From Legionella tucsonensis (GTDB lineage: Bacteria; Pseudomonadota; Gammaproteobacteria; Legionellales; Legionellaceae): a stretch of 64,000 bases of DNA. Below the pieces are notes generated by a model. The model ran no database searches and was not told the origin of the DNA. It saw nothing but the letters and a program-made list of their open reading frames with translations. Of the stretch, positions 1 to 64,000 are shown piece by piece. A program made the translations under genes and the position numbers. Position 1 is the stretch's first letter. Each line of letters starts with the position of its first letter. The DNA lies in assembly GCF_001468035.1 (NCBI RefSeq), contig NZ_LNZA01000001.1, positions 2,334,231 through 2,398,230 of the forward strand. The letters are read 5' to 3'.

Positions 1-111
1 GAAAAATGTATTACGGGTTATATTGCAAAACCAGCAGATTCCAAAAAAATTATAGAAATATTCAAATCAATTAATGATTATTGGAGCATTTCAGAAGGAC
101 CTCTATCATAA
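1..111 (+). CDS. Response regulator receiver domain, Rcp1-like (3' end only)
   Basis: The window opens inside a reading frame that runs to a TAA at 109-111. The 36 visible residues contain GYIAKPAD followed by an amphipathic helix and NDYWSI. This is the end of a CheY-like receiver domain: the conserved Lys-Pro of beta5 and then alpha5, with the FW/YW ending typical of phytochrome-associated Rcp1 regulators. The phospho-acceptor Asp lies outside the window. The gene converges on the hybrid histidine kinase on the other strand, so the two are neighbours but not one operon. The receiver-domain call is fairly secure; the Rcp1-like label is tentative. Confidence 0.6.
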   Translation, partial: EKCITGYIAKPADSKKIIEIFKSINDYWSISEGPLS

Positions 112-167
112 ATCCAGACTGCTAACAAGATAGTGGTATCGTAAACAGGATAAAACTAAAAATTCAC

Positions 168-2642
168 TTAATGAACTGTTTTTGTCTTCATCCATTTTTG
201 AATTTCAGAGGTCGTTTCATCAATCACTTGAATCATTTGCTGATATAATTTCTCCAATAAATCACGTTGTCCTGATTTCCAATAACGCTCAAGATATTGG
301 CAAGCGATTTTCAAACGGATGGCACCGACATATACTACACCTCCCTTAATTTTATGAGCAAGTTTCTGGGTTTTTTCCCAGTCACCTTGAGTGTGTGCAT
401 TTTTTAGTAAGGTAATATCTTCAACAAGAGAATGATTTAGCAGTAACTTGAACATCTTACAGAGCATATCTTCTGTCCCTGTAGTTTTAATTCCTTCTGC
501 AATATCAAGTAGAGGGAATCCTGAAAGTTCAAAAAATTGCTCTTCTGTTGCGGGTAAATCTAAAACATCAAGTTCAGGAGAGATTCCTTTTTCTTTTTGT
601 ATGGAGGAGATAAATGAACTCAAAATATCACAACAATTCTTTTGAGTTAATGGTTTACAGAGTACGGCATTTATTCCTGATTCAATACAGCGTTGCTTGT
701 TTTCTTCACCAACATGAGCTGTTAGTGCAATAATGGGGGTGTGATGGTTTTTAGCGATTTCTTGGACACGAATGTGGTGGGTCACTTGATAACCATCCAT
801 ATCAGGTAAACCGATATCCATAAAAATTAAATCGTACTTATTTTTCTTCCAGAATTGTAGTGCCGATTGTCCATCAGCTGCTATATCAACGTAACAATTA
901 CATTGATTCAACATTTCTTTTGCAATTGTTTGTGCAATGGCATTGTCTTCAACTAATAAGATACGATGTTTGAATAATTTTTCAGCTGAATCTGGGGCTT
1001 GTTGAGTGATTGCAGTATTGTGTGCAACACTTGGAATGTTAGACTCAACAAAATCATTATCAATTCCTGTTTCATCTTCTAAAAGTGCTGTTTTTAAGGG
1101 AATGATGCAGGTGAATAGTGTTCCTTTGGCAACCGTACTCTCAACATATATTTCCCCATCTAATTCATCAATAAACTGTTTAATTACCGCAAGACCTAGA
1201 CCTGCTCCTTTATAAATTCCTTTGTAGGAAGGCGTTAGGCGTTTAAATTGCAGGAAAATTTCCTGCTGCTTATCCTTGGGAATTCCCATACCACTGTCTT
1301 CTACGATGAATTGAATAATGATTTCTCGGTTTTCTCGTTTTGCCAGTTTAGCGGTTAATTTTACAAAGCCTGTATCTGTGAAATTCAATGAGTTAGCAAT
1401 TAGCTCGAGTAAAATGCGATGGATGCGCACAGGATCACCAATGAGGTATTTGGGAATATTGGGATCAAAATCCAATGATAAACGCAGGTGTTTTGCAGAT
1501 GCTTTGGCTTTATTAAGATCAATAATATGTTGAACGATTTGTTGTAAGACAAATTTTTTCCTAACTTTGGGCACTTCGCCAGAACTTACATGAATTGCTT
1601 CAAGCACCTCATCCATAAAATCAAGCAAAGCATGGCTGGATGCGACTAGATTATCCGCATATTCTTTAATCTGGACACTTTTTGCTGCAGATTTGATGAG
1701 ATCTGCAAATCCAACTATACCGGTAAGAGGGGTGCGGATGTCATGACGCATATTTTCAAGAAACTCTGTTTTTGCAAGGCTTGCTGCTTCGGCTTTTTCT
1801 TTTGCGATCTTGAGTTCTGCTTCAATTTTTTTGCGGTCAGTGATGTTAATTGATATACCAAGTACTCCGGTAATTTCTCCTTTTTTATTGCGCATCGGGG
1901 ATTTATGGCTTAAAAAAATGGCATTTTTACCTTCGATTAGGGCTTTTTCTTCAATAATTTCAGTTTCACCTGTTTGCATAATATAAAGATCATTTTGGCG
2001 GAATAATTCTGCTTGATTTTCACCCCAAGATAAATCAAAATCGGTTTTTCCTATAAGTTCATAGCCAAATTGAAATCCTACGCTTTGTGCTTGCCGGTTA
2101 TTGCATCCCAAATACACGCCATTTTTGTCTTTCCAATAAACATGTCCTGGCATATTGGCAAGAATGTTTTCTAAAGTTGATTGTGTTTTTTCCTGGTTTG
2201 AGCGCAAATCTGCTTCTTGCTTTTTACGATGGGTAATGTTTAATGAGATACCTAAAATACCCACGACATTTCCTTGTTCATCGCGTAGAGGGGTTTTCCT
2301 GGTTAATACAACTGCTTGTTGGCCATTGGCTAATGTTCCGGTTTCTTCCAGTTCTAATGAAGAATTAAGTGCCATCACTTTTAAATCATTGTTGCGAATT
2401 GTTTCTGCAGATGCTGCCCATGGCATATCAAAGTCTGTTTTTCCAATTATGGATTTCATCCCAGTCATTTCAAGCATGGTATCATTACAACCTAAATAAA
2501 CCCCATTTTTGTCTTTCCAATAAATACTGCCTGGCAATTCTTTAATGATGCTTGCAAGAATAGAAGGATCTGCTTCAACAGAAGGTGAGGAGGGAGATTC
2601 CTTAGAACTGCTGATTTTAATTTTAGGTTTCTTTTCTGACAT
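168..2642 (-). CDS. Hybrid sensor histidine kinase (PAS-PAS-HisKA-HATPase-REC-HPt)
   Basis: This 824-residue phosphorelay kinase has no clear membrane segment, so it is probably a cytoplasmic sensor. In order it has two similar PAS domains (about 28-140 and 160-275, both with the PGxxYWKDKNGVYLGCN pattern), a HisKA domain with the H-box MRHDIRTPL (about 300), and an HATPase domain with N box (ELIANSLNF), G1 (DSGMGI) and G2 (GAGLGL). A receiver domain follows (about 558-675, LLVEDN and phospho-acceptor in FMDIGLPDMDG), then a C-terminal HPt domain (about 720-815, AHKIKGG with the acceptor His). This is the layout of ArcB/BarA-type kinases, with a full His-Asp-His relay in one chain. The near-duplicate PAS domains suggest an internal duplication. 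The ligand and the partner regulator are not visible. Confidence 0.93.
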   Translation of the reverse strand: MSEKKPKIKISSSKESPSSPSVEADPSILASIIKELPGSIYWKDKNGVYLGCNDTMLEMTGMKSIIGKTDFDMPWAASAETIRNNDLKVMALNSSLELEETGTLANGQQAVVLTRKTPLRDEQGNVVGILGISLNITHRKKQEADLRSNQEKTQSTLENILANMPGHVYWKDKNGVYLGCNNRQAQSVGFQFGYELIGKTDFDLSWGENQAELFRQNDLYIMQTGETEIIEEKALIEGKNAIFLSHKSPMRNKKGEITGVLGISINITDRKKIEAELKIAKEKAEAASLAKTEFLENMRHDIRTPLTGIVGFADLIKSAAKSVQIKEYADNLVASSHALLDFMDEVLEAIHVSSGEVPKVRKKFVLQQIVQHIIDLNKAKASAKHLRLSLDFDPNIPKYLIGDPVRIHRILLELIANSLNFTDTGFVKLTAKLAKRENREIIIQFIVEDSGMGIPKDKQQEIFLQFKRLTPSYKGIYKGAGLGLAVIKQFIDELDGEIYVESTVAKGTLFTCIIPLKTALLEDETGIDNDFVESNIPSVAHNTAITQQAPDSAEKLFKHRILLVEDNAIAQTIAKEMLNQCNCYVDIAADGQSALQFWKKNKYDLIFMDIGLPDMDGYQVTHHIRVQEIAKNHHTPIIALTAHVGEENKQRCIESGINAVLCKPLTQKNCCDILSSFISSIQKEKGISPELDVLDLPATEEQFFELSGFPLLDIAEGIKTTGTEDMLCKMFKLLLNHSLVEDITLLKNAHTQGDWEKTQKLAHKIKGGVVYVGAIRLKIACQYLERYWKSGQRDLLEKLYQQMIQVIDETTSEIQKWMKTKTVH

Positions 2643-2834
2643 AAGTGTTCTCTTTTATTCTTATAAGTTATAGACCTAATATTGGCAGCGTACAAGATAA
2701 GGATACATATTTAAAAAATGAATTAAGATAACTTAATCGAATTCTAAAAGCGCACTATTTTTGCTTAATTAGCTGTCAGAGTTTTTAATAAAGAAAGGTT
2801 TATTTATTGGGAGCAAGGAATACCAGTAATTAAT

Positions 2835-4205
2835 TTATCCCAAAAGAGCGCGAATTATCTTCAATTTTAATTGATTGTATGGTCTATATTTAATGGGGAG
2901 TTCAAACCAAAAAGGTCTTTTTAAAATACTTTTGAAGTGGCTGAACGTTTTAAAACCTGCTTCACCGTGGTAACTTCCCATACCACTTTCTCCTACGCCG
3001 CCAAATGGAAGGTGGGAATTACAAATATGCATTATTACATCATTAATACAACCACCGCCAAAGGAAACCTCATGCAAAATTTGTGTGTGTACGGTTGAAT
3101 CTTTTCCAAACATATAAAGTGATAGTGGGCGTGGACGTTGTTTTATTTCCTGTAGAACAGTTTGCAGATCAGTAAAAGGAATAACAGGTAAAATTGGGCC
3201 AAAAATTTCTTCTTTCATGATTTCATCAGTAAAACTGACATCCTTAAGAATTGTCGGCTCAATATAATTTTCTGTTTCGATGACTTGCCCCCCTGTAAAT
3301 AATTTTTGAGGGTCGATGAGTTTTTTTAAGCGTTGTACATGTTTTTGATTAATAATCCGTACATAACTTTCACTTTCAAGAGGATTAGGGCCAATAATAT
3401 TGTCGATTTGGTTTTTAAGCTCTTCCAATAAGGGTTGGTAAATCGATTCTTCAACTAAAAGATAATCGGGTGCAATACAGGTTTGGCCTGCGTTTAAAAA
3501 CTTGCCCCAAACAATGCGCTGGGCTGAAATCTTGAGATCGGCATCAGCAAAAACAAGACAAGGACTTTTTCCACCTAATTCAAGTGTGACAGGAGTTAGG
3601 TGTTCTGCTGCAGCTTTGGCTACGATTTTCCCTACAGAAGTACTACCAGTAAAAAAAAGTTTATCAAAACGAAAGTTAAGAAGCTCCTGAGTCACAGCAG
3701 CATCACCTTCTGCGACATAAAGATAAGCGGGATCAAAATTTTGATTTATTATTTTTGCGAGGGCTGATGATGTATTTTGTGGTAACTCACTTGGTTTGAT
3801 AATGCTGGTATTTCCAGCAGCCATAGCTGCTATTAAAGGGCTTAAGGTTAGTTGATAAGGATAATTCCACGCACCAATAATGAGCGTCGTACCGTAAGGT
3901 TCGGGTAAGATAAAACTCTTTCCGGGTTGAAGTACTAATTCCGTTTTTTTGCTTTTGGGTTTAGCCCATTTATGTATCGATTTAATCGCTAGATCAAGCT
4001 CATGATAAGCCATGGCAAGTTCAGTTAAATAAGTTTCGAATTGGGATTTTTTTATATCTGCATAAAGTGCATCGCAAAGGAGTTGCTCATTTTGTTTGAT
4101 AATCCTCTTCAATTTTTGCAGTTGCTGTTTACGAAAATCAATATTTTTAGCCTGTCCGGAAGCAGCAAATTTTCTCTGCTCTTCAACAACACTGTGGATA
4201 TTCAT
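2835..4205 (-). CDS. Aldehyde dehydrogenase, ALDH3-like (fatty or aryl aldehyde)
   Basis: This 456-residue NAD(P)-dependent aldehyde dehydrogenase oxidises aldehydes to acids. The length matches class 3 ALDHs (about 450) rather than the 490-500 of most families. Visible motifs are the nucleotide-binding FTGSTSVGK, the general-base segment VTLELGGKSP and the catalytic Cys in NAGQTCIAPD; the latter two are the ALDH3 forms. The end is a basic, hydrophobic tail (LKLKIIRALLG), as in membrane-associated fatty aldehyde or coniferyl aldehyde dehydrogenases. It stands alone, 192 bp from the kinase, and is followed upstream by a palindromic repeat region. Substrate cannot be told from sequence. Confidence 0.9.
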   Translation of the reverse strand: MNIHSVVEEQRKFAASGQAKNIDFRKQQLQKLKRIIKQNEQLLCDALYADIKKSQFETYLTELAMAYHELDLAIKSIHKWAKPKSKKTELVLQPGKSFILPEPYGTTLIIGAWNYPYQLTLSPLIAAMAAGNTSIIKPSELPQNTSSALAKIINQNFDPAYLYVAEGDAAVTQELLNFRFDKLFFTGSTSVGKIVAKAAAEHLTPVTLELGGKSPCLVFADADLKISAQRIVWGKFLNAGQTCIAPDYLLVEESIYQPLLEELKNQIDNIIGPNPLESESYVRIINQKHVQRLKKLIDPQKLFTGGQVIETENYIEPTILKDVSFTDEIMKEEIFGPILPVIPFTDLQTVLQEIKQRPRPLSLYMFGKDSTVHTQILHEVSFGGGCINDVIMHICNSHLPFGGVGESGMGSYHGEAGFKTFSHFKSILKRPFWFELPIKYRPYNQLKLKIIRALLG

Positions 4206-4595
4206 AAATTGACACCAACGTAAAAAGTTTTTATTTATCAGCAGATAAACTGTATTCTAGTCAAATCTCTCAGGTATTTCTAGAGATTGCTCATCTAATT
4301 TAGCTTCCGGTTTTCTTTAGTTAATTAACGTGAGTTCGACATAAAAGACATAAAAATGTCTTTTATGTCCGTTCTAAATGAAGGTTATCCCGTAAAATGC
4401 GCAGCATTTATACGAGATCGAGTTCTAAACAGGAATTGCTTGATTTATATCGAACTCACATTAATTAATGATTAAGTTAAAAACCAGTTTTCTTATCTAA
4501 GTCCCTACCCACGACTTGCGCGCAGAATCCAGTAATGCCGCTCGATTCCTGGAATCTGCGAACTAAGATGTCTCACTATCTCTTGTTTTCTTTAC
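4206..4595. other. Intergenic region with MITE-like element
   Basis: This 390-bp gap separates two minus-strand genes. It holds the 148-bp inverted-repeat element at 4321-4468 (listed separately) and, at about 4508-4560, an imperfect palindrome around GCGCGCAGAATCC and GGAATCTGCG. No credible reading frame was seen. Confidence 0.6.
4321..4468. repeat. MITE-like element, family A, long copy
   Basis: Terminal inverted repeats of 19 bp (TTAATTAACGTGAGTTCGA at 4321-4339, its complement at 4450-4468, one mismatch) enclose a 148-bp element. Inside, a perfect hairpin with 14-bp arms (4338-4351 and 4356-4369) and an AAAA loop is followed by a unique segment and the sequence GTTCTAAACAGGAATTG. A shorter copy sharing both termini and that internal sequence lies at 10560-10620, and a single terminus at about 56600-56620. 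There is no coding capacity, so if mobile it would depend on a transposase elsewhere. Confidence 0.7.
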
Positions 4596-5660
4596 TTATG
4601 GTGATGGAAGTTTATTACTTTTCGTGTGTAAAATTTCGTTTTGTAACTCAATAATTTTCTTGATGTATAACACTTCTTTACTCTGTACATCTTTGCATGA
4701 TGCTTTTTCTTCGGGTGTCATTCTAAGTAACAATTGGATGTATGCATCATTTGCGGTTTGTTTTTGAGGTAAATAGGTAGTTGCTAGTGCCCCAGTTTTT
4801 ACCAGCTCGATCAGATTTGGGGTAATCGGTTGTTTGATTAAGGGATGCTGGGATAAGGCAGATTTGCTTTTATTTTCAGCATTTTCTTTAAAACCTTTTA
4901 AAACAGTACTCATTATTTGCAGAAACTGAGTGAGTCCTGTAATTGGATTTATTGTTCCAAGTGAAACCTCGCGAAGAATAGTCAAACTTTTTTCTCTTAA
5001 TGCATTTTCTAACAGATCATCGAGATCATTGACAAAAGGAGGTAATTCGACAGTGGAATTCAGGCTATCCATAAAATGTGTATCAGACACTAAACTTTTA
5101 TGTTTTTCTCCTGTTTTCTTATTTTGATAAATGCTTGAATCCACTAATGAAGGAGTCAGACTGCTATGACAGGCTTCAGAGATACTTCTATTACTACGTG
5201 TTGTACGACCTCTGCCATGTTGTAATGTTGTATGTCCATAGATTGGCAAGATCCCCGTTTTGTAATAAGCAATTAGCGTATAAAAAAACAAGTCAACTCG
5301 TCGATTTGCATGTTCAATAATATTTTTTTTAGACATAGTAAGCAGTGCGTTTTGATCGTGATGCTTTATGGCTAATTGATGGTTTGAATAGGGCAAGTGG
5401 AGTGCGGCACTGTAATTGTCTTTGTATTGAGAGCGAAGCCGTTTTTTAGACGTAAATTGCTTGTGTTCTTCTGCTTTTAATTGTGTAAAAAAAAGTGGAT
5501 CGAGTGCTTTTGTCCCAAGGGGAGCTGTTAGTGCTTTTTTTTGAGCTACAAACAATGGTTTTATTATTTTTTTTGCTGGAAGCATTGTTTGAGATGGATG
5601 TGTTTTAAATACAGAGTTAGGTTGACTTATGGTTTTATCAATTCTAAATATTCGTCTCAT
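4596..5660 (-). CDS. Hypothetical protein, 354 aa
   Basis: I do not recognise this protein. The ATG at 5660 has a strong ribosome binding site (GGAGGGA). The first about 90 residues are basic and look disordered, the middle is Ser/Thr-rich, and the C-terminal 150 residues look helical and soluble. There is no signal peptide or membrane span. Genes of this type (single, orphan, hydrophilic, low-complexity N-terminus) are common among Legionella secreted effectors, but no eukaryotic domain is evident, so that is only a possibility. A palindromic repeat of family B (5693-5762) sits just 5' of the gene. Confidence 0.6.
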   Translation of the reverse strand: MRRIFRIDKTISQPNSVFKTHPSQTMLPAKKIIKPLFVAQKKALTAPLGTKALDPLFFTQLKAEEHKQFTSKKRLRSQYKDNYSAALHLPYSNHQLAIKHHDQNALLTMSKKNIIEHANRRVDLFFYTLIAYYKTGILPIYGHTTLQHGRGRTTRSNRSISEACHSSLTPSLVDSSIYQNKKTGEKHKSLVSDTHFMDSLNSTVELPPFVNDLDDLLENALREKSLTILREVSLGTINPITGLTQFLQIMSTVLKGFKENAENKSKSALSQHPLIKQPITPNLIELVKTGALATTYLPQKQTANDAYIQLLLRMTPEEKASCKDVQSKEVLYIKKIIELQNEILHTKSNKLPSP

Positions 5661-5692
5661 TGTATGTCCCTCCGAGATTGCTGCTCTAACAC

Positions 5693-5762
5693 TAGAACTT
5701 TTCCGAAATTCTATTGCAGACTTCTCGCTCCTCGCCCTGCAGCGAATTTCGAAAGAGGTCTA
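5693..5762. repeat. Palindromic repeat, family B, short copy
   Basis: Imperfect terminal inverted repeats (TAGAACTTTTCCGAAATTC at 5693-5711 and GAATTTCGAAAGAGGTCTA at 5744-5762) bound a 70-bp element. The same ends bound a 144-bp copy at 49548-49691. This copy lies immediately upstream of the start of the 354-aa gene and so probably overlaps its promoter. Confidence 0.65.
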
Positions 5763-5858
5763 TGATGCTTACTCTTAAGCTGTCTCAATTATCTTTGCAT
5801 AAAGTGAGATAATTTGACAAGAGTGTAGCCAATGGAGCAGATTGATTGTTTTCTTGAT

Positions 5859-6689
5859 TTATGAGCTTTTTTTCTTATTTGAATTTTCTGATGATTTTCT
5901 TTTTTGCATGCTTTCTTTTAAAAGCGAAATAAAATCAACTACATCTGCAGAACTTTCCTTGGCAACCTCAGAATCTTCCTCTTCTTTAATTACTGGTTGT
6001 TTGGCTATTTGTTGATCAAGCCATTTTCTCAATGCTTCACGATATTCATTATGGTATTTTTCGGGTTGCCATTTAGTAGTCATTTCATTGATTAAAGTAA
6101 CAGCCATTTTTATTTCTGATTGGGAAATTTTATAGTTTTTAAGGTCCTCTTTTGGAACATCCATTTCCCTTTCTTCACGTATCTCATCCTTGAAATGAAT
6201 TAAGTACAAAAGTAAGGCATGATGATAAGGAATGATTAAACAAATAGATTCTTTTGTCCGAATAATGACTTTGGCAACGCCTGCCTTATTTGTTTTTTTT
6301 AATGACTCGCGCAATAATACATAGGCTTTTTTATTTTTACTTTCTGGGATAAGGTAATAAGGCTTCATCAAGTAAAGGCTATCAATTTCCTGAAAATCAA
6401 CAAACTCTTCAATGTTAATCGCTTTAAATAAATCTGGACTCGCCTTTTCGAATTTTTTTTCATCGACAATAATGTAACGGTCTTTTTCAAATTCAAATCC
6501 TTTCACTATTTGGTCCCAAGGAACTTCCTTTCCGGTTTTTTCACTAATTCGTTGATAATGCACTCTGGATTTCGTTTTTTTATCAAGCAAATTAAATTTA
6601 AGCTCATCTTGTTCTTCAATGGAATATAACGAAATCGGTATAGAAACAAGACCAAAGGAAATTTCGCCTTTCCAGATTGATTTAGGCAT
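5859..6689 (-). CDS. ku: Non-homologous end-joining protein Ku
   Basis: Bacterial Ku homodimers ring DNA double-strand ends and recruit LigD. The 276-residue length is typical. The start MPKSIWKGEISFGLVSIPISLY is the family signature, followed by the beta-barrel core and a Lys/Glu-rich C-terminal tail that in bacterial Ku binds DNA and LigD. AGGA precedes the ATG. It is divergent from ligD across 156 bp, so the two end-joining genes probably share a regulatory region. Whether the pair works depends on the split in ligD. Confidence 0.96.
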   Translation of the reverse strand: MPKSIWKGEISFGLVSIPISLYSIEEQDELKFNLLDKKTKSRVHYQRISEKTGKEVPWDQIVKGFEFEKDRYIIVDEKKFEKASPDLFKAINIEEFVDFQEIDSLYLMKPYYLIPESKNKKAYVLLRESLKKTNKAGVAKVIIRTKESICLIIPYHHALLLYLIHFKDEIREEREMDVPKEDLKNYKISQSEIKMAVTLINEMTTKWQPEKYHNEYREALRKWLDQQIAKQPVIKEEEDSEVAKESSADVVDFISLLKESMQKRKSSENSNKKKSS

Positions 6690-6845
6690 TCTTTTATCCT
6701 TAATTACATTTCATATTCAAAGAGTAGACCATTTTTAAAAGTCGCAGAGGAATAAGCCCTGTTTACCTAGACAAGAAATAGAGTTGAGTGGAAATTCTTA
6801 GTATTTTTCTTAAAATTAAAGTAATCATGCTGAAAGGAGCGGTGC

Positions 6846-7481
6846 ATGGGTATTGAGCCTTATCGTAAAAAAAGGAATTTTAATAAAACCCTTGAGCCCA
6901 GAGGTGGTGTTTCTTCTGAGACGAACTATTTATTTGTGATTCAAAAACATGCTGCCAGCCATCTTCATTATGATTTTCGTCTTGAATTAAATGGAGTTCT
7001 ATTGAGTTGGGCTGTTCCCAAAGGCCCTTGCTTAGATCCTTCGGTAAAACGTCTTGCAATGCATGTAGAAGATCATCCTATTGAATATGGTTATTTTGAA
7101 GGAATAATACCTAAGGGCCAATATGGTGCGGGTAATGTGATGTTATGGGATAAAGGCATCTGGAAACCCCTTGATGAGGATCCTGAAAAAGCTTATAAAT
7201 CCGGGCACTTACGTTTTGAATTAGAGGCCATCAAGTTAAAAGGACGTTGGGATTTAGTACGTTTTAAGAATGAGAGACATTGGTTTTTAATCAAATTTAA
7301 AGACAAATTTACTCGAAAACTGGAGGAATATAACATCATTGAAGAAGAGCCAGATAGTGTGTTGACCAATCTTTCGATTGATCAGATAGGGGAGTATTAC
7401 AGTAGGACTAATCAATCTAATAGAAGTGACGTAAAAAAAAACTGCATAATCAGCACGAGCCAGAACTTTCTGAGCACTTAA
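6846..7481 (+). CDS. ligD: LigD 5' part: 3'-phosphoesterase domain, ends at a frameshift
   Basis: LigD repairs double-strand breaks with Ku. This frame codes the N-terminal 3'-phosphoesterase domain (about residues 10-155). Visible motifs include FVIQKHAASHLHYDFRLEL, whose His and Asp are metal and catalytic residues, and later WAVPKGP, EDHPIEYGYFEG and LIKFKD. The start has an ideal ribosome binding site (AAGGAG at 6834-6839). The frame runs into an A9 tract (7433-7441) and stops at 7479-7481 after a short unrelated tail. A -1 shift at A AAA AAC (7436-7442) would join it to the ligase-polymerase frame and give an 834-residue protein, normal for LigD. It may be a broken gene, a sequencing error in the homopolymer, or a programmed shift. 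Confidence 0.85.
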   Translation: MGIEPYRKKRNFNKTLEPRGGVSSETNYLFVIQKHAASHLHYDFRLELNGVLLSWAVPKGPCLDPSVKRLAMHVEDHPIEYGYFEGIIPKGQYGAGNVMLWDKGIWKPLDEDPEKAYKSGHLRFELEAIKLKGRWDLVRFKNERHWFLIKFKDKFTRKLEEYNIIEEEPDSVLTNLSIDQIGEYYSRTNQSNRSDVKKNCIISTSQNFLST

Positions 7482-7558
7482 GCATCAGTTCCTTCCCTGG
7501 TTTTATTGCACCTCAGCTGGCTACGCCAGTTGACCATGCTCCTGAAAGTTCAGATTGG

Positions 7559-9349
7559 GTGCATGAAATAAAATTTGATGGATATCGAATTATTGCGCTA
7601 ATTCATAATGAACACATCCGCTTAAAATCACGTAATAATAAAGATTGGACCAATGATTTATTATCCGTAGTAGATGCACTTAAAAAATTGGCTTTACCTC
7701 AAGCCATATTGGATGGAGAAGTTGTTTTACTCGATGAACATGGAAAATCTGACTTTCAATTATTACAAAATACAATTAAATTGAACCCTAATGCTCCCTA
7801 TGTTTATTATCTTTTCGATATTTTGTATTACGAGCAGTTTGATTTAAGGACTATACCTTTATTGAAACGTAAAGCAATCTTGAAAAATGTGTTGGAAGGG
7901 CAGGATAAAGTGCTCCGCTTCAGTGATCATATTATCGGTGAAGGGAGTTTTCTTTTTCATCGTGCTTGCGAACTTGGGCTTGAGGGAATAATTTCCAAAC
8001 AAATCGATAGCTCCTATATATCAGGGCGCACTAAAAGATGGCTTAAAATCAAGTGCTTGATGCGGCAAGAATTTATTATTTGCGGTTACTCCTTACCGAG
8101 CGGCTCGCGTAAGTATTTCCGTGCTCTGTATTTAGGAGTATATAACAAGCAAGGAGAGTTGGAATATACAGGAAATGTAGGGACTGGCTTTACCGAGGCA
8201 TCGCTTAAGGAAGTATTCGTTTTATTGCAAAAAATTCCGGCACAGAAAAAGCTCTTTGATAAGGAAATCCCTGAATCCCAAGGAGTAGTTTGGGTACAAC
8301 CCCAATTGGTCGCAGAAATCGAGTTTACTCATTGGACTGAAGGAGGACGTTTACGACATCCTAGTTTCAAAGGACTGCGCCTGGATAAAAAACCTGAAGA
8401 GGTTTTTCGTGAACAAAAAGACGCATTGGAAAATAAAGAAAAAAAAATAGAGAAAGGGGCGGCCAAAAATACCAAAGCGCATTCCTTTAGAATTAAAATG
8501 ACTCACCCTGATAAAGTACTTTATCCTGAAGACGGTATTACCAAAAAAGACTTATTGAATTATTACGAATATGTTTGTGATTACATAATGCCATTTATAA
8601 AAAATAGGCCCTTATCTTTACTTCGTTGTCCTGAAAATCGGCATAATTGTTTTTTTCAACGTCATTATATTGATTCAACACCAAAAGTTTTAAAGGCTAT
8701 ATCTATAGAAACTAAAAAAAAGAAAGAGCCTTATGTTTATTTAAATACAATAGAAGGGCTTTTCAGTTTAGTGCAAATGAATGTTTTGGAAATTCACCCC
8801 TGGGCTAGCCAAATTAGTCAGATAGAAAAACCGGATTTTATTGTATTTGACTTAGATCCTGGCCCCTCTGTAACTTGGGAAGCAATTGTTAAAGCAGCTT
8901 TTGAAATTAAAAAACACCTCAATGAATTCAAACTAACTTCTTTTGCTAAAACAACTGGCGGTAAAGGATTGCATATAGTAGTGCCTATTGCACCTGAATA
9001 TGATTGGGATGAGGTAAAAAACTTCACTCAGGTTTTTGCGGAGTTTATGGAGCGAGTTAATCCAAATCAATATACGAGTACTATGAGTAAAGCCAAACGA
9101 AAAAATAAAATATTTATTGATTTTTTACGAAATCAACGAAGTGCTACGGCAATTAGCTCTTATTCTACAAGAGCACGTATACATGCCCCTGTAGCCGTAC
9201 CTATTCATTGGGATGAATTAAGTAAGGAGAAGCGAGATATTGAATTTACGATTAAAACATTACCCAAACGCTTAGACACATTAAAGAGCGATCCATGGGC
9301 AGATTATTGGAAAATAAAACAATCTTTGCGTTTGAATACAATTCTTTAA
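7559..9349 (+). CDS. ligD: LigD 3' part: ATP-dependent ligase and polymerase domains
   Basis: This frame carries the ligase domain and then the primase-like polymerase domain, giving the PE-LIG-POL order of Pseudomonas LigD. The nucleotidyl-transfer motif is EIKFDGYR, with further ligase motifs DGEVV, EGIISK and WLKIKC. The polymerase domain begins near THPDKVLYPE and has the metal-binding DLDPG and the GGKGLHIVVPI motif. The GTG at 7559 lies inside the conserved ligase start: the same frame continues upstream to about 7430 and codes PQLATPVD, which belongs to the domain. So 7559 is unlikely to be the true start, and no ATG with a ribosome binding site precedes it. The protein is most likely made only as a frameshift product of the upstream frame. 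Confidence 0.85.
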   Translation: MHEIKFDGYRIIALIHNEHIRLKSRNNKDWTNDLLSVVDALKKLALPQAILDGEVVLLDEHGKSDFQLLQNTIKLNPNAPYVYYLFDILYYEQFDLRTIPLLKRKAILKNVLEGQDKVLRFSDHIIGEGSFLFHRACELGLEGIISKQIDSSYISGRTKRWLKIKCLMRQEFIICGYSLPSGSRKYFRALYLGVYNKQGELEYTGNVGTGFTEASLKEVFVLLQKIPAQKKLFDKEIPESQGVVWVQPQLVAEIEFTHWTEGGRLRHPSFKGLRLDKKPEEVFREQKDALENKEKKIEKGAAKNTKAHSFRIKMTHPDKVLYPEDGITKKDLLNYYEYVCDYIMPFIKNRPLSLLRCPENRHNCFFQRHYIDSTPKVLKAISIETKKKKEPYVYLNTIEGLFSLVQMNVLEIHPWASQISQIEKPDFIVFDLDPGPSVTWEAIVKAAFEIKKHLNEFKLTSFAKTTGGKGLHIVVPIAPEYDWDEVKNFTQVFAEFMERVNPNQYTSTMSKAKRKNKIFIDFLRNQRSATAISSYSTRARIHAPVAVPIHWDELSKEKRDIEFTIKTLPKRLDTLKSDPWADYWKIKQSLRLNTIL

Positions 9350-9366
9350 TTTACCCGAAATTATGA

Positions 9367-10116
9367 TTATTGATCTGTATTGATAATTGTCGACTGTACT
9401 AATCGTTCTAATACTTGTGCATCATGGGGCGCAACTACTTTCTCATCGTTATCTAAATAGCAAAAAATTTTTTTAACGTGTTGCTGCCAGCTGGAAAATT
9501 TATGAGCATAGTTTAAAAGCGATTTTTCTTCATAATGACCAGAATAAGGTTGGAGATGAGGTCCATGCAATCGTAAGTAGATAAAATCACTGGTTATAAT
9601 TTCTGGACACTGAAATCCCTTATAATCATAAAAACAAAGTGCAATATTGTTTTTTTTGAGTAAATCATAAACTTCCTGACGCAACCAACTTTTATTTCTA
9701 AACTCAAATGTATAATCAAAAGATTCAGGCAACCCTTTGATAAATTGTTCCAAACGTTCCAGATTAAAAGGCCAATAAGGGGGGAGTTGAAATAAAATAG
9801 GACCTAATTTTTCTTCTAATCCTTCAAGTACTTGCAATAAATAATTAACACTATCTTGAACATCTTTAAGCATTTTTATATGAGTTAAATAGCGACTGGC
9901 TTTACACGAAAAAATAAATTGATTCGGAGTTATCTCTTTCCATTTTGTAATGGATCTTGGGGTGGGTACGCGATAAAAACTGCTATTAAGCTCTACAGTA
10001 TTAAAGATGTTTGAGTAATAGGCTAGCTCATCTTTTACAGCAAGAGACTTAGGGTAGAAAACTTCTTTCCAACCTTTATAGACCCATCCTGAGGTGCCAA
10101 TATTAACGAATAGCAT
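9367..10116 (-). CDS. DUF72 (YecE-like) family protein
   Basis: The 249 residues begin NIGTSGWVYKGWKEVFYPKSL and contain YYSNIFNTVELNSSFYRVP and YTFEFRNKSW, the signature of the DUF72/YecE family, which has a TIM-barrel fold. The biochemical role of the family is not established. It lies 18 bp downstream of the DUF3775 gene on the same strand and is probably co-transcribed with it. Its end lies 17 bp from the convergent ligD end. Confidence 0.88.
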   Translation of the reverse strand: MLFVNIGTSGWVYKGWKEVFYPKSLAVKDELAYYSNIFNTVELNSSFYRVPTPRSITKWKEITPNQFIFSCKASRYLTHIKMLKDVQDSVNYLLQVLEGLEEKLGPILFQLPPYWPFNLERLEQFIKGLPESFDYTFEFRNKSWLRQEVYDLLKKNNIALCFYDYKGFQCPEIITSDFIYLRLHGPHLQPYSGHYEEKSLLNYAHKFSSWQQHVKKIFCYLDNDEKVVAPHDAQVLERLVQSTIINTDQ

Positions 10117-10134
10117 GCTAAACTCTGAAAAAAA

Positions 10135-10512
10135 CTATTCCTGGTAGGAAATCCCTAGCATATTTAGACCTTGCTCAATGTCATCAGCCACAGTGGGTCT
10201 GGATAACAAATATTCCCCGGTATGCTCAGTCAATTCATCCTGGGCGAAATTAAGCGCATCTTCCCATTCATCTTGAGTGTAATCTCCACGCCCTAAATAC
10301 ATTAATGCGACTAAAGTTGCTTGCTGATCAGGTCGTAAATTATCAATAAATTCTACTGTCTCTTGATAAACCGGATCATCTTGATAATCAGCTAATACGT
10401 AGAGTGCATCCATTTCATCAGTGACTTCCGGAAAGCTGACGTCTTCTTTGACTTGAAATTGTCGTGCTTTATCAAGAAGATTACAAATTGTTTCTGTATC
10501 AAGACTCAACAT
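10135..10512 (-). CDS. DUF3775 domain protein
   Basis: A 125-residue acidic soluble protein of the DUF3775 family, shown by TLVALMYLGRGDYTQDEW and the C-terminal YLLSRPTVADDIEQGL. AGGAG precedes the ATG. The family has no assigned function. It is the first gene of a likely two-gene unit with the DUF72 gene, and a short family A repeat (10560-10620) lies just upstream. Confidence 0.85.
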   Translation of the reverse strand: MLSLDTETICNLLDKARQFQVKEDVSFPEVTDEMDALYVLADYQDDPVYQETVEFIDNLRPDQQATLVALMYLGRGDYTQDEWEDALNFAQDELTEHTGEYLLSRPTVADDIEQGLNMLGISYQE

Positions 10513-10559
10513 ACTTATCTCCTTATTTCATATGTTTTCCAATAAGAATAGCTTAAATA

Positions 10560-10620
10560 ACGTGAGTTCGACTCTAAACAGGAATTGTCCGATATAAAAT
10601 TTTTTATATCGAACTCACAA
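10560..10620. repeat. MITE-like element, family A, short copy
   Basis: CGTGAGTTCGA (10561-10571) and its complement TCGAACTCAC (10609-10618) bound a roughly 60-bp element that also has the internal sequence TCTAAACAGGAATTG found in the copy at 4321-4468. An inner TATAAAATTTTTTATA palindrome adds a hairpin. It appears to be an internal-deletion derivative of the long copy. Confidence 0.65.
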
Positions 10621-10781
10621 TAAGTAAAATATAGTTTTATTAATGGTGATCCTCAAGCTTATTATTCGTGCTCCGTCGGAAGTGATTTTCAATCTATGAG
10701 CAAATTCTTTAGGAGGTTGGTATATTTTATTGAGTAATTTATTAATTAATAGAACTCTTGCGAGTTCTATAATTAATACAC

Positions 10782-11360
10782 TTATCTGATTTGGTGGGAA
10801 GAAATGCTTTGATGATCTAATGTTGGCGGTTCTTCCCCTGCTGCTAATTCAGAGTGAAAAGTTAGGCCAGAATAGGCTTTAGGCTCTATTTGAGTAATTG
10901 TTGCTAATACTCCATACTCGAATAATTGCATGAGTTGTATTTTATCTGAGGTATTTTCCAGGTTATAAATTTGAATATGAAGTTGACGCAAACCCTCCCA
11001 GTCAAAGTGTGGTTTCTCAATATCAAAATAATGTTCATAAAGTTCTGAAGCTTGCTTTTTTAGTGCATTAAGTTGTTCAAGCAAAGGTCTATATTCATTG
11101 ATTTCATTAGTAAAATTTATAAATATATAAAGTTTAGGATGAAACTCAACTATTTTTTTGCAGACATTTTCATGAAAACGTTCCATAAGCTCAATTTTTT
11201 CGTTGTCCATGGGTAACAATTTGATTGAGTTATAAATATTTGTAATTGAGACAAAGTTAAAGGGGGTTTTTTCAGCAAGATATTGAGCTTTGCCCTGACA
11301 ATAAAAAGTTACAACTACTTCTAACTGCTGTAGGTCACTGAGAAGAGTTAAGTCTACCAT
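10782..11360 (-). CDS. Hypothetical protein, 192 aa
   Basis: I do not recognise this protein. It appears helical and soluble, with a central Leu/Lys/Glu-rich stretch (about residues 85-115) that could form a short coiled coil and a polar C-terminus ending in SSHQIR. The ATG at 11360 has only a weak ribosome binding site. It is a single gene, with AT-rich non-coding DNA on both sides. An effector role is possible but unsupported. Confidence 0.5.
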   Translation of the reverse strand: MVDLTLLSDLQQLEVVVTFYCQGKAQYLAEKTPFNFVSITNIYNSIKLLPMDNEKIELMERFHENVCKKIVEFHPKLYIFINFTNEINEYRPLLEQLNALKKQASELYEHYFDIEKPHFDWEGLRQLHIQIYNLENTSDKIQLMQLFEYGVLATITQIEPKAYSGLTFHSELAAGEEPPTLDHQSISSHQIR

Positions 11361-11612
11361 TTTATTTATTTACCTATATATTATTATTCTTGGTTATTTA
11401 GTGTACGTATCTTTTTATTGAAGTCAATGTGAGGTTTTGATGTTCAATAACGAGTTATTCAGTAAACTGATAACAGAAAGGATATCTTAATTGATAAAAA
11501 AATGTTTTTTATATTTTTAAAAATAAATAATAATTAAAAATAGAAGGTTTATTTGCTTAATCTGATTCAATGACTATATTTAAAATATTATTCAACTAAG
11601 GAGGGTACTAAC

Positions 11613-11855
11613 ATGAAAAATCGAGCATATACTCCTAAAGAGCATCTTGAAGCAGCTGCAAGCCAATTATTAACAGAAGGAAAGAAAAAGGTGAATCAGT
11701 TGTACGAAGATGGGGTAAACAAGGCAAATGAAGTAGAAGAAAACCTTAAAGAACAGTCAGATCATTTATTGAAAAAAATACAGAAAAATCCATTGGCTTC
11801 TGTTTTGATCGCAGGAGGAATTGGTTTTTTGTTATCTCGACTATTGAAAAAGTAA
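11613..11855 (+). CDS. YqjD/ElaB-like membrane-anchored protein (DUF883)
   Basis: This 80-residue protein has an amphipathic, Lys/Glu-rich helical N-terminus and one C-terminal membrane helix (NPLASVLIAGGIGFLLSRLLKK) with a GxxxG-like GG motif. That is the layout of the YqjD/ElaB/YgaM family, tail-anchored inner-membrane proteins that associate with ribosomes in stationary phase. AAGGAGGG gives a very strong ribosome binding site. Its TAA overlaps the ATG of the next gene (TAATG), so it is translationally coupled in a three-gene unit resembling E. coli yqjD-yqjE-yqjK. Confidence 0.8.
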   Translation: MKNRAYTPKEHLEAAASQLLTEGKKKVNQLYEDGVNKANEVEENLKEQSDHLLKKIQKNPLASVLIAGGIGFLLSRLLKK

Positions 11856-12265
11856 TGGAAGCTTTAAAACAGCTAGAAGCTCTAATTGCTGCAAAAATAT
11901 CTGTTATTAAAACAGTCTGCTCTTTAATTCGTCTTGAAGCAAGGCTGGCTGGGTTGAGCGTTTTTCCCCTATTACTGAATATATGCCTTTTGTTAGTTGT
12001 GTTATTTACAGTATGGTTATCGGTTATGTTCTTAATAGGGTATTTTGCGTACTTGGCTTCAGGGTATTTTGTGCATTTAGTTCCTAACCGTCTTCTGTTA
12101 TCTATTTTGTTTGTTTTACTTCTTAATGTGGGATTCTTACTGGGATTGCTTAAGTATCTATCCTTTAACATAAAGAGTATGAGTTTTCAGAAAACAAGGG
12201 AATTTTTTTCGCAAGAGAGTGTTGAGCATGAAAAACTCGAGGAAGCAGATCATAGCACAAATTGA
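11855..12265 (+). CDS. YqjE-like membrane protein (phage-holin fold, DUF1469)
   Basis: This 136-residue protein has a short amphipathic N-terminus followed by two long hydrophobic helices (about residues 30-65 and 73-100) and a charged C-terminal tail. Size, topology and position between a YqjD-like and a YqjK-like gene fit the YqjE family (putative holin-like superfamily III). Function is unknown; in E. coli the operon is stationary-phase induced. It overlaps both neighbours. Confidence 0.7.
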   Translation: MEALKQLEALIAAKISVIKTVCSLIRLEARLAGLSVFPLLLNICLLLVVLFTVWLSVMFLIGYFAYLASGYFVHLVPNRLLLSILFVLLLNVGFLLGLLKYLSFNIKSMSFQKTREFFSQESVEHEKLEEADHSTN

Positions 12266-12509
12266 ACTGATGAATGGGGCTTTACAATCCCAAAAAGATG
12301 AAGTAATTGAACATCAAGAGTATTTTGCACAAAGCGGAATAGCTCGCTATCATTTAACAACCCCGATACTCCTTGCTTCCGCTTTTTTTATAGGGTGGAA
12401 AGCAGCGCGAATACAATGGAGTGGCAAAGTGACGCACCAAGTAGTAGAAATTGGAGCATTAGCTTTGCTTAACTCTTTTAAAAAAACCGTGGTTTCTCTT
12501 TTTAAGTAA
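12228..12509 (+). CDS. YqjK-like small membrane protein
   Basis: A 93-residue protein, third in the YqjD/YqjE-like unit. Its start is inside the end of the preceding gene. ATG at 12228 is preferred over an in-frame GTG at 12219 because GAGAG lies upstream of it. The N-terminal half is charged and helical; a hydrophobic segment (LLASAFFIGWKAARI) lies near residue 50. Assignment rests mainly on gene order, size and topology. Confidence 0.55.
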   Translation: MKNSRKQIIAQIELMNGALQSQKDEVIEHQEYFAQSGIARYHLTTPILLASAFFIGWKAARIQWSGKVTHQVVEIGALALLNSFKKTVVSLFK

Positions 12510-12676
12510 TTTCGTGAATTGCAAACAGGTCTTAGCCAAACACTGAATAAAAATTAATAAGAGCTTATTTTAAGTGAGATATTTTTGAAAACCTGGCACA
12601 GCGAAGCATCGGTTTTATCTTTTAATAATTTTTCCTAGACTCCACTTCGCCGCCACTACAAATTTAAATGAATCGC

Positions 12677-13450
12677 TTAAAAATCGCCAACCACTGATTC
12701 GCCTTCCTGAGCAGCTTCCTTAATCATTTGAAATTCATCTCCTGCTACCTTTCCAGGATATTTTTTAAATCGAAGTGCAACAGGTCTTAAATAATTTGGA
12801 TAATGAGGCTTTATTAAATATTCATATGTGGCTGCCATCGCCTTGTTTCTGCCGCTAGGATAAACTTCAAAATCATATGCTTTTTCTATCCATAGACACA
12901 TCACCGAACATTCTTCAATTAAATAATCAAGACAAAGTCTGAATGCCCGTTCATAATCAACATTCACAGCAGAAAATCGGCTCAAGTATCGTGTTAAAAA
13001 ATCATCAATATTTGCATGAATCGCATGACGAAATGAGCCATTGGAGTCATATTCTTTTTGCACACGCACATGACTGTCAATGTAATTCTGACTGTTATAC
13101 CAATCATCCCAACGCATAATTTCAAAAGGAATGGTTAATTGATTATAAGCCATTTCATTTCGCAGTAACCAATCATCACCTTCTTTTACAGCGAGCTGAT
13201 ATAATTCATCTGGTGTCGCATGATGCATAATACCCATCGTATGACGTTGAACACTATCATCAACAAGGATGGTACACTGTTTAAATGCCCCATTAATGAG
13301 TTTAATCACCGCTGCAAATTTTTCGCCCTCATGAATTGGTTGTCCAACACTAATGGGCATAAGACAAGAAGATTGAGGAAACTGTTTTCTTTCTTCTACT
13401 GGGTTCTCTCTAAAGGAAGCTTTCACAATCCTGTTATCAATTAAACTCAT
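12677..13450 (-). CDS. tRNA-dependent cyclodipeptide synthase, XYP subfamily
   Basis: These enzymes use two aminoacyl-tRNAs to make a cyclic dipeptide (diketopiperazine) and have a Rossmann fold related to class Ic tRNA synthetases. The 257-residue length fits (about 220-270). A candidate catalytic Ser34 sits in MPISVGQ after beta1, followed by HEGEKFAAVIKLINGAF and VDDSVQRHT. Tyr176 and Glu180 (YLIEE) match the conserved Tyr178/Glu182 pair of AlbC, and Tyr197-Pro198 (VYPSG) matches the Y202-P203 that defines the XYP subfamily; the third diagnostic position is Gln37. GGGAGGT precedes the ATG. No oxidase or methyltransferase that would tailor the product is adjacent, so the product may be used unmodified. 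Amino acid specificity cannot be read by eye. Confidence 0.78.
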   Translation of the reverse strand: MSLIDNRIVKASFRENPVEERKQFPQSSCLMPISVGQPIHEGEKFAAVIKLINGAFKQCTILVDDSVQRHTMGIMHHATPDELYQLAVKEGDDWLLRNEMAYNQLTIPFEIMRWDDWYNSQNYIDSHVRVQKEYDSNGSFRHAIHANIDDFLTRYLSRFSAVNVDYERAFRLCLDYLIEECSVMCLWIEKAYDFEVYPSGRNKAMAATYEYLIKPHYPNYLRPVALRFKKYPGKVAGDEFQMIKEAAQEGESVVGDF

Positions 13451-13759
13451 ATTCTCTACCTCCCTTGAGTTGATATTACTTTTGCATAAAAAGAAATCAT
13501 ATTTTATTTTATTTTATAAAAATCACACTGTCCATTAATGATTCATGGTAAAACCAAAATACCTCCATTTAGAAAATCAAAAAAGCTACATTCTGCTTTA
13601 TGCCACTTGAGTTCCCGTCGAGTCGATAAAAATATTCCTACCCATTGATTAATTGACTTTTAAAGTAAAATCTTTAGCTCTACGGCATAGCATTGTATCT
13701 GAAGTCCTGAGTTCTAACTGATTAAGTTTAATTAACGAAGGTTTAATATGAGTAACGAA
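13451..13759. other. Intergenic region, probable promoter of the cyclodipeptide synthase
   Basis: This 309-bp AT-rich gap lies between two minus-strand genes. It probably holds the promoter of the cyclodipeptide synthase and the terminator of the 730-residue gene, but I see no confident -35/-10 pair, hairpin with T-tract or reading frame. Confidence 0.4.
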
Positions 13760-15934
13760 CTAATTTTTTGATATTCTGGCAGAAGGAACAGTAGAGTCCA
13801 GATGTAAATAAAATCGATCGGTATTACAAAGATACAGATTTGACCCGCGATTTTTCATACACCACTCCAGTTCTTTGATGGCGTCTGTATCTAAATTATT
13901 TTCTTTCTGATACTCAGTAATTAATTCATTAAGTTTCTCTTTTAATAAGATAATATGTTCGCGTTGAGATGTAGTTAATGGATTTTTAAAAAAAGAAAAC
14001 ATATTATCCGCAGTGCCGTGACGTCTGGTATATCCTTTTGAGTGAATTATCTCTTCATAACACTCCTCAAGAAAATCCAGTTTTGCAGTGAGTGATGGGA
14101 GAGTAGAAACGGATGTCTCCAGTTGCTTTTTGGAAAATTTACTCTCATGATAAGTACTCTTGAATTCGCTAGATATTTTTTGCAACTCTTCTCGTATGGC
14201 TACATCCTGTTTTTCCCCAAAGTTAAATTTAGAAGCAAGTTGCATGTTTACCAATATAGGGATTAGTTGTTTTACAGAAGTTGCATCAATCTGCACTTCT
14301 TGGCCAAAATTTTTAAATTTAAGTATCGTTAAATTTTTATCTCCCCCTTTAGTATATTTTCCGAATACTAATTTTTGATCTTTATCCGTGGTTTTTTGAT
14401 TTTTCTCAAGGATTAATTTATCTCCAAGTGAATCAAGTATATTGCAAATTTTTTTAAACTCGGTGTTATTAGTTATTACATTAAAAAAATGATATTTAAG
14501 TCTAAGTATCTCGGGATGCTTATGCTTGCTGCCAACTTCTTTTTTAAAAGCTTTCATTTTTTCAATTAATTCGTCATAAGGATAGTCTATCTGATCAATA
14601 TCCACTTTATAAAGTTTTTTCCAAACATCAGGATGATTCACCATATCCCAAACTATGACAAAACCATCATCACTTAACTCTGGAGGGCTATATTTCCTGA
14701 ATAAAAGCGCTGGATCTTTCCCATTACGATGAAGCATTTCCATGAAAAGCACAGCACCTTTGCTAGGAGTCAAGTCCTTTATTGTTTCGTACTGAAAAGA
14801 ATGAAACTCACGGTCTACCAATTCCCATATTGTTTTTGACCATTTTTGTTTTGTGTGCTTATTAATGATCTGACTCATATGATTTAACATCATATGAAAT
14901 TCTGGTCGGATCGTATTATGTAATTTTGAATGAAAAACATCGTGTGCAGTTACTGCAGGCGGTGGACTATCATCATACCCATGAATCCCTTTAGTGGTTG
15001 CTTCGACACCACTATCAGGCATGCTAATAGCGGTAGGCCTATAATAAAATTCAACACCCTCTCTGACTTCATCAATTCCTACCTTCCCTAGTTTTGCACG
15101 ACTGGCTGCGGCACCATTAACTCCATGCTTTGCAATTTGCACTGCTTCAATCGCACCGAAAGAAAAATGAAGATCGTATGTTTCTCCCTTATATGTTGTC
15201 TTATGCCAGGCATTATTTATGTGCAAAGCATTTCCTAGTTCACGACGAACTGGTGAGACAATGTTTGGATTATCTTTTGAAATAAAAAAGATTTGTTCTG
15301 ATTTTGGTAGCGTTGCAATAAGAAGCAATAATCGAGATAGCTGCTCCTTAGTAAACTCTTTACCGTACCAACCTCTCCTTAGAGCTGGAATCCATAATTC
15401 TTGAGCTTCTTTGGTAAGCTTTCCCTGATCATCAAAAATATGAAATGTTTCTTGCAGAGGATACTCTTTTGGAATTTGGGCTCTGGCGAGAATGGTGGTC
15501 ATTTGTTGACGGGTGATTTTGTTTTGTTTAAATAGCCATAACGCATAAAACGTATTATCTTCCTTTTTTAAGGCTTCATCTTCATAATCCCCACGATCAA
15601 TGGCTTTCTCAACTTTCTGCAAACCTTCTGGAGTAAGAGTAATACGTTCAGGAATAGTAACCGTGTTACCATTTAGAAAGTCATCAAAATCATCGGAATG
15701 CAGAGTTCTTTCTGCATCTATAGGCAACTCGAGAGTTTCTTGGTCCCTGAATCCAGGATGTTTATATTTAGCGTCTTTCTTTTTTCTAGGAGTAAATTGA
15801 CGTAACTCTGGATTAAACGCTACATCAACCCCTTTTGGAATTTCAGGTGAGAAAAAACGACCAAAAAATGACTCCCAAGCATCGAGAGCTTCTTGTGCAT
15901 CACTGATTGGAGCTAGACCATAATTATCAGGCAT
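13760..15934 (-). CDS. Hypothetical protein, about 724 aa, candidate effector
   Basis: I do not recognise this large soluble protein. ATG at 15934 (MPDNYGLAPI) is chosen over the GTG at 15961. There is no signal peptide or membrane span. The most distinctive part is residues about 285-345: HGVNGAAASRAKLGK, YYRPTAISMPDSGVEA, then a His/Asp cluster (H331, D332, H335, H339) in TAHDVFHSKLHN, a spacing that could bind metal. Near the C-terminus are RRHGTADNMF and charged helical stretches. Its size, lack of recognisable housekeeping domains and position between a cyclodipeptide synthase and an OTU-like gene fit a Dot/Icm effector, but no translocation signal was tested. Confidence 0.6.
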   Translation of the reverse strand: MPDNYGLAPISDAQEALDAWESFFGRFFSPEIPKGVDVAFNPELRQFTPRKKKDAKYKHPGFRDQETLELPIDAERTLHSDDFDDFLNGNTVTIPERITLTPEGLQKVEKAIDRGDYEDEALKKEDNTFYALWLFKQNKITRQQMTTILARAQIPKEYPLQETFHIFDDQGKLTKEAQELWIPALRRGWYGKEFTKEQLSRLLLLIATLPKSEQIFFISKDNPNIVSPVRRELGNALHINNAWHKTTYKGETYDLHFSFGAIEAVQIAKHGVNGAAASRAKLGKVGIDEVREGVEFYYRPTAISMPDSGVEATTKGIHGYDDSPPPAVTAHDVFHSKLHNTIRPEFHMMLNHMSQIINKHTKQKWSKTIWELVDREFHSFQYETIKDLTPSKGAVLFMEMLHRNGKDPALLFRKYSPPELSDDGFVIVWDMVNHPDVWKKLYKVDIDQIDYPYDELIEKMKAFKKEVGSKHKHPEILRLKYHFFNVITNNTEFKKICNILDSLGDKLILEKNQKTTDKDQKLVFGKYTKGGDKNLTILKFKNFGQEVQIDATSVKQLIPILVNMQLASKFNFGEKQDVAIREELQKISSEFKSTYHESKFSKKQLETSVSTLPSLTAKLDFLEECYEEIIHSKGYTRRHGTADNMFSFFKNPLTTSQREHIILLKEKLNELITEYQKENNLDTDAIKELEWCMKNRGSNLYLCNTDRFYLHLDSTVPSARISKN

Positions 15935-16385
15935 AATATACTCAAAAGAAAAAAAGTTCACTTCGTATATTTATTATACTAATAATTTATTACGAGATTA
16001 TTAACAAGGTAAAATGTGAGCCACAGCTACACACTTCAATCATTAAACCGATATGTAGGGGGTACCTTGATTCGCTTTGCTGCTACAAGGTAATCCAGCT
16101 AATTTTTTTGGCAATCCACTGCTTTTAAAGGGTGTTTTCAATAAAGCTTCCATTGCTGCAATGTCACAACCCTTATTTCCACATTTTATTGCCCCAAACA
16201 ATTCCATTTTGTTTTTCCACCAAAGTTGCTATCTATGACATAAAAAATAGTTTAAATTTTTAAAATTCAGGTGCCTTAGCCCTGCTTAATACCTCATAAA
16301 TATTGATTACATAATAATTACTTAATGTTACCATTGTATAATTTGTATAATATATATATAAATTTAACCCTAGAGCGAGTATAAA
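15935..16385. other. Intergenic region between divergent candidate effector genes
   Basis: This 451-bp region contains a possible small gene on the minus strand (16043-16207) and very AT-rich sequence (about 16310-16380, with a TATATATATA run) just upstream of the OTU-like gene that probably includes its promoter. Confidence 0.45.
16043..16207 (-). CDS. Possible small Cys-containing protein, 54 aa
   Basis: An open frame of 54 codons starts at ATG 16207, preceded by GGTGG about 10 nt upstream, and ends at TAA 16045-16043. The product starts MELFGAIKCGNKGCDIAAME and contains three Cys and a Lys/Ser/Pro-rich second half. Base composition is less AT-rich than the flanks. It could be a real small gene or the remnant of a larger one; I recognise no homologue. 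Confidence 0.35.
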   Translation of the reverse strand: MELFGAIKCGNKGCDIAAMEALLKTPFKSSGLPKKLAGLPCSSKANQGTPYISV

Positions 16386-17528
16386 ATGCCTTATAGAATA
16401 GATAATCCTGGTGGCGGTGATTGCGGATTTTATGCATTAGCAATAGGTTTAATAGCGACTATCCAAAAAGAACATAAAGACAGCAAAAAAAGCAAAACTT
16501 TTGCTCAATGGCAAAAGAAAGGTCTTAGCAATGTGAGCTTACCAGAAATTCTAGACATTGATTTAAATCAGCTCTACGAATCCCCTTATACTTACAAAAA
16601 AGAAACCTTACTTAAATTACAAATGTCTTTAAGAAGTATTTCTGCTACTGCATATAAAAATGATCTTCTTAAGAAAATAGCAGAAGCAAAAAGTAATGGA
16701 AGCACCCAGGTTGAAAGTTCAGCTGTATACCATAAGTTTATGGAATTAGTGCACTTTTATTTAAAAGAAGACGATAAAAAAGAAGGTACACTAGATAAGG
16801 TAAAACAGTTCAACGAGTTGGCTTTATTACCTGAAGTTCTTGACTTAGCCCAAAAAACAGCTAAGTCATTAGAGCCCAAACTTGTGGGTAAATCTTCCTT
16901 TGAGGAAATCCAAAAAATAGAAAATGCGCATGTTAAAGAGGTATTACTGGCAGACGTAATATCTCGTGGTAAAGAAAATCCTCGTTCAGTCATTTTAAAA
17001 GGGATAGAGCAGATCAAGGAACAAGGAAGATGGGCAACACATAGTGATTTAAAAGAAGTTGCAGATCAACTTGCGGTAAATCTTTATGTGACCAATCAAT
17101 TAAATGGAGAACCAATGAAAGGTTGTCCCACTGTTGTTTTAAATAATGAAGGTGAATCGATCCATTGGACAACGACTGTAGAGGAGTTGCCCAAGCTAAA
17201 AGCTAAGCCTATTGAAAAAGAACGTATTGAGAACTCAAAACAAATAGAAGAAGTTCATAAAAATAAAGAAACTACACCAGTGATTACACCCACTGTAGCC
17301 ACTCAAATTCCCGAAGAAAAGTATCGAACACATATTAACGCACTCATTCAAGCTGCATCAACTCAGGGTTTATTTGCTCATGTTAAAAACAAAATTGAAA
17401 ACCTGGATAAGAAAAGTCTTGATAATGAAAAAGCTCTTGAAAATGAACATGGCGTTCGAATCGAATCTGATGAAGAGTTTGCTATGCGCTTGCAAGAAGC
17501 CGAGTACAGAGGGTCTAACCTGAAATAA
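16386..17528 (+). CDS. OTU-like cysteine protease (candidate deubiquitinase effector)
   Basis: This 380-residue protein begins with NPGGGDCGFYALAIGLI, the form of an OTU catalytic Cys motif (Cys13). About 200 residues later comes GRWATHSDLKEVADQLAVNLYV, like the OTU segment WGG-xxE-xxALA-xxL-xVxI, then a beta-strand and His260 in EGESIHWTT, the expected position of the catalytic His. The long helical insert between Cys and this segment is a feature of Legionella-type OTUs. At the C-terminus, residues 362-373 (DEEFAMRLQEAE) match the MIU consensus D-x-x-L-A-x-x-L-Q-x-x-E except Phe for the first Leu. Together this suggests a secreted protease that acts on ubiquitin and binds it. It stands alone behind an AT-rich promoter. 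Activity and secretion are inferred. Confidence 0.68.
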   Translation: MPYRIDNPGGGDCGFYALAIGLIATIQKEHKDSKKSKTFAQWQKKGLSNVSLPEILDIDLNQLYESPYTYKKETLLKLQMSLRSISATAYKNDLLKKIAEAKSNGSTQVESSAVYHKFMELVHFYLKEDDKKEGTLDKVKQFNELALLPEVLDLAQKTAKSLEPKLVGKSSFEEIQKIENAHVKEVLLADVISRGKENPRSVILKGIEQIKEQGRWATHSDLKEVADQLAVNLYVTNQLNGEPMKGCPTVVLNNEGESIHWTTTVEELPKLKAKPIEKERIENSKQIEEVHKNKETTPVITPTVATQIPEEKYRTHINALIQAASTQGLFAHVKNKIENLDKKSLDNEKALENEHGVRIESDEEFAMRLQEAEYRGSNLK

Positions 17529-17722
17529 GTTCTTAAAAAACTGTTTGGAAAATAAAGCACTCTGGAAAATGGGGGCTACTTCTTTTTAAAATCCACTATT
17601 CACTCTTATAGATAACTCCAATTTAAGTATATTTGAATTTTGGTTAAGAGTCAGATTTGTCATATAGCTATACTTACTTAGTATAATGTACAAATACAGA
17701 TTATTAATCTAAGGGACTTTTG

Positions 17723-18214
17723 ATGAGCACCATTCAACGCTTTATCAAAGCACAGCAAGGCCAAGACGCATATATCTCCTTCCAGCAGGCTTATGATGAG
17801 CTTAAAGCTGGAAACAAACAAAGCCACTGGATATGGTATATTTTTCCCCAGTTAAAACAGCTTGGGGTCAGTTCTATAGCCCAATACTTTGGCATTGTTG
17901 ATTTCAAAGAGGCATGCAGCTATTTGCAAAATGAAGAGCTTTTTCAAAATTATGACGCAATAACTCAACTGGTAGAACAACAACTAACAAGAAAAATCCC
18001 AGCGCTTATCCTTATGAATGGAAATACTGACACTAAAAAACTGGTATCAAGTCTCACCTTATTCAAAGAAGCGGCTTTATTTCTTGAGCGTCAAGGAGAC
18101 GAATCTCAGGATTTTACAGCACTTGCACAGTGCTGTGAACGAATTCTAGAAAAAACCGCAAAACAAGGTTATCCTCCCTGTAAGCTTACTCTTGATTTTG
18201 TGGCATCAGCTTAA
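17723..18214 (+). CDS. DUF1810 family protein
   Basis: The protein has about 163 residues. FIKAQQGQDAYISFQQAYDELKAGNKQSHWIWYIFPQL is the hallmark of DUF1810, a small helical bacterial and eukaryotic family without an established role. An ATG at 17723 with AAGGGA upstream is preferred to the TTG one codon earlier. The family is usually 140-150 residues, so this is slightly long. It stands alone. Confidence 0.85.
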   Translation: MSTIQRFIKAQQGQDAYISFQQAYDELKAGNKQSHWIWYIFPQLKQLGVSSIAQYFGIVDFKEACSYLQNEELFQNYDAITQLVEQQLTRKIPALILMNGNTDTKKLVSSLTLFKEAALFLERQGDESQDFTALAQCCERILEKTAKQGYPPCKLTLDFVASA

Positions 18215-18382
18215 ATAGTCGTGTCTCGAGAGAATCTTTTAGGAGCTCACGAGGAGAGGTTGTTTTAGGTAGACGTTTAACTCGTGGATGCAGCTAAGCT
18301 CACATTTTCTATATTGTCCCTAAGACTTTATACTAAACTAATCGCTTTTCCTTTATTAAAACTTGTGAATAATAGCCTCTTA

Positions 18383-19579
18383 TTATGCGTGTTTATCTAA
18401 CGCCAAGGATAATATTGTGGCAACTACAAGCGCTACCGTAATAACAGACAAGGTCTGCTCAAAATTAAAATGCAACTCAAGTAGCTTACCAAGCAGCGGT
18501 TGTTGTATAAGAGCACTCATCATTAAAATCATGTTGGCTGTTGATAATGCTGTACCGTGTAATTCTTTGGTGATACTGTCTTTTACTACTCCGAAAACCA
18601 GAATATAGGCGGCAGAGAAAAAACCAGTGATGAACAATAAACAATAAACAATACCCAGAAAATAAACTTTCCAATAGATCACTAATGAATAAAACAAAAA
18701 TGTTAACAAGGCAAATAATGTCATTACCTTTTGTCTGTTTATCCCGCATTGAACAAGCCAGGCACAAAATGGGCCTCCAATGCCTGATCCAATAAATACG
18801 ACCGACATCATGGTACTCACTGTATACAATGACATTGCTGGATAACGATGAACCAAAAAGGGAACCCCCCACAAATTGGCGATTGCATTAACGATGGAGA
18901 TCATGGCAAATCCATAGAATCCCGCAAACCAGACTTGTGGATTTCGTAGAACTTGTTGCAGTGCTTTACTTAGCGATATCGTTTCTTTTTCTACAGAAAG
19001 AGAGCGATCCTCTGGGTCTTGAATAATAAAAATAACACATAAGGCGACTACAATAGCACAGCAACCAACCAGATACATGGTAATGCGCCACCCCAAATGA
19101 GTAATGAGTGAGGCCATACCAATTTCCCCAAGAGCTACTCCTATCATCGCTAAAGTCTCGGAAATGCCAACCAGCATCGTAAAGTGACGATTGGAAAACC
19201 AAGATGCAGTGACATAAAGCATTCCAACAAAACCAAAAGCACTTCCGCACCCCATGATTAATCGGGAGAGGTAAGCTTGCCAATACTGTTGACTTAATCC
19301 CAAGCCAAATATACCAAGGCATAGCAATATAGATGCCGATATTAAAATTTTACGTGTACCAAATCGATCATAAGCTAATCCAACCGGAATTTGCATGATT
19401 ACATAAGCTAGAAAAAAAGCAGCAGACAGTGAACCCACCTGTGTTTTAGTTAATTGAAAATCCTGACTCCACTTGGCCGCCATCAATCCCGCAGTGGCTT
19501 GGAGAAAAAACTGAAAAAACACAAAAGTGGTAGCCATTCCCCAATTGAGCCATGGCATAAGGTGCTGTCGGTCAAGCAT
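18383..19579 (-). CDS. Major facilitator superfamily transporter
   Basis: A 398-residue inner-membrane protein with about 12 hydrophobic helices and the MFS loop 2-3 motif in GLAYDRFGTRK; AAFFLAYVIMQIPVG precedes it. The overall form resembles the Legionella Pht/anion-cation symporter type of MFS proteins, but substrate cannot be assigned. It is a separate unit from the MscS gene on the same strand (50-bp gap), though co-transcription is possible. Confidence 0.85.
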   Translation of the reverse strand: MLDRQHLMPWLNWGMATTFVFFQFFLQATAGLMAAKWSQDFQLTKTQVGSLSAAFFLAYVIMQIPVGLAYDRFGTRKILISASILLCLGIFGLGLSQQYWQAYLSRLIMGCGSAFGFVGMLYVTASWFSNRHFTMLVGISETLAMIGVALGEIGMASLITHLGWRITMYLVGCCAIVVALCVIFIIQDPEDRSLSVEKETISLSKALQQVLRNPQVWFAGFYGFAMISIVNAIANLWGVPFLVHRYPAMSLYTVSTMMSVVFIGSGIGGPFCAWLVQCGINRQKVMTLFALLTFLFYSLVIYWKVYFLGIVYCLLFITGFFSAAYILVFGVVKDSITKELHGTALSTANMILMMSALIQQPLLGKLLELHFNFEQTLSVITVALVVATILSLALDKHA

Positions 19580-19629
19580 GGTTATTCATCATTAAAGAGG
19601 GACTTATTTTATAACCGTATCCATTTATT

Positions 19630-20712
19630 CTAAGCATTGGACGGTTGTAAGTACAATGTTTGTGTAGGGAACGCACATTCAGCATTATTTTCTGAAATAA
19701 TATCGAGGATTTTCATAAGAATCTCATGTTGTATTATTTGAAATTGGTCCCATTTTGTCATTTTAGAATAAGCAGAGACCATTATATTGAGTGAGGAATG
19801 ACCGAATTCAACTAAACTTACAGTCAATGATTGTGATTTATCGATTTCTTCATGCTCGTGAAGCATTTTTCTTATTTGCTTTGTAATTGTATCTATTTTA
19901 TCCGCATCTTGATAACGAATGCCAATATTGGTTTTAATTCTACGATGTAACATTCGGGATGGATTTTCAACGCTGATTGTTAAAAATATACCATTAGGCA
20001 CATATAATGGCCGCTTATCAAAAGTTCTAATCCGTGTCATCCGCCATCCGATATGCTCAACAATGCCTTCAATATTCTTATCCGGTGAGCGAATCCAATC
20101 CCCTACCTTAAAGGGCCTGTCCATATATATCACCAGACCACCAAAAAAATTTGCAAGGAGGTCTTTGGCAGCCAATGCAACACCAGCTCCACCAATTCCA
20201 CCAAATGCCAGAAGTCCCGCAACAGGAATATTCATAATTTGCATTATCACCAACATACCTGAGATGAATACAGCAATAGTTAAGAGCTGTCCTACAGCAT
20301 GGATCAACGTTTTATCTACATCTTTGCCTTGCTCTGTACAGTTATGAATATAGAGCAATTCAATCTTCCGTATGAAGCGCACCAGAATCCAACACAGAAT
20401 CAAAATGACTCCTGTTTTTCTGATCTCCAGGAGATTGGTTATAAAAAGAAGGCTTTTTTTATGAGTTAAAATAATAGAACAGGCGAAAGATAAACCAAAT
20501 AGCCAGATAAGAAACCCGATTGGTAAACTTAAGGCGCTCAACAAAGCTTTGCCAAATATAACTCTGGTACTCTCTCCCCTATGTGTCAGGTGACGAAGCA
20601 TTCGGGCGACAAGAGCATGCAAAAGACCTGTACTAATAACAGTAATAACAACATAAAAAAACCACATGTTTGTTTTAATAAGATCTTGCACTTGAAAAAT
20701 ATTCCCTTGCAT
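19630..20712 (-). CDS. Mechanosensitive ion channel, MscS family
   Basis: A 360-residue inner-membrane channel that opens under membrane tension to release solutes. There are about four or five N-terminal helices, then the pore helix region GLLAFGGIGGAGVALAAKDLLANFFGG and the beta domain beginning FKVGDWIRSP and continuing IEHIGWRMTRIRTFD. ATG at 20712 has AGGT upstream and is preferred to the GTG one codon earlier. Larger than E. coli MscS (286) because of extra N-terminal helices; YbdG/YnaI-like proteins are comparable. Confidence 0.9.
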   Translation of the reverse strand: MQGNIFQVQDLIKTNMWFFYVVITVISTGLLHALVARMLRHLTHRGESTRVIFGKALLSALSLPIGFLIWLFGLSFACSIILTHKKSLLFITNLLEIRKTGVILILCWILVRFIRKIELLYIHNCTEQGKDVDKTLIHAVGQLLTIAVFISGMLVIMQIMNIPVAGLLAFGGIGGAGVALAAKDLLANFFGGLVIYMDRPFKVGDWIRSPDKNIEGIVEHIGWRMTRIRTFDKRPLYVPNGIFLTISVENPSRMLHRRIKTNIGIRYQDADKIDTITKQIRKMLHEHEEIDKSQSLTVSLVEFGHSSLNIMVSAYSKMTKWDQFQIIQHEILMKILDIISENNAECAFPTQTLYLQPSNA

Positions 20713-21164
20713 CACTTTACCTCATCGATTAAGGGTTAACTATAATACATGAAATTTTTTGAATTTAAAAATACCTATATGAGCATGCAGGGCAAGATCG
20801 TATCATTTTGAGCTCAATTTGAAGTCAGTTCATCATGCAAATCGTGTTATTCCAGCGCAGACGGAAATCCATTCCTCAACGTGGTACATCACTATGTTTG
20901 CCAGATCGATCCCCGACTGAACCCGGATTACACAATTTGGATTAATAAACAAAGCATGCGTTTGCCCTGATGAGAATGAAGATTTGGTTTTTATTTCTCA
21001 TCCCTCAGTTTTAGCTGTTTCTAACACAAGACACTATAATATCATTAAGGGGTTTTCTTTTAATTAATTCAGTAATAACTCTCGTAGAGCTATTTAATTT
21101 TTTTTAAATTCTAACTGTATTAAATTGAAGGATTTTTGTTAAACATTTAACATACACTTTTTTT
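20713..21164. other. Intergenic region between MscS and SelO genes
   Basis: About 450 bp between divergent genes. A degenerate copy of a common bacterial REP-like sequence (TTATTCCAGCGCAGACGG and CCCGACTGAACCCGG) lies around 20848-20935, and the segment before SelO is AT-rich. No reading frame or clear promoter hexamers were seen. Confidence 0.35.
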
Positions 21165-22655
21165 ATGGATTGGCTTGATTTGATTCCTTACATTCATCCG
21201 AGTTCTTATCTCAAATTGCCTGCTAATTTTTACGAGGTGATCGAGCCAACGCCGATCGCAAATCCATATTTAGTTAAATTCAATCACGAACTTGCTTCAT
21301 ATCTTTGTGCCCCGAACGCCTCTTTTGCCAATGAAAAAGAAATTATATCTTTTTATGCCGGAAATCGAGTCCCAGGACATCTTAAAAGTATTGCATTAGC
21401 CTATGCAGGACACCAATTCGGATACTATGTCCCTCTTCTGGGAGATGGGCGCGCCGTGTTACTTGGTGAACTATGCAGTCAAGATGGGAAGCGATGGGAT
21501 ATACAACTCAAAGGTTCGGGAAAAACAATGTTTTCGCGAATGGGTGATGGTAGAGCCCCTCTTTCCGCTGTATTAAGAGAATATCTGATCAGCGAAGCAA
21601 TGCATGGTTTAAATATTCCAACTACCCGCTGCCTGGCTGCCATTGCAAGCCAAGAAAAGATCTATCGCCAGGATGGTCCCGTACCATCAGGCGTATTAAC
21701 CCGAGTTGCATCCAGTAGCCTGCGTGTGGGTTCTTTTGAATATGCCGCTGCCCAAAAAGATAAGCAATTACTCCACTCTCTTGCTTACTATGCTCTTGAA
21801 AGACACTATCCCGAACTTTTACCCAGTGCAAACCCCTATCTTGAGTTGTTTAAAAAAGTTGTGGATCGGCAAGCAAGCCTTATTGCTGAGTGGATAGGCG
21901 TAGGCTTTATTCATGGAGTCATGAATACAGATAATATGACAATATCTGGGGAAACCATCGATTATGGCCCCTGTGCGTTTATGGATGAATTTGACTTTGG
22001 TACTGTATTTAGCTCTATTGATCTTGCAGGTCGTTACGCATTTGGCAATCAAGCCGCTATAGCAAAGTGGAATTTGGCACAATTTAGTCTAAGCCTACTG
22101 CCTTTATTTAAAGATAAGGAAGCACCCCAACAAATACTCGAAGTACTCAACTCATTCACAGAACGCTTCTCTCAATACTGGAATAAAAAAATAAGAAAAA
22201 AGTTAGGTCTTTCTGAGGAAAATACTCACTCTAGTGAACTTATTAACAATTTTTTCATATTATTACAGCAACATAAACCGGATTTTACAAATACCTTTAG
22301 GCTGATGAGTCAAGCCATTGATTGTGAGCGCTCTCAAACCGATTTAATCAATGCACTGGGAAATCAACCTAACAGTGAACAGTGGGTTTCTGACTGGTTA
22401 GTGTGTATTAAACAACAAAATATTGCGATCAACAAAATAAAAACCAAGATGAACCAGGTAAACCCGGCCTATATTCCCAGAAACCACTTAGTTGAAAATG
22501 CAATTAGAAAGTTTATTGAAAACAACGACAGCAGCTTAATGAATAATCTTTTAGCTGTACTAAAAAATCCTTATCACCAACAGAAAAACACTGAATACTT
22601 ACAGTGCTTACCTAAGCCTCACGAACGAGTATATCAAACATTCTGTGGAACTTAA
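21165..22655 (+). CDS. selO: Protein adenylyltransferase SelO (YdiU family)
   Basis: SelO is a pseudokinase-fold enzyme that transfers AMP to Ser, Thr or Tyr of target proteins, linked to oxidative stress. The 496-residue length is normal. Motifs include YAGHQFGYYVPLLGDGRAVLLGE, WDIQLKGSGKTMFSRMGDGRAPL (binding loop and ion-pair region), HGVMNTDNM (catalytic Asp region) and DYGPCAFMDEF (metal-binding Asp). It ends FCGT, with Cys third from the C-terminus where many animal homologues carry selenocysteine, so this is the Cys form. Not in an operon; sodC, another oxidative-stress gene, is nearby but separate. Confidence 0.95.
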   Translation: MDWLDLIPYIHPSSYLKLPANFYEVIEPTPIANPYLVKFNHELASYLCAPNASFANEKEIISFYAGNRVPGHLKSIALAYAGHQFGYYVPLLGDGRAVLLGELCSQDGKRWDIQLKGSGKTMFSRMGDGRAPLSAVLREYLISEAMHGLNIPTTRCLAAIASQEKIYRQDGPVPSGVLTRVASSSLRVGSFEYAAAQKDKQLLHSLAYYALERHYPELLPSANPYLELFKKVVDRQASLIAEWIGVGFIHGVMNTDNMTISGETIDYGPCAFMDEFDFGTVFSSIDLAGRYAFGNQAAIAKWNLAQFSLSLLPLFKDKEAPQQILEVLNSFTERFSQYWNKKIRKKLGLSEENTHSSELINNFFILLQQHKPDFTNTFRLMSQAIDCERSQTDLINALGNQPNSEQWVSDWLVCIKQQNIAINKIKTKMNQVNPAYIPRNHLVENAIRKFIENNDSSLMNNLLAVLKNPYHQQKNTEYLQCLPKPHERVYQTFCGT

Positions 22656-22717
22656 GTTTATTCAACATGAAGCTGAGCGCTATACTGCCCAGGTACAACT
22701 CATAAAACAGCGACCAA

Positions 22718-23242
22718 TTAAAGAGTTTTCTGATAAAGAATTTCTTTTAATAGAGCCCCGCCCTCATAAAATTCTTCTAATTTAGTTGAGCTGGTGGCTT
22801 CAAAACCTAGGGCATCATAGAATTTCCGTGCCTGAATATTGTCTTCGAATACCCATAGAAGTATTTTTTTATATCCCTGATTTGCAAGTTCAGAAATTGC
22901 AGCCAGACATAATTGGGTTCCTAATCCCCTACGCCAGTAATCGGGATGTAAATAAATAGCACTGATCTCCCCCATTGAATTATCTGCACTAAAATCACGA
23001 AAAGGACAAATGCTGGCAAAGCCAACAATTTGATTGTTGATTTCCATGATTAATACTTTAACTTCCCGCTCTATCAAATCGCGCCACTGCTGAGTTCGCT
23101 CTTTTAAGGATAAGTTTTGTAATATAATTTCTGGAATGAAATCTCGATACATCTTTTGCCAGGAACAGATATGAATTTGTGCAATAGCTTCAGCATCGTG
23201 TAATGTAGCTGTTCTGATATTGGACGTTAAATTTTTAATCAT
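22718..23242 (-). CDS. GNAT family N-acetyltransferase
   Basis: A 174-residue acetyl-CoA-dependent acetyltransferase. The start NIRTATLHDAEAIAQIHICSWQKMYRDFIP is typical of the family, the acetyl-CoA loop is seen in LHPDYWRRGLGTQLC (motif A R-x-x-G-x-G), and VFEDNIQARKFYDALGF is motif B. Substrate unknown. A hairpin with GGTCTGTTTCCAT arms lies in its upstream region, shared with the divergent sodC gene. Confidence 0.9.
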   Translation of the reverse strand: MIKNLTSNIRTATLHDAEAIAQIHICSWQKMYRDFIPEIILQNLSLKERTQQWRDLIEREVKVLIMEINNQIVGFASICPFRDFSADNSMGEISAIYLHPDYWRRGLGTQLCLAAISELANQGYKKILLWVFEDNIQARKFYDALGFEATSSTKLEEFYEGGALLKEILYQKTL

Positions 23243-23275
23243 AATAAAAGCCTTAAAGACGTAATAAATTTCTAG

Positions 23276-23328
23276 GGTCTGTTTCCATCTCTACTATCTT
23301 GGCCAAACTAGCGAAATGGAAACAGACC
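23276..23328. repeat. Inverted repeat with 13-bp perfect arms
   Basis: GGTCTGTTTCCAT (23276-23288) and its exact complement (23316-23328) flank a 27-nt centre containing CCAAACTAGCGAA. A related sequence, CTAGCGATATGGAAACAG, occurs at about 40119-40141 between folB and the SPOR-domain gene. The sequence is therefore a dispersed repeat rather than just a terminator; here it lies between the divergent GNAT and sodC genes. Confidence 0.6.
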
Positions 23329-23437
23329 TTATTAACCAATAAATTATTCACGTTCTTTTAAATTCAACATTTAAATAACATATATAAGTGATATGCTATG
23401 TTAGAATGAAAAAATTGTCACTAAAAAGGATTTAATC

Positions 23438-23938
23438 ATGAATAAAATCAAACAAAAAGAACGAATTATTATGGGTGCTGTGACGTTATTTATCGCGTCA
23501 ATAGTCACTGCAGGAACCGTAACAAGTGATCTTTCCACCATAGATGGCACTTCAATAGGAAAAGTCGTTTTTGAAGACAGCAAATACGGTTTACTTATTA
23601 AACCCCAATTGTCTGGACTTCCTGTGGGAATTCGCGGCTTCCACATCCATCAACATCCCGATTGTGGCGATCATGCTAAAAAAGCGGGTGCCCATTTAGA
23701 TCCTGCCAATACTAATAAACATCTTGGTCCATATGGCGAGGGGCATTTAGGTGATTTACCTGTGTTGGTTGTTGATAGTAATGGTGAAGCAAATACTCCT
23801 ACATTAGCACCACGTTTAAAAACTAAAGATATCAAGGGACACGCCATTATGGTTCACGCAGGAGGAGATAATTATAGTGATAATCCAACTTTGGGTGGTG
23901 GTGGCGATCGTATTGCTTGTGGAAAAATTCCTTCTTAA
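23438..23938 (+). CDS. sodC: Periplasmic Cu,Zn superoxide dismutase SodC
   Basis: It dismutates superoxide in the periplasm. The 166-residue precursor starts with a signal-like hydrophobic segment (about residues 12-27). Copper ligands lie in GFHIHQH and MVHAGGD; the bridging and zinc ligands are in [21 protein letters not shown]. The disulfide Cys pair is HPDCGDH and RIACGK, and [10 protein letters not shown] is the second family signature. AAGG precedes the ATG. All metal ligands are present, so it should be active. In Legionella this type of enzyme protects against host superoxide. Confidence 0.95.
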
Positions 23939-24020
23939 TTAAAAAAGTATACGTTTTCAATCTGGATGCAGCAGAGTCTATGCGGATTATTCTAGTCTAA
24001 ACAATAAAAAGAGAGATGTT

Positions 24021-24506
24021 ATGCCCGGTTTTTTTTCAAAATTAGGATCGACTTGGGATCAATATTATAGTTTGCGAAGCAAATACGCTGAGTTGATTCC
24101 AATTCCAAATCCCTCCTATTTTAAACCAATTCATGATTTACAAGATTTTACTAACTTAATCGTTCGTCCAATCCATAGCCCTATTTGGTTGGGAGTAAAT
24201 GCCCTATTGCTTTTTTTAAAAAGCTTTATTTATCTGATGGCTACTTTATTGTTAACCGTTCCAGCTTTGCTATTAGCAATTTTTGCCCCTAATACAGATA
24301 TCAGTTCCAGTACATGTTCTGCATTTAAAACATGTGCAGCACATACCGTTGTGGATGCAACTATGGGCATTATCGCAGCCTGTGCTGCAGTTGCCTCTAT
24401 TGTTTTTAATCCCATATACTTACTTACTCGATTCATAAGTACTGTTGTTGAACATTTAAATGAAGTAACTGAGTCGTGTTGTGGTTTAACTATTGCCCGA
24501 TTTTAA
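24021..24506 (+). CDS. Hypothetical membrane protein, 161 aa
   Basis: I do not recognise this protein. It has two or three hydrophobic segments (about residues 58-95 and 112-140), and a Cys-rich stretch (SSTCSAFKTCAAHTVVDA and ESCCGL) unusual for a membrane protein. GAGAG precedes the ATG. It stands alone between sodC and the PEBP gene. Confidence 0.6.
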   Translation: MPGFFSKLGSTWDQYYSLRSKYAELIPIPNPSYFKPIHDLQDFTNLIVRPIHSPIWLGVNALLLFLKSFIYLMATLLLTVPALLLAIFAPNTDISSSTCSAFKTCAAHTVVDATMGIIAACAAVASIVFNPIYLLTRFISTVVEHLNEVTESCCGLTIARF

Positions 24507-24602
24507 ATTTCTTCTGTCTAAGATGAAGCAAAGTAGAACCTAAAGGGTCTAACTAAACCTAGGTTTTGCTTTTAGCTTCACCTAAGCTACAACACTTTAT
24601 TT

Positions 24603-25046
24603 TTAAGACGGCTTGCTGTATCTACCAATTAATTCAGTCTGCTCAATAATGTGATTTTGCATTGCAGTCTCTATTTCTTTTTTCGTCGCATGCTCTCCTA
24701 GATTTAATAAGGTATCTAAAGCATAGAGTTTAAAGAAATAACGATGAGTACCACTTGGCGGACAAGGTCCACCATAACCCGTTCTGTTCCAACTATTTCG
24801 TGCACTGATTGCATTCGAAGGAATAGCTCCTGTTTTAAGCTCGTGACAGTCAGCAGGAAGATTAAATAAAATCCAGTGCACCCACAACCCTATTGGCGCA
24901 TCCGGATCATCCATGATTAGAACAAAAGATTGAGTGTTTTTAGGTATGTTTTTCCATATTAATGGCGGGGAATGGTCGACACCATTGCAGGTATATTCTT
25001 TAGGAATAAGCGCATAATGAGTAAACGCAGGGCTCTCTAGTATCAT
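24603..25046 (-). CDS. YbhB/YbcL (Raf kinase inhibitor-like) PEBP protein
   Basis: A 147-residue phosphatidylethanolamine-binding-fold protein of the YbhB/YbcL type. Visible are YTCNGVDHSPPLIW, the ligand-pocket DDPDAPIGLWVHWILFNLP (the D-P-D-A-P and H-W motif), and GYGGPCPPSGTHRYFFKLYALD. All are family signatures. AGGAG precedes the ATG. Function in bacteria is unclear. Convergent with the 161-aa gene. Confidence 0.93.
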   Translation of the reverse strand: MILESPAFTHYALIPKEYTCNGVDHSPPLIWKNIPKNTQSFVLIMDDPDAPIGLWVHWILFNLPADCHELKTGAIPSNAISARNSWNRTGYGGPCPPSGTHRYFFKLYALDTLLNLGEHATKKEIETAMQNHIIEQTELIGRYSKPS

Positions 25047-25136
25047 TGCACACTCCTTGTGATGAGATATTTATTTGCAATTTAGACTATTTTAAAGCAA
25101 AAATACAGGCGGTGTCTTAGAATTTCCAGGATATAT

Positions 25137-25164
25137 CTACCTCTCTCCGTTAAGAGAGAGGTAG
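25137..25164. terminator. Stem-loop downstream of the subtilase gene
   Basis: A perfect hairpin of 11-bp arms (CTACCTCTCTC, loop CGTTAA, complement) lies 9 bp past the stop of the S8 peptidase. No T-tract follows on the minus strand, so it could act as an RNA-stabilising 3' end as well as a terminator. Confidence 0.55.
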
Positions 25165-25172
25165 AAACTGGA

Positions 25173-26852
25173 TTATAAATAACAACCCACTCCATCATAA
25201 CCAATTACATGGCATGACTTGTAAGCACTTTGATCGAGCTGATAACTTACAGAACCATAATAGGCAATAATAGCTCCATTTTTAGTTTGTTCTACATGAG
25301 GTTTTTGAAGGTTTGCCCTAACATCACAAGTGGTATGATTTTGTATCCAAATACTACCCTCTGAAATAACACGAGTTTTGTTAGGAGTGAGTGCATTCTT
25401 TCCACAATCTTTCATTGCTAAACGTTCCATTTTTGGAGCAGAAAAGTGAAGATCATAACCCGCTGCTGCAGCCTTAACCGCATTTTCAGCATCTAAAATT
25501 CCATGTCCGCAAGGTTTTTTACCAACACATGATTTGTTCGCATCATTACTTACTCCAAAATCATGCGTCGTTGTATAAAGTAATTGTTCCACTTGTTCTG
25601 AACTAAGTACTTTTTCACTGGCGGCAATAATCAATCCAGCAACACCAGCAACATGAGGAGTAGCCATACTGGTTCCTTGGTAAAAATCAAAACCCGATCC
25701 ATGATAACCCCCTCCGGGATTCACTGTAGATAAAATACCTCCCCAAGTGCCATAACGCTTGTCTCCCCCTGGAGCTGCTAAAGTAATACTTGGGCCATAA
25801 TTCGAAAAATAGGACCTAAATCCCTCGGGACCAGTAGAAGCAACTTTTATGGTTCCATTACAGATTGCCGGTGCATTAAAATGCTCCCAAACATTATCAT
25901 TTCCTGCTGCGACAACTAATACCGCACCTTTTTTACGTGCAAAAAAGACTGCTTCTTGTAACGCTTGATCACAATAATCAATTTCTTCTTTAGGTCCCTT
26001 GTCCACACCAAAGCTCATATTCAATATCTTAGCGGGATGAATGTTGGTAGGTACTCCAGGAACGTCACCGCCTACAGACCAATAAATGGCGTTAATGACA
26101 GAGCTTTCATAGAACATGCCATTAGCAGCAGGAATTTTTAAAGGAAGAATTTTTAAATCTTCACCCATGCCGCTCATAACACTGCCATAGCCCGCAATAG
26201 TTCCAGCAACATGAGTACCATGGTAGGATCGGGTTTCATCAATTAAGTTATTATTATTTCCCGCAAAATTCCAACCCCATAAATTACCTGCACTATCTTT
26301 TACCAGATTATTGATCAAGCTATCATTTAAAGCGATTCCCGTATCTAAAACTGCAACGACTATTGGTGTTTTAGAAAAGCCAGTAGTATAGGCCCAGGCA
26401 CCATCTCTAACTCCGGGTTTGGATTCCAACATAATCCCTGCAGGGCGGGAAAACTCATCCCACTGACTTTCGTGCGATAATAAATCACCTGTACCCAAAA
26501 TTTCAGGATCAGGAGCGGGTTTAAAATAACTAATTCTGTCTTTAACTGCGTATAAAACTTGGGGATTTTTACGCAAACGTTCCACAATCAAAGATGTAAC
26601 ATCCTGATTATCCCCTTTAACCAAAGTACTGTTTGTTGTGTCTAAAATTAATAAAAACGCACCATTTGCCATAGGATTCAATTCCTTCACAGGCAACTGG
26701 GTTACTTGTTTTATTTGTGACTTTAAAGAGGAAACACTGGTTATTTGTTCTTTATATTTGATTATGACTCGAACTGCATCCTGATGAGGTGAAGCAAAAA
26801 CACCATGTGCCATCGATAAAAAACCTAAACCCAAAATCCCTGATTTAAACAT
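25173..26852 (-). CDS. Secreted subtilisin-family (S8) serine peptidase
   Basis: A 559-residue exported protease. The start has a Sec-like signal (FKSGILGLGFLSMAHGVFA), then a roughly 110-residue propeptide (residues about 25-135, inhibitor I9-like). The catalytic triad is clear: Asp in VAVLDTGI, His in YHGTHVAGTIAG, Ser in QGTSMATPHVAG; the oxyanion Asn is in VVAAGNDN. A C-terminal domain of about 90 residues with four or five Cys follows the catalytic domain. AGGAG precedes the ATG. Probably secreted by the type II system, as other Legionella degradative enzymes are, but that is inference. Confidence 0.95.
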   Translation of the reverse strand: MFKSGILGLGFLSMAHGVFASPHQDAVRVIIKYKEQITSVSSLKSQIKQVTQLPVKELNPMANGAFLLILDTTNSTLVKGDNQDVTSLIVERLRKNPQVLYAVKDRISYFKPAPDPEILGTGDLLSHESQWDEFSRPAGIMLESKPGVRDGAWAYTTGFSKTPIVVAVLDTGIALNDSLINNLVKDSAGNLWGWNFAGNNNNLIDETRSYHGTHVAGTIAGYGSVMSGMGEDLKILPLKIPAANGMFYESSVINAIYWSVGGDVPGVPTNIHPAKILNMSFGVDKGPKEEIDYCDQALQEAVFFARKKGAVLVVAAGNDNVWEHFNAPAICNGTIKVASTGPEGFRSYFSNYGPSITLAAPGGDKRYGTWGGILSTVNPGGGYHGSGFDFYQGTSMATPHVAGVAGLIIAASEKVLSSEQVEQLLYTTTHDFGVSNDANKSCVGKKPCGHGILDAENAVKAAAAGYDLHFSAPKMERLAMKDCGKNALTPNKTRVISEGSIWIQNHTTCDVRANLQKPHVEQTKNGAIIAYYGSVSYQLDQSAYKSCHVIGYDGVGCYL

Positions 26853-27038
26853 GCAACAATCTCCTTATAAAATAAGTCGCAATTCAGTATGCAATAAGAA
26901 ACCGGGCGAAACAAGATCAAACTTATCCCAAAATGTTACTCTCCTATACGTAATGTATTAATCTTAAAAATAGGTTTATTGAAATTCTGTGCACACACTA
27001 TATACTGCACCTATCCCTTTGTTTATATTAAAAAATTT

Positions 27039-27509
27039 ATGATAAACCTACGATATTTTTTTTATAAAAACGTCACTCGTTGCATACGAAAAATACAATC
27101 TTTACTTGGTTTAAAAACTCTTGGTTCTCGTGCCATTATTTTAAATCATCACCATCAGATCCTGTTGGTAAAACATACTTATCAGTCGCATTGGTATCTT
27201 CCAGGTGGGGGTGTAAAAAAAGGTGAGTCCGCTAAAGAAGCCATCATACGTGAATTAAAAGAAGAAGTAGGCATAATTCCAACTGAAGAACCGCAACTAT
27301 TTGGGATTTATTTTCATACTTATATGGGAGTATATGACTATCCGATAATCTTTATTATTAAACGCTTTACCTCAGCAAAAGCCTCTTCTCCTGAAATTGA
27401 ACAAATAGCTTGGTATGATTACAATAAATTACCGGATATGGTGAGTCCAGGAACAAAACGTAGGCTTGATGAGTATTTTGCTCAAAATACAAAATCAGAT
27501 AGATGGTAA
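27039..27509 (+). CDS. NUDIX hydrolase
   Basis: About 156 residues. The Nudix box is complete (GGGVKKGESAKEAIIRELKEEVGI), preceded by HWYLPGG. These enzymes hydrolyse nucleoside diphosphates linked to other groups; the substrate is unknown. A TTG at 26979 would add 20 residues, but ATG 27039 gives a start closer to relatives; neither has a good ribosome binding site. Single gene. Confidence 0.85.
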   Translation: MINLRYFFYKNVTRCIRKIQSLLGLKTLGSRAIILNHHHQILLVKHTYQSHWYLPGGGVKKGESAKEAIIRELKEEVGIIPTEEPQLFGIYFHTYMGVYDYPIIFIIKRFTSAKASSPEIEQIAWYDYNKLPDMVSPGTKRRLDEYFAQNTKSDRW

Positions 27510-27625
27510 AATAATACTAGCCTGAGTGAAACAGTAGGCTAGGCCGTGGTCCAACCTATACGTTTATTTGTAAATACGAGGGTTACACCCTCCTTTCCAA
27601 GAGAGTGTAGGATAGAATTTACAAA

Positions 27626-28951
27626 TTAATAACGATATTGCTCCGATTTATAAGGACCGCTGACCGCTACACCTAAATAGTCCGCTTGTTCTTTGGTAAG
27701 TTGCGTCAGTTTCGCTCCGATGCGTCCCAAATGCAAACGAGCTACTTTTTCATCCAATAATTTGGGGAGGACATACACTTGTCTGTCATATTGAGCCGCA
27801 TTTTTAAACAACTCAATTTGCGCAAGGATTTGATTGGAAAAAGATGCTGACATGACAAAGCTTGGATGACCTGTAGCACAACCTAAATTAACCAAACGCC
27901 CTTCAGCCAAAAGAATTAAGCGCTTCCCATCAGGAAAAATGACATGATCTACTTGTGGCTTAATATTCTCCCATTGGTATTTTTTTAAACTCTGTACATC
28001 GATTTCAGAATCAAAATGGCCAATGTTGCATAAAATAGCCTGATGACGCATTCGATTCATATGATCATGAGTTACTACATGGTAGTTTCCTGTAGCAGTA
28101 ATAACAATATCTACTTGTTCAGCAACATCATCCAGAGTCACAACCCGATATCCTTCCATTGCAGCTTGAAGTGCGCAAATAGGATCAATTTCTGCAATTA
28201 AAACAACAGCACCTTGACCTCGTAATGCTTGAGCACAGCCTTTCCCTACATCGCCATAACCTAAAATTAGAGCAACCTTTCCTGCAATCATCACATCAGT
28301 AGCCCGCTTTAATCCATCCAATAAGGACTCTCGACAACCGTAGAGGTTATCAAATTTAGATTTAGTCACAGAATCATTCACATTAATCGCAGGAATTTTT
28401 AAATCACCTTTTTTGGCCATTTCATACAAGCGGGCAACACCCGTTGTTGTTTCTTCAGAAAGCCCTTTAATCCCAGGTAATAATTCTGGAAACTTTTGAT
28501 GAACGATTTGTGTCAAATCGCCACCATCATCCAGCAATAAATTAGGAGTCCAATGATTCGGTCCAGCAAGGGTTTGCTCTACGCACCACCAATATTCCTC
28601 CTCAGTTTCACCTTTCCAGGCAAATACAGGAATGCCCTTAGCTGCTATAGCTGCAGCGGCATGATCCTGGGTGGAAAATATATTACAAGAAGACCAGCGA
28701 ATTTCAGCACCCAAAACGATCAATGTTTCAATCAGCACTGCTGTTTGGATTGTCATGTGTAAGCAGCCTGCTATTCGGGCGCCTTTTAACGGTTTTGTTG
28801 CAGCAAATTCTTCACGCAAAGCCATTAAACCTGGCATTTCGGTTTCGGCAATTGCAATTTCCTTACGTCCCCAAGAAGCCAGCGACATATCAGCTACTTT
28901 ATAATCTTCTATCATTTTGCTCCCTGCTCCTACTTTATTGACGAGTTCCAT
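27626..28951 (-). CDS. ahcY: Adenosylhomocysteinase
   Basis: Hydrolyses S-adenosylhomocysteine to adenosine and homocysteine, removing the product inhibitor of methyltransferases. It has 441 residues, with NAD-binding [18 protein letters not shown], the catalytic region [17 protein letters not shown] and the C-terminal KSEQYRY that closes over NAD of the neighbouring subunit. AGGAG precedes the ATG. It follows metK by 10 bp, so the two form a methyl-cycle operon. Confidence 0.98.
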
Positions 28952-28961
28952 TAGAGTCTCC

Positions 28962-30110
28962 TTATAAAGCTTTACGTAGTTCCGTTACTTTATCCAAACG
29001 TTCCCATGGAAAATTCTCGCGTCCATAATGACCATAAGTGGCTGTTTGTCTGTAGATTGGACGAAGCAAATCATGATATTCAATAATACCTTGTGGTGTT
29101 AAGTCAAAATGAGTATTAATTAATTCAATAATTTCGCTATCCTGCAAACGCCCGGTACCAAAAGTTTCAACAAAAATTGACGTGGGCTCAGCAACACCAA
29201 TTGCGTAAGAAATTTGTAGCTCACACTTATCAGCCAGTCCCGCAGCAACTATATTTTTTGCAACATGTCGCGCTGCATATGCTGCTGAGCGATCTACTTT
29301 GGAAGGGTCCTTACCTGAGAAACATCCTCCTCCATGTCGCGCCATGCCACCATAAGTATCTACGATAATTTTACGACCAGTTAGCCCGCAATCGCCTAAA
29401 GGACCGCCAATAACAAACCGACCTGTTGGGTTGATAAAGTAACGTGTTTTATGAGTTAACCATTCACCTGGTAATGTTGTTTTAATAATTTCTTCACGCA
29501 CTGCCTCGACTAAATCATTGTATCCAATTTCAGCTGCATGTTGCGTTGAGAAAACAACTGTATCTACTTCAACAGGAATACCCTTTTCATATTTTAAGGT
29601 TATTTGACATTTGGCATCAGGACGCAACCAGGGTAATGCTCCTGATTTACGTAAATGGGCTTGTTTTTCCATCAAACGATGTGCGTAAGCAATAGGAGCT
29701 GGCATATAAACATCTGTCTCACGGCTGGCATAACCGAACATTAAACCTTGATCTCCAGCACCAAGAATTTTCGTTTCGTTATTATCTACACCTTGAGCAA
29801 TATCAGGAGATTGCTTTCCTATAGCAGAAAGTACTGCGCAAGACTCCCAATCAAAACCCATTTGCGAACTATTATAACCTATTTCTTTAATTATTTGTCG
29901 CGTTACCGCTTCCACATCTACCCACGCTTTAGTAGTGATTTCTCCTCCGACTAATACCATACCTGTTTTAACGAACACCTCACAAGCAACACGAGCAACA
30001 GGATCCTGCATTAAAATAGCATCTAGAATTGCATCAGAAATTTGATCTGCTATTTTGTCAGGATGTCCTTCAGAAACCGACTCAGACGTAAAAACATGAC
30101 TTTCATTCAT
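28962..30110 (-). CDS. metK: S-adenosylmethionine synthetase
   Basis: Makes SAM from methionine and ATP. Its 382 residues carry the signatures [12 protein letters not shown] and [19 protein letters not shown] (the P-loop-like GGGAFSxKD with Cys for Ala) and the start [29 protein letters not shown] precedes the ATG. It is first in an operon with ahcY. No SAM riboswitch is visible upstream; instead a 166-bp MITE-like element fills the space to carA. Confidence 0.98.
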
Positions 30111-30134
30111 TAATTAATCCTCTTAGATATTTAT

Positions 30135-30300
30135 ATACCCAAGATACTTCAAAAATGCTATTTTTGCACTGATGCTTTTTTCGACCAAGAAAGCTAAAAA
30201 ACTCACTATAGATCTTGCTATTCCCCATCTTTTGGTTTTTTGCTTGATCAAAAAAATCAAAGCACGTGCAAAAGCTGGTATTTTGAAGTATTTTGGGTAT
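30135..30300. repeat. MITE-like element between metK and carA
   Basis: Terminal inverted repeats (ATACCCAAGATACTTCAAAA at 30135-30154, complement with one mismatch at 30281-30300) enclose 166 bp; weaker similarity (TTTTGCAC) extends the arms to about 40 bp. It occupies almost the whole 195-bp space between the carA stop (30306) and the metK start (30110), so any metK promoter must lie in it, next to it or farther upstream. It has no convincing reading frame. Confidence 0.7.
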
Positions 30301-30305
30301 GTTTC

Positions 30306-31418
30306 CTATTTCAGCAATTGTATAAATTCATTAAATATTATTTCTATATCATGGGGTCCGGGACTGGCTTCTGGATGTCCTTGAAAACCCAATGCTGGTT
30401 TTTCCTTATGTCTAATACCCTGTAGAGTATTATCAAATAAAGAACGATGAGTTATCGCAAGACAGTCGGGCAAGCTCTCTTCATCAACTGCAAATCCATG
30501 GTTTTGACTGGTTATAAAAACGCGTTTTTTCCCTTCAGTTTCAATTACAGGATGATTAGCGCCGTGGTGACCAAATTTCATTTTTTTGGTCACTCCACCA
30601 CAAGCTAAAGCTAAAATCTGAAAACCCAGACAAATACCAAATAGAGGAATATCATGTGCCAAAAATTCCTGAGTTGCGCGAACAGCATAATCACAAGCCT
30701 GTGGATCTCCTGGCCCATTTGATAAAAATACCCCATTGGGATTCATCGCTAAAACTTCCTCAGCAGAAGTTTTTGCGGGAACTAAAGTTAAATGGCACCC
30801 TTTATCATGCAAAATACGAAGAATATTGTGCTTCACTCCAAAATCATAAGCAACAACATGAAATTGTTGCGGTTGGGAACCATTCCCCCATTCGCCTTGC
30901 CCTTCATGCCAACGCTCTATGGTTTTTCTAGAAACCTCCAGAGCCAAATCAACACCCTGCAATCCAGAGAAAGATCGTGCTTTCGCCAAAACCAGTTCAG
31001 GGCTCTCTACATCAGTACTAATGCAAGCACCTAAAGCACCGTGCTCTCGTAAACGTAAGGTTAAATCCCGAGTATCAATTCCAGCAATAGCAACTACCCC
31101 ATTTTTTTTGAGCCAATCAGGAAGAGAGTGTTCCGCACGATAATTACTATGGATTATTGAAGAGTTACGAAGCACCAAACCCGCTGCCCAAATTTTATTT
31201 GACTCCATATCTTCATGCGTACATCCAGTATTTCCTACATGTGCTGTAGTCAATGTAATGATTTGTCGTGCATAGGAAGGATCAGTGAGCATTTCCTGAT
31301 AACCGGTTAAAGAAGTATTAAAAACCAACTCTCCGACACAGTCGCCTGTTGCTCCTACCGAAATACCCTCATAAACGGTACCATCGGCTAATACTAAAAT
31401 TGCTGGTTGGTTCATCAT
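30306..31418 (-). CDS. carA: Carbamoyl-phosphate synthase small subunit
   Basis: The glutaminase subunit that supplies ammonia for carbamoyl phosphate (arginine and pyrimidine synthesis). Class I glutamine amidotransferase residues are Cys in [10 protein letters not shown] and His/Glu in [14 protein letters not shown]. The 370-residue length is usual. The large subunit carB is not next to it, unlike in most bacteria, so the two subunits must be coordinated from separate loci. It lies 157 bp downstream of dnaJ on the same strand. Confidence 0.97.
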
Positions 31419-31575
31419 GGATCTACTCTGTTAGTTATTCAATGTGTCTTTTCTACGAATCTGTAGTCTGGGTGATTCACCCAGACTACAAATGACTGAC
31501 AATTACAAATCCCTTAGCCAGCAAGTTCAAAAAATACACATTTAGATAAATGTGAGCAATTGTAACTTACTTATT

Positions 31576-32706
31576 TCAAAATTTCATGTCTTCGAAGAAT
31601 TTTTTCACACCTGCAAACCAAGAATTGGATCGTGGGGAATGCTTTCCTTTAGCGTTTTCCAGTGAATCTTGAAATTTAGTTAATAATTCTTTTTGCTCTC
31701 GTGATAAATTCACAGGAGTTTCTATAACCACCTTACATAATAAATCCCCTTGGCCATGTCCACGCACGGACTTCATCCCTTTACCTCTTAAGCGAAACAC
31801 TTTACCGGTTTGCGTTTCCTCAGGGATCTTTAAAGTGACGCGTCCTTCAAGGGTTGGCACTTCTATAGTCCCCCCCATAACAGCGACGATAAAACTTATT
31901 GGCACTTCACAATGTAAGTCATTTTCATGACGTTCAAATATAGTATGTTTTTTTACATTGACTTGTACATAAAGATCACCAGCCCCCCCGCCATGAGTGC
32001 CTGCTTCTCCCTCTCCACTTAAGCGAACTCGATCGCCATTATCAACACCTGCAGGAATTTTAACTGTCAGTTTTTTACTTTCACGTACCCGGCCTTGACC
32101 ATGACAGTCTGAACAAGGATCGGAAATAATTTTTCCTTCACCATGACAACTAGGACAGGTTTGCTGAATAGAGAAAAAACCTTGCTGAATTCTAACTTGT
32201 CCCATACCGCTGCAGGTTTCACAAGTTTTTGGTTGGGTTCCTTTTTTGGCCCCACTTCCACTACAGGTAGAACAAGTACCATGTCGAGGAACTGTAATTT
32301 GCACTTCTTTACCCTGCGCCGCTTCTTCAAGTGTTAATTGCACATTAAATTGTAAATCGGCGCCACGTTGACCACGCGAATGTCGTCCTGCCCCGCGTCC
32401 ACCCGAAAAGATATTTTCAAAAATATCTTCAAAGACATCACCAAAACCACCAAAACCACCAGCTCCACCTCGCATGGAAGGATCAACACCTGCGTGACCA
32501 AATTGATCATAAGCTGCACGTTTTTGTGAATCAGAAAGAATGCTGTAAGCGTATTGAATTTCTTTAAATTTTTCTTCTGCAGCAGAATCACCAGGATTAC
32601 GATCAGGGTGATATTTCATTGCCAATCTGCGATATGCTTTTTTAATTTCAGCATCACTTGCAGTTCGACTTATTTCTAAAAGTTCATAATAATCCCGCTG
32701 TTCCAT
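31576..32706 (-). CDS. dnaJ: Chaperone DnaJ (Hsp40)
   Basis: Co-chaperone that delivers substrates and stimulates DnaK ATPase. Its 376 residues show the J domain with HPD ([10 protein letters not shown]), the Gly/Phe-rich linker, four zinc motifs ([32 protein letters not shown]) and the C-terminal substrate-binding domains. It is downstream of dnaK on the same strand; the 159-bp space between them contains a long perfect inverted repeat that may attenuate or process the transcript. Confidence 0.98.
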
Positions 32707-32750
32707 AACTACTCACAATATTAAAAATTAAAAATGGACAATGGGGTCTA

Positions 32751-32818
32751 GGTACAGCGAAGCGGAACCCGGAACTCTAAGCATAATAAGCTCTTAATTC
32801 CGGGTTCCGCTTCGCTGT
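32751..32818. repeat. Long perfect inverted repeat between dnaK and dnaJ
   Basis: Two exactly complementary 22-bp arms (TACAGCGAAGCGGAAC... and ...GTTCCGCTTCGCTGTA) flank a 22-24-nt A/T-rich centre. On the dnaK transcript this forms a very stable hairpin just after the dnaK stop, without a T-tract. It may terminate some transcripts or protect the dnaK mRNA 3' end, lowering dnaJ relative to dnaK. The arm sequence TTCCGCTTCGCT resembles other dispersed copies in the window. Confidence 0.75.
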
Positions 32819-32865
32819 ATTTAGATCACAAAGCCACCTAAGTTACTAAGTCACGATATAACCGA

Positions 32866-34803
32866 TTACTTCTTATCGTCTTTAACTTCCTCGAACTCAG
32901 CATCCACAACACCTTCATCAGCTTTAGCTGACTCTTGGGATTGCGCCTGCTCTTGTCCTGCTTGTCCAGCTTGCCCTTCAGATGCTTTTTTAGCGTAAAC
33001 ACGCTCAGCCATTTTTGCAGAAGCATCGCTTAGCACTTTTAATTTGTCTTCAATTTGTGCTTTATCACTACCCTGAATTGCCTCTTTTAATTCAGCAATA
33101 GCATTTTCAATCCCTTTTTTCTCATCTTCGTTAAGTTCATCTGCCAAATCTTTCATAGATTTTTCACAGCTATGAATCAAGCCGTCTGCCTGGTTACGTA
33201 GCTCTGCCATTTCCTTAAATTTCTTATCTTCTTCAGCATGAGACTTAGCATCCTTGACCATTGCCTCTACTTCTTCATCACTCAAACCGCTAGATGCTTT
33301 AATGACAATTGATTGAGCTTTACCTGTCGCTTTATCTTTAGCAGAAACATTAAGAATACCATTCGCATCAATATCAAAAGTTACCTCAATTTGTGGTACA
33401 CCACGGGGAGCAGGAGGAATATCACCTAAATCAAATCGACCTAAAGATTTATTTGCAGATGCCTGATCTCGTTCACCTTGTAACACATGCACAGTAACTG
33501 CCGTTTGATTATCATCTGCGGTGGAGAACACTTGATTGGCTTTAGTGGGAATTGTGGTATTTTTCTCAATGAGTTTTGTCATCACACCACCCATAGTTTC
33601 AATACCTAAAGATAAAGGAGTTACGTCAAGCAACAAAATATCTTTTACTTCACCTGATAATACTGCAGCTTGGATGGCAGCACCGACAGCAACTGCTTCA
33701 TCAGGGTTAACGTCTTTACGCGGCTCTTTACCAAAAAACTCTTCTACTGTTTTTTGGACTAAAGGCATACGGGTTTGACCACCCACCAAAATGACTTCAT
33801 TAATTTGTGATACAGTCAATCCAGCATCTTTCAATGCGATTTTGCAAGGCTCTATTGTACGCTCAACCAGTTTCTCAACCAAAGACTCCAGTTTGGCACG
33901 AGTCAATTTGATATTTAAGTGTTTTGGTCCAGAAGCGTCAGCTGTAATGTAAGGTAAATTAACATCTGTTTGTTGTGCTGAAGAAAGTTCGATTTTTGCT
34001 TTTTCAGCAGCGTCTTTCAGTCGTTGTAATGCCAATGGATCGTTGTGTAAATCAATACCAGTATCTTTTTTGAACTCAGAAGCCAGGTATTCAATCAACG
34101 CCAAGTCAAAGTCCTCACCACCCAAGAAGGTATCACCATTTGTTGCGAGTACTTCAAATTGATGTTCCCCATCAACTTCTGCAATTTCAATAATTGAGAT
34201 ATCAAAAGTACCACCACCAAGGTCATACACGGCAATGATTGCATCACCACGTTTTTTGTCCATACCGTAGGCAAGAGCAGCAGCGGTAGGCTCGTTGATG
34301 ATACGTTTTACTTCAAGACCTGCAATACGGCCAGCATCTTTGGTTGCCTGGCGTTGGGAGTCGTTGAAATAAGCAGGTACAGTAATCACCGCTTCTTTCA
34401 CCTCTTCACCGAGGTAGTCTTCTGCGGTTTTTTTCATTTTTCGTAAAACTTCAGCAGAAATTTGTGGCGGTGCTTTGTCTTGATCTTTCACACGAACCCA
34501 AGCATCACCATTATCCGCTTTAACAATTTTGTAAGGTACCATCTTAATATCTTTTTGCACAATTGCATCATCAAAACGACGACCAATCAATCGCTTAATT
34601 GCAAATAAAGTATTATCCGGGTTGGTTACTGCTTGGCGCTTTGAAGATTGTCCAACCAGTACTTCACCGTCATCAGTAAAAGCAACGATGGAAGGCGTAG
34701 TACGGTGGCCTTCACTGTTTTCAATAACCTTAGGTTTATCACCCTCCATTACAGCAACACATGAGTTGGTGGTACCTAAGTCGATTCCTATAATTTTAGC
34801 CAT
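32866..34803 (-). CDS. dnaK: Chaperone DnaK (Hsp70)
   Basis: An ATP-dependent chaperone of 645 residues. Hsp70 signatures are [31 protein letters not shown] and [14 protein letters not shown], followed by the substrate-binding beta domain, the helical lid and the acidic Gln/Ala-rich tail ending [12 protein letters not shown] precedes the ATG. A sigma-32 promoter at 34848-34875 lies between it and grpE, giving dnaK its own heat-shock start in addition to read-through from grpE. Confidence 0.98.
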
Positions 34804-34847
34804 TCTATTCTTGCTCCAAAGTAGTAATTTCTAATGCGATGATTCTT

Positions 34848-34875
34848 ATATGGGGTATAACATGCCAATTTCAAC
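34848..34875 (-). promoter_or_regulatory. Sigma-32 heat-shock promoter of dnaK
   Basis: On the minus strand, GTTGAAA (34875-34869), 13 nt, then CCCCATAT (34855-34848), against the sigma-32 consensus CTTGAAA-N13-CCCCATNT. One mismatch in the -35. It lies about 45 bp upstream of the dnaK start. Confidence 0.8.
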
Positions 34876-34892
34876 CCACAAAGCACACATTT

Positions 34893-35498
34893 TTATTTTT
34901 TTGATACGACAACACGCGCCGGTCTAATCACGCGATCGCTCAGTTTGTATCCCTTTTGGAATACTGCTAATACTGTGTTGGCTTCTGCATCGGGTGCAAC
35001 TTGCATAGACATCGCTTCATGAAGCTGAGGATCAAAGGGCTCACCAGTGGGATCAATTTGCTGAACCTCAAATTTCTTCAATACATCCATAAAAAGCTTC
35101 AAAGTTAATTCTAAACCTTCATGCATTGATGCATCCTCTGCTTTAACAGCCAGCTGTAAGGCTTGCTCCAGACTGTCGATTACAGGTAATAAATCAGTAA
35201 TTAACTTCTCAACACCATATCGATGAGCATTAGCTACCTCACGCTCAGCACGACGCCGTACATTATCCAACTCGGCTTGAGCTCGGACTGCTTTTTCCCA
35301 ATTTTCATGAGCTTGCTGTTCAGCAAGAGTGAGTTTTTCACTCAATTCTACGTAACTTGGATGATCTAGAGAAGGCTCCATGTGTTCTATCTCTTCAGGC
35401 AAATCCATAGCATCTTCAGGATGCTCAACTTCTTTGGACTCTTTAGATTCATGCTCTTCTTTAAATTGGTGCCAATTTTTATCTTGTTTTTTACTCAT
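34893..35498 (-). CDS. grpE: Nucleotide exchange factor GrpE
   Basis: Releases ADP from DnaK and acts as its thermosensor. From ATG 35498 (AGGAGT upstream) it has 201 residues: an acidic disordered N-terminus, a long coiled coil (EKLTLAEQQAHENWEKAVRAQAELDNVRRRAE) and the beta domain ending YKLSDRVIRPARVVV. An upstream in-frame start would overlap the heat-shock promoter at 35541-35568, so it is rejected. First of the grpE-dnaK-dnaJ set. Confidence 0.97.
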   Translation of the reverse strand: MSKKQDKNWHQFKEEHESKESKEVEHPEDAMDLPEEIEHMEPSLDHPSYVELSEKLTLAEQQAHENWEKAVRAQAELDNVRRRAEREVANAHRYGVEKLITDLLPVIDSLEQALQLAVKAEDASMHEGLELTLKLFMDVLKKFEVQQIDPTGEPFDPQLHEAMSMQVAPDAEANTVLAVFQKGYKLSDRVIRPARVVVSKK

Positions 35499-35540
35499 GC
35501 AATTACTCCTAATCCAACAGCTTAGCAATGTGAAAATCAG

Positions 35541-35568
35541 AGATGGGGGCACCTGAGGAGATTTCAAG
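35541..35568 (-). promoter_or_regulatory. Sigma-32 heat-shock promoter of grpE
   Basis: On the minus strand, CTTGAAA (35568-35562), 13 nt, then CCCCATCT (35548-35541). This matches the sigma-32 consensus at every position. It lies 43 bp upstream of the grpE ATG and has the same 13-nt spacing as the dnaK promoter. Confidence 0.88.
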
Positions 35569-35793
35569 CCTTTAAATTTTTTTTATTTATGTACCTGGAT
35601 GCAACGCAACGAAACCCGTTAAACCATAGGTTTTGTTTAAAAAATATTTGTTGATTATCTTTTTAACAATAAAAGCGTTCATCGCTACACTACATCATAT
35701 GAAGAGTAAATCATCACAAGAAGGTCCAGTTCGCTTGCAGTATGTATTCATTTATTCCATACTTAGACTCAAAAAAGTTATATGGGTTTTTTT

Positions 35794-37128
35794 ATGCAAA
35801 AATGGTCGCCTACGTCTTGGCTCCAGTACTCGTATTTACAAGCTGCAACTTATGCTGATAATGAACAGTTAAATAAAATTGTAGAGCAACTGAGCCTTTT
35901 ACCTCCACTCGTTACCAGCAGTGAAGTAAACAGTTTAAAAAAGGAAATTGCACGTGCGGGACGTGGAGAAGTCTTTATTCTTCAAGGTGGTGACTGCGCT
36001 GAATCATTTAATGATTGTCGTTCAGAAATTATCAGTAATAAATTAAAAATTATTTTACAGATGAGTTTGATTTTATTACATGGCTTACGAAAACCCATTA
36101 TTCGTGTGGGACGCATCGCTGGACAATATGCAAAACCCCGTTCTTCAGATTATGAAACAATCGAGGGTGTTACTTTACCCAGTTATCGTGGCGATCTGGT
36201 CAACTCTCCAGAATTTACCCAGGAAGCACGAGAACCCAATCCTAAATTATTATTGCAAGCATATAACTGCTCGGCGATTACCTTAAATTTTATTCGTAGT
36301 TTGCTCGACAGTGGTTTTGCTAGCCTTAATCACCCCCAGCAATGGGACTTAGGTTTTGTTGAACATTCAAAGCAAAAAGAAGAATACCAAACTCTGGTTA
36401 AATCAATTGCCGATGCATTGGACTTTTTAGATACTATTGGTGGAATACAATCCAGTAATTTATCTAAAGTCGATTTTTATACTTCTCATGAAGCCCTGCA
36501 TTTGCATTACGAACAAGCATTGACGCGACAAATGGAAGATGGTTTATGGTATAACCTTTCTACCCACCTTCCCTGGATTGGCATGCGCACCGCACAAATT
36601 GACAGTGCGCATTTGGAGTTTTTACGTGGCGTAGAAAATCCTATTGGCATCAAAATCGGACCTGGAGCCTCTCCAGAATGGCTGGAAGAAGTATTGAACA
36701 GAGCCAATCCCCAGCGTGAAGAAGGACGGCTTTTGTTGTTTACTCGCCTCGGAGCACGACACATAGATAAACTACTCCCCCCTCTTATTGAAACAGTGAA
36801 AAAAACAAAAATTCCAGTCACCTGGTCCTGTGATCCCATGCATGGCAATACAGAAACTACAACGGATGGCATTAAAACACGTCACTTTGATAATATTCTT
36901 TTAGAACTAAAACAAGCTTTGGAAATTCATCGTAATATGGGTAGTTATTTAGGTGGTGTTCATTTTGAACTTACTGGTGATAATGTTACTGAATGCATTG
37001 GCGGTGCCCGTGGGTTAGCTGCCGATGATCTGAAAAAAGCCTATCATAGTCTGGTTGATCCTCGACTCAACTATGAACAATCAATAGAAATGGCTATTCA
37101 ATTGAGTAAGCAGTTTAGGAACGGCTAA
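35794..37128 (+). CDS. 3-deoxy-7-phosphoheptulonate synthase, class II
   Basis: First step of the shikimate pathway, condensing phosphoenolpyruvate and erythrose 4-phosphate. This is the plant/mycobacterial class II type: VFILQGGDCAESF, KPIIRVGRIAGQYAKPRS, GMRTAQIDSAHLEFLRGVENPIGIKIGP, TWSCDPMHGNT and LGGVHFELTGDNVTECIGG. About 444 residues. ATG 35794 is preferred to 35782 (a GGG lies just upstream), but this is not certain. Its stop overlaps that of the convergent patatin gene by 4 bp. Confidence 0.95.
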   Translation: MQKWSPTSWLQYSYLQAATYADNEQLNKIVEQLSLLPPLVTSSEVNSLKKEIARAGRGEVFILQGGDCAESFNDCRSEIISNKLKIILQMSLILLHGLRKPIIRVGRIAGQYAKPRSSDYETIEGVTLPSYRGDLVNSPEFTQEAREPNPKLLLQAYNCSAITLNFIRSLLDSGFASLNHPQQWDLGFVEHSKQKEEYQTLVKSIADALDFLDTIGGIQSSNLSKVDFYTSHEALHLHYEQALTRQMEDGLWYNLSTHLPWIGMRTAQIDSAHLEFLRGVENPIGIKIGPGASPEWLEEVLNRANPQREEGRLLLFTRLGARHIDKLLPPLIETVKKTKIPVTWSCDPMHGNTETTTDGIKTRHFDNILLELKQALEIHRNMGSYLGGVHFELTGDNVTECIGGARGLAADDLKKAYHSLVDPRLNYEQSIEMAIQLSKQFRNG

Positions 37129-38171
37129 ACTCCCTCAAGTAATACATCAAGGTCAAGTGATGAACGTCGGCCAAGGTCATTAACATGCTCCTTGAGAAAA
37201 GCCTCAGCAGCTCGACGCCCTTCATCTCGAAGCATGAGTAAAAAGTCCCATTCTGCATTGAGCTTAGAGGAAGAGCCGAGCTCAAGCATGATGTCGCTGC
37301 TTACTCGGTGTATTCTCATGCCTGCCCATTTTGCCCCTTCGGAGTTATCTGGATATGCCAATTGGCGTAATAAAGCAATCATACGAAGTTCCTTGAGTAA
37401 TACTGCGTTGAATGAAACTTCATTCAATCGGTTGAGGATATCTTTTGCAGATTGAGGAAACCCTGGTCGTGTCACAGGATTAATTTGCACTAAAATCGTA
37501 TCTTGCGATTTACATTCGCGTACAAGCGGTGTAATTGTGGGATTTCCTGAGTAGCCTCCATCCCAATAGTGCTCTCCATTAATCTCGACAGCCTTGAACA
37601 TAGTAGGTAAACAAGCCGATGCAAGAAGTACCTCAGGAGTGATTTCGTTATTGCGAAATACTCTTCCTCTGCCGGTGCTAACATTTGTCGCAGTAATAAA
37701 TAATTTGATTGAACTTCGTGACAATCGTTTGAAATCAATAGTTTTTGCTAAAATATCGCGGAGTGGATTTACCCCTAATGGGTTAAGATCGTATGGAGAA
37801 AACACTCGAGACAAGATGTCCATGGCAATAAAAAAAGGAGAATGATCAAGCGACCATTGGCCCAGAAAAATATCAAGAGGACTGCGTTTCAAGATACTAA
37901 AACGTGCTGCTTCAGAGACACTCTTCCAGAACAATTCAAGTGAGTCGCGTGCTCCCTGAGGACCGCCTTTAGTGTAACCATCAACAAGTACTACAGCATT
38001 CATAGCACCAGCAGACGTACCAGAAATACCATCGAGTTTCAGCTTCTTTTCTTCTAATAAACGATCTAATACGCCCCATGTAAAAGCACCATGAGCTCCG
38101 CCACCTTGCAGCGCCAAATCAATAAAAATTTCATCAGCAATTTTTTGAGAAAGTGTCATAATGGACGACAT
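37125..38171 (-). CDS. Patatin-like phospholipase
   Basis: A 348-residue lipid acyl hydrolase with Ser/Asp dyad: the oxyanion loop in LALQGGGAHGAFTWG, nucleophile Ser in GISGTSAGAMNA (GxSxG) and the catalytic Asp in YWDGGYSGNP (DGG). No signal peptide. The form resembles the widespread RssA-like bacterial patatins more than the long Legionella VipD/Vpd effectors, but secretion cannot be ruled out. Substrate unknown. Confidence 0.93.
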   Translation of the reverse strand: MSSIMTLSQKIADEIFIDLALQGGGAHGAFTWGVLDRLLEEKKLKLDGISGTSAGAMNAVVLVDGYTKGGPQGARDSLELFWKSVSEAARFSILKRSPLDIFLGQWSLDHSPFFIAMDILSRVFSPYDLNPLGVNPLRDILAKTIDFKRLSRSSIKLFITATNVSTGRGRVFRNNEITPEVLLASACLPTMFKAVEINGEHYWDGGYSGNPTITPLVRECKSQDTILVQINPVTRPGFPQSAKDILNRLNEVSFNAVLLKELRMIALLRQLAYPDNSEGAKWAGMRIHRVSSDIMLELGSSSKLNAEWDFLLMLRDEGRRAAEAFLKEHVNDLGRRSSLDLDVLLEGV

Positions 38172-38406
38172 CCATTTCTTTGATTATACATAGAGAAGAA
38201 TCCATCTTTTCATCTATAACTGCAAAAATTCATTTATGGACAACTTGACTTTGCAGGGCTGCCCCAAATATTTAAAGTCATGGCTTGGAAATCATTATGG
38301 CATAAACCATTCCATTTAATATAGAGATAGGGCAAAAAATCTGGAGTAGAATTTGGTTTTTTGCCGCATATCCTGTCTAATCTAGATAGCTTCTTACCTT
38401 TTACAG

Positions 38407-39495
38407 TTATTTTAAACAACCATTGGAATTGGGATCATTTTGATGATAATAAGGGCTAAACTCATGAACGGCCTCAATCATGGCAGCAACATGCTCTGGG
38501 GGAACATCAGGAGTTACGCCATGGCCGAGGTTGAAGACATGTCCTGAGCCTGAGCCAAAGGATGCCAATACTTCTTTTACTTGTTCTCGAATACATTGTT
38601 TCGAAGTCAACAGCACAGATGGGTCAAGGTTTCCCTGTAACGCGACTTGATTACCCACTCTTCGCCGCGCTTCACCCAAATCACATGTCCAATCAATTCC
38701 CAAAGCATCACAACCCGTAATCAACATTTTTTCTAACCATTGACCGCCACCTTTGGTAAACAAAATAACAGGTACATTGGGATAATGTACTTTAATTTGA
38801 TGCACAATCTTCTGCATATACTCTAAGGAAAATTTTTGATAATTTTCCGGTGTTAAAATTCCGCCCCAGGTATCAAAAAGCATGACTGAATTAACGCCTG
38901 CCTTAATTTGCTCAATAAGGTAATTTGCTACTGATATTGCCAATTTATGCAATAACATATGAGTAGCTTCACGTTCAGTATAGAGCAAATGCAAAATACG
39001 TTTAAAGTCTCTAGTGCTTTTACCTTCAACCATATAACACGCCAAAGTCCATGGACTGCCTGCAAAACCAATTAGAGGAAGCTCTTTTGGCATTTCCCGA
39101 CGAATGAGCCGCACTGCATTCATTACATAAGCTAAAGACTCTGTTTCAGGGGGGTGTAAGTTAGTAATTTTCTGCGTATCATGTATGGGACGATGAAAAC
39201 AAGGCCCCTCCCCTTCAGAAAAATATAAACCTAATCCCATCGCATCAGGAATTGTCAGGATATCGGAAAATAAAATAGCTGCGTCCAGAGCATAACGACG
39301 CAAAGGCTGTAAAGTAACCTCGCAAGCAAGTTCAGGATTTTTGCAAAGACTTAAAAAATCCCCCGCTTGCTCTCTAGTCTTTCGATACTCAGGTAAATAT
39401 CGTCCTGCTTGGCGCATCATCCATACAGGAGTTCGCTCCACAGGTTGTCGTCTTAAAGCACGCAGAAATAGAGATTGATCCAGATCATACATCAT
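38407..39495 (-). CDS. hemE: Uroporphyrinogen decarboxylase
   Basis: Decarboxylates uroporphyrinogen III to coproporphyrinogen III in haem synthesis. Its 362 residues have the N-terminal signature [16 protein letters not shown] and [12 protein letters not shown] (catalytic Asp), [16 protein letters not shown] and GNLDPSVL. Single gene, divergent from folB. Confidence 0.98.
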
Positions 39496-39704
39496 GTTAT
39501 CCCAACATCATCAAATGCCTAATCCTAACATACTTACTGTAATATCCACTCGAAATAATGCAAAAATTGACTCTGAAGGGAATAGAGGAACAGTATCCGC
39601 ACTCTATAATTCTATATGTAACCTCGACTCATGGAGTTGGGGTTACATAGGAGTAACTATTTCGATAAAATCAATAAATCGTTTTTTGGCAGGAAGGAAT
39701 AACA

Positions 39705-40043
39705 TTGGATACTTTAATTATAAAAGCCCTTAATGTAAGTACTAAAATTGGCGTTTACGAATGGGAGCAACGTATTAATCAACAATTGTTAATTGATATT
39801 AGTATTGATACTGATTTCAGTACATGTCAGGAGGATTTGACTAAAACCATAGATTACGAAGCACTTTGTAACAGTGTAGCTCTTTATGTTGAATCAAAAT
39901 CATTCCAACTCATTGAAACAGTAGCCAATGAAGTCGCAGATTTAATCAAAAAACAATTTAAAGTTCCCCAAATTACAGTGGGAATTAGTAAACCTCATGC
40001 AATCAAAAACGCAGAGAACATTCAGGTAATTGTTCGTCGTTAA
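39705..40043 (+). CDS. folB: Dihydroneopterin aldolase
   Basis: Folate pathway enzyme, 112 residues. The start MDTLIIKALNVSTKIGVYEWEQRINQQLLIDISI and the catalytic Lys/Glu regions (DYEALCNSV, ETVANEVADLI, KPHAIKNAENIQVIV) are typical. The start is a TTG at 39705, fixed by the strong AGGAAGGA (39691-39698) six bases upstream; there is no ATG nearby. The weak start codon probably limits expression. Confidence 0.95.
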   Translation: MDTLIIKALNVSTKIGVYEWEQRINQQLLIDISIDTDFSTCQEDLTKTIDYEALCNSVALYVESKSFQLIETVANEVADLIKKQFKVPQITVGISKPHAIKNAENIQVIVRR

Positions 40044-40151
40044 ACAAATCCGTTGCACCTGTCTCTTAGTCATAAATTAAGATACTTGGGTAAAGTTCAT
40101 ATTTAAGTGCGGTTTGGCTCAAGCTAGCGATATGGAAACAGCTCCTAAAAC

Positions 40152-40856
40152 TTACCCACCACTGGTAACCATACCATTCAGATGTTCATTTTTGGCCAAA
40201 ATCATTTGAGCCTGTTGGGCAAGTGCTCGATTAGAATAAGGTCCTACCACTACCCTGAACCAATTACCTTTTGTAGCATGATTTACGGGAACGATGTATA
40301 CACTAAAGCCTTTGAGTATCAATGTACCTTTCATTTGTTCTGCATCTTTGCGTGCTTTAAAAGAAGCTACTTGCACCAAAAACTTTCCTCTATCTGTTGA
40401 AGAAGCAAGTTTTGCTGTAAGTGTTTTGTCAATCGCACCAGAGTGTTGTTGGGCAATAGAAGTATTTGTTCTTGCTGAGGATGAGGCTGTCGCTGTAGTT
40501 GCTGTGCTAGAAGCATTGACAGATGTTGTAGAAGCTGAAGCAGCGGCAGGTTGAACTGATCCTGCAGCGTTCGCATGGGTTTGTGAACCAGAAGTTTTTT
40601 CATTAGTCAGAAGAGTGTAAAACTCAAATTTTGGTTTAGGCGGTATCGCTGCACGTTGTGCCTCTGATTTAGCCGGTTCTTTTTTCATTTCTTGATGAGC
40701 CAAAACCTGGGAATTTACCCAGTGACTGACAGTTTCGATATCGCAAAAAGAAGCAGCTAAATAACCCAATAAAAAAGTAAACGTACTCACTAGTAGTTGA
40801 TGCGGTGCACTGCTTCGCGACCGCGAAGAACGCCTATTTCCATATTCTTTTGTCAT
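40152..40856 (-). CDS. SPOR-domain membrane protein (DedD/FtsN-like)
   Basis: A 234-residue protein with a short basic cytoplasmic end, one membrane helix (LLVSTFTFLLGYLAASF), a long Ala/Ser/Thr-rich periplasmic linker and a C-terminal SPOR domain (about 158-232) that binds denuded peptidoglycan at the septum. The argS stop overlaps its ATG (TGATG), so it is translationally coupled to argS; the argS-SPOR pairing is common in gammaproteobacteria, with FtsN-like products. Confidence 0.88.
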   Translation of the reverse strand: MTKEYGNRRSSRSRSSAPHQLLVSTFTFLLGYLAASFCDIETVSHWVNSQVLAHQEMKKEPAKSEAQRAAIPPKPKFEFYTLLTNEKTSGSQTHANAAGSVQPAAASASTTSVNASSTATTATASSSARTNTSIAQQHSGAIDKTLTAKLASSTDRGKFLVQVASFKARKDAEQMKGTLILKGFSVYIVPVNHATKGNWFRVVVGPYSNRALAQQAQMILAKNEHLNGMVTSGG

Positions 40857-42616
40857 CACATACTCTCAGGAGCTGATACGCCCAATAGGTTTAAACCATT
40901 TTTTAATACCTGACGAACCGCCTCCAGCAAACAAAGACGTGCACATCGTAATTGCTCTTGTTCACACAAAAGCTGAACAGCATTATAATAACTATGTAAG
41001 CCATTGGCTACTTCGCGTAAATAGTACGCCACTTGATGAGGCTCACAATGAGCAGCTGCTAATTCTACAATTTCCGGGTATCGGCTAATTAAAGAAATCA
41101 AATGCGTTTCATGTGGTTGATCTAACAAATCAATGTTTTTTAGTCCAATTGCTTTATCCCAAAGCAAACTTCGTTCCTTTAATTGTCTTAACACAGAGCA
41201 TATTCTGGCATGCGCATACTGAATATAATAGACCGGATTATCACTTGACTCCGATTTTGCTAAGTCCAAATCGAAATCCATATGTTGTTCTGACTTACGT
41301 GCCACATAAAAGTAACGCGCAGCATCATTGCCTACCTCATGGCGCAGCTCTCTTAAAGTGACAAAAGAACCACTGCGTGTCGACATTTGGACCCGCTCAG
41401 AACCACGATATAAAATAGCAAATTGAACTAATAATACATCAAGTGCGCTTTCATCATGTCCCAAAGCCTTAACTACGGCACGCAACCGAGTAATATAACC
41501 ATGATGATCTGCACCAAAAATATCAATTACCCGATCATATCCTCTGTCATATTTATTCCAATGATAGGCAACATCCGAAGCAAAATAAGTAGTTTGGCCA
41601 TTAGCACGCACCAGCACTCGATCTTTTTCATCGCCAAAATCGGTTGCTTTAAACCAAAGCGCTCCTTCTTTTTCAAAAGTATGACCACTTTCTTTAAGCG
41701 CCTGAATGCCTTTTTGAATTGAACCGTCTTCAAATAATGATTGTTCAGAGAACCAATTCTCGTATTTCACACCAAACTCAGCAAGATCATCTTTAATATC
41801 ATCAAGAACAGTATTTAACGCATGTCGATGAAACAGAGCAAAAACATCCATACCTAAAAGTTGTTTTGCGCGAGATACCAAAGCATCAATATAAACTTCT
41901 TTATCACCGCCATGAGGTTCATCAAGAGGTAAACCTTCTATTACAGTAGTCCATGGATGTATATATTCCTTACCATGCTCTGCCCAAAATTCCTGGGCTA
42001 TTTGGGAAACATAATCACCTTTATACGCATTGGCAGGAATAACAACTGGCTCACCTGCAAGCTCCAGATAACGTAACCACACACTGGCGGCAAGAATGTT
42101 CATTTGTCTTCCCGCGTCGTTGACATAATATTCTAATGTTACATCATAACCTGCAGCCTTTAAGACATTTCCCAAAGTAGCACCAAAAGCAGCTCCTCTC
42201 CCATGGCCCACATGCAAAGGACCTGTTGGGTTAGCAGAAACAAATTCAATTAATACTTTTTGATTTTGGCCAATCGTGCTGTATCCAAATCTTTCCTCCT
42301 TATCCAGTATTTCGCCAATAATTTGTGAGCGAGAACTGCTGCGTATAAAGAAATTAATAAACCCCGCCCCAGCAATTTCTACTTTTTCCACAGCCGGATC
42401 AACAGGAAGCGCCTGAACTAAAAGTTCTGCTATTTTGCGCGGTGCTTGACGGCAGGGTTTTGCTAAAATTAAGGCCAAATTACTGGCATAATCACCATGA
42501 GCAGAATCTTTTGCACGATCTACCTTTATCTCAATATCCAAATCAGCAGGTACATCACCGGACTTTTGTAATGACATTAAAGCGTGTTTCAAAAGCTGCT
42601 CTACAGTTTGTTTCAT
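40856..42616 (-). CDS. argS: Arginyl-tRNA synthetase
   Basis: Charges tRNA-Arg. Its 586 residues show the N-terminal Add-1 domain, the HIGH motif as [14 protein letters not shown], and the DALR anticodon-binding domain at the end. MSTRSG stands where a KMSKS motif would be, as in many class I ArgRS enzymes. Divergent from recG across 168 bp. Confidence 0.98.
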
Positions 42617-42784
42617 GCTATGCGGTTTCCATCAAAAAATGATGCTATTATGCGCTTTTTTGTGCCATATGAAAAGGTTTTATATCCTCAGACAGCACAA
42701 TTTGCTGTATGATGAAAACAGCAAATTGTTACCATCCTCACTATGAGTTACACTTAAATACCATCATTCAAAATCATTAATACT

Positions 42785-44857
42785 GTGTTATCTAACTCTT
42801 GTGAATCTCTAAGCGGTATCGGGCCAACACTCGCAGCAAAACTTGCCAAATGTGGAATTCATTCAGTGCGTGATTTACTTTTTCACTTGCCTTACCGTTA
42901 TCAAGACAGAACCCGAATAACACCCATTCAAGATTTACGTCCAAATGATTGGTGTGTAATTGCCGGGAGAATATGTAAAACAGAAATTAAAACAGGTAAA
43001 CGTGCCATGTTGCATTGTTACATTGAAGATAAAACAGGCATCATCAAACTGCAGTTTTTTCATTTTAATAAAAATCAAATTAATAATCTAAATAACAGCA
43101 CAATGATTCATGCATTTGGAGAAGTACGTGAATTCAACAATACCCTGATTATGACTCACCCTGAATATCAATTGCTCGATGATGAAAATGAATGTCAGGT
43201 TAATGAAACACTCACTCCAATTTACCCAAGTACACAAGGCTTAAGTCAAACACGTTTAAGACAGTTGGTAAATGTTGCCTTAAAAAGTTGTAAACAGGAA
43301 CTTCAGCAATTGGAATGGATGAGTGAAGAACAATTGCGAACAAATAACTTTTTCCCCCTGGGAGAGGCAATTCAATTATTGCATAAGCCTCCTCCAGATA
43401 TCTCGGTGCAATCGCTCGAAGAAGGTCAACATCCTGCCCTAAAACGGTTGGTTTTTGATGAATTGTTAGCACAGCGCCTCTGTATGCAATTTGCTAGAGA
43501 ATCACGTAATGCGTTATACGCTGTTGCATTGCCAGCAGATCACAACTTGAGTCAACGCTTTTTAGAGTCGCTTCCATTTGCTCTCACAAAAGCACAGCAT
43601 AGAGTAGCCCAGGAAATCAGCCAAGATTTAATGCAAACAAAACCCATGTTGCGCTTAGTACAAGGCGATGTAGGAGCAGGAAAAACCATCATTGCTGCTC
43701 TAGCAGCATTACAAGCGATTGCTAATGGACAACAAGTTGCTTTTATGGCACCCACTGATTTATTGAGCGAGCAACATGCCAATAATCTGATCCAGTGGCT
43801 TGAACCTTTGGGAATTAAAATAGTACGACTCAGCGGAAAAATGAAACTTAGCGAGCGGCGGATGGCATTTGCCGCACTTGCTGATCAAAGCTGTCAGTTG
43901 ATTATTGGCACGCACGCCTTATTTCAAGAGTCAGTGAGCTTTGCTCGCTTAGGCCTAGTCATTATCGATGAGCAACATCGATTTGGAGTAGAGCAAAGAT
44001 TGCTTTTGCAACAAAAAGGACAGCAAGATCAACTTATTCCTCATCAATTATTAATGACCGCCACACCTATCCCAAGAACACTATCCATGACTCACTTCGC
44101 CCATTTGGATATCTCAATTATCGATGAATTGCCTCCTGGGCGTATGCCCATTACTACGGCTGTTTTAAGCCAGAATAAACGGGAAATCGTTATTAATCGA
44201 TTACAAGTTGCCATTGCCAGTGGTCGTCAAATTTACTGGGTTTGTACGCTAATTGAAGAGTCAGAAAAACTACAATGTATGGCCGCAACTGAAACAGCAC
44301 ATGCATTACAAGAACAACTTCCCGGGGCTCGTGTAGGTTTGGTGCATGGACGGATGAAACCTTTAGAAAAAGAAGTAACTATGGCAGCATTTAAAAACGG
44401 CGAAATAAATTTATTGGTTGCCACAACAGTGATTGAAGTTGGGGTGGATGTCCCTAATGCCAGTCTTATGATTATTGAAAATGCAGAACGTCTTGGTTTA
44501 TCTCAACTTCATCAATTACGCGGCCGAGTAGGAAGAGGCACCACACAATCACATTGTATTTTGCTTTATCAATCCCCACTATCGCAACAAGGTTCTGAAC
44601 GATTAAAAATAATGCGTGCAACCAATGATGGATTCATTATTGCTGAGAAAGATCTGGAGTTAAGGGGTGCAGGAGAAGTGCTCGGAACTCGACAAACAGG
44701 ATATCGGCAATTTAAAATCGCAGATATCCAGCGTGATCGTAGCCTAATCCATCTTTTGCCCTCTACAGCAAAAGAACTTTTACAGAGCTCACCGCAAACT
44801 GCTCGCGATATTACCCAGCGATGGTTGGGAAATTTTGAACAATTTTTACAGGGATAA
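42785..44857 (+). CDS. recG: ATP-dependent DNA helicase RecG
   Basis: Branch-migrating helicase for stalled forks and recombination. Its 690 residues have the N-terminal wedge/OB domain (LFHLPYRYQDRT), Walker A in QGDVGAGKTIIA, Walker B in IIDEQHRFGVEQR, TATPIPRTL and the TRG-motif region near RDLxxRGAGEVLG (here KDLELRGAGEVLGTRQ). GTG start. The last gene before the DnaA-box region. Confidence 0.97.
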   Translation: MLSNSCESLSGIGPTLAAKLAKCGIHSVRDLLFHLPYRYQDRTRITPIQDLRPNDWCVIAGRICKTEIKTGKRAMLHCYIEDKTGIIKLQFFHFNKNQINNLNNSTMIHAFGEVREFNNTLIMTHPEYQLLDDENECQVNETLTPIYPSTQGLSQTRLRQLVNVALKSCKQELQQLEWMSEEQLRTNNFFPLGEAIQLLHKPPPDISVQSLEEGQHPALKRLVFDELLAQRLCMQFARESRNALYAVALPADHNLSQRFLESLPFALTKAQHRVAQEISQDLMQTKPMLRLVQGDVGAGKTIIAALAALQAIANGQQVAFMAPTDLLSEQHANNLIQWLEPLGIKIVRLSGKMKLSERRMAFAALADQSCQLIIGTHALFQESVSFARLGLVIIDEQHRFGVEQRLLLQQKGQQDQLIPHQLLMTATPIPRTLSMTHFAHLDISIIDELPPGRMPITTAVLSQNKREIVINRLQVAIASGRQIYWVCTLIEESEKLQCMAATETAHALQEQLPGARVGLVHGRMKPLEKEVTMAAFKNGEINLLVATTVIEVGVDVPNASLMIIENAERLGLSQLHQLRGRVGRGTTQSHCILLYQSPLSQQGSERLKIMRATNDGFIIAEKDLELRGAGEVLGTRQTGYRQFKIADIQRDRSLIHLLPSTAKELLQSSPQTARDITQRWLGNFEQFLQG

Positions 44858-45723
44858 AAAATATTTTTTAAAATAACCAAGTCAAGACTGTTTTTTATTT
44901 TTTTCTTTGTTAATATAATTACGTAGTTTTTCAATTCTCAAAACCATGCATTGTGGATAACTCTATCTAATTCAGTTCACATTTCCAAGTACACTCTTCA
45001 CATATATACTAAAAGAATCTTATTCTACAAGGATTTTTTACAGTTCAAATTTGTGATATCAAAAAATCGTTTATCCACAAAATCTGTGGATAATTCTGTG
45101 CACAGGATGTAGAACACCTTATAAAATCAGACTCATTTGTGATTGCTTTATAACTTTACAAAGCGCCCTTAAAATTATTTGGGAGTTTGCCCATTTTGTT
45201 TTTCATGAGTCGACAGATAGATAAATTTTGCACACAAAAAAATGCATGGATCTACAACAGATTTTTTTAAAAAATACCAAAGTCAAGACTGTTTTTTATT
45301 TTTTTCTTTGTTAAGATGGCCAGGAAGGTTTACTTCCCTTCAAAAACATACCTTGTGGATAACTTCTCTTACCATATCGTTTAATAAAAGCCCAAACATA
45401 CGAATATTTTCAAAAATATCCTTATCTTATAAGAATCACCGCCTATTTAGTTCTTATCACATCTAAATTATTTATCCACAAAATCTGTGGATAATCCTGT
45501 GAACATGATGTAAAACACCTTATAAAATCAGCTTAATTTCTTCCCTCTTAGAGCACAGCAGAGAATATTCCAGGGCAATTTCATTTACTGTAAGTTTTTA
45601 ATATAAAAAAATTCTTAACCATGTTTAAATAGACCAATAAAATTATAGATGAAACTGAACCTAGGATTTGTGAGAAAATCAAGAACTCCTTTTGACTTAG
45701 GTTACATTATTTAAAAATACAAT
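44858..45723. other. Duplicated DnaA-box region, candidate replication origin
   Basis: An 866-bp gap with no credible gene. It holds two copies, 401-402 bp apart, of the same array. Each has a 33-bp T-rich tract (44881-44913 and 45282-45314, identical), a DnaA box TGTGGATAA (44952-44960; 45354-45362), then a pair of inverted boxes TTATCCACA-5 nt-TGTGGATAA (45071-45093; 45472-45494) and a conserved tail ending ATAAAATCAG (to 45130; to 45531). All six boxes match the TTATCCACA consensus perfectly. The sequence between the shared blocks has diverged, so the duplication is old and the shared blocks are under selection. T-rich tracts next to inverted boxes resemble an oriC unwinding element. Confidence 0.7.
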
Positions 45724-46857
45724 ATGGCCCAGCACGACAGATATTGGCAAGCAAAAAAAGTAACCCTTTTGGGAGCTATTTCAAATGCGCTACTTGGCAT
45801 CATTAAACTCATTGGTGGATATTTTTTCCATTCCCATGCACTTGTTGCAGATGGAGTACATTCCTTATCCGATCTCATAACGGATGCGATGGTTTTATTT
45901 GCTTCTAAATATGGCAGTCTCGATGCAGATGCAAGTCATCCTTATGGACATCAACGTATCGAAACTGCAGCGACTTTATTGCTCTCTTTTTTACTTATTT
46001 TCGCAGGTATTGGTATCGCCTGGGATTCGATATATGACTTGCTTCATTTCAACTATCTCGCACCGAATTGGTTAACCCTTCCTATAATTTGTATTTCCAT
46101 CATGAGCAATGAAACTTTGTTTCACTATACTCTATATATTGGAAGGCGTATTAACTCCAAATTAATTACAGCAAATGCATGGCATCATCGTTCAGATGCA
46201 GCCTCCTCTCTGGTTGTTTTAATAGGTTTAATTGGCAGTCTCGCCGGGTTCAGCTATCTTGATGCCATAGCTGCCATTATAGTCGGCCTCATGATTGTTA
46301 AAATGGGTTGGGAATATGCTTGGAACAGTGTCAAAGAACTGGTAGATACCGCAGTCAGTCCGGAACTATTAACACGAATTGAAGAGGTGATCCAAAACGT
46401 AGATGGAGTTGAAAAAATTCATCAATTACGCAGTCGTTCTATGGGAGAAGATGTATTAATTGATGTACATATTCTCGTATCACCTAAAATATCGGTATCT
46501 GAAGGGCATTATATAGCACAACATGTTCACCATGAGCTCACAGATAAAATAGAAAGTGTCAAAGATGTAATAGTCCATGTTGATCCTGAAGATGACGAGC
46601 GCTTTTGTCCCTCATTGCATTTACCCAGCAGAAAAGTATTAGACGAATTATTAAACAAAGTTCATATTGATTTCCCACAAATTTTATTTTGGAATTTACA
46701 TTATCTGGACGGCAAAATAGGGATAGATATAGTCTGTGATGAAGCATTTTCTCAGTGGCAAGAATTGTACACTCGAGTAATTTTTGCATTAAAATTGCAG
46801 TCTGATGTTGTAGAAATTCGTTTATTTAGCTTGCATGAAGCCATGTATCACAACTAA
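45724..46857 (+). CDS. Cation diffusion facilitator (FieF-like) efflux transporter
   Basis: A 377-residue inner-membrane proton-coupled exporter of divalent metals. Six membrane helices in the first 210 residues, with metal-site Asp/His patterns in HSLSDLITD and NAWHHRSDAASS, and the family motif SHPYGHQRIETAA. A cytoplasmic dimerisation domain follows (about 215-290), then an extra domain of about 80 residues compared with FieF (300). The metal is probably Zn or Fe. Followed by a ZIP-type importer, so the two may balance the same metal. Confidence 0.92.
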   Translation: MAQHDRYWQAKKVTLLGAISNALLGIIKLIGGYFFHSHALVADGVHSLSDLITDAMVLFASKYGSLDADASHPYGHQRIETAATLLLSFLLIFAGIGIAWDSIYDLLHFNYLAPNWLTLPIICISIMSNETLFHYTLYIGRRINSKLITANAWHHRSDAASSLVVLIGLIGSLAGFSYLDAIAAIIVGLMIVKMGWEYAWNSVKELVDTAVSPELLTRIEEVIQNVDGVEKIHQLRSRSMGEDVLIDVHILVSPKISVSEGHYIAQHVHHELTDKIESVKDVIVHVDPEDDERFCPSLHLPSRKVLDELLNKVHIDFPQILFWNLHYLDGKIGIDIVCDEAFSQWQELYTRVIFALKLQSDVVEIRLFSLHEAMYHN

Positions 46858-46972
46858 ACTACGTGACTTTAATTAAGTCTGATTTGTAGACATTGATTAT
46901 GTGTAGCCTAGGTACACTAATCAAAACAACAATTTTAGCGATAAAATTCCAGAATAAATAACAGGATAAACA

Positions 46973-47728
46973 ATGGTATCAGCTACCAGTTTAAAGATTT
47001 TTTTTGCATTCTCCATTTTTGTAGTCATCTTACTCGCGGGCTGGTATCCCTTTAAAAAACGTATTAAAGATGATCGGCATATTGATTTTCCTGTGGGAGA
47101 AACCCTGGCTACTGGAGTATTTTTGGGAGCAGGTTTATTGCATATGCTTCCAGATGCAAATTCTTTATTTAAAAAAATGGGATACAATTATCCTTTCGCC
47201 TTTATCATTACTGGAGCAGTATTCCTGATTTTTCTTTGGTTTGAACATTTAGGCAAAGAGCTCTATCATCATAATACGAAACATCCTGCTTTTGCCCTTT
47301 TGGCATGGGGAATGCTCTCAGTTCATTCCATAATGCTGGGTGCCGCTTTAGGATTGGCTCAATATAACTCTATGATTATCATGATTTTTCTTGCAATTAT
47401 CACCCATAAATGGGCGGAGAGCTTTGCAGTAGCAGTTCAATTAAATAAAAGTTCTATGAGCATGAACACCAGCTTGGTCTTTTTTATTTTATTCAGTTTG
47501 ATGACACCTTTGGGTATCTATTTGGGCTGGTATTTTGGTCATGGAGTAGAAACTAATTCTCTATTTGATCCCATTTTAATCGCCGCGTCATCCGGGACAT
47601 TCCTCTATCTGGGAACACTGCATGGTTTAGATCGCTGTGTTATGGTAGAACGCTGCTGTAATCTTAAAGATTTCAGCTTCGTGATTATAGGTTTCACACT
47701 TATGGCTTTGGTGGCAGTGTATGTCTGA
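46973..47728 (+). CDS. ZIP family metal transporter
   Basis: A 251-residue membrane protein with about eight helices. ZIP features are the helix 4 His-Ser motif in SVHSIMLGAALGLA and the helix 5 ITHKWAESFAVAV. It probably imports zinc or iron. AGGA precedes the ATG. The maf gene starts within its last 8 bp, so the two are translationally coupled, and the CDF gene is 115 bp upstream. Confidence 0.88.
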   Translation: MVSATSLKIFFAFSIFVVILLAGWYPFKKRIKDDRHIDFPVGETLATGVFLGAGLLHMLPDANSLFKKMGYNYPFAFIITGAVFLIFLWFEHLGKELYHHNTKHPAFALLAWGMLSVHSIMLGAALGLAQYNSMIIMIFLAIITHKWAESFAVAVQLNKSSMSMNTSLVFFILFSLMTPLGIYLGWYFGHGVETNSLFDPILIAASSGTFLYLGTLHGLDRCVMVERCCNLKDFSFVIIGFTLMALVAVYV

Positions 47729-48323
47729 TTTTCTCCAACAAAAACCTATTATTCTCGCTTCAGGCTCATCAATAAGATTAAAATTATTACAGTCTCTTGG
47801 TATTGAATTTTCTGTGATTCCTTCACAGTGTGATGAAGACTCAATTAAAACATCCTTCAAGTCAAACAACGCATTGGAATTAGGCTATGCGCTTGCAGCA
47901 AGTAAAGCCTTGGAGGTTAGCCAGCACCATCCTGAACATTTTATTATCGCAGCAGATCAACTTTGTCTGTTTGGACAAACCCTACTGAATAAGCCTTTGA
48001 ACCATCAAACAACTATGGAGCATCTGCATTTATTAAATGGTAAAGAACATCAACAAATTGCCTGCCTTTGTATTGCAAAAAATAATGAATTGCTCTGGCA
48101 ACATCATGAAACAGCCTACTTAACCTTGCACCAATTAAGCGAAAAAACCATTGAAGCTTACTTACAAAGTGAAAAACCTTATCACAGTTGTGGTGGGTAT
48201 CAATATGAAAGCCTAGGTAAATGGTTATTTAAAGAGGTTAAGGGCAATGAAGATACCATTTTGGGTTTACCTTTACTTCCTTTATCCAGTGCCTTAATGA
48301 AACTTGGTGCAGTCTGTTTCTGA
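47721..48323 (+). CDS. Maf-like nucleoside triphosphate pyrophosphatase
   Basis: House-cleaning pyrophosphatase that removes non-canonical or methylated nucleotides. The 200 residues start ILASGSSIRLKLLQSLGIEFSVIPSQCDED, the Maf signature, with FIIAADQLCLF as the base-binding DxxV/Q segment and the GGYQYESLG end motif. Sub-type (YceF-like versus YhdE-like) cannot be set by eye. Confidence 0.92.
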   Translation: MSDFLQQKPIILASGSSIRLKLLQSLGIEFSVIPSQCDEDSIKTSFKSNNALELGYALAASKALEVSQHHPEHFIIAADQLCLFGQTLLNKPLNHQTTMEHLHLLNGKEHQQIACLCIAKNNELLWQHHETAYLTLHQLSEKTIEAYLQSEKPYHSCGGYQYESLGKWLFKEVKGNEDTILGLPLLPLSSALMKLGAVCF

Positions 48324-48501
48324 TTGCTGTAGGCCAAGTGAAAGCAAAGCAACGTAGCCCCAGGATGAAGGATATTTTATTTCCCAGTTTCCACGACGTG
48401 CTTTCCCAAAAAATAGGAAAAATCATCAACATAATGAATCATTGTATTTATTAAGATCATTTTGCTATGATTCTTTATCACTTGCTGGGGCATTGAGAAA
48501 A

Positions 48502-49515
48502 ATGGAAGGCAAAATTGAAAATCTTGTTAAACCACCTACATTAAGTTTGTTTGAATTTAAAACTAAATTCACAGACCATATGAAAGTATGTGCAATTTTT
48601 AAATTAAACTCTGAAAAAAGAATTGCTGAGTTAGAATTAAACAATGATCATAATGCTCTTATTGAGCTATATGAACAAATGATGGTAACAGTTAGAGGGA
48701 AGATCGCTGTTTATCAAGAAAAATTAAAAGAAGCTGAGTGCTATGAAGAAAATCGAGAGTCGTTACAGGAACGTATTACTAACGAAATTGCCAGTCAAAA
48801 CAGATACCTGGAAAAGTTACAATTACAATTACTTCAAATCAAATCTTTAAAATTTTTATTCTCTTTAAGCCTATTTGAATTATTTCAGGAAGCACTAAAA
48901 AATAAATCCTCGGCATTACTTATTATCAAAAATCCCACGCTGATCGCCAAAATTTCCAACGATCAAATGATACTTATGACTCATCAAGACGCGGAGATCA
49001 TTAAGTCTCTAGCCTCTATTGTAGCGACACGTGAATACACATTTACAACACACAATATTTTTGCTGCACTCAAACAACAAGTGCAAACTGAGTCAGACAA
49101 AGGCTTTCTTGTAGAAAAAGAAAATGCGGCCATCCGTGATTTGTTACTCAAAATTAATAATTATCTTGATAAAAAAATAGAGAAAGCTGTGAAAGAAAAT
49201 AATAATCCCTGGGCTTTGGGTTATTTTGGATCACGCCATCAACTAGATAGAGGCAATAAAAAAGTGTCTGTACCGCATGGTATTTACGAATTAAAAGGAC
49301 ATTTGGATCAACTTGATAAAATTCCTGCGAGTGATATATTAATCAAAATGCAAAATACACTTCAGATCAAATATGCAGACAGAAATGATAAATCGTTACT
49401 TCAACAGTTTAAACGATTAATAAGTTATCTTTTTGGTTACGCTCAATCCGAAGAGACCATAAAAGAATATGAATATCTTGAGCAAGTCTCAATAGGAAAA
49501 CAATCTATCTCTTGA
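48502..49515 (+). CDS. Hypothetical coiled-coil protein, 337 aa
   Basis: I do not recognise this protein. ATG 48502 (MEGKIENL) is taken as start; an upstream TTG at 48444-48442 is less likely. Residues about 55-130 form a Lys/Glu/Leu-rich coiled coil; the rest is soluble and helical. No signal peptide. Orphan soluble coiled-coil proteins are frequent among Legionella effectors, but the C-terminus (SIGKQSIS) is not a clear translocation signal. It lies between maf and eno without obvious link to either. Confidence 0.6.
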   Translation: MEGKIENLVKPPTLSLFEFKTKFTDHMKVCAIFKLNSEKRIAELELNNDHNALIELYEQMMVTVRGKIAVYQEKLKEAECYEENRESLQERITNEIASQNRYLEKLQLQLLQIKSLKFLFSLSLFELFQEALKNKSSALLIIKNPTLIAKISNDQMILMTHQDAEIIKSLASIVATREYTFTTHNIFAALKQQVQTESDKGFLVEKENAAIRDLLLKINNYLDKKIEKAVKENNNPWALGYFGSRHQLDRGNKKVSVPHGIYELKGHLDQLDKIPASDILIKMQNTLQIKYADRNDKSLLQQFKRLISYLFGYAQSEETIKEYEYLEQVSIGKQSIS

Positions 49516-49547
49516 CAAAGCAAGCACATATCAAAACAATATTTCAC

Positions 49548-49691
49548 TAGACTTCTTCGGAAACTCTACTATAGAGGGAGAATTGCTTCGTTGATACAGT
49601 GCTCGGATTCTGATGTGACTTCGTGTACATACCGTTCCGCACTCGTGTCTCCTCACTCTTCTCTCCCGTAGCGAATTTCCGAAGAAATCTA
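49548..49691. repeat. Palindromic repeat, family B, long copy
   Basis: Terminal inverted repeats TAGACTTCTTCGGAAACTC (49548-49566) and GAATTTCCGAAGAAATCTA (49673-49691), two mismatches, bound a 144-bp element; a second inner pair (GGGAGAA and TTCTCTCCC) extends the palindrome. The same ends occur at 5693-5762. It lies between the 337-aa gene and eno, just upstream of the eno start, and has no reading frame of note. Confidence 0.7.
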
Positions 49692-49747
49692 ATTTGAAAA
49701 AGCATTAGCAACATATTGCTTTTCAGATTTAAAAATTTCAATCGTAA

Positions 49748-51028
<1,281 letters not shown>

Positions 51029-51052
51029 ATTTTAATTAGTAGCTTGGCTGCT

Positions 51053-51123
51053 GCAGCTATCTCTTGCTCACACTCCTGCCTACGCTCCGCGGCTCACCCG
51101 CGGGGTCGAGTGTTTTAGCTGCA
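51053..51123. terminator. Bidirectional terminator between eno and the Lrp-type gene
   Basis: Nested inverted repeats: CTGCAGCTA and TAGCTGCAG at the outside, ACACTC and GAGTGT inside, and a GC-rich CCGCGG/CCGCGGGG core near 51087-51104. It lies between the convergent stops of eno (51028) and the Lrp-type gene (51138). No strong T-tract. Confidence 0.5.
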
Positions 51124-51137
51124 GATTCCTATCTTTT

Positions 51138-51653
51138 TTAATCCTCTGAAAAATGAATGTTGGTATTGTATTTAGTACGATTGAGGCAAAAACTGCTTCG
51201 AAATACTTTAATATTTGGCTCATTAGCAAATACCCTACGTGCAAATTCATTGTAATGATTCATATCTGCTACATGTATTATTAATAAATAATCGGTTTCT
51301 CCCGAAACAAAATAACATTGTTTAACCTCTTCTTCCTCCGCCATTTTGCGCTCAAAATGAGCTAATAAATCTTCTCTTTGCTTTTCCAAAGTAATATTTG
51401 CAAAAACAATGAGTCCGCGACCTGCCTTAAAAGGATCGACCAAGGAAACATCTTTCACAATGATGCCTTCATCACGTAACCGTTTTACACGACGAAAACA
51501 AGGAGGAGCAGAAATTCCGACTTTTTCAGCAAGAGCCAGATTGGTAATTTGATTGTCTTTCTGTAATAAATTTAAAATTTTTCGGTCAATTTTATCTAAA
51601 TTTACCGGATCAGTCCTATTTTCCAAGATTCTTTTATCACCATATTTTTTCAT
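51138..51653 (-). CDS. Lrp/AsnC family transcriptional regulator
   Basis: A 171-residue DNA-binding protein. N-terminal winged helix-turn-helix (KIDRKILNLLQKDNQITNLALAEKVGISAPPCFRRVKRLRDEGIIV), then the ligand-binding RAM domain (about 85-160, with CYFVSGETDYLLIIHVADM). The N-terminus is about 15 residues longer than Lrp. Divergent from a GNAT gene across 126 bp, which it may regulate; such proteins usually sense amino acids. Confidence 0.93.
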   Translation of the reverse strand: MKKYGDKRILENRTDPVNLDKIDRKILNLLQKDNQITNLALAEKVGISAPPCFRRVKRLRDEGIIVKDVSLVDPFKAGRGLIVFANITLEKQREDLLAHFERKMAEEEEVKQCYFVSGETDYLLIIHVADMNHYNEFARRVFANEPNIKVFRSSFCLNRTKYNTNIHFSED

Positions 51654-51779
51654 ACATTACCCAAAACTCAAAATTAATCATTATAAAATGAAATAAAACA
51701 TCATTAAATTAAAAAATTATTTATTTTTATTTCATGATAAATTCAATACTCCATCAGTCAGATCCAAAAGGAAACAATT

Positions 51780-52304
51780 ATGATAAGAAACGCGCATATT
51801 AATGAAATTAAAACTTTAAACCAACTCATTGAATATTCAGCACGTAAATTGAGCCAAGAAGACTATACAAATCAAGAAATTGAGGGTGCAATTCATTTTA
51901 TTTTTGGTGTGGATAAAGAACTTATTAAGGATCAAACCTACTATGTTATAGAAAAAGAAGGCGATGTCATTGCTTGTGGTGGATGGAGTAAACGAAAAAC
52001 CCTGTTTGGTGGAGCGCAATGCAGAGCACGTAAGAAAGGTTTTTTAAATCCACAAACAGATTATGCCAAGATCAGAGCTTTTTTTGTCCATCCAAACCAT
52101 GCACGGCAAGGTCTTGGAAAAATGCTTCTGGAATATTGTGAGCAACAAGCTTTGTTCCATGGATTTACAAAAATAGAAATGATGGCAACCTTACCTGGCG
52201 TAAAACTGTATCAGGTTTGTGGCTATCAAATCATTGAATCAGAATACTTTGCTCTCCCCGACGGGAAAAAATTTAAAATGTTAAAAATGATAAAACATTT
52301 ATAA
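51780..52304 (+). CDS. GNAT family N-acetyltransferase
   Basis: A 174-residue acetyltransferase: IRAFFVHPNHARQGLGKMLLEYCEQQA contains the acetyl-CoA loop (R-Q-G-L-G). GGA lies upstream of the ATG. It is divergently transcribed from an Lrp-type regulator, a pairing that suggests it acts on an amino acid, amine or peptide, but this is inference. Confidence 0.88.
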   Translation: MIRNAHINEIKTLNQLIEYSARKLSQEDYTNQEIEGAIHFIFGVDKELIKDQTYYVIEKEGDVIACGGWSKRKTLFGGAQCRARKKGFLNPQTDYAKIRAFFVHPNHARQGLGKMLLEYCEQQALFHGFTKIEMMATLPGVKLYQVCGYQIIESEYFALPDGKKFKMLKMIKHL

Positions 52305-52406
52305 CGCCCGGTAACATGAAGTCGGGGGCAGCAAACGAAACACGGGAAATCTCTCCCTGCCCACAGGTTCCGCTGTGCTACGCTGCCCCAGCCTACAATT
52401 CATAAA

Positions 52407-52967
52407 TCAATTATTTTTATTGGAATGATATTCAGGAATTTCTTTAGGATAACGGCCTTTTATAGTTCTAAAGAAATCAAGAATTTTTGGAAAGTCCTTA
52501 TCAATATCTCCTGATGGTTGGAATTTCTCATGAATTCGAACTTCCTTCGTTGAATAATCAGGACCTACCATAACGATAGGCAGTCCTGCTTGACAAGCAA
52601 TATGGTAAAAGCCCTCTTTCCATCGAGTCACTGGACTGCGAGTTCCCTCAGGAGTAATAGCAAGCTTAAACTCATCACGAGAACGAAATATTTCTACTAC
52701 TTGCTCTACTGTCTTATTTTTTTTAGAACGATCAACCGGAGCGCCGCCTAAAGCCTTTAACAACAAGCCTAGAGGAAAAAAGAACAATTGATTTTTCGCT
52801 AAAAAGTTAATTTTAACTCCAATTGAAAAGCGAGCAAATAAGCCAACAGCAAAATCCCAATTGCTGGTATGGGGAGCTACAACAACTAAATATTTTTTAT
52901 CTTGCGGCAATTCACCAACAACTTTCCATCCAAACAGTTTTAAAATAAAGTAACCAAGTTTCTTCAT
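52407..52967 (-). CDS. 1-acyl-sn-glycerol-3-phosphate acyltransferase-like protein
   Basis: About 186 residues. PlsC-type acyltransferase signatures are the H-x4-D catalytic motif in APHTSNWDFAVG and EGTRSP in ITPEGTRSPVTRWK. One N-terminal hydrophobic segment may anchor it to the inner membrane. ATG 52967 (MKKLGYFILKLFGW) is preferred to a TTG four codons upstream. The exact acyl acceptor is unknown; it belongs to the short stand-alone lineage. Confidence 0.9.
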   Translation of the reverse strand: MKKLGYFILKLFGWKVVGELPQDKKYLVVVAPHTSNWDFAVGLFARFSIGVKINFLAKNQLFFFPLGLLLKALGGAPVDRSKKNKTVEQVVEIFRSRDEFKLAITPEGTRSPVTRWKEGFYHIACQAGLPIVMVGPDYSTKEVRIHEKFQPSGDIDKDFPKILDFFRTIKGRYPKEIPEYHSNKNN

Positions 52968-53326
52968 AATCGAAATCAATAATTATTTCTTTTATTATAT
53001 ACAAATTATGATGCCGATACAGCTCTATCTCTTCAAAGGCACAGGACAAAATCATACCTTGCCTACAATATAAACAACACGGCATCATCCCGATCAAAGT
53101 GAAGGGCCTCCTCGCTCAAATATCAGATATTATCAGCCGAAGGTACTTTGCTTCGCTCAGAATGAGTGATAATTTGCGCAGAAATTCAGTGCCAAATCAA
53201 CCCACAATGGTATATTACTTTACTGTTCGAAGGTTAATTTATCTAGATAAGTTCAAATAAAAAAATTAATAAAAACACAGCACAGTAAAATATTTATACT
53301 AAAATGATACATATATAGGTGGAGCT
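52968..53326. other. Intergenic region between divergent genes
   Basis: About 360 bp of AT-rich DNA between the acyltransferase and the membrane-protein gene. It holds part of a dispersed TTTGCTTCGCT motif at about 53147-53158. No confident promoter, hairpin or gene was seen. Confidence 0.35.
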
Positions 53327-53923
53327 ATGGAGTGCCAAATGAATAAACAAGATCCTGCACTTAACTTTCCCAATCCACGTTTACTGGCAGCTGTTTATTA
53401 CGGATTACTCTCTGTTGTCGGAACGATACTTATCAATGGATTTCTCACAACAATTGGTTTTGAAGAGATTGTTCCTCTCTTTTATGCAATTGTTCTAGGG
53501 ATGGTTGTAGCCTCTATAACTGGTGCGCTATTTGGAAAAAGCATCGTTCGATGCCCTAGACCTTATAAGCTCAAGACTTTTGGGTTGGGCTTTATTATGG
53601 TTCTGCTTTCCCTACCATTTTTTGATCTGGGTCTGCTGCTATTTATGGACACATCAGAAAATCAAGCATTGAAAGTAATCAATTTTAATGATTTTGTTTC
53701 TGCATACTTCATTGTCCTGGGCTACAGTTATATTCTTTTTGGCTTCTTACTTGCCATTGCATCAGGTTTAGCCTCTATTTATTTACGTGGGAAATTTATT
53801 TACCAAATCTTGCGTACAGATAGACGACGAGATCATCGCTTACCCCGGTATGTTGGTGCTGCAGATAGAGAAAAACCTAAACCAGCAAAAAAACCCCGCA
53901 CTTTGCAGCGCAAAAAAACTTGA
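53327..53923 (+). CDS. Hypothetical membrane protein, 198 aa
   Basis: I do not recognise the family. Four hydrophobic segments (about residues 20-42, 48-70, 85-107 and 125-150) are followed by a very basic tail (KPARKKPRTLQRKKT-like, residues about 165-198), which would lie in the cytoplasm. AGGTGGAG precedes the ATG. Single gene, possibly upstream of the nuclease gene. Confidence 0.65.
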   Translation: MECQMNKQDPALNFPNPRLLAAVYYGLLSVVGTILINGFLTTIGFEEIVPLFYAIVLGMVVASITGALFGKSIVRCPRPYKLKTFGLGFIMVLLSLPFFDLGLLLFMDTSENQALKVINFNDFVSAYFIVLGYSYILFGFLLAIASGLASIYLRGKFIYQILRTDRRRDHRLPRYVGAADREKPKPAKKPRTLQRKKT

Positions 53924-54032
53924 GTAAAATCTTCTATCTACAGCACAGCATGATTTTGGTTTTTTCCAGGTATAAAGCATTCCCGGGTTCTGCTGCGCTA
54001 CACCCAAACTACAATTAAAATTGTGAATTTTT

Positions 54033-56573
54033 ATGGCGATACACACGATTACTGATAAAGAGCAGCTTTTTCATCTATTAACTCAAAAAACCACTGTTCT
54101 CACCCCGAATAACCGGCTCAGTGAAGCAATACTTCAAAACTATTTTATAAAATGTAAAAAACAAACCATAGATAAGCCTAAATGTATGCCCTTTGGCGCT
54201 GCTCTAATTAAAGCCTACGAACAACTCAATTTTATTAACCCTCATATTACTCATCCTACTTTATTAAACAGGTCTCAATATCAGTATTTATGGCGCAAAA
54301 TGATTCAAGGTGAAGCGAACATAACTTATAGTGAAGGCCTGCTCCAATCGATAATCAGTGCTTGGGAGCGTTCCCAACTCTGGCAAATTAATATGGAAGA
54401 TCCTGCTTTTTGCTACACAGCACAAACACGACAATTTCAACAATGGTGGCAATTATTTGATAAACAATTAAAACAACACCATTTAATCACTGAGCATCAA
54501 TTAATCCCCTATTTACTCAATACCAATAGTTCTTTATTTTCTCAAGACGTTGTTTGGGTATGTTTTGATGACTTTACTCCTCAGCAAATGCTCTTGCAGG
54601 AACACTTGTCGAGAAAGGGTTTCATTCAATATCTATATGATTTAAAGGAAAAATCATCGAAAACCGAAGTATTCGCAGCCCAAGACAACAAAGAAGAATA
54701 TCAACAACTCATGGCATGGTTGCATTTAAAAATACAGGAAGGGAGTCAGCGTATTGGTGTCGTTGTACCCAATTTAGAGCAAGAATCTAATTCATTACAA
54801 AGAATCTTGGCACATCATTTTGAGCCATCCTCATTTAATATATCCCTTGGCCAATCTCTGAGTAATTTCCCTTTGGTTGCCCATGCCTTATGTTGGCTTA
54901 ATTTAGATGATACCTACTTAAACCCGCATCAAGCAGGATTGCTTCTGCAATCGCCCTATTTAGGCGGTTCTAAAGAAGAATTCATAGCACGCTCAGAGTA
55001 CTTGCAAGAAGGAATCTTATTAGAAAATCATTCGATTCAGCTAAATCATTTTCAAGAAGAACTACATGCTTATGCCCCAAAACTCACTACTCTATTAAAT
55101 AATCTTACTACTTACCCTCAAGAAGCTGCTGTAGAAGAATGGATACACTTGTTTCAAAAACGTTTAAATACTTTGGAGTTTCCCGGAGACTATACCCTTA
55201 GCTCAGAGAATTATCAGTGTCTTAATCGTTTTATTGCTCTCTTTGATGAACTGAGACAATTTTCTTTACTGAGTTCTCGCTTCACAAAATCAGAGGCTCT
55301 TGAGACAGTACGACATCTTGCTGATAACACCATTTTCCAAGCGCAAAAAAACAATGCACCGATTCAAATTTCTGGTCTACTGGAAGCATCAGGATGTGAG
55401 TTCGAGAGTTTATGGATCATGGGTTTAACTGATCAATGTTTGCCCCAAAAAGTACAATTATCAGCTTTTATTCCACCTCAATTGCAACGTGAATTATGCA
55501 TGCCACACAGCTTACCTGCTCGTGAACTGCAGTTTGCCCGCCAGATCTTGCAACGACTACAAAGAAGTGCTGATTCTATAGTATTCAGTTATGCCCAATT
55601 ACAAGCAGACACACCTAACTTACCTTGCTCCCTAATCACTGGGTTTCCCAACTTTACACCATTACCAACCGATTATGAAGCAACAAAATCATCTGAGCTA
55701 ATCACTATAGAGGAGTGCTTTCATATTCCTGTATTGCCAGAGGAACATATTTATGGAGGTACAGCAATTCTATCGAATCAAGCCAAGTGCCCTTTTAAAG
55801 CATTTGCCGAACACAGACTTCGAGCCAAAACTTCATTACAAACAACAGATGGTTTACATAATAAAGAACGAGGACAAATCATTCATAAGGTAATGGAGCT
55901 GCTATGGAAAAAATTAGAAAATCAACATAATCTGCTTCAATTGGCTGATGATATTCTGGAACAACACATTGATGACGCCATTCATACAGCTTTTGCCTCA
56001 CTAAAAAAACAACAATGTGCCTCTTTTCCTGATTCAATACGGGAAGTGGAATACACACGCTTAAAACGAGTGGTGCATACCTGTCTTGAATGGGAGAAAC
56101 AACGGCCTCCTTTTACCATAGCAGCGATAGAACAATCCTATGCTATTAATTTAGCGGGTCTTGATTTTCAAGTGCGCGTTGATCGTTTGGATCAGGTTGA
56201 AGATAAAAAATGGGTTATTGACTATAAAAGCACTCTTCCAGCTAGCAAACCCTGGAATGAGGAACGACCTAAAGAATCACAACTCTTGCTTTATGCATTG
56301 TTAGATGAACAAATTAACACTCTTTTGCTCTTACAATTAAAAACCGGAAAAATCAGCTGTGCAGGACTTAGTGAGGAAAAGTACAGCATCAGTGGGATAA
56401 GTTCTTTAAAAAAAGAGGAAACATGGATGGAGTGCAGGAACCTTTGGCAAAAACAACTCACCGATTTGGCTAAAGAGTTCCAAGAGGGACACTGTGCCCC
56501 ACAACCCACTCATTTAACTATTTGCCAACAATGTGATTTTCATAATTTATGTCGTTTTCAAGGAGAAGAGTAA
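54033..56573 (+). CDS. AddB-like PD-(D/E)XK nuclease, probable DNA repair protein
   Basis: An 846-residue protein resembling the nuclease subunits of AddAB-type and the Probable DNA repair protein (RecB-like PD-(D/E)XK) family. The N-terminal two thirds have a degenerate helicase fold without a clear Walker A. The C-terminal nuclease domain (about 575-846) has GxxxHKVMELLW, the D-x-x-x-V-x-R-x-D-R-x-D-Q region and IDYKST (metal-binding Asp and the catalytic Lys), and a Cys cluster CQQCDFHNLC that could bind iron-sulfur. No AddA/UvrD-like partner follows here, whereas such genes are usually paired, so it may act alone or with a distant partner. Inferred role in double-strand break processing. 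Confidence 0.82.
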   Translation: MAIHTITDKEQLFHLLTQKTTVLTPNNRLSEAILQNYFIKCKKQTIDKPKCMPFGAALIKAYEQLNFINPHITHPTLLNRSQYQYLWRKMIQGEANITYSEGLLQSIISAWERSQLWQINMEDPAFCYTAQTRQFQQWWQLFDKQLKQHHLITEHQLIPYLLNTNSSLFSQDVVWVCFDDFTPQQMLLQEHLSRKGFIQYLYDLKEKSSKTEVFAAQDNKEEYQQLMAWLHLKIQEGSQRIGVVVPNLEQESNSLQRILAHHFEPSSFNISLGQSLSNFPLVAHALCWLNLDDTYLNPHQAGLLLQSPYLGGSKEEFIARSEYLQEGILLENHSIQLNHFQEELHAYAPKLTTLLNNLTTYPQEAAVEEWIHLFQKRLNTLEFPGDYTLSSENYQCLNRFIALFDELRQFSLLSSRFTKSEALETVRHLADNTIFQAQKNNAPIQISGLLEASGCEFESLWIMGLTDQCLPQKVQLSAFIPPQLQRELCMPHSLPARELQFARQILQRLQRSADSIVFSYAQLQADTPNLPCSLITGFPNFTPLPTDYEATKSSELITIEECFHIPVLPEEHIYGGTAILSNQAKCPFKAFAEHRLRAKTSLQTTDGLHNKERGQIIHKVMELLWKKLENQHNLLQLADDILEQHIDDAIHTAFASLKKQQCASFPDSIREVEYTRLKRVVHTCLEWEKQRPPFTIAAIEQSYAINLAGLDFQVRVDRLDQVEDKKWVIDYKSTLPASKPWNEERPKESQLLLYALLDEQINTLLLLQLKTGKISCAGLSEEKYSISGISSLKKEETWMECRNLWQKQLTDLAKEFQEGHCAPQPTHLTICQQCDFHNLCRFQGEE

Positions 56574-56589
56574 AGTATAAAACCATTTT

Positions 56590-56625
56590 TATACTTTTTA
56601 TGTCGAACTCACGTTAATTATGATA
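56590..56625. repeat. Single terminus of MITE-like family A
   Basis: TGTCGAACTCACGTTAATTA matches one end of the element at 4321-4468. Only one terminus is present, 10-30 bp downstream of the nuclease stop, so it is either a remnant or a solo end; the other end was not found nearby. Confidence 0.5.
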
Positions 56626-56708
56626 TAAGACATTTAGACCACTCATCAATTTGAAGTGGTTTTAATACCATGGTTTCCCTACTACTAATAATAAAAAAGA
56701 GATGAATC

Positions 56709-57338
56709 ATGCCTTTGAATCAGAGAAAATTAGAATTACGTTTAAATACCTGTGACGAAGCACTACGAGCTCTATTTGCTGATCAGGAAGTCGGCGAAAA
56801 AATAAGACAACAAATAATAGGTGTACAAAATTATTACAACCTTTCATATACCAAAACGAATTCAGCCAAAAAAGCGGAACAAATTGTTGTCAGTTATGAA
56901 TTGTTTATAGACCAATTAACCAAAGTAAAAAAGAAACAGCTGAATACTAAGGAAGCATCGGAAAAAATTAGCAATTCCTGTGAATCCAGAAAAATTAATG
57001 TTTTATTTCATAATCTCGCCAAAGCATGCGAACTGATGTTCTACGCAGCGACAGCATTTTCTTTATATGCTGGTATTTTTGGTATTGCACTGCCCGTACT
57101 TATTGTTCAACCTGTTTTAGGTGTTGCCGTAGGAATAACGATTGTCGGAGCAATGATTGCAGCAGCATATAAAGCCTTATCATGTTTCACAGAATTTAAG
57201 TCATTCAGTCGTCACGATACAGAATATACTAATGAGTTAAGTTTAGTTTCATTCTTCAAACCCATGCTGCAACCCATAAAAGAAGAACTTCAACGAAGTG
57301 AAGAGGAAGATGAGTTACAGTATCGTTATTGTTGCTAA
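56709..57338 (+). CDS. Hypothetical membrane protein, 209 aa
   Basis: I do not recognise it. A helical, charged N-terminal half (residues 1-110) is followed by two hydrophobic helices (about 112-130 and 133-158, rich in Gly/Ala/Val) and a polar acidic C-terminus ending YRYCC. It recalls Legionella proteins with a hydrophobic hairpin that insert in host membranes, but no specific family is apparent. Confidence 0.55.
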   Translation: MPLNQRKLELRLNTCDEALRALFADQEVGEKIRQQIIGVQNYYNLSYTKTNSAKKAEQIVVSYELFIDQLTKVKKKQLNTKEASEKISNSCESRKINVLFHNLAKACELMFYAATAFSLYAGIFGIALPVLIVQPVLGVAVGITIVGAMIAAAYKALSCFTEFKSFSRHDTEYTNELSLVSFFKPMLQPIKEELQRSEEEDELQYRYCC

Positions 57339-57559
57339 TGAATAATATCCACCTTAAAGCCTTGCGGTTATATAGCATGAGAGAAGCTTGGGAAGCAATA
57401 TCAAAACCTGGGCTTCGCTTCGCTATCTGCGGCTTTTTTTTACAATCAGAGTGCTGGATTCTGCCCCCCAGTGTCTAAGCCAAATTTATGAAGACGTTAC
57501 AATTGCGAAATTTAACCAGATGTTTAATAATGATAAAATCATGAGACAAGGGAGTGAAT

Positions 57560-58294
57560 ATGTCACTCAAATTAGCTAGAGTACGAATCCTATGTTGTGG
57601 TTTAATCGCATGTTTACTGAGTTCATGTTTACTGAGTAGTTGTTTTCATCCACCTTATAATAATTTTAAACCAGTACATCCAATGCCAAGACGAGTCGTT
57701 ACTGGAGCTGTGGTAGGAACTGCAGTGGGTGCTGCAACAACAGGAAGCGTGGCGGGTGCGTTAGCAGGTACCGTTGCAGGAGGTACTGCGGGCGCCATTG
57801 TAGGTTTTTACAAAGCAAGTAGGCGCAGCATTATTAAAGAATTGAATAAAGAAAATATTGAGTACGTACAATACGGCGATACCATGACCTTAATTGTACC
57901 TGTTGATAAATATTTTATGTTTGGTAGCCCCCGTCTCAATGAAATTTGTTACCCTGGGCTGGAAAATATTATAAGGTTGTTGAAGTTTTATCCAAACAGT
58001 CCCGTTTATGTTGCGGGATTCACCGATAATGTAGGTACACGTCGCCATAAAAGATTACTCTCCCAAGCTCAAGCAGAAACGATGCTTACTTTCTTATGGG
58101 CTAATAATATTCCTGCACAACTTCTTAAAGCAGAGGGTTATGGTGATAAGAATGATGTAGGTGACAATAAATTGATACATGGCAGTGCATTTAATCGACG
58201 CATTGAGATCCAATGGTTCAATAATTATGGTATTAAGACTTGTGCAACATGTCCAGCTCCAGTACCATCACCCGTAGTTTATGCATCAAAATAA
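57560..58294 (+). CDS. OmpA-family lipoprotein
   Basis: About 244 residues. The N-terminus is a lipoprotein signal with two candidate lipobox Cys (LLSSC, LLSSC), then a Gly-zipper segment (about 55-90, GAVVGTAVGAATTGSVAGALAGTVAGG) that may insert in the outer membrane, and a C-terminal OmpA peptidoglycan-binding domain (TDNVGTRRHKRLLSQ and NRRIEI). ATG 57560 is fixed by AAGGGAG; an in-frame GTG precedes it. The pattern resembles envelope stress and secretion-system lipoproteins such as IcmN/DotK, but it is not in a dot/icm cluster. The transporter gene follows within 9 bp. Confidence 0.85.
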   Translation: MSLKLARVRILCCGLIACLLSSCLLSSCFHPPYNNFKPVHPMPRRVVTGAVVGTAVGAATTGSVAGALAGTVAGGTAGAIVGFYKASRRSIIKELNKENIEYVQYGDTMTLIVPVDKYFMFGSPRLNEICYPGLENIIRLLKFYPNSPVYVAGFTDNVGTRRHKRLLSQAQAETMLTFLWANNIPAQLLKAEGYGDKNDVGDNKLIHGSAFNRRIEIQWFNNYGIKTCATCPAPVPSPVVYASK

Positions 58295-58302
58295 GGCAGG
58301 CA

Positions 58303-59502
58303 ATGCGTTCGAGATTTATCGGGGGAATTCTCTTAATTGTTGGAACTTCTATAGGCGGGGGAATGCTCGCCTTGCCTGTTGCCAATGCTGCTACAGGTTT
58401 CTGGCAATCTTCAATTTTTCTATTTCTTTGCTGGATACTCATGACCTTAGGAGCGTTTTTTATCCTTGAAGCGAATCTTTATTTACCCAGAGGAAAACAT
58501 ATGGTTTCAATGGCGCAAGCCACTTTAGGTAATTATGGTCTACTTGCTGCTTGGATAAGCTATCTTTTTTTACTCTATACTCTGCTGTCTGCTTATATTT
58601 CTGGCGGGGCAGACGTATTGAACAGTCTTCTTTATAAAATTGGATTGCATCTGACGGATTGGCAAGCAAGTTTATTATTTACGCTTATTTTTGGCATGGT
58701 TGTTTATGGTGGAATTCGATATGTAGATTATGTCAATCGAGGATTGATGTTTGGCAAATTAGCTGTTTATTTTTTATTAGTAGTGCTTATTGCTCCTCAC
58801 ATTGAAATACAACATCTGCATCATGGCGATATGCGTTATATCGGCGGCGCCATTATGATTTTAATTACTTCCTTTGGATTCGCCATTATTGTTCCTAATC
58901 TAAGAGATTATTTTGATGATGACATTAAGCAACTGAAAAAAGTGATTTTTATTGGTTCGTTAATTCCTTTATTTTGTTATTTGGCATGGGATGCTGTCAT
59001 TATGGGTGCTCTCCCATCAGAAGGAAGTCAAAACCTTGAAAGTTTAATGCATAATCCACATACCACTAGTGCTTTAGCAAGCTTACTCTCAAATAAAGTA
59101 CAAAATACACTAATCAGTGCTTTGTTTCATTTCTTCACTTCCATTTGTATGCTTACTGCATTTCTTGGTGTGTCCTTATGCTTGTACAGCTTCCTTGCAG
59201 ATGGCTTGAAATTGCGTGAACGAGGAAGCCATGGTATTGGATTATTTTTACTTACATTTGCCCCTCCACTTCTTATCGTCATTTATTATCCTGGTGCCTA
59301 CATCCATGCATTAGGTTATGCGGGTATCTTTTGTATCATTCTACTACTACTTTTACCCGCGTTAATGTGTTATTTTGGCAGAAGAAGCCATCATTCTGTC
59401 TTTATCGTTCCAGGCGGTAAATGGACTCAAGGTGCTGTAGTTGCTGTTTCTATCGGATTACTGGTCCATGAGTTTTGGAATTTGATAAAACAATCTGTGT
59501 GA
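58303..59502 (+). CDS. Aromatic amino acid permease, TyrP-like (first copy)
   Basis: A 399-residue inner-membrane transporter of the hydroxy/aromatic amino acid permease family, with about 11 helices. It starts FIGGILLIVGTSIGGGMLALPV, the signature of TyrP/Mtr proteins. ATG 58303 (AGG upstream) is preferred to an earlier start that would overlap the OmpA gene by 55 bp. It forms a tandem with the copy at 59710; aromatic amino acids are a key nutrient for Legionella in phagosomes, but substrate is inferred. Confidence 0.9.
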   Translation: MRSRFIGGILLIVGTSIGGGMLALPVANAATGFWQSSIFLFLCWILMTLGAFFILEANLYLPRGKHMVSMAQATLGNYGLLAAWISYLFLLYTLLSAYISGGADVLNSLLYKIGLHLTDWQASLLFTLIFGMVVYGGIRYVDYVNRGLMFGKLAVYFLLVVLIAPHIEIQHLHHGDMRYIGGAIMILITSFGFAIIVPNLRDYFDDDIKQLKKVIFIGSLIPLFCYLAWDAVIMGALPSEGSQNLESLMHNPHTTSALASLLSNKVQNTLISALFHFFTSICMLTAFLGVSLCLYSFLADGLKLRERGSHGIGLFLLTFAPPLLIVIYYPGAYIHALGYAGIFCIILLLLLPALMCYFGRRSHHSVFIVPGGKWTQGAVVAVSIGLLVHEFWNLIKQSV

Positions 59503-59709
59503 AGCGCGTCATTTTGAGAGATAGACACAAAAAGTAATTTATAGTTTTATATATACCTCCGAGGTAAGAGATCTTGTTTAATAAAGAACTCAGAGGTATC
59601 TTAAAGGATCGCTTGGACCATAATCATTATTGACGATGATAAAATTGACTTAGAATGGATAACAAAGTATCATATTGAATTATTTTTATACTATTTTGGA
59701 TTATATCTC

Positions 59710-60903
59710 ATGATCAATTCAAAGCTAATAGGTGGAATATTACTTATAGTAGGAACATCTATAGGTGGTGGCATGCTTGCTCTTCCCGTCTCCACGGCAG
59801 AAGTAGGCTTTAGCAATTCAATATTCTTCCTGTTTTTTTGTTGGCTGGTCATGACTGCAGGTGCTTTATTAATCCTGGAGGTCAACCTACGCCTTCCAGC
59901 AGGAAGTAACATGATTTCCATGGCTAAATCCACATTAGGCCTTCCTGGTCAAATTATTGCATGGATCACGTACCTTTTTTTGCTCTATACCCTACTATCA
60001 GCTTATATTTCTGGGGGCAGCGATGTATTCAATAGCTTATTACATAAACTGAATATTGATATACCCAACAGTACTACTGCAATTTTGTTTACTTTTTTAT
60101 TCGGTTTGATCGTTTATAAAGGCATTCGTTCTGTAGATTATGTCAATCGCGGTTTAATGTTTGGTAAATTGGGCATTTATATTTTGTTAGTTGCTATTAT
60201 TAGCCCGCATACCTCTACGTTAGGTTTAACTGGCGGTTCAGCGCGTGCTTTTACTGGTACTTTAATGATCTTAATTACTTCATTTGGCTATGCATCGATA
60301 ATCCCGAGTCTCCGAGACTATTTTGGAGATGATGTACGTACTCTAAAACGCGTCATCTTATTAGGTTCTCTTATCCCTCTTGTCTGCTATATTGTTTGGG
60401 ATGCTGTCATTATGGGGGTTGTCTCTCGTGAGGGAGAGAATGGATTACTCGCTCTCATGAATTCCGAACACGCTACGAGCGGGTTAACTGATGCTTTAAG
60501 CCAATCAGTACAAAATCAATGGATCAGTGGATTTTTTGGCTTTTTTACTTCGATTTGCATGCTTACAGCGTTTTTAGGAGTTTCCTTGGGACTGTTTGAC
60601 TTTCTGGCTGATGGATTAAAACTAGAAAAAAACGGTAACCAGGGAAAATATACCTTAGCTTTAACTTTTCTTCCCCCACTAGCAGTAGTCTTATTAAATC
60701 CTGGAATTTATCTGCATGCTTTAAGCTATGCCGGCATTTGCTGTGTTATTTTATTGTTGCTACTACCCTCAATCATGGCATGGAAAGGACGTAAAGCTCA
60801 TTTGGTCACCACAGAAAGTCACTTGGTTCCTGGAGGTAATTCCAGTCTTGCTTTGATTGGTTTTATAGCCACAGGTTTACTTATTATCGCCATTATGCAT
60901 TAA
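59710..60903 (+). CDS. Aromatic amino acid permease, TyrP-like (second copy)
   Basis: A 397-residue paralogue of the gene just upstream; the two share the start IGGILLIVGTSIGGGMLALPV, and SAYISGG, VDYVNRGLMFGKL and SICMLTAFLGVSL. They differ at many other sites, so the duplication is old. Different substrates (Tyr, Trp, Phe) or conditions are possible. ATG 59710 has no strong ribosome binding site. About 200 bp separates the two copies, so each may have its own promoter. Confidence 0.9.
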   Translation: MINSKLIGGILLIVGTSIGGGMLALPVSTAEVGFSNSIFFLFFCWLVMTAGALLILEVNLRLPAGSNMISMAKSTLGLPGQIIAWITYLFLLYTLLSAYISGGSDVFNSLLHKLNIDIPNSTTAILFTFLFGLIVYKGIRSVDYVNRGLMFGKLGIYILLVAIISPHTSTLGLTGGSARAFTGTLMILITSFGYASIIPSLRDYFGDDVRTLKRVILLGSLIPLVCYIVWDAVIMGVVSREGENGLLALMNSEHATSGLTDALSQSVQNQWISGFFGFFTSICMLTAFLGVSLGLFDFLADGLKLEKNGNQGKYTLALTFLPPLAVVLLNPGIYLHALSYAGICCVILLLLLPSIMAWKGRKAHLVTTESHLVPGGNSSLALIGFIATGLLIIAIMH

Positions 60904-61095
60904 TACCCTCAAGTTTAAGCCTGCTCCGTCCCCTTCTACTTAACTTTATTGACGCCTATAGTCAGTTTGACCTCTGAAAAATCTGAGACTTTCCAGAATA
61001 TTTCAAGTTTTCAGCATTCTCCAGTAAGCACACACATAGTCTATAATTAAACGTAACAAAATATTTTTATTTAAGATAAATACAAGGAGGTAATT

Positions 61096-61278
61096 ATGCT
61101 AGGATGGGCCTTAATGTTTTTCATTATTGCAATTATTGCAGCCGCATTTGGATTTGGTGGCATTGCATCTGCTGCCGCAGGAATTGCGAAAATTTTATTC
61201 TTTATATTTCTTGTTATCTTTGTCGTATTTCTGATAATGGGGTTACTGGGTCGACGTCCGCCACCTCCCCCAGTATAA
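61096..61278 (+). CDS. Small membrane protein, DUF1328 (YtjA-like)
   Basis: A 60-residue protein made of two hydrophobic helices ([24 protein letters not shown] and [20 protein letters not shown]) and a Pro-rich tail (RRPPPPPV). The start [11 protein letters not shown] and the GFGGIA-loop are the DUF1328 pattern; the family is induced by stress in several bacteria but has no proven role. It has an optimal ribosome binding site (AAGGAGG). Confidence 0.9.
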
Positions 61279-61307
61279 AATAAGTAATTTAATCATAGTG
61301 TAACAAG

Positions 61308-61336
61308 GAAGCAGAACCAACTTTCGGTTCTGCTTC
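61308..61336. terminator. Hairpin between the DUF1328 and IaaA-like genes
   Basis: Perfect 11-bp arms (GAAGCAGAACC and GGTTCTGCTTC) with a 7-nt loop lie between convergent stops, so it can end both transcripts. No strong T-tract. The right arm TTCTGCTTCGC resembles the dispersed TTCCGCTTCGCT motif. Confidence 0.6.
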
Positions 61337-61368
61337 GCGCCCCAGGCTACGAATTCTACAATTCCAAA

Positions 61369-62280
61369 CTAATTGAACAGTTTAATTTGAACTTCTTGAG
61401 ATGAACTCTTCCATGCTCTTTTCATAATTTCAGTATTAAAAGAAATGCCAAAATCGCCATTTCTATTAAGGGCAATAACACCCACCTCCCCGTTTAATCT
61501 TTGATTACGCTTATGAATTACATAATCGCATGCTTCCTGCAATGACATATTGAATTCCATCATCATGGAGATAGTATGTCCCGTTACCCCTCTAATTAAA
61601 TACTCACCTTCTCCAGTTCCAGAAACCGCACATGTAGTGTTATTGGCATAACATCCAGCACCAATAACACAACTGTCTCCAATTCTTCCTGGAAGACAAT
61701 TGCTAATTCCACCTGTTGATGTTGCTGCTGCAAGATTTCCTTGTAAATCTAAAGCCACAGCACCTACAGTTCCTTTCATTTTCTTGTTCTGAATTTCTTC
61801 CATGCTCTCTATTTTATTCAGCTTTTGATACATCTCATATTGATGCGGCGTTATAAAGGAAGACTCAGGTTCAATTTGCATACCATATTTTTTTGCCAGT
61901 TCTAAGGCACCATACCCTGAAAGAAAAACATGACGTGTTTTTTCCATCACTAACCGGGCAAGACAAATTGGATTTTTTACTGTACGGACCATAGATACGG
62001 CACCAGCTTGCAGATCCGCGCCACTCATAATGGAAGCATCCATCTCAACTTCACCGCGGCAATTTAGCGCCGAACCTTTTCCCGCATTAAATAAAGGATT
62101 ATCTTCAAGAGCCGCTACTGCCTGCTCTACTGCATCCAAAGCGGAAGCACCTTTATCAAGAACTGAATAACCTATTTCAACTGCCTGAGCCATACCGTGT
62201 TCAAATTCCTTTTGATGATCGTGCAAAAAAGAATAACTTTCACTAGCACCACCATGTATCGCGATTGCAATTTTATTCAT
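61369..62280 (-). CDS. Isoaspartyl peptidase / L-asparaginase (plant type)
   Basis: A 303-residue Ntn-hydrolase precursor that would autocleave before the nucleophile Thr in KGTVGAVALD into alpha and beta chains. Further motifs: AIHGGA (start), NPLFNAGKGSALNCRGEVEMDASIM and the GTGEGEYLIRG loop. It hydrolyses beta-aspartyl dipeptides. Its position just downstream of cyanophycinase on the same strand (21 bp gap) suggests it cleaves the beta-Asp-Arg dipeptides that cyanophycinase releases. Confidence 0.93.
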   Translation of the reverse strand: MNKIAIAIHGGASESYSFLHDHQKEFEHGMAQAVEIGYSVLDKGASALDAVEQAVAALEDNPLFNAGKGSALNCRGEVEMDASIMSGADLQAGAVSMVRTVKNPICLARLVMEKTRHVFLSGYGALELAKKYGMQIEPESSFITPHQYEMYQKLNKIESMEEIQNKKMKGTVGAVALDLQGNLAAATSTGGISNCLPGRIGDSCVIGAGCYANNTTCAVSGTGEGEYLIRGVTGHTISMMMEFNMSLQEACDYVIHKRNQRLNGEVGVIALNRNGDFGISFNTEIMKRAWKSSSQEVQIKLFN

Positions 62281-62301
62281 TACCGTAATCCATTACTTAA
62301 A

Positions 62302-63159
62302 TTATTTATTTATAGGGATCGCAGGATTCGCCAGAATGCGATCTGCAATTGAAAATTGACATCCCTTCACTAAAAGATGAACGATTAAATTTTCAACAAA
62401 TACAGGCTCTCCTTCTTCAACATCGGTGATATTTGTTTGATTAATATTTCTGCCGTCAATAATAACAACCATGCCCGACCCATAACACTCCGCATCCGTT
62501 CCATTTTGAATAACCAAAGCAGTATCTTCACCTAAACCAATACCTAATTGCTCCGGATTCATGATAATGGCATGTGCTAGGCGACTAAATCGTCCTCTTT
62601 TTATAAAATGAGTATCAATAACACAAGATTGTAAAATCCCTAATCCTGAAGAAGTTAATAAATTGAGGTATCTTAAAGCTTCTGATAAACCACCGCCTGT
62701 AATCATAACTGTACCCATAACCATCGCTCCAGCACTGGTTCCAGCAATAATAAAATCACTATCTTTCATATATCGTTTTTTAATAATATCGACTATAGGA
62801 GTACCACCTAATATTGTGGATAGACGAAACTGATCTCCTCCTGTAAAGAAAATAGCCCCCGCATCCTTTGCTCTTTTTAAATACTCTTCATGACGTGCTT
62901 CACTTCTATTTTTTATAGGAATAAATCCTATGTTGGTATAACCCATGTTATGAAAAACATTTTGATAAATTTGTTTTACTTCATCCTGAATTTCCGAGCC
63001 GGTTGTAATAATTTCTATTTTCTTATTCGATGGGGGCAATAATTCATTTAGAATTTCATAACGGGTAAATTCTTTATTTTGTTCCGTAATATCCAATGGT
63101 TCATTATAGCCCTTATCTTCTGCACCACCGATAATTAATAATTTAGCTTTGGGTATCAT
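62302..63159 (-). CDS. cphB: Cyanophycinase
   Basis: A 285-residue serine peptidase that cuts cyanophycin (poly-Asp with Arg side chains) to beta-Asp-Arg dipeptides. Catalytic Ser in IAGTSAGAMVMG, FFTGGDQFRLS and VIDTHFIKRGRFSRLAHAI, and the family fold start LLIIGGAEDKG. ATG 63159 (MIPKAKLL) with GAGG upstream is preferred to 63171. It overlaps the end of the cphA gene (63143) by about 17 bp, so it is coupled to it. Signature residues are complete; unlikely to be another S51 peptidase. Confidence 0.93.
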   Translation of the reverse strand: MIPKAKLLIIGGAEDKGYNEPLDITEQNKEFTRYEILNELLPPSNKKIEIITTGSEIQDEVKQIYQNVFHNMGYTNIGFIPIKNRSEARHEEYLKRAKDAGAIFFTGGDQFRLSTILGGTPIVDIIKKRYMKDSDFIIAGTSAGAMVMGTVMITGGGLSEALRYLNLLTSSGLGILQSCVIDTHFIKRGRFSRLAHAIIMNPEQLGIGLGEDTALVIQNGTDAECYGSGMVVIIDGRNINQTNITDVEEGEPVFVENLIVHLLVKGCQFSIADRILANPAIPINK

Positions 63160-64000
63160 TATAAACCTCATTCGCCATCATCAATTGTTTTTCCATTTTC
63201 TTGAGAAAACCAGTTGTTGCAAATACATCTTCAACTGCACAAAAGATAAATGTATTCAGTTCTGCCACTCCCATCACATAATCAATGGCTTCAAGTTCAT
63301 TTGAAATAATATTTATAGACGGTTTAAAATTAGAGCGAAGTATTCCTGCAACAATAAGACGATTTATTTCATGATGAGTTCGCCCTCTTCCGTCTTTATC
63401 ATGGCGAATGACGATTTCATCAAACATGGAAGCAGCATGGTAGCCCAGCTTTTCTATATCTTCATCACGACGATCACCAACCGCCCCTATAATCCCAACT
63501 TTTTTAGTGCAATGAATTGAAGCAAGATAATTTTTTAACTCGCAAAATGCACCTTCGTTATGAGCATAATCGATCATGACTTGGCAGTGAGGAAATTTAA
63601 AAAGATTCATTCTGCCTGGAATATTTTCGACATTGGGATAAAAAATTTGCAGTGCTTCTTTAATACTCTCTAAAGAGAAATGACTGATAACTCCCGCTAA
63701 TGTTGCAGCTAATATATTCAGAATCATACTGCTTGCAGTGCCTTGAAAACTAAGCGGGATTGATTTTATATCAGTCAAAACAGTTCGTTCGGAACCCCGT
63801 TGCACGATAATATGCCCTTCATCAAGATAAGCCGCTAGCCCACCTAAACCGCAGTGTTTTCTGATACGAGTACTTTCACACATACTAAATAAAGCAATGT
63901 TACACGTTAAATCATTTCTTAAATCATAGGTTAAATTATCATCAGCATTTAAAATGGCATATCCCGTTTCTTTAGTGCTACGCGCAACAACCGCTTTGAC
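63143..64000 (-). CDS. cphA: Cyanophycin synthetase, C-terminal (Mur-ligase) part
   Basis: The gene runs off the right edge of the window; about 286 C-terminal residues are visible. They belong to the Mur-ligase-like M domain that adds Arg to the Asp backbone: VVARSTKETGYAILNADD at the edge, then the substrate-binding IPGRMNLF, MIDYAHNEGAF, GAVGDRRDEDI and HHEIN. This is the order at the end of CphA (ATP-grasp then Mur-ligase). The N-terminal and ATP-grasp parts lie outside. It is first in the cluster cphA-cphB-isoaspartyl peptidase. Confidence 0.92.
   Translation of the reverse strand, partial: VKAVVARSTKETGYAILNADDNLTYDLRNDLTCNIALFSMCESTRIRKHCGLGGLAAYLDEGHIIVQRGSERTVLTDIKSIPLSFQGTASSMILNILAATLAGVISHFSLESIKEALQIFYPNVENIPGRMNLFKFPHCQVMIDYAHNEGAFCELKNYLASIHCTKKVGIIGAVGDRRDEDIEKLGYHAASMFDEIVIRHDKDGRGRTHHEINRLIVAGILRSNFKPSINIISNELEAIDYVMGVAELNTFIFCAVEDVFATTGFLKKMEKQLMMANEVYNDTQS

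What the first reader, a model, noticed from the sequence alone, without database searches (positions are those of the whole stretch)
44858..45723. Tandemly duplicated DnaA-box array, candidate replication origin
Two 130-250-bp arrays, 401-402 bp apart, each hold an identical 33-bp T-rich tract and three perfect DnaA boxes, two of them as an inverted pair 5 bp apart. The spacers between conserved blocks have diverged while boxes and tracts are intact, which implies selection. T-rich tracts beside clustered boxes are the makeup of an oriC unwinding element. A duplicated array is unusual for an origin; an alternative is a datA-like DnaA-titration site.
Basis: partly seen in the sequence, partly recalled or inferred. 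Interest (0 to 1): 0.88.

Follow-up and report, generated by a model that had tools for sequence, protein, structure and literature searches.

The report
Duplicated DnaA-recharging-type site in Legionella
The doubled cluster of DnaA boxes is not where this Legionella chromosome starts to replicate; its boxes are arranged like the E. coli sites that recharge the replication starter protein DnaA, and related genomes carry several copies of the module, most of them facing a fixed way relative to replication.

Summary
In detail: two units 401-402 bp apart, between recG and a CDF transporter gene, each with an identical 35-bp tract and three perfect DnaA boxes. The origin reading is not: dnaA lies about 2.09 Mb away on the contig, and sampled GC skew switches there, not here. 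A weak third box follows each inverted pair. The triple (box I forward, 5 bp, box II reverse, 3 bp, box III reverse) has the orientation and spacing of the E. coli DARS cores, which turn ADP-DnaA back into ATP-DnaA. The unit follows recG in 25 of 29 Legionella-type loci, in 1-5 copies, and in 0 of 17 other recG loci. In 10 of 12 genomes a copy lies near or within the terminus bracket. Dispersed copies point with the replication fork in 37 of 40 placed cases, recG copies against it in 23 of 23. The tract, lone box and 174-193 bp distance to the core are not E. coli's, and no IHF or Fis consensus sits at a fixed place. Best reading: a DARS-type locus with its own layout, tandemly multiplied. DnaA binding and recharging are inferred, not shown.

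The parts
42785..44857 (+). recG, the gene upstream of the array
   Evidence: ORF; NCBIfam RecG, 1054 bits against a cut-off of 796
44858..45723 (.). intergenic region with the whole two-unit array
44879..44913 (+). unit 1 conserved tract (AAGTCAAGACTG plus T-rich part)
   Evidence: pattern hits
44952..44960 (-). unit 1 lone DnaA box, exact TTATCCACA
45071..45079 (+). unit 1 core box I, exact
45085..45093 (-). unit 1 core box II, exact
45097..45105 (-). unit 1 core box III, CTGTGCACA, 2 mismatches to TTWTNCACA
45280..45314 (+). unit 2 conserved tract, identical to unit 1
45354..45362 (-). unit 2 lone DnaA box, exact
45472..45480 (+). unit 2 core box I, exact
45486..45494 (-). unit 2 core box II, exact
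45498..45506 (-). unit 2 core box III, ATGTTCACA, 2 mismatches
45724..46857 (+). CDF cation transporter gene downstream of the array
   Evidence: ORF; NCBIfam CDF, 229 bits against a cut-off of 82

Best explanation
The array is a DARS-type DnaA-reactivating locus in two tandem copies. In each copy boxes I and II bind two DnaA molecules head to head and box III a third. By analogy with E. coli DARS, this assembly makes ADP-DnaA release its ADP, so that the free protein takes up ATP and serves the next initiation at oriC, which lies elsewhere near dnaA. The upstream tract and lone box, at a nearly fixed distance, are taken to be the regulatory half. Shown here: sequence, geometry, conservation, places and directions. 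Inferred: DnaA binding, nucleotide exchange and the role of the tract.
For: Same box orientation and offsets (14 and 12) as the triples in E. coli MG1655 DARS1 and DARS2 regions (definition of the core from PMC5742627 passages). The tract searched on its own in 12 genomes gave 82 hits, control 0: 69 have a listed core 174-193 bp on, 5 own-genome hits left out of the list also have one, and 2 more with 2 mismatches: 76 of 82. In 116 tract-anchored segments the best head-to-head pair has gap 5 in 109; box III fits best at gap 3. Class-wide the core (up to 1 mismatch) is in 229 of 369 genomes, and with a free gap of 0-20 the listed rows have gap 5, apart from three places at gap 17. Hda, which makes ADP-DnaA, is encoded: 283 bits against a cut-off of 195. 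Conserved after recG in 25 of 29 Legionella-type loci.
Against: No binding or activity data. No E. coli-type IHF or Fis consensus at a fixed place, though exact IHF sites are in 6 of 109 units between tract and core against 1.7 in shuffles. Box III is weak. The locus is not that of either E. coli DARS. 6 of 82 tract hits have no core.
Confidence: 0.7

Rival explanations
1. A datA-like site or plain sink that binds DnaA and lowers its free or ATP-bound amount.
For: High-affinity boxes clustered outside the origin; titration on the E. coli chromosome is reported (PMC12371093, passages).
Against: Geometry is that of the DARS core. datA needs an IHF site at set spacing (PMC4585315 passages), and no fixed IHF site was found.
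Confidence: 0.15
2. A spreading repeat family that carries DnaA boxes for its own use; the recG array would be one old insertion that has multiplied.
For: Dispersed copies differ between species, with a filled site in G021 and none at the matching place in G006; fork-directed orientation is what replication-coupled insertion could leave.
Against: Tract, lone box and core stay intact while spacers drift; the recG unit is in 25 of 29 loci; no clear ends or target repeats seen.
Confidence: 0.08
3. A structured RNA or hairpin formed by the inverted pair.
For: The pair could form a 9-bp stem with a 5-base loop and is intergenic.
Against: Among 24 distinct 23-mers, 14 cells break a stem pair, 6 keep it by a G-U change on one side and 1 has changes on both sides. 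Two Rfam hits only, 19.8 and 10.9 bits against gathering scores of 100 and 60.
Confidence: 0.03
4. The chromosomal origin of replication.
For: Densest group of exact boxes among the 73 in the genome list, beside T-rich tracts.
Against: dnaA and the skew switch are elsewhere; complete relatives have the array 16-40% of the chromosome from dnaA (from, computed by hand).
Confidence: 0.02

Closest known systems
E. coli DARS1 (bioD-uvrB)
   Same: Three boxes, box I opposite to II and III, offsets 14 and 12; intergenic; away from oriC.
   Different: Other genes beside it; single copy in that region; no tract or lone box of the Legionella kind noted.
E. coli DARS2 (rppH-mutH)
   Same: Same core offsets; this region holds two such triples (box I of the second, TTATCCCAG, has 3 mismatches and was read by eye from the printed sequence).
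   Different: Activated by IHF and Fis at set sites; no such fixed sites found here.
E. coli datA
   Same: Intergenic DnaA-box cluster.
   Different: Its boxes 2 and 3 with an IHF site are needed; no DARS core is described for it in the passages seen.

Membership tests
DARS | Core of three DnaA boxes, box I opposite to II and III, spacing as in DARS1 and DARS2 | tested here: met
DARS | Lies in an intergenic region between oriC and terminus | tested here: met
DARS | Regulatory region beside the core | tested here: inconclusive
   A conserved tract and lone box at near-fixed distance exist, but their function is unknown
DARS2 in particular | IHF and Fis sites at set distances | tested here: not met
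   No consensus at a fixed place in 109 units
DARS | Promotes release of ADP from DnaA | not testable with these tools
   No biochemical data
oriC | GC-skew switch, near dnaA in this genus | tested here: not met
datA | DnaA boxes with an IHF site at required spacing | tested here: not met

The most novel reading that the evidence does not exclude
Legionella runs a many-site DnaA-recharging system that reads fork progress: a conserved mid-arm array facing against the fork, a conserved copy tied to the terminus, and a changing set of fork-facing copies mostly around the terminus, so that passage of the fork through each copy doubles its dose or switches it and helps time the next initiation. The tract would be the polar element, sensed by the fork or by an unknown protein.
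Probability: 0.22. Interest if true: 0.82.

Novelty: new variant of a known kind. Interest (0 to 1): 0.62.

Why it matters
DARS sites are worked out in E. coli; the passages seen describe conservation among its relatives. A DARS-type locus with its own layout, in variable tandem copy number, with a terminus-linked copy and fork-oriented copies, would be a natural series for asking how number, place and direction of such sites set initiation. The core pattern in 229 of 369 sampled gammaproteobacterial genomes suggests that such sites may be common in the class and can be found by a simple pattern.

Tried and rejected
oriC: rejected. Plasmid origin: no match in the plasmid collection. RNA or hairpin. 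IHF and Fis consensus: no fixed place. dif-like site from a recalled E. coli consensus: 0 of 7 genomes, so termini were placed by skew samples alone. Empty-site comparison of one dispersed copy: noisy, no clear ends. Class-wide core loci: of the 30 loci returned, 0 match dnaA, bioC, bioD, uvrB, mutH, rppH, ygdQ or ptsP, and 2 match recG weakly (30-32% identity); so cores elsewhere are not in E. coli's contexts. Specificity within E. coli: not possible. Papers: none holds Legionella, DnaA, data and DARS as whole words; the listings showed no title or abstract start on this locus. One paper search was left unused, and many subscription papers are not in that library. Seen of papers: passages of PMC5742627, PMC4585315 (and section 3 part 1), PMC4245941, PMC12371093; the rest as listings. 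Fujimitsu 2009 was not read.

Against or limiting: three dispersed units point against the fork (G007 316934; G034 3262520, 3267101). Left out of the fork count: four dispersed and four terminus units inside the skew bracket, six tract hits without a core, and one hit on a second contig. G045 is the same chromosome as G019 by length and positions and was dropped. The class dispersed was assigned by exclusion; flanks were looked at for 28 units. The genomes are related and some share loci, so counts are not independent. The order-wide tract search had one reversed-control hit in each of 11 genomes, and the free-gap search control hits in 2 genomes. The skew sample at 440 kb was -0.007 and one window piece +0.008. 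The 116 segments come partly from loci fetched by the core pattern; one search is the cleaner test. The tree used 33 of 50 units. The alignment output was cut.

Full report
Observation. The stretch 44858-45723 between recG and a CDF transporter gene holds two units 401-402 bp apart, each with an identical 35-bp tract, a lone reverse DnaA box and a head-to-head pair 5 bp apart. In 20-base blocks the units agree at 18-19 positions in the tract, 20 in the core, 16 and 18 just after it, and 4-14 in the other full blocks. The genome has 73 exact TTATCCACA against 32 reversed. Confirmed.

Origin. The closest recG relatives returned are L. anisa, Legionella sp. PC1000, L. bozemanae and L. parisiensis (94-95% identity; nearer records may be left out). 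The window is C1:2334231-2398230 of a 12-contig assembly; dnaA is at C1:284981-286336, about 2.09 Mb away on the contig. In 20 stretches of 20 kb plus the window, skew is -0.059 at 270-290 kb and +0.069 at 290-310 kb, positive to 1.22 Mb except -0.007 at 440 kb, negative from 1.34 Mb on except +0.008 in the first 20 kb of the window; it is still positive at 1.22-1.27 Mb (values printed before it stopped). So the origin is near dnaA and the terminus near 1.3 Mb. In complete relatives the recG locus lies 16-40% of the chromosome from dnaA (positions; computed by hand).

The core. A review gives the DARS core as three boxes, equally spaced in DARS1 and DARS2, box I opposite to II and III, with head-to-head contact of I and II (PMC5742627 passages). 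In E. coli MG1655 the bioD-uvrB region has boxes at 2608+, 2622-, 2634- of L065, and the rppH-mutH region at 2136+, 2150-, 2162- and at 2452+, 2466-, 2478- of L064: offsets 14 and 12 in each (the box at 2452 has 3 mismatches and was read by eye). The window units have 45071+, 45085-, 45097- and 45472+, 45486-, 45498-: the same.

Tests. (a) The tract alone, 12 genomes: 82 hits, control 0; 76 have a core at the expected place (69; 5 own-genome hits cut from the list; 2 with 2 mismatches); 6 do not. (b) 116 tract-anchored segments held: best head-to-head gap is 5 in 109, 4 in 1, none within 2 mismatches in 6; box III at gap 3 has 1.81 mismatches on average, the next best gap 3.40. (c) Core with up to 1 mismatch: 229 of 369 genomes of the class, reversed control 0. 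With a free gap of 0-20: 157 of 369; the rows listed have gap 5 except three places at gap 17, which fits box I to box III (list cut; control hits in 2 genomes). (d) 0 of 30 of those loci carry a dnaA match. (e) The pair with up to 1 mismatch is in 44 of 45 genomes of the genus, control 0.

Anatomy. Tract to core is 174-181 bp in 27 and 184-193 bp in 42 of 69. Lone box to core is 105-109 bp in 27, 113-121 in 81 and 131 in 1 of 109; the lone box is exact to TTWTNCACA in 73 and has one mismatch in 36. The two groups differ by about 11 bp, close to one helical turn, which would fit a bent or looped complex (inference). IHF consensus: exact in 6 of 109 units between tract and core against 1.7 in shuffles, with one mismatch 42 against 35.3, no place shared by more than a few; Fis-like consensus also at no fixed place.

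Spread. A core lies within 4 kb downstream of recG in 25 of 29 Legionella-type loci (L001-L028, L033): five copies in 1, four in 1, three in 5, two in 4, one in 14. Without: L020 and L022 (1,151 and 572 bases held downstream; L022 has tract and lone box), L024, L027. Other recG loci: 0 of 17, three of them with less than 2,600 bases downstream. In a tree of 33 of 50 units, first units of the window, L. anisa, L. bozemanae and L. parisiensis group (0.965), second units group apart, while the units of L002 and of L005 group within the species: an old duplication with local turnover. The tract is in 86 of 143 genomes of the order as held, all in one family, with single control hits in 11 genomes.

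Other copies. A unit between genes that look like rimI and rlmD (names recalled; in G034 only the rimI side matched) was identified in 10 of 12 genomes, at most about 290 kb from the skew switch or inside its bracket; it was not identified in G002 and G008. In G007 the switch is at 0.95-1.06 Mb of 3.69 Mb and the unit at 0.90 Mb. A core without tract lies beside an FtsX-like permease gene in the three genomes looked at (L053, L136, L139). Other units are dispersed and differ between species.

Direction. With dnaA positions and skew brackets, recG units point against the fork in 23 of 23 (11 genomes), the rimI unit with it in 4 of 4 (4 more in the bracket), dispersed units with it in 37 of 40 (4 more in the bracket). 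In G008 the strand flips between 1.595 and 1.617 Mb, where the skew turns from +0.054 (1.576 Mb) through +0.011 (1.614 Mb) to -0.031 (1.640 Mb). Flanking genes do not explain it: for 25 dispersed units with both neighbours known, 25 of 50 neighbours are on the unit's strand. Against a 55% leading-strand share, estimated by hand, the binomial value is 4e-7, but genomes and loci are related, so it is a guide only. The recG direction may simply be inherited.

Judgement. By its core I call this a DARS-type site; it is not shown to be DARS1 or DARS2, and activity is unproved. An RNA hairpin is unlikely since box changes break the stem. In the searches I saw no report of this locus; conservation of DARS2 among E. 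coli relatives is in print.

Noticed in passing
L064:2136-2170 and 2452-2486 (E. coli MG1655, rppH-mutH): Two triples with DARS-core spacing in one intergenic region; a deletion primer quoted in PMC4585315 lies just before the first, so that one is probably the published DARS2 core.
   Followed up: partly
369 gammaproteobacterial genomes: The DARS-core pattern is in 229 of 369 genomes, mostly 1-4 places each, in contexts other than E. coli's in the 30 loci checked.
   Followed up: partly
L053, L136, L139: A core without tract between an FtsX-like permease gene and a gene of unknown function on the other side.
   Followed up: partly
L234:1811-3673 (G013): The rimI-rlmD locus carries two units either side of a 262-codon frame.
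   Followed up: no
G002:C1:2837189 and 2845609: Tract and core 8.4 kb apart, with a fieF-like gene after the core; the recG unit looks interrupted. L006 has about 2 kb between its first and second units.
   Followed up: no
L022:10070-10642, L016 unit at +3453, L112: A sequence like TTTCGCGACAGCGA appears where units are cut or begin; it may be the end of a mobile element.
   Followed up: no
units before the core, e.g. window:45016-45031: A semi-conserved near-palindrome like CCTTATTTTATAAGG lies about 50 bp before the core in many units.
   Followed up: no
G007:C1:949000-1060000: Skew switch at about 27% of the chromosome, so very unequal arms.
   Followed up: no
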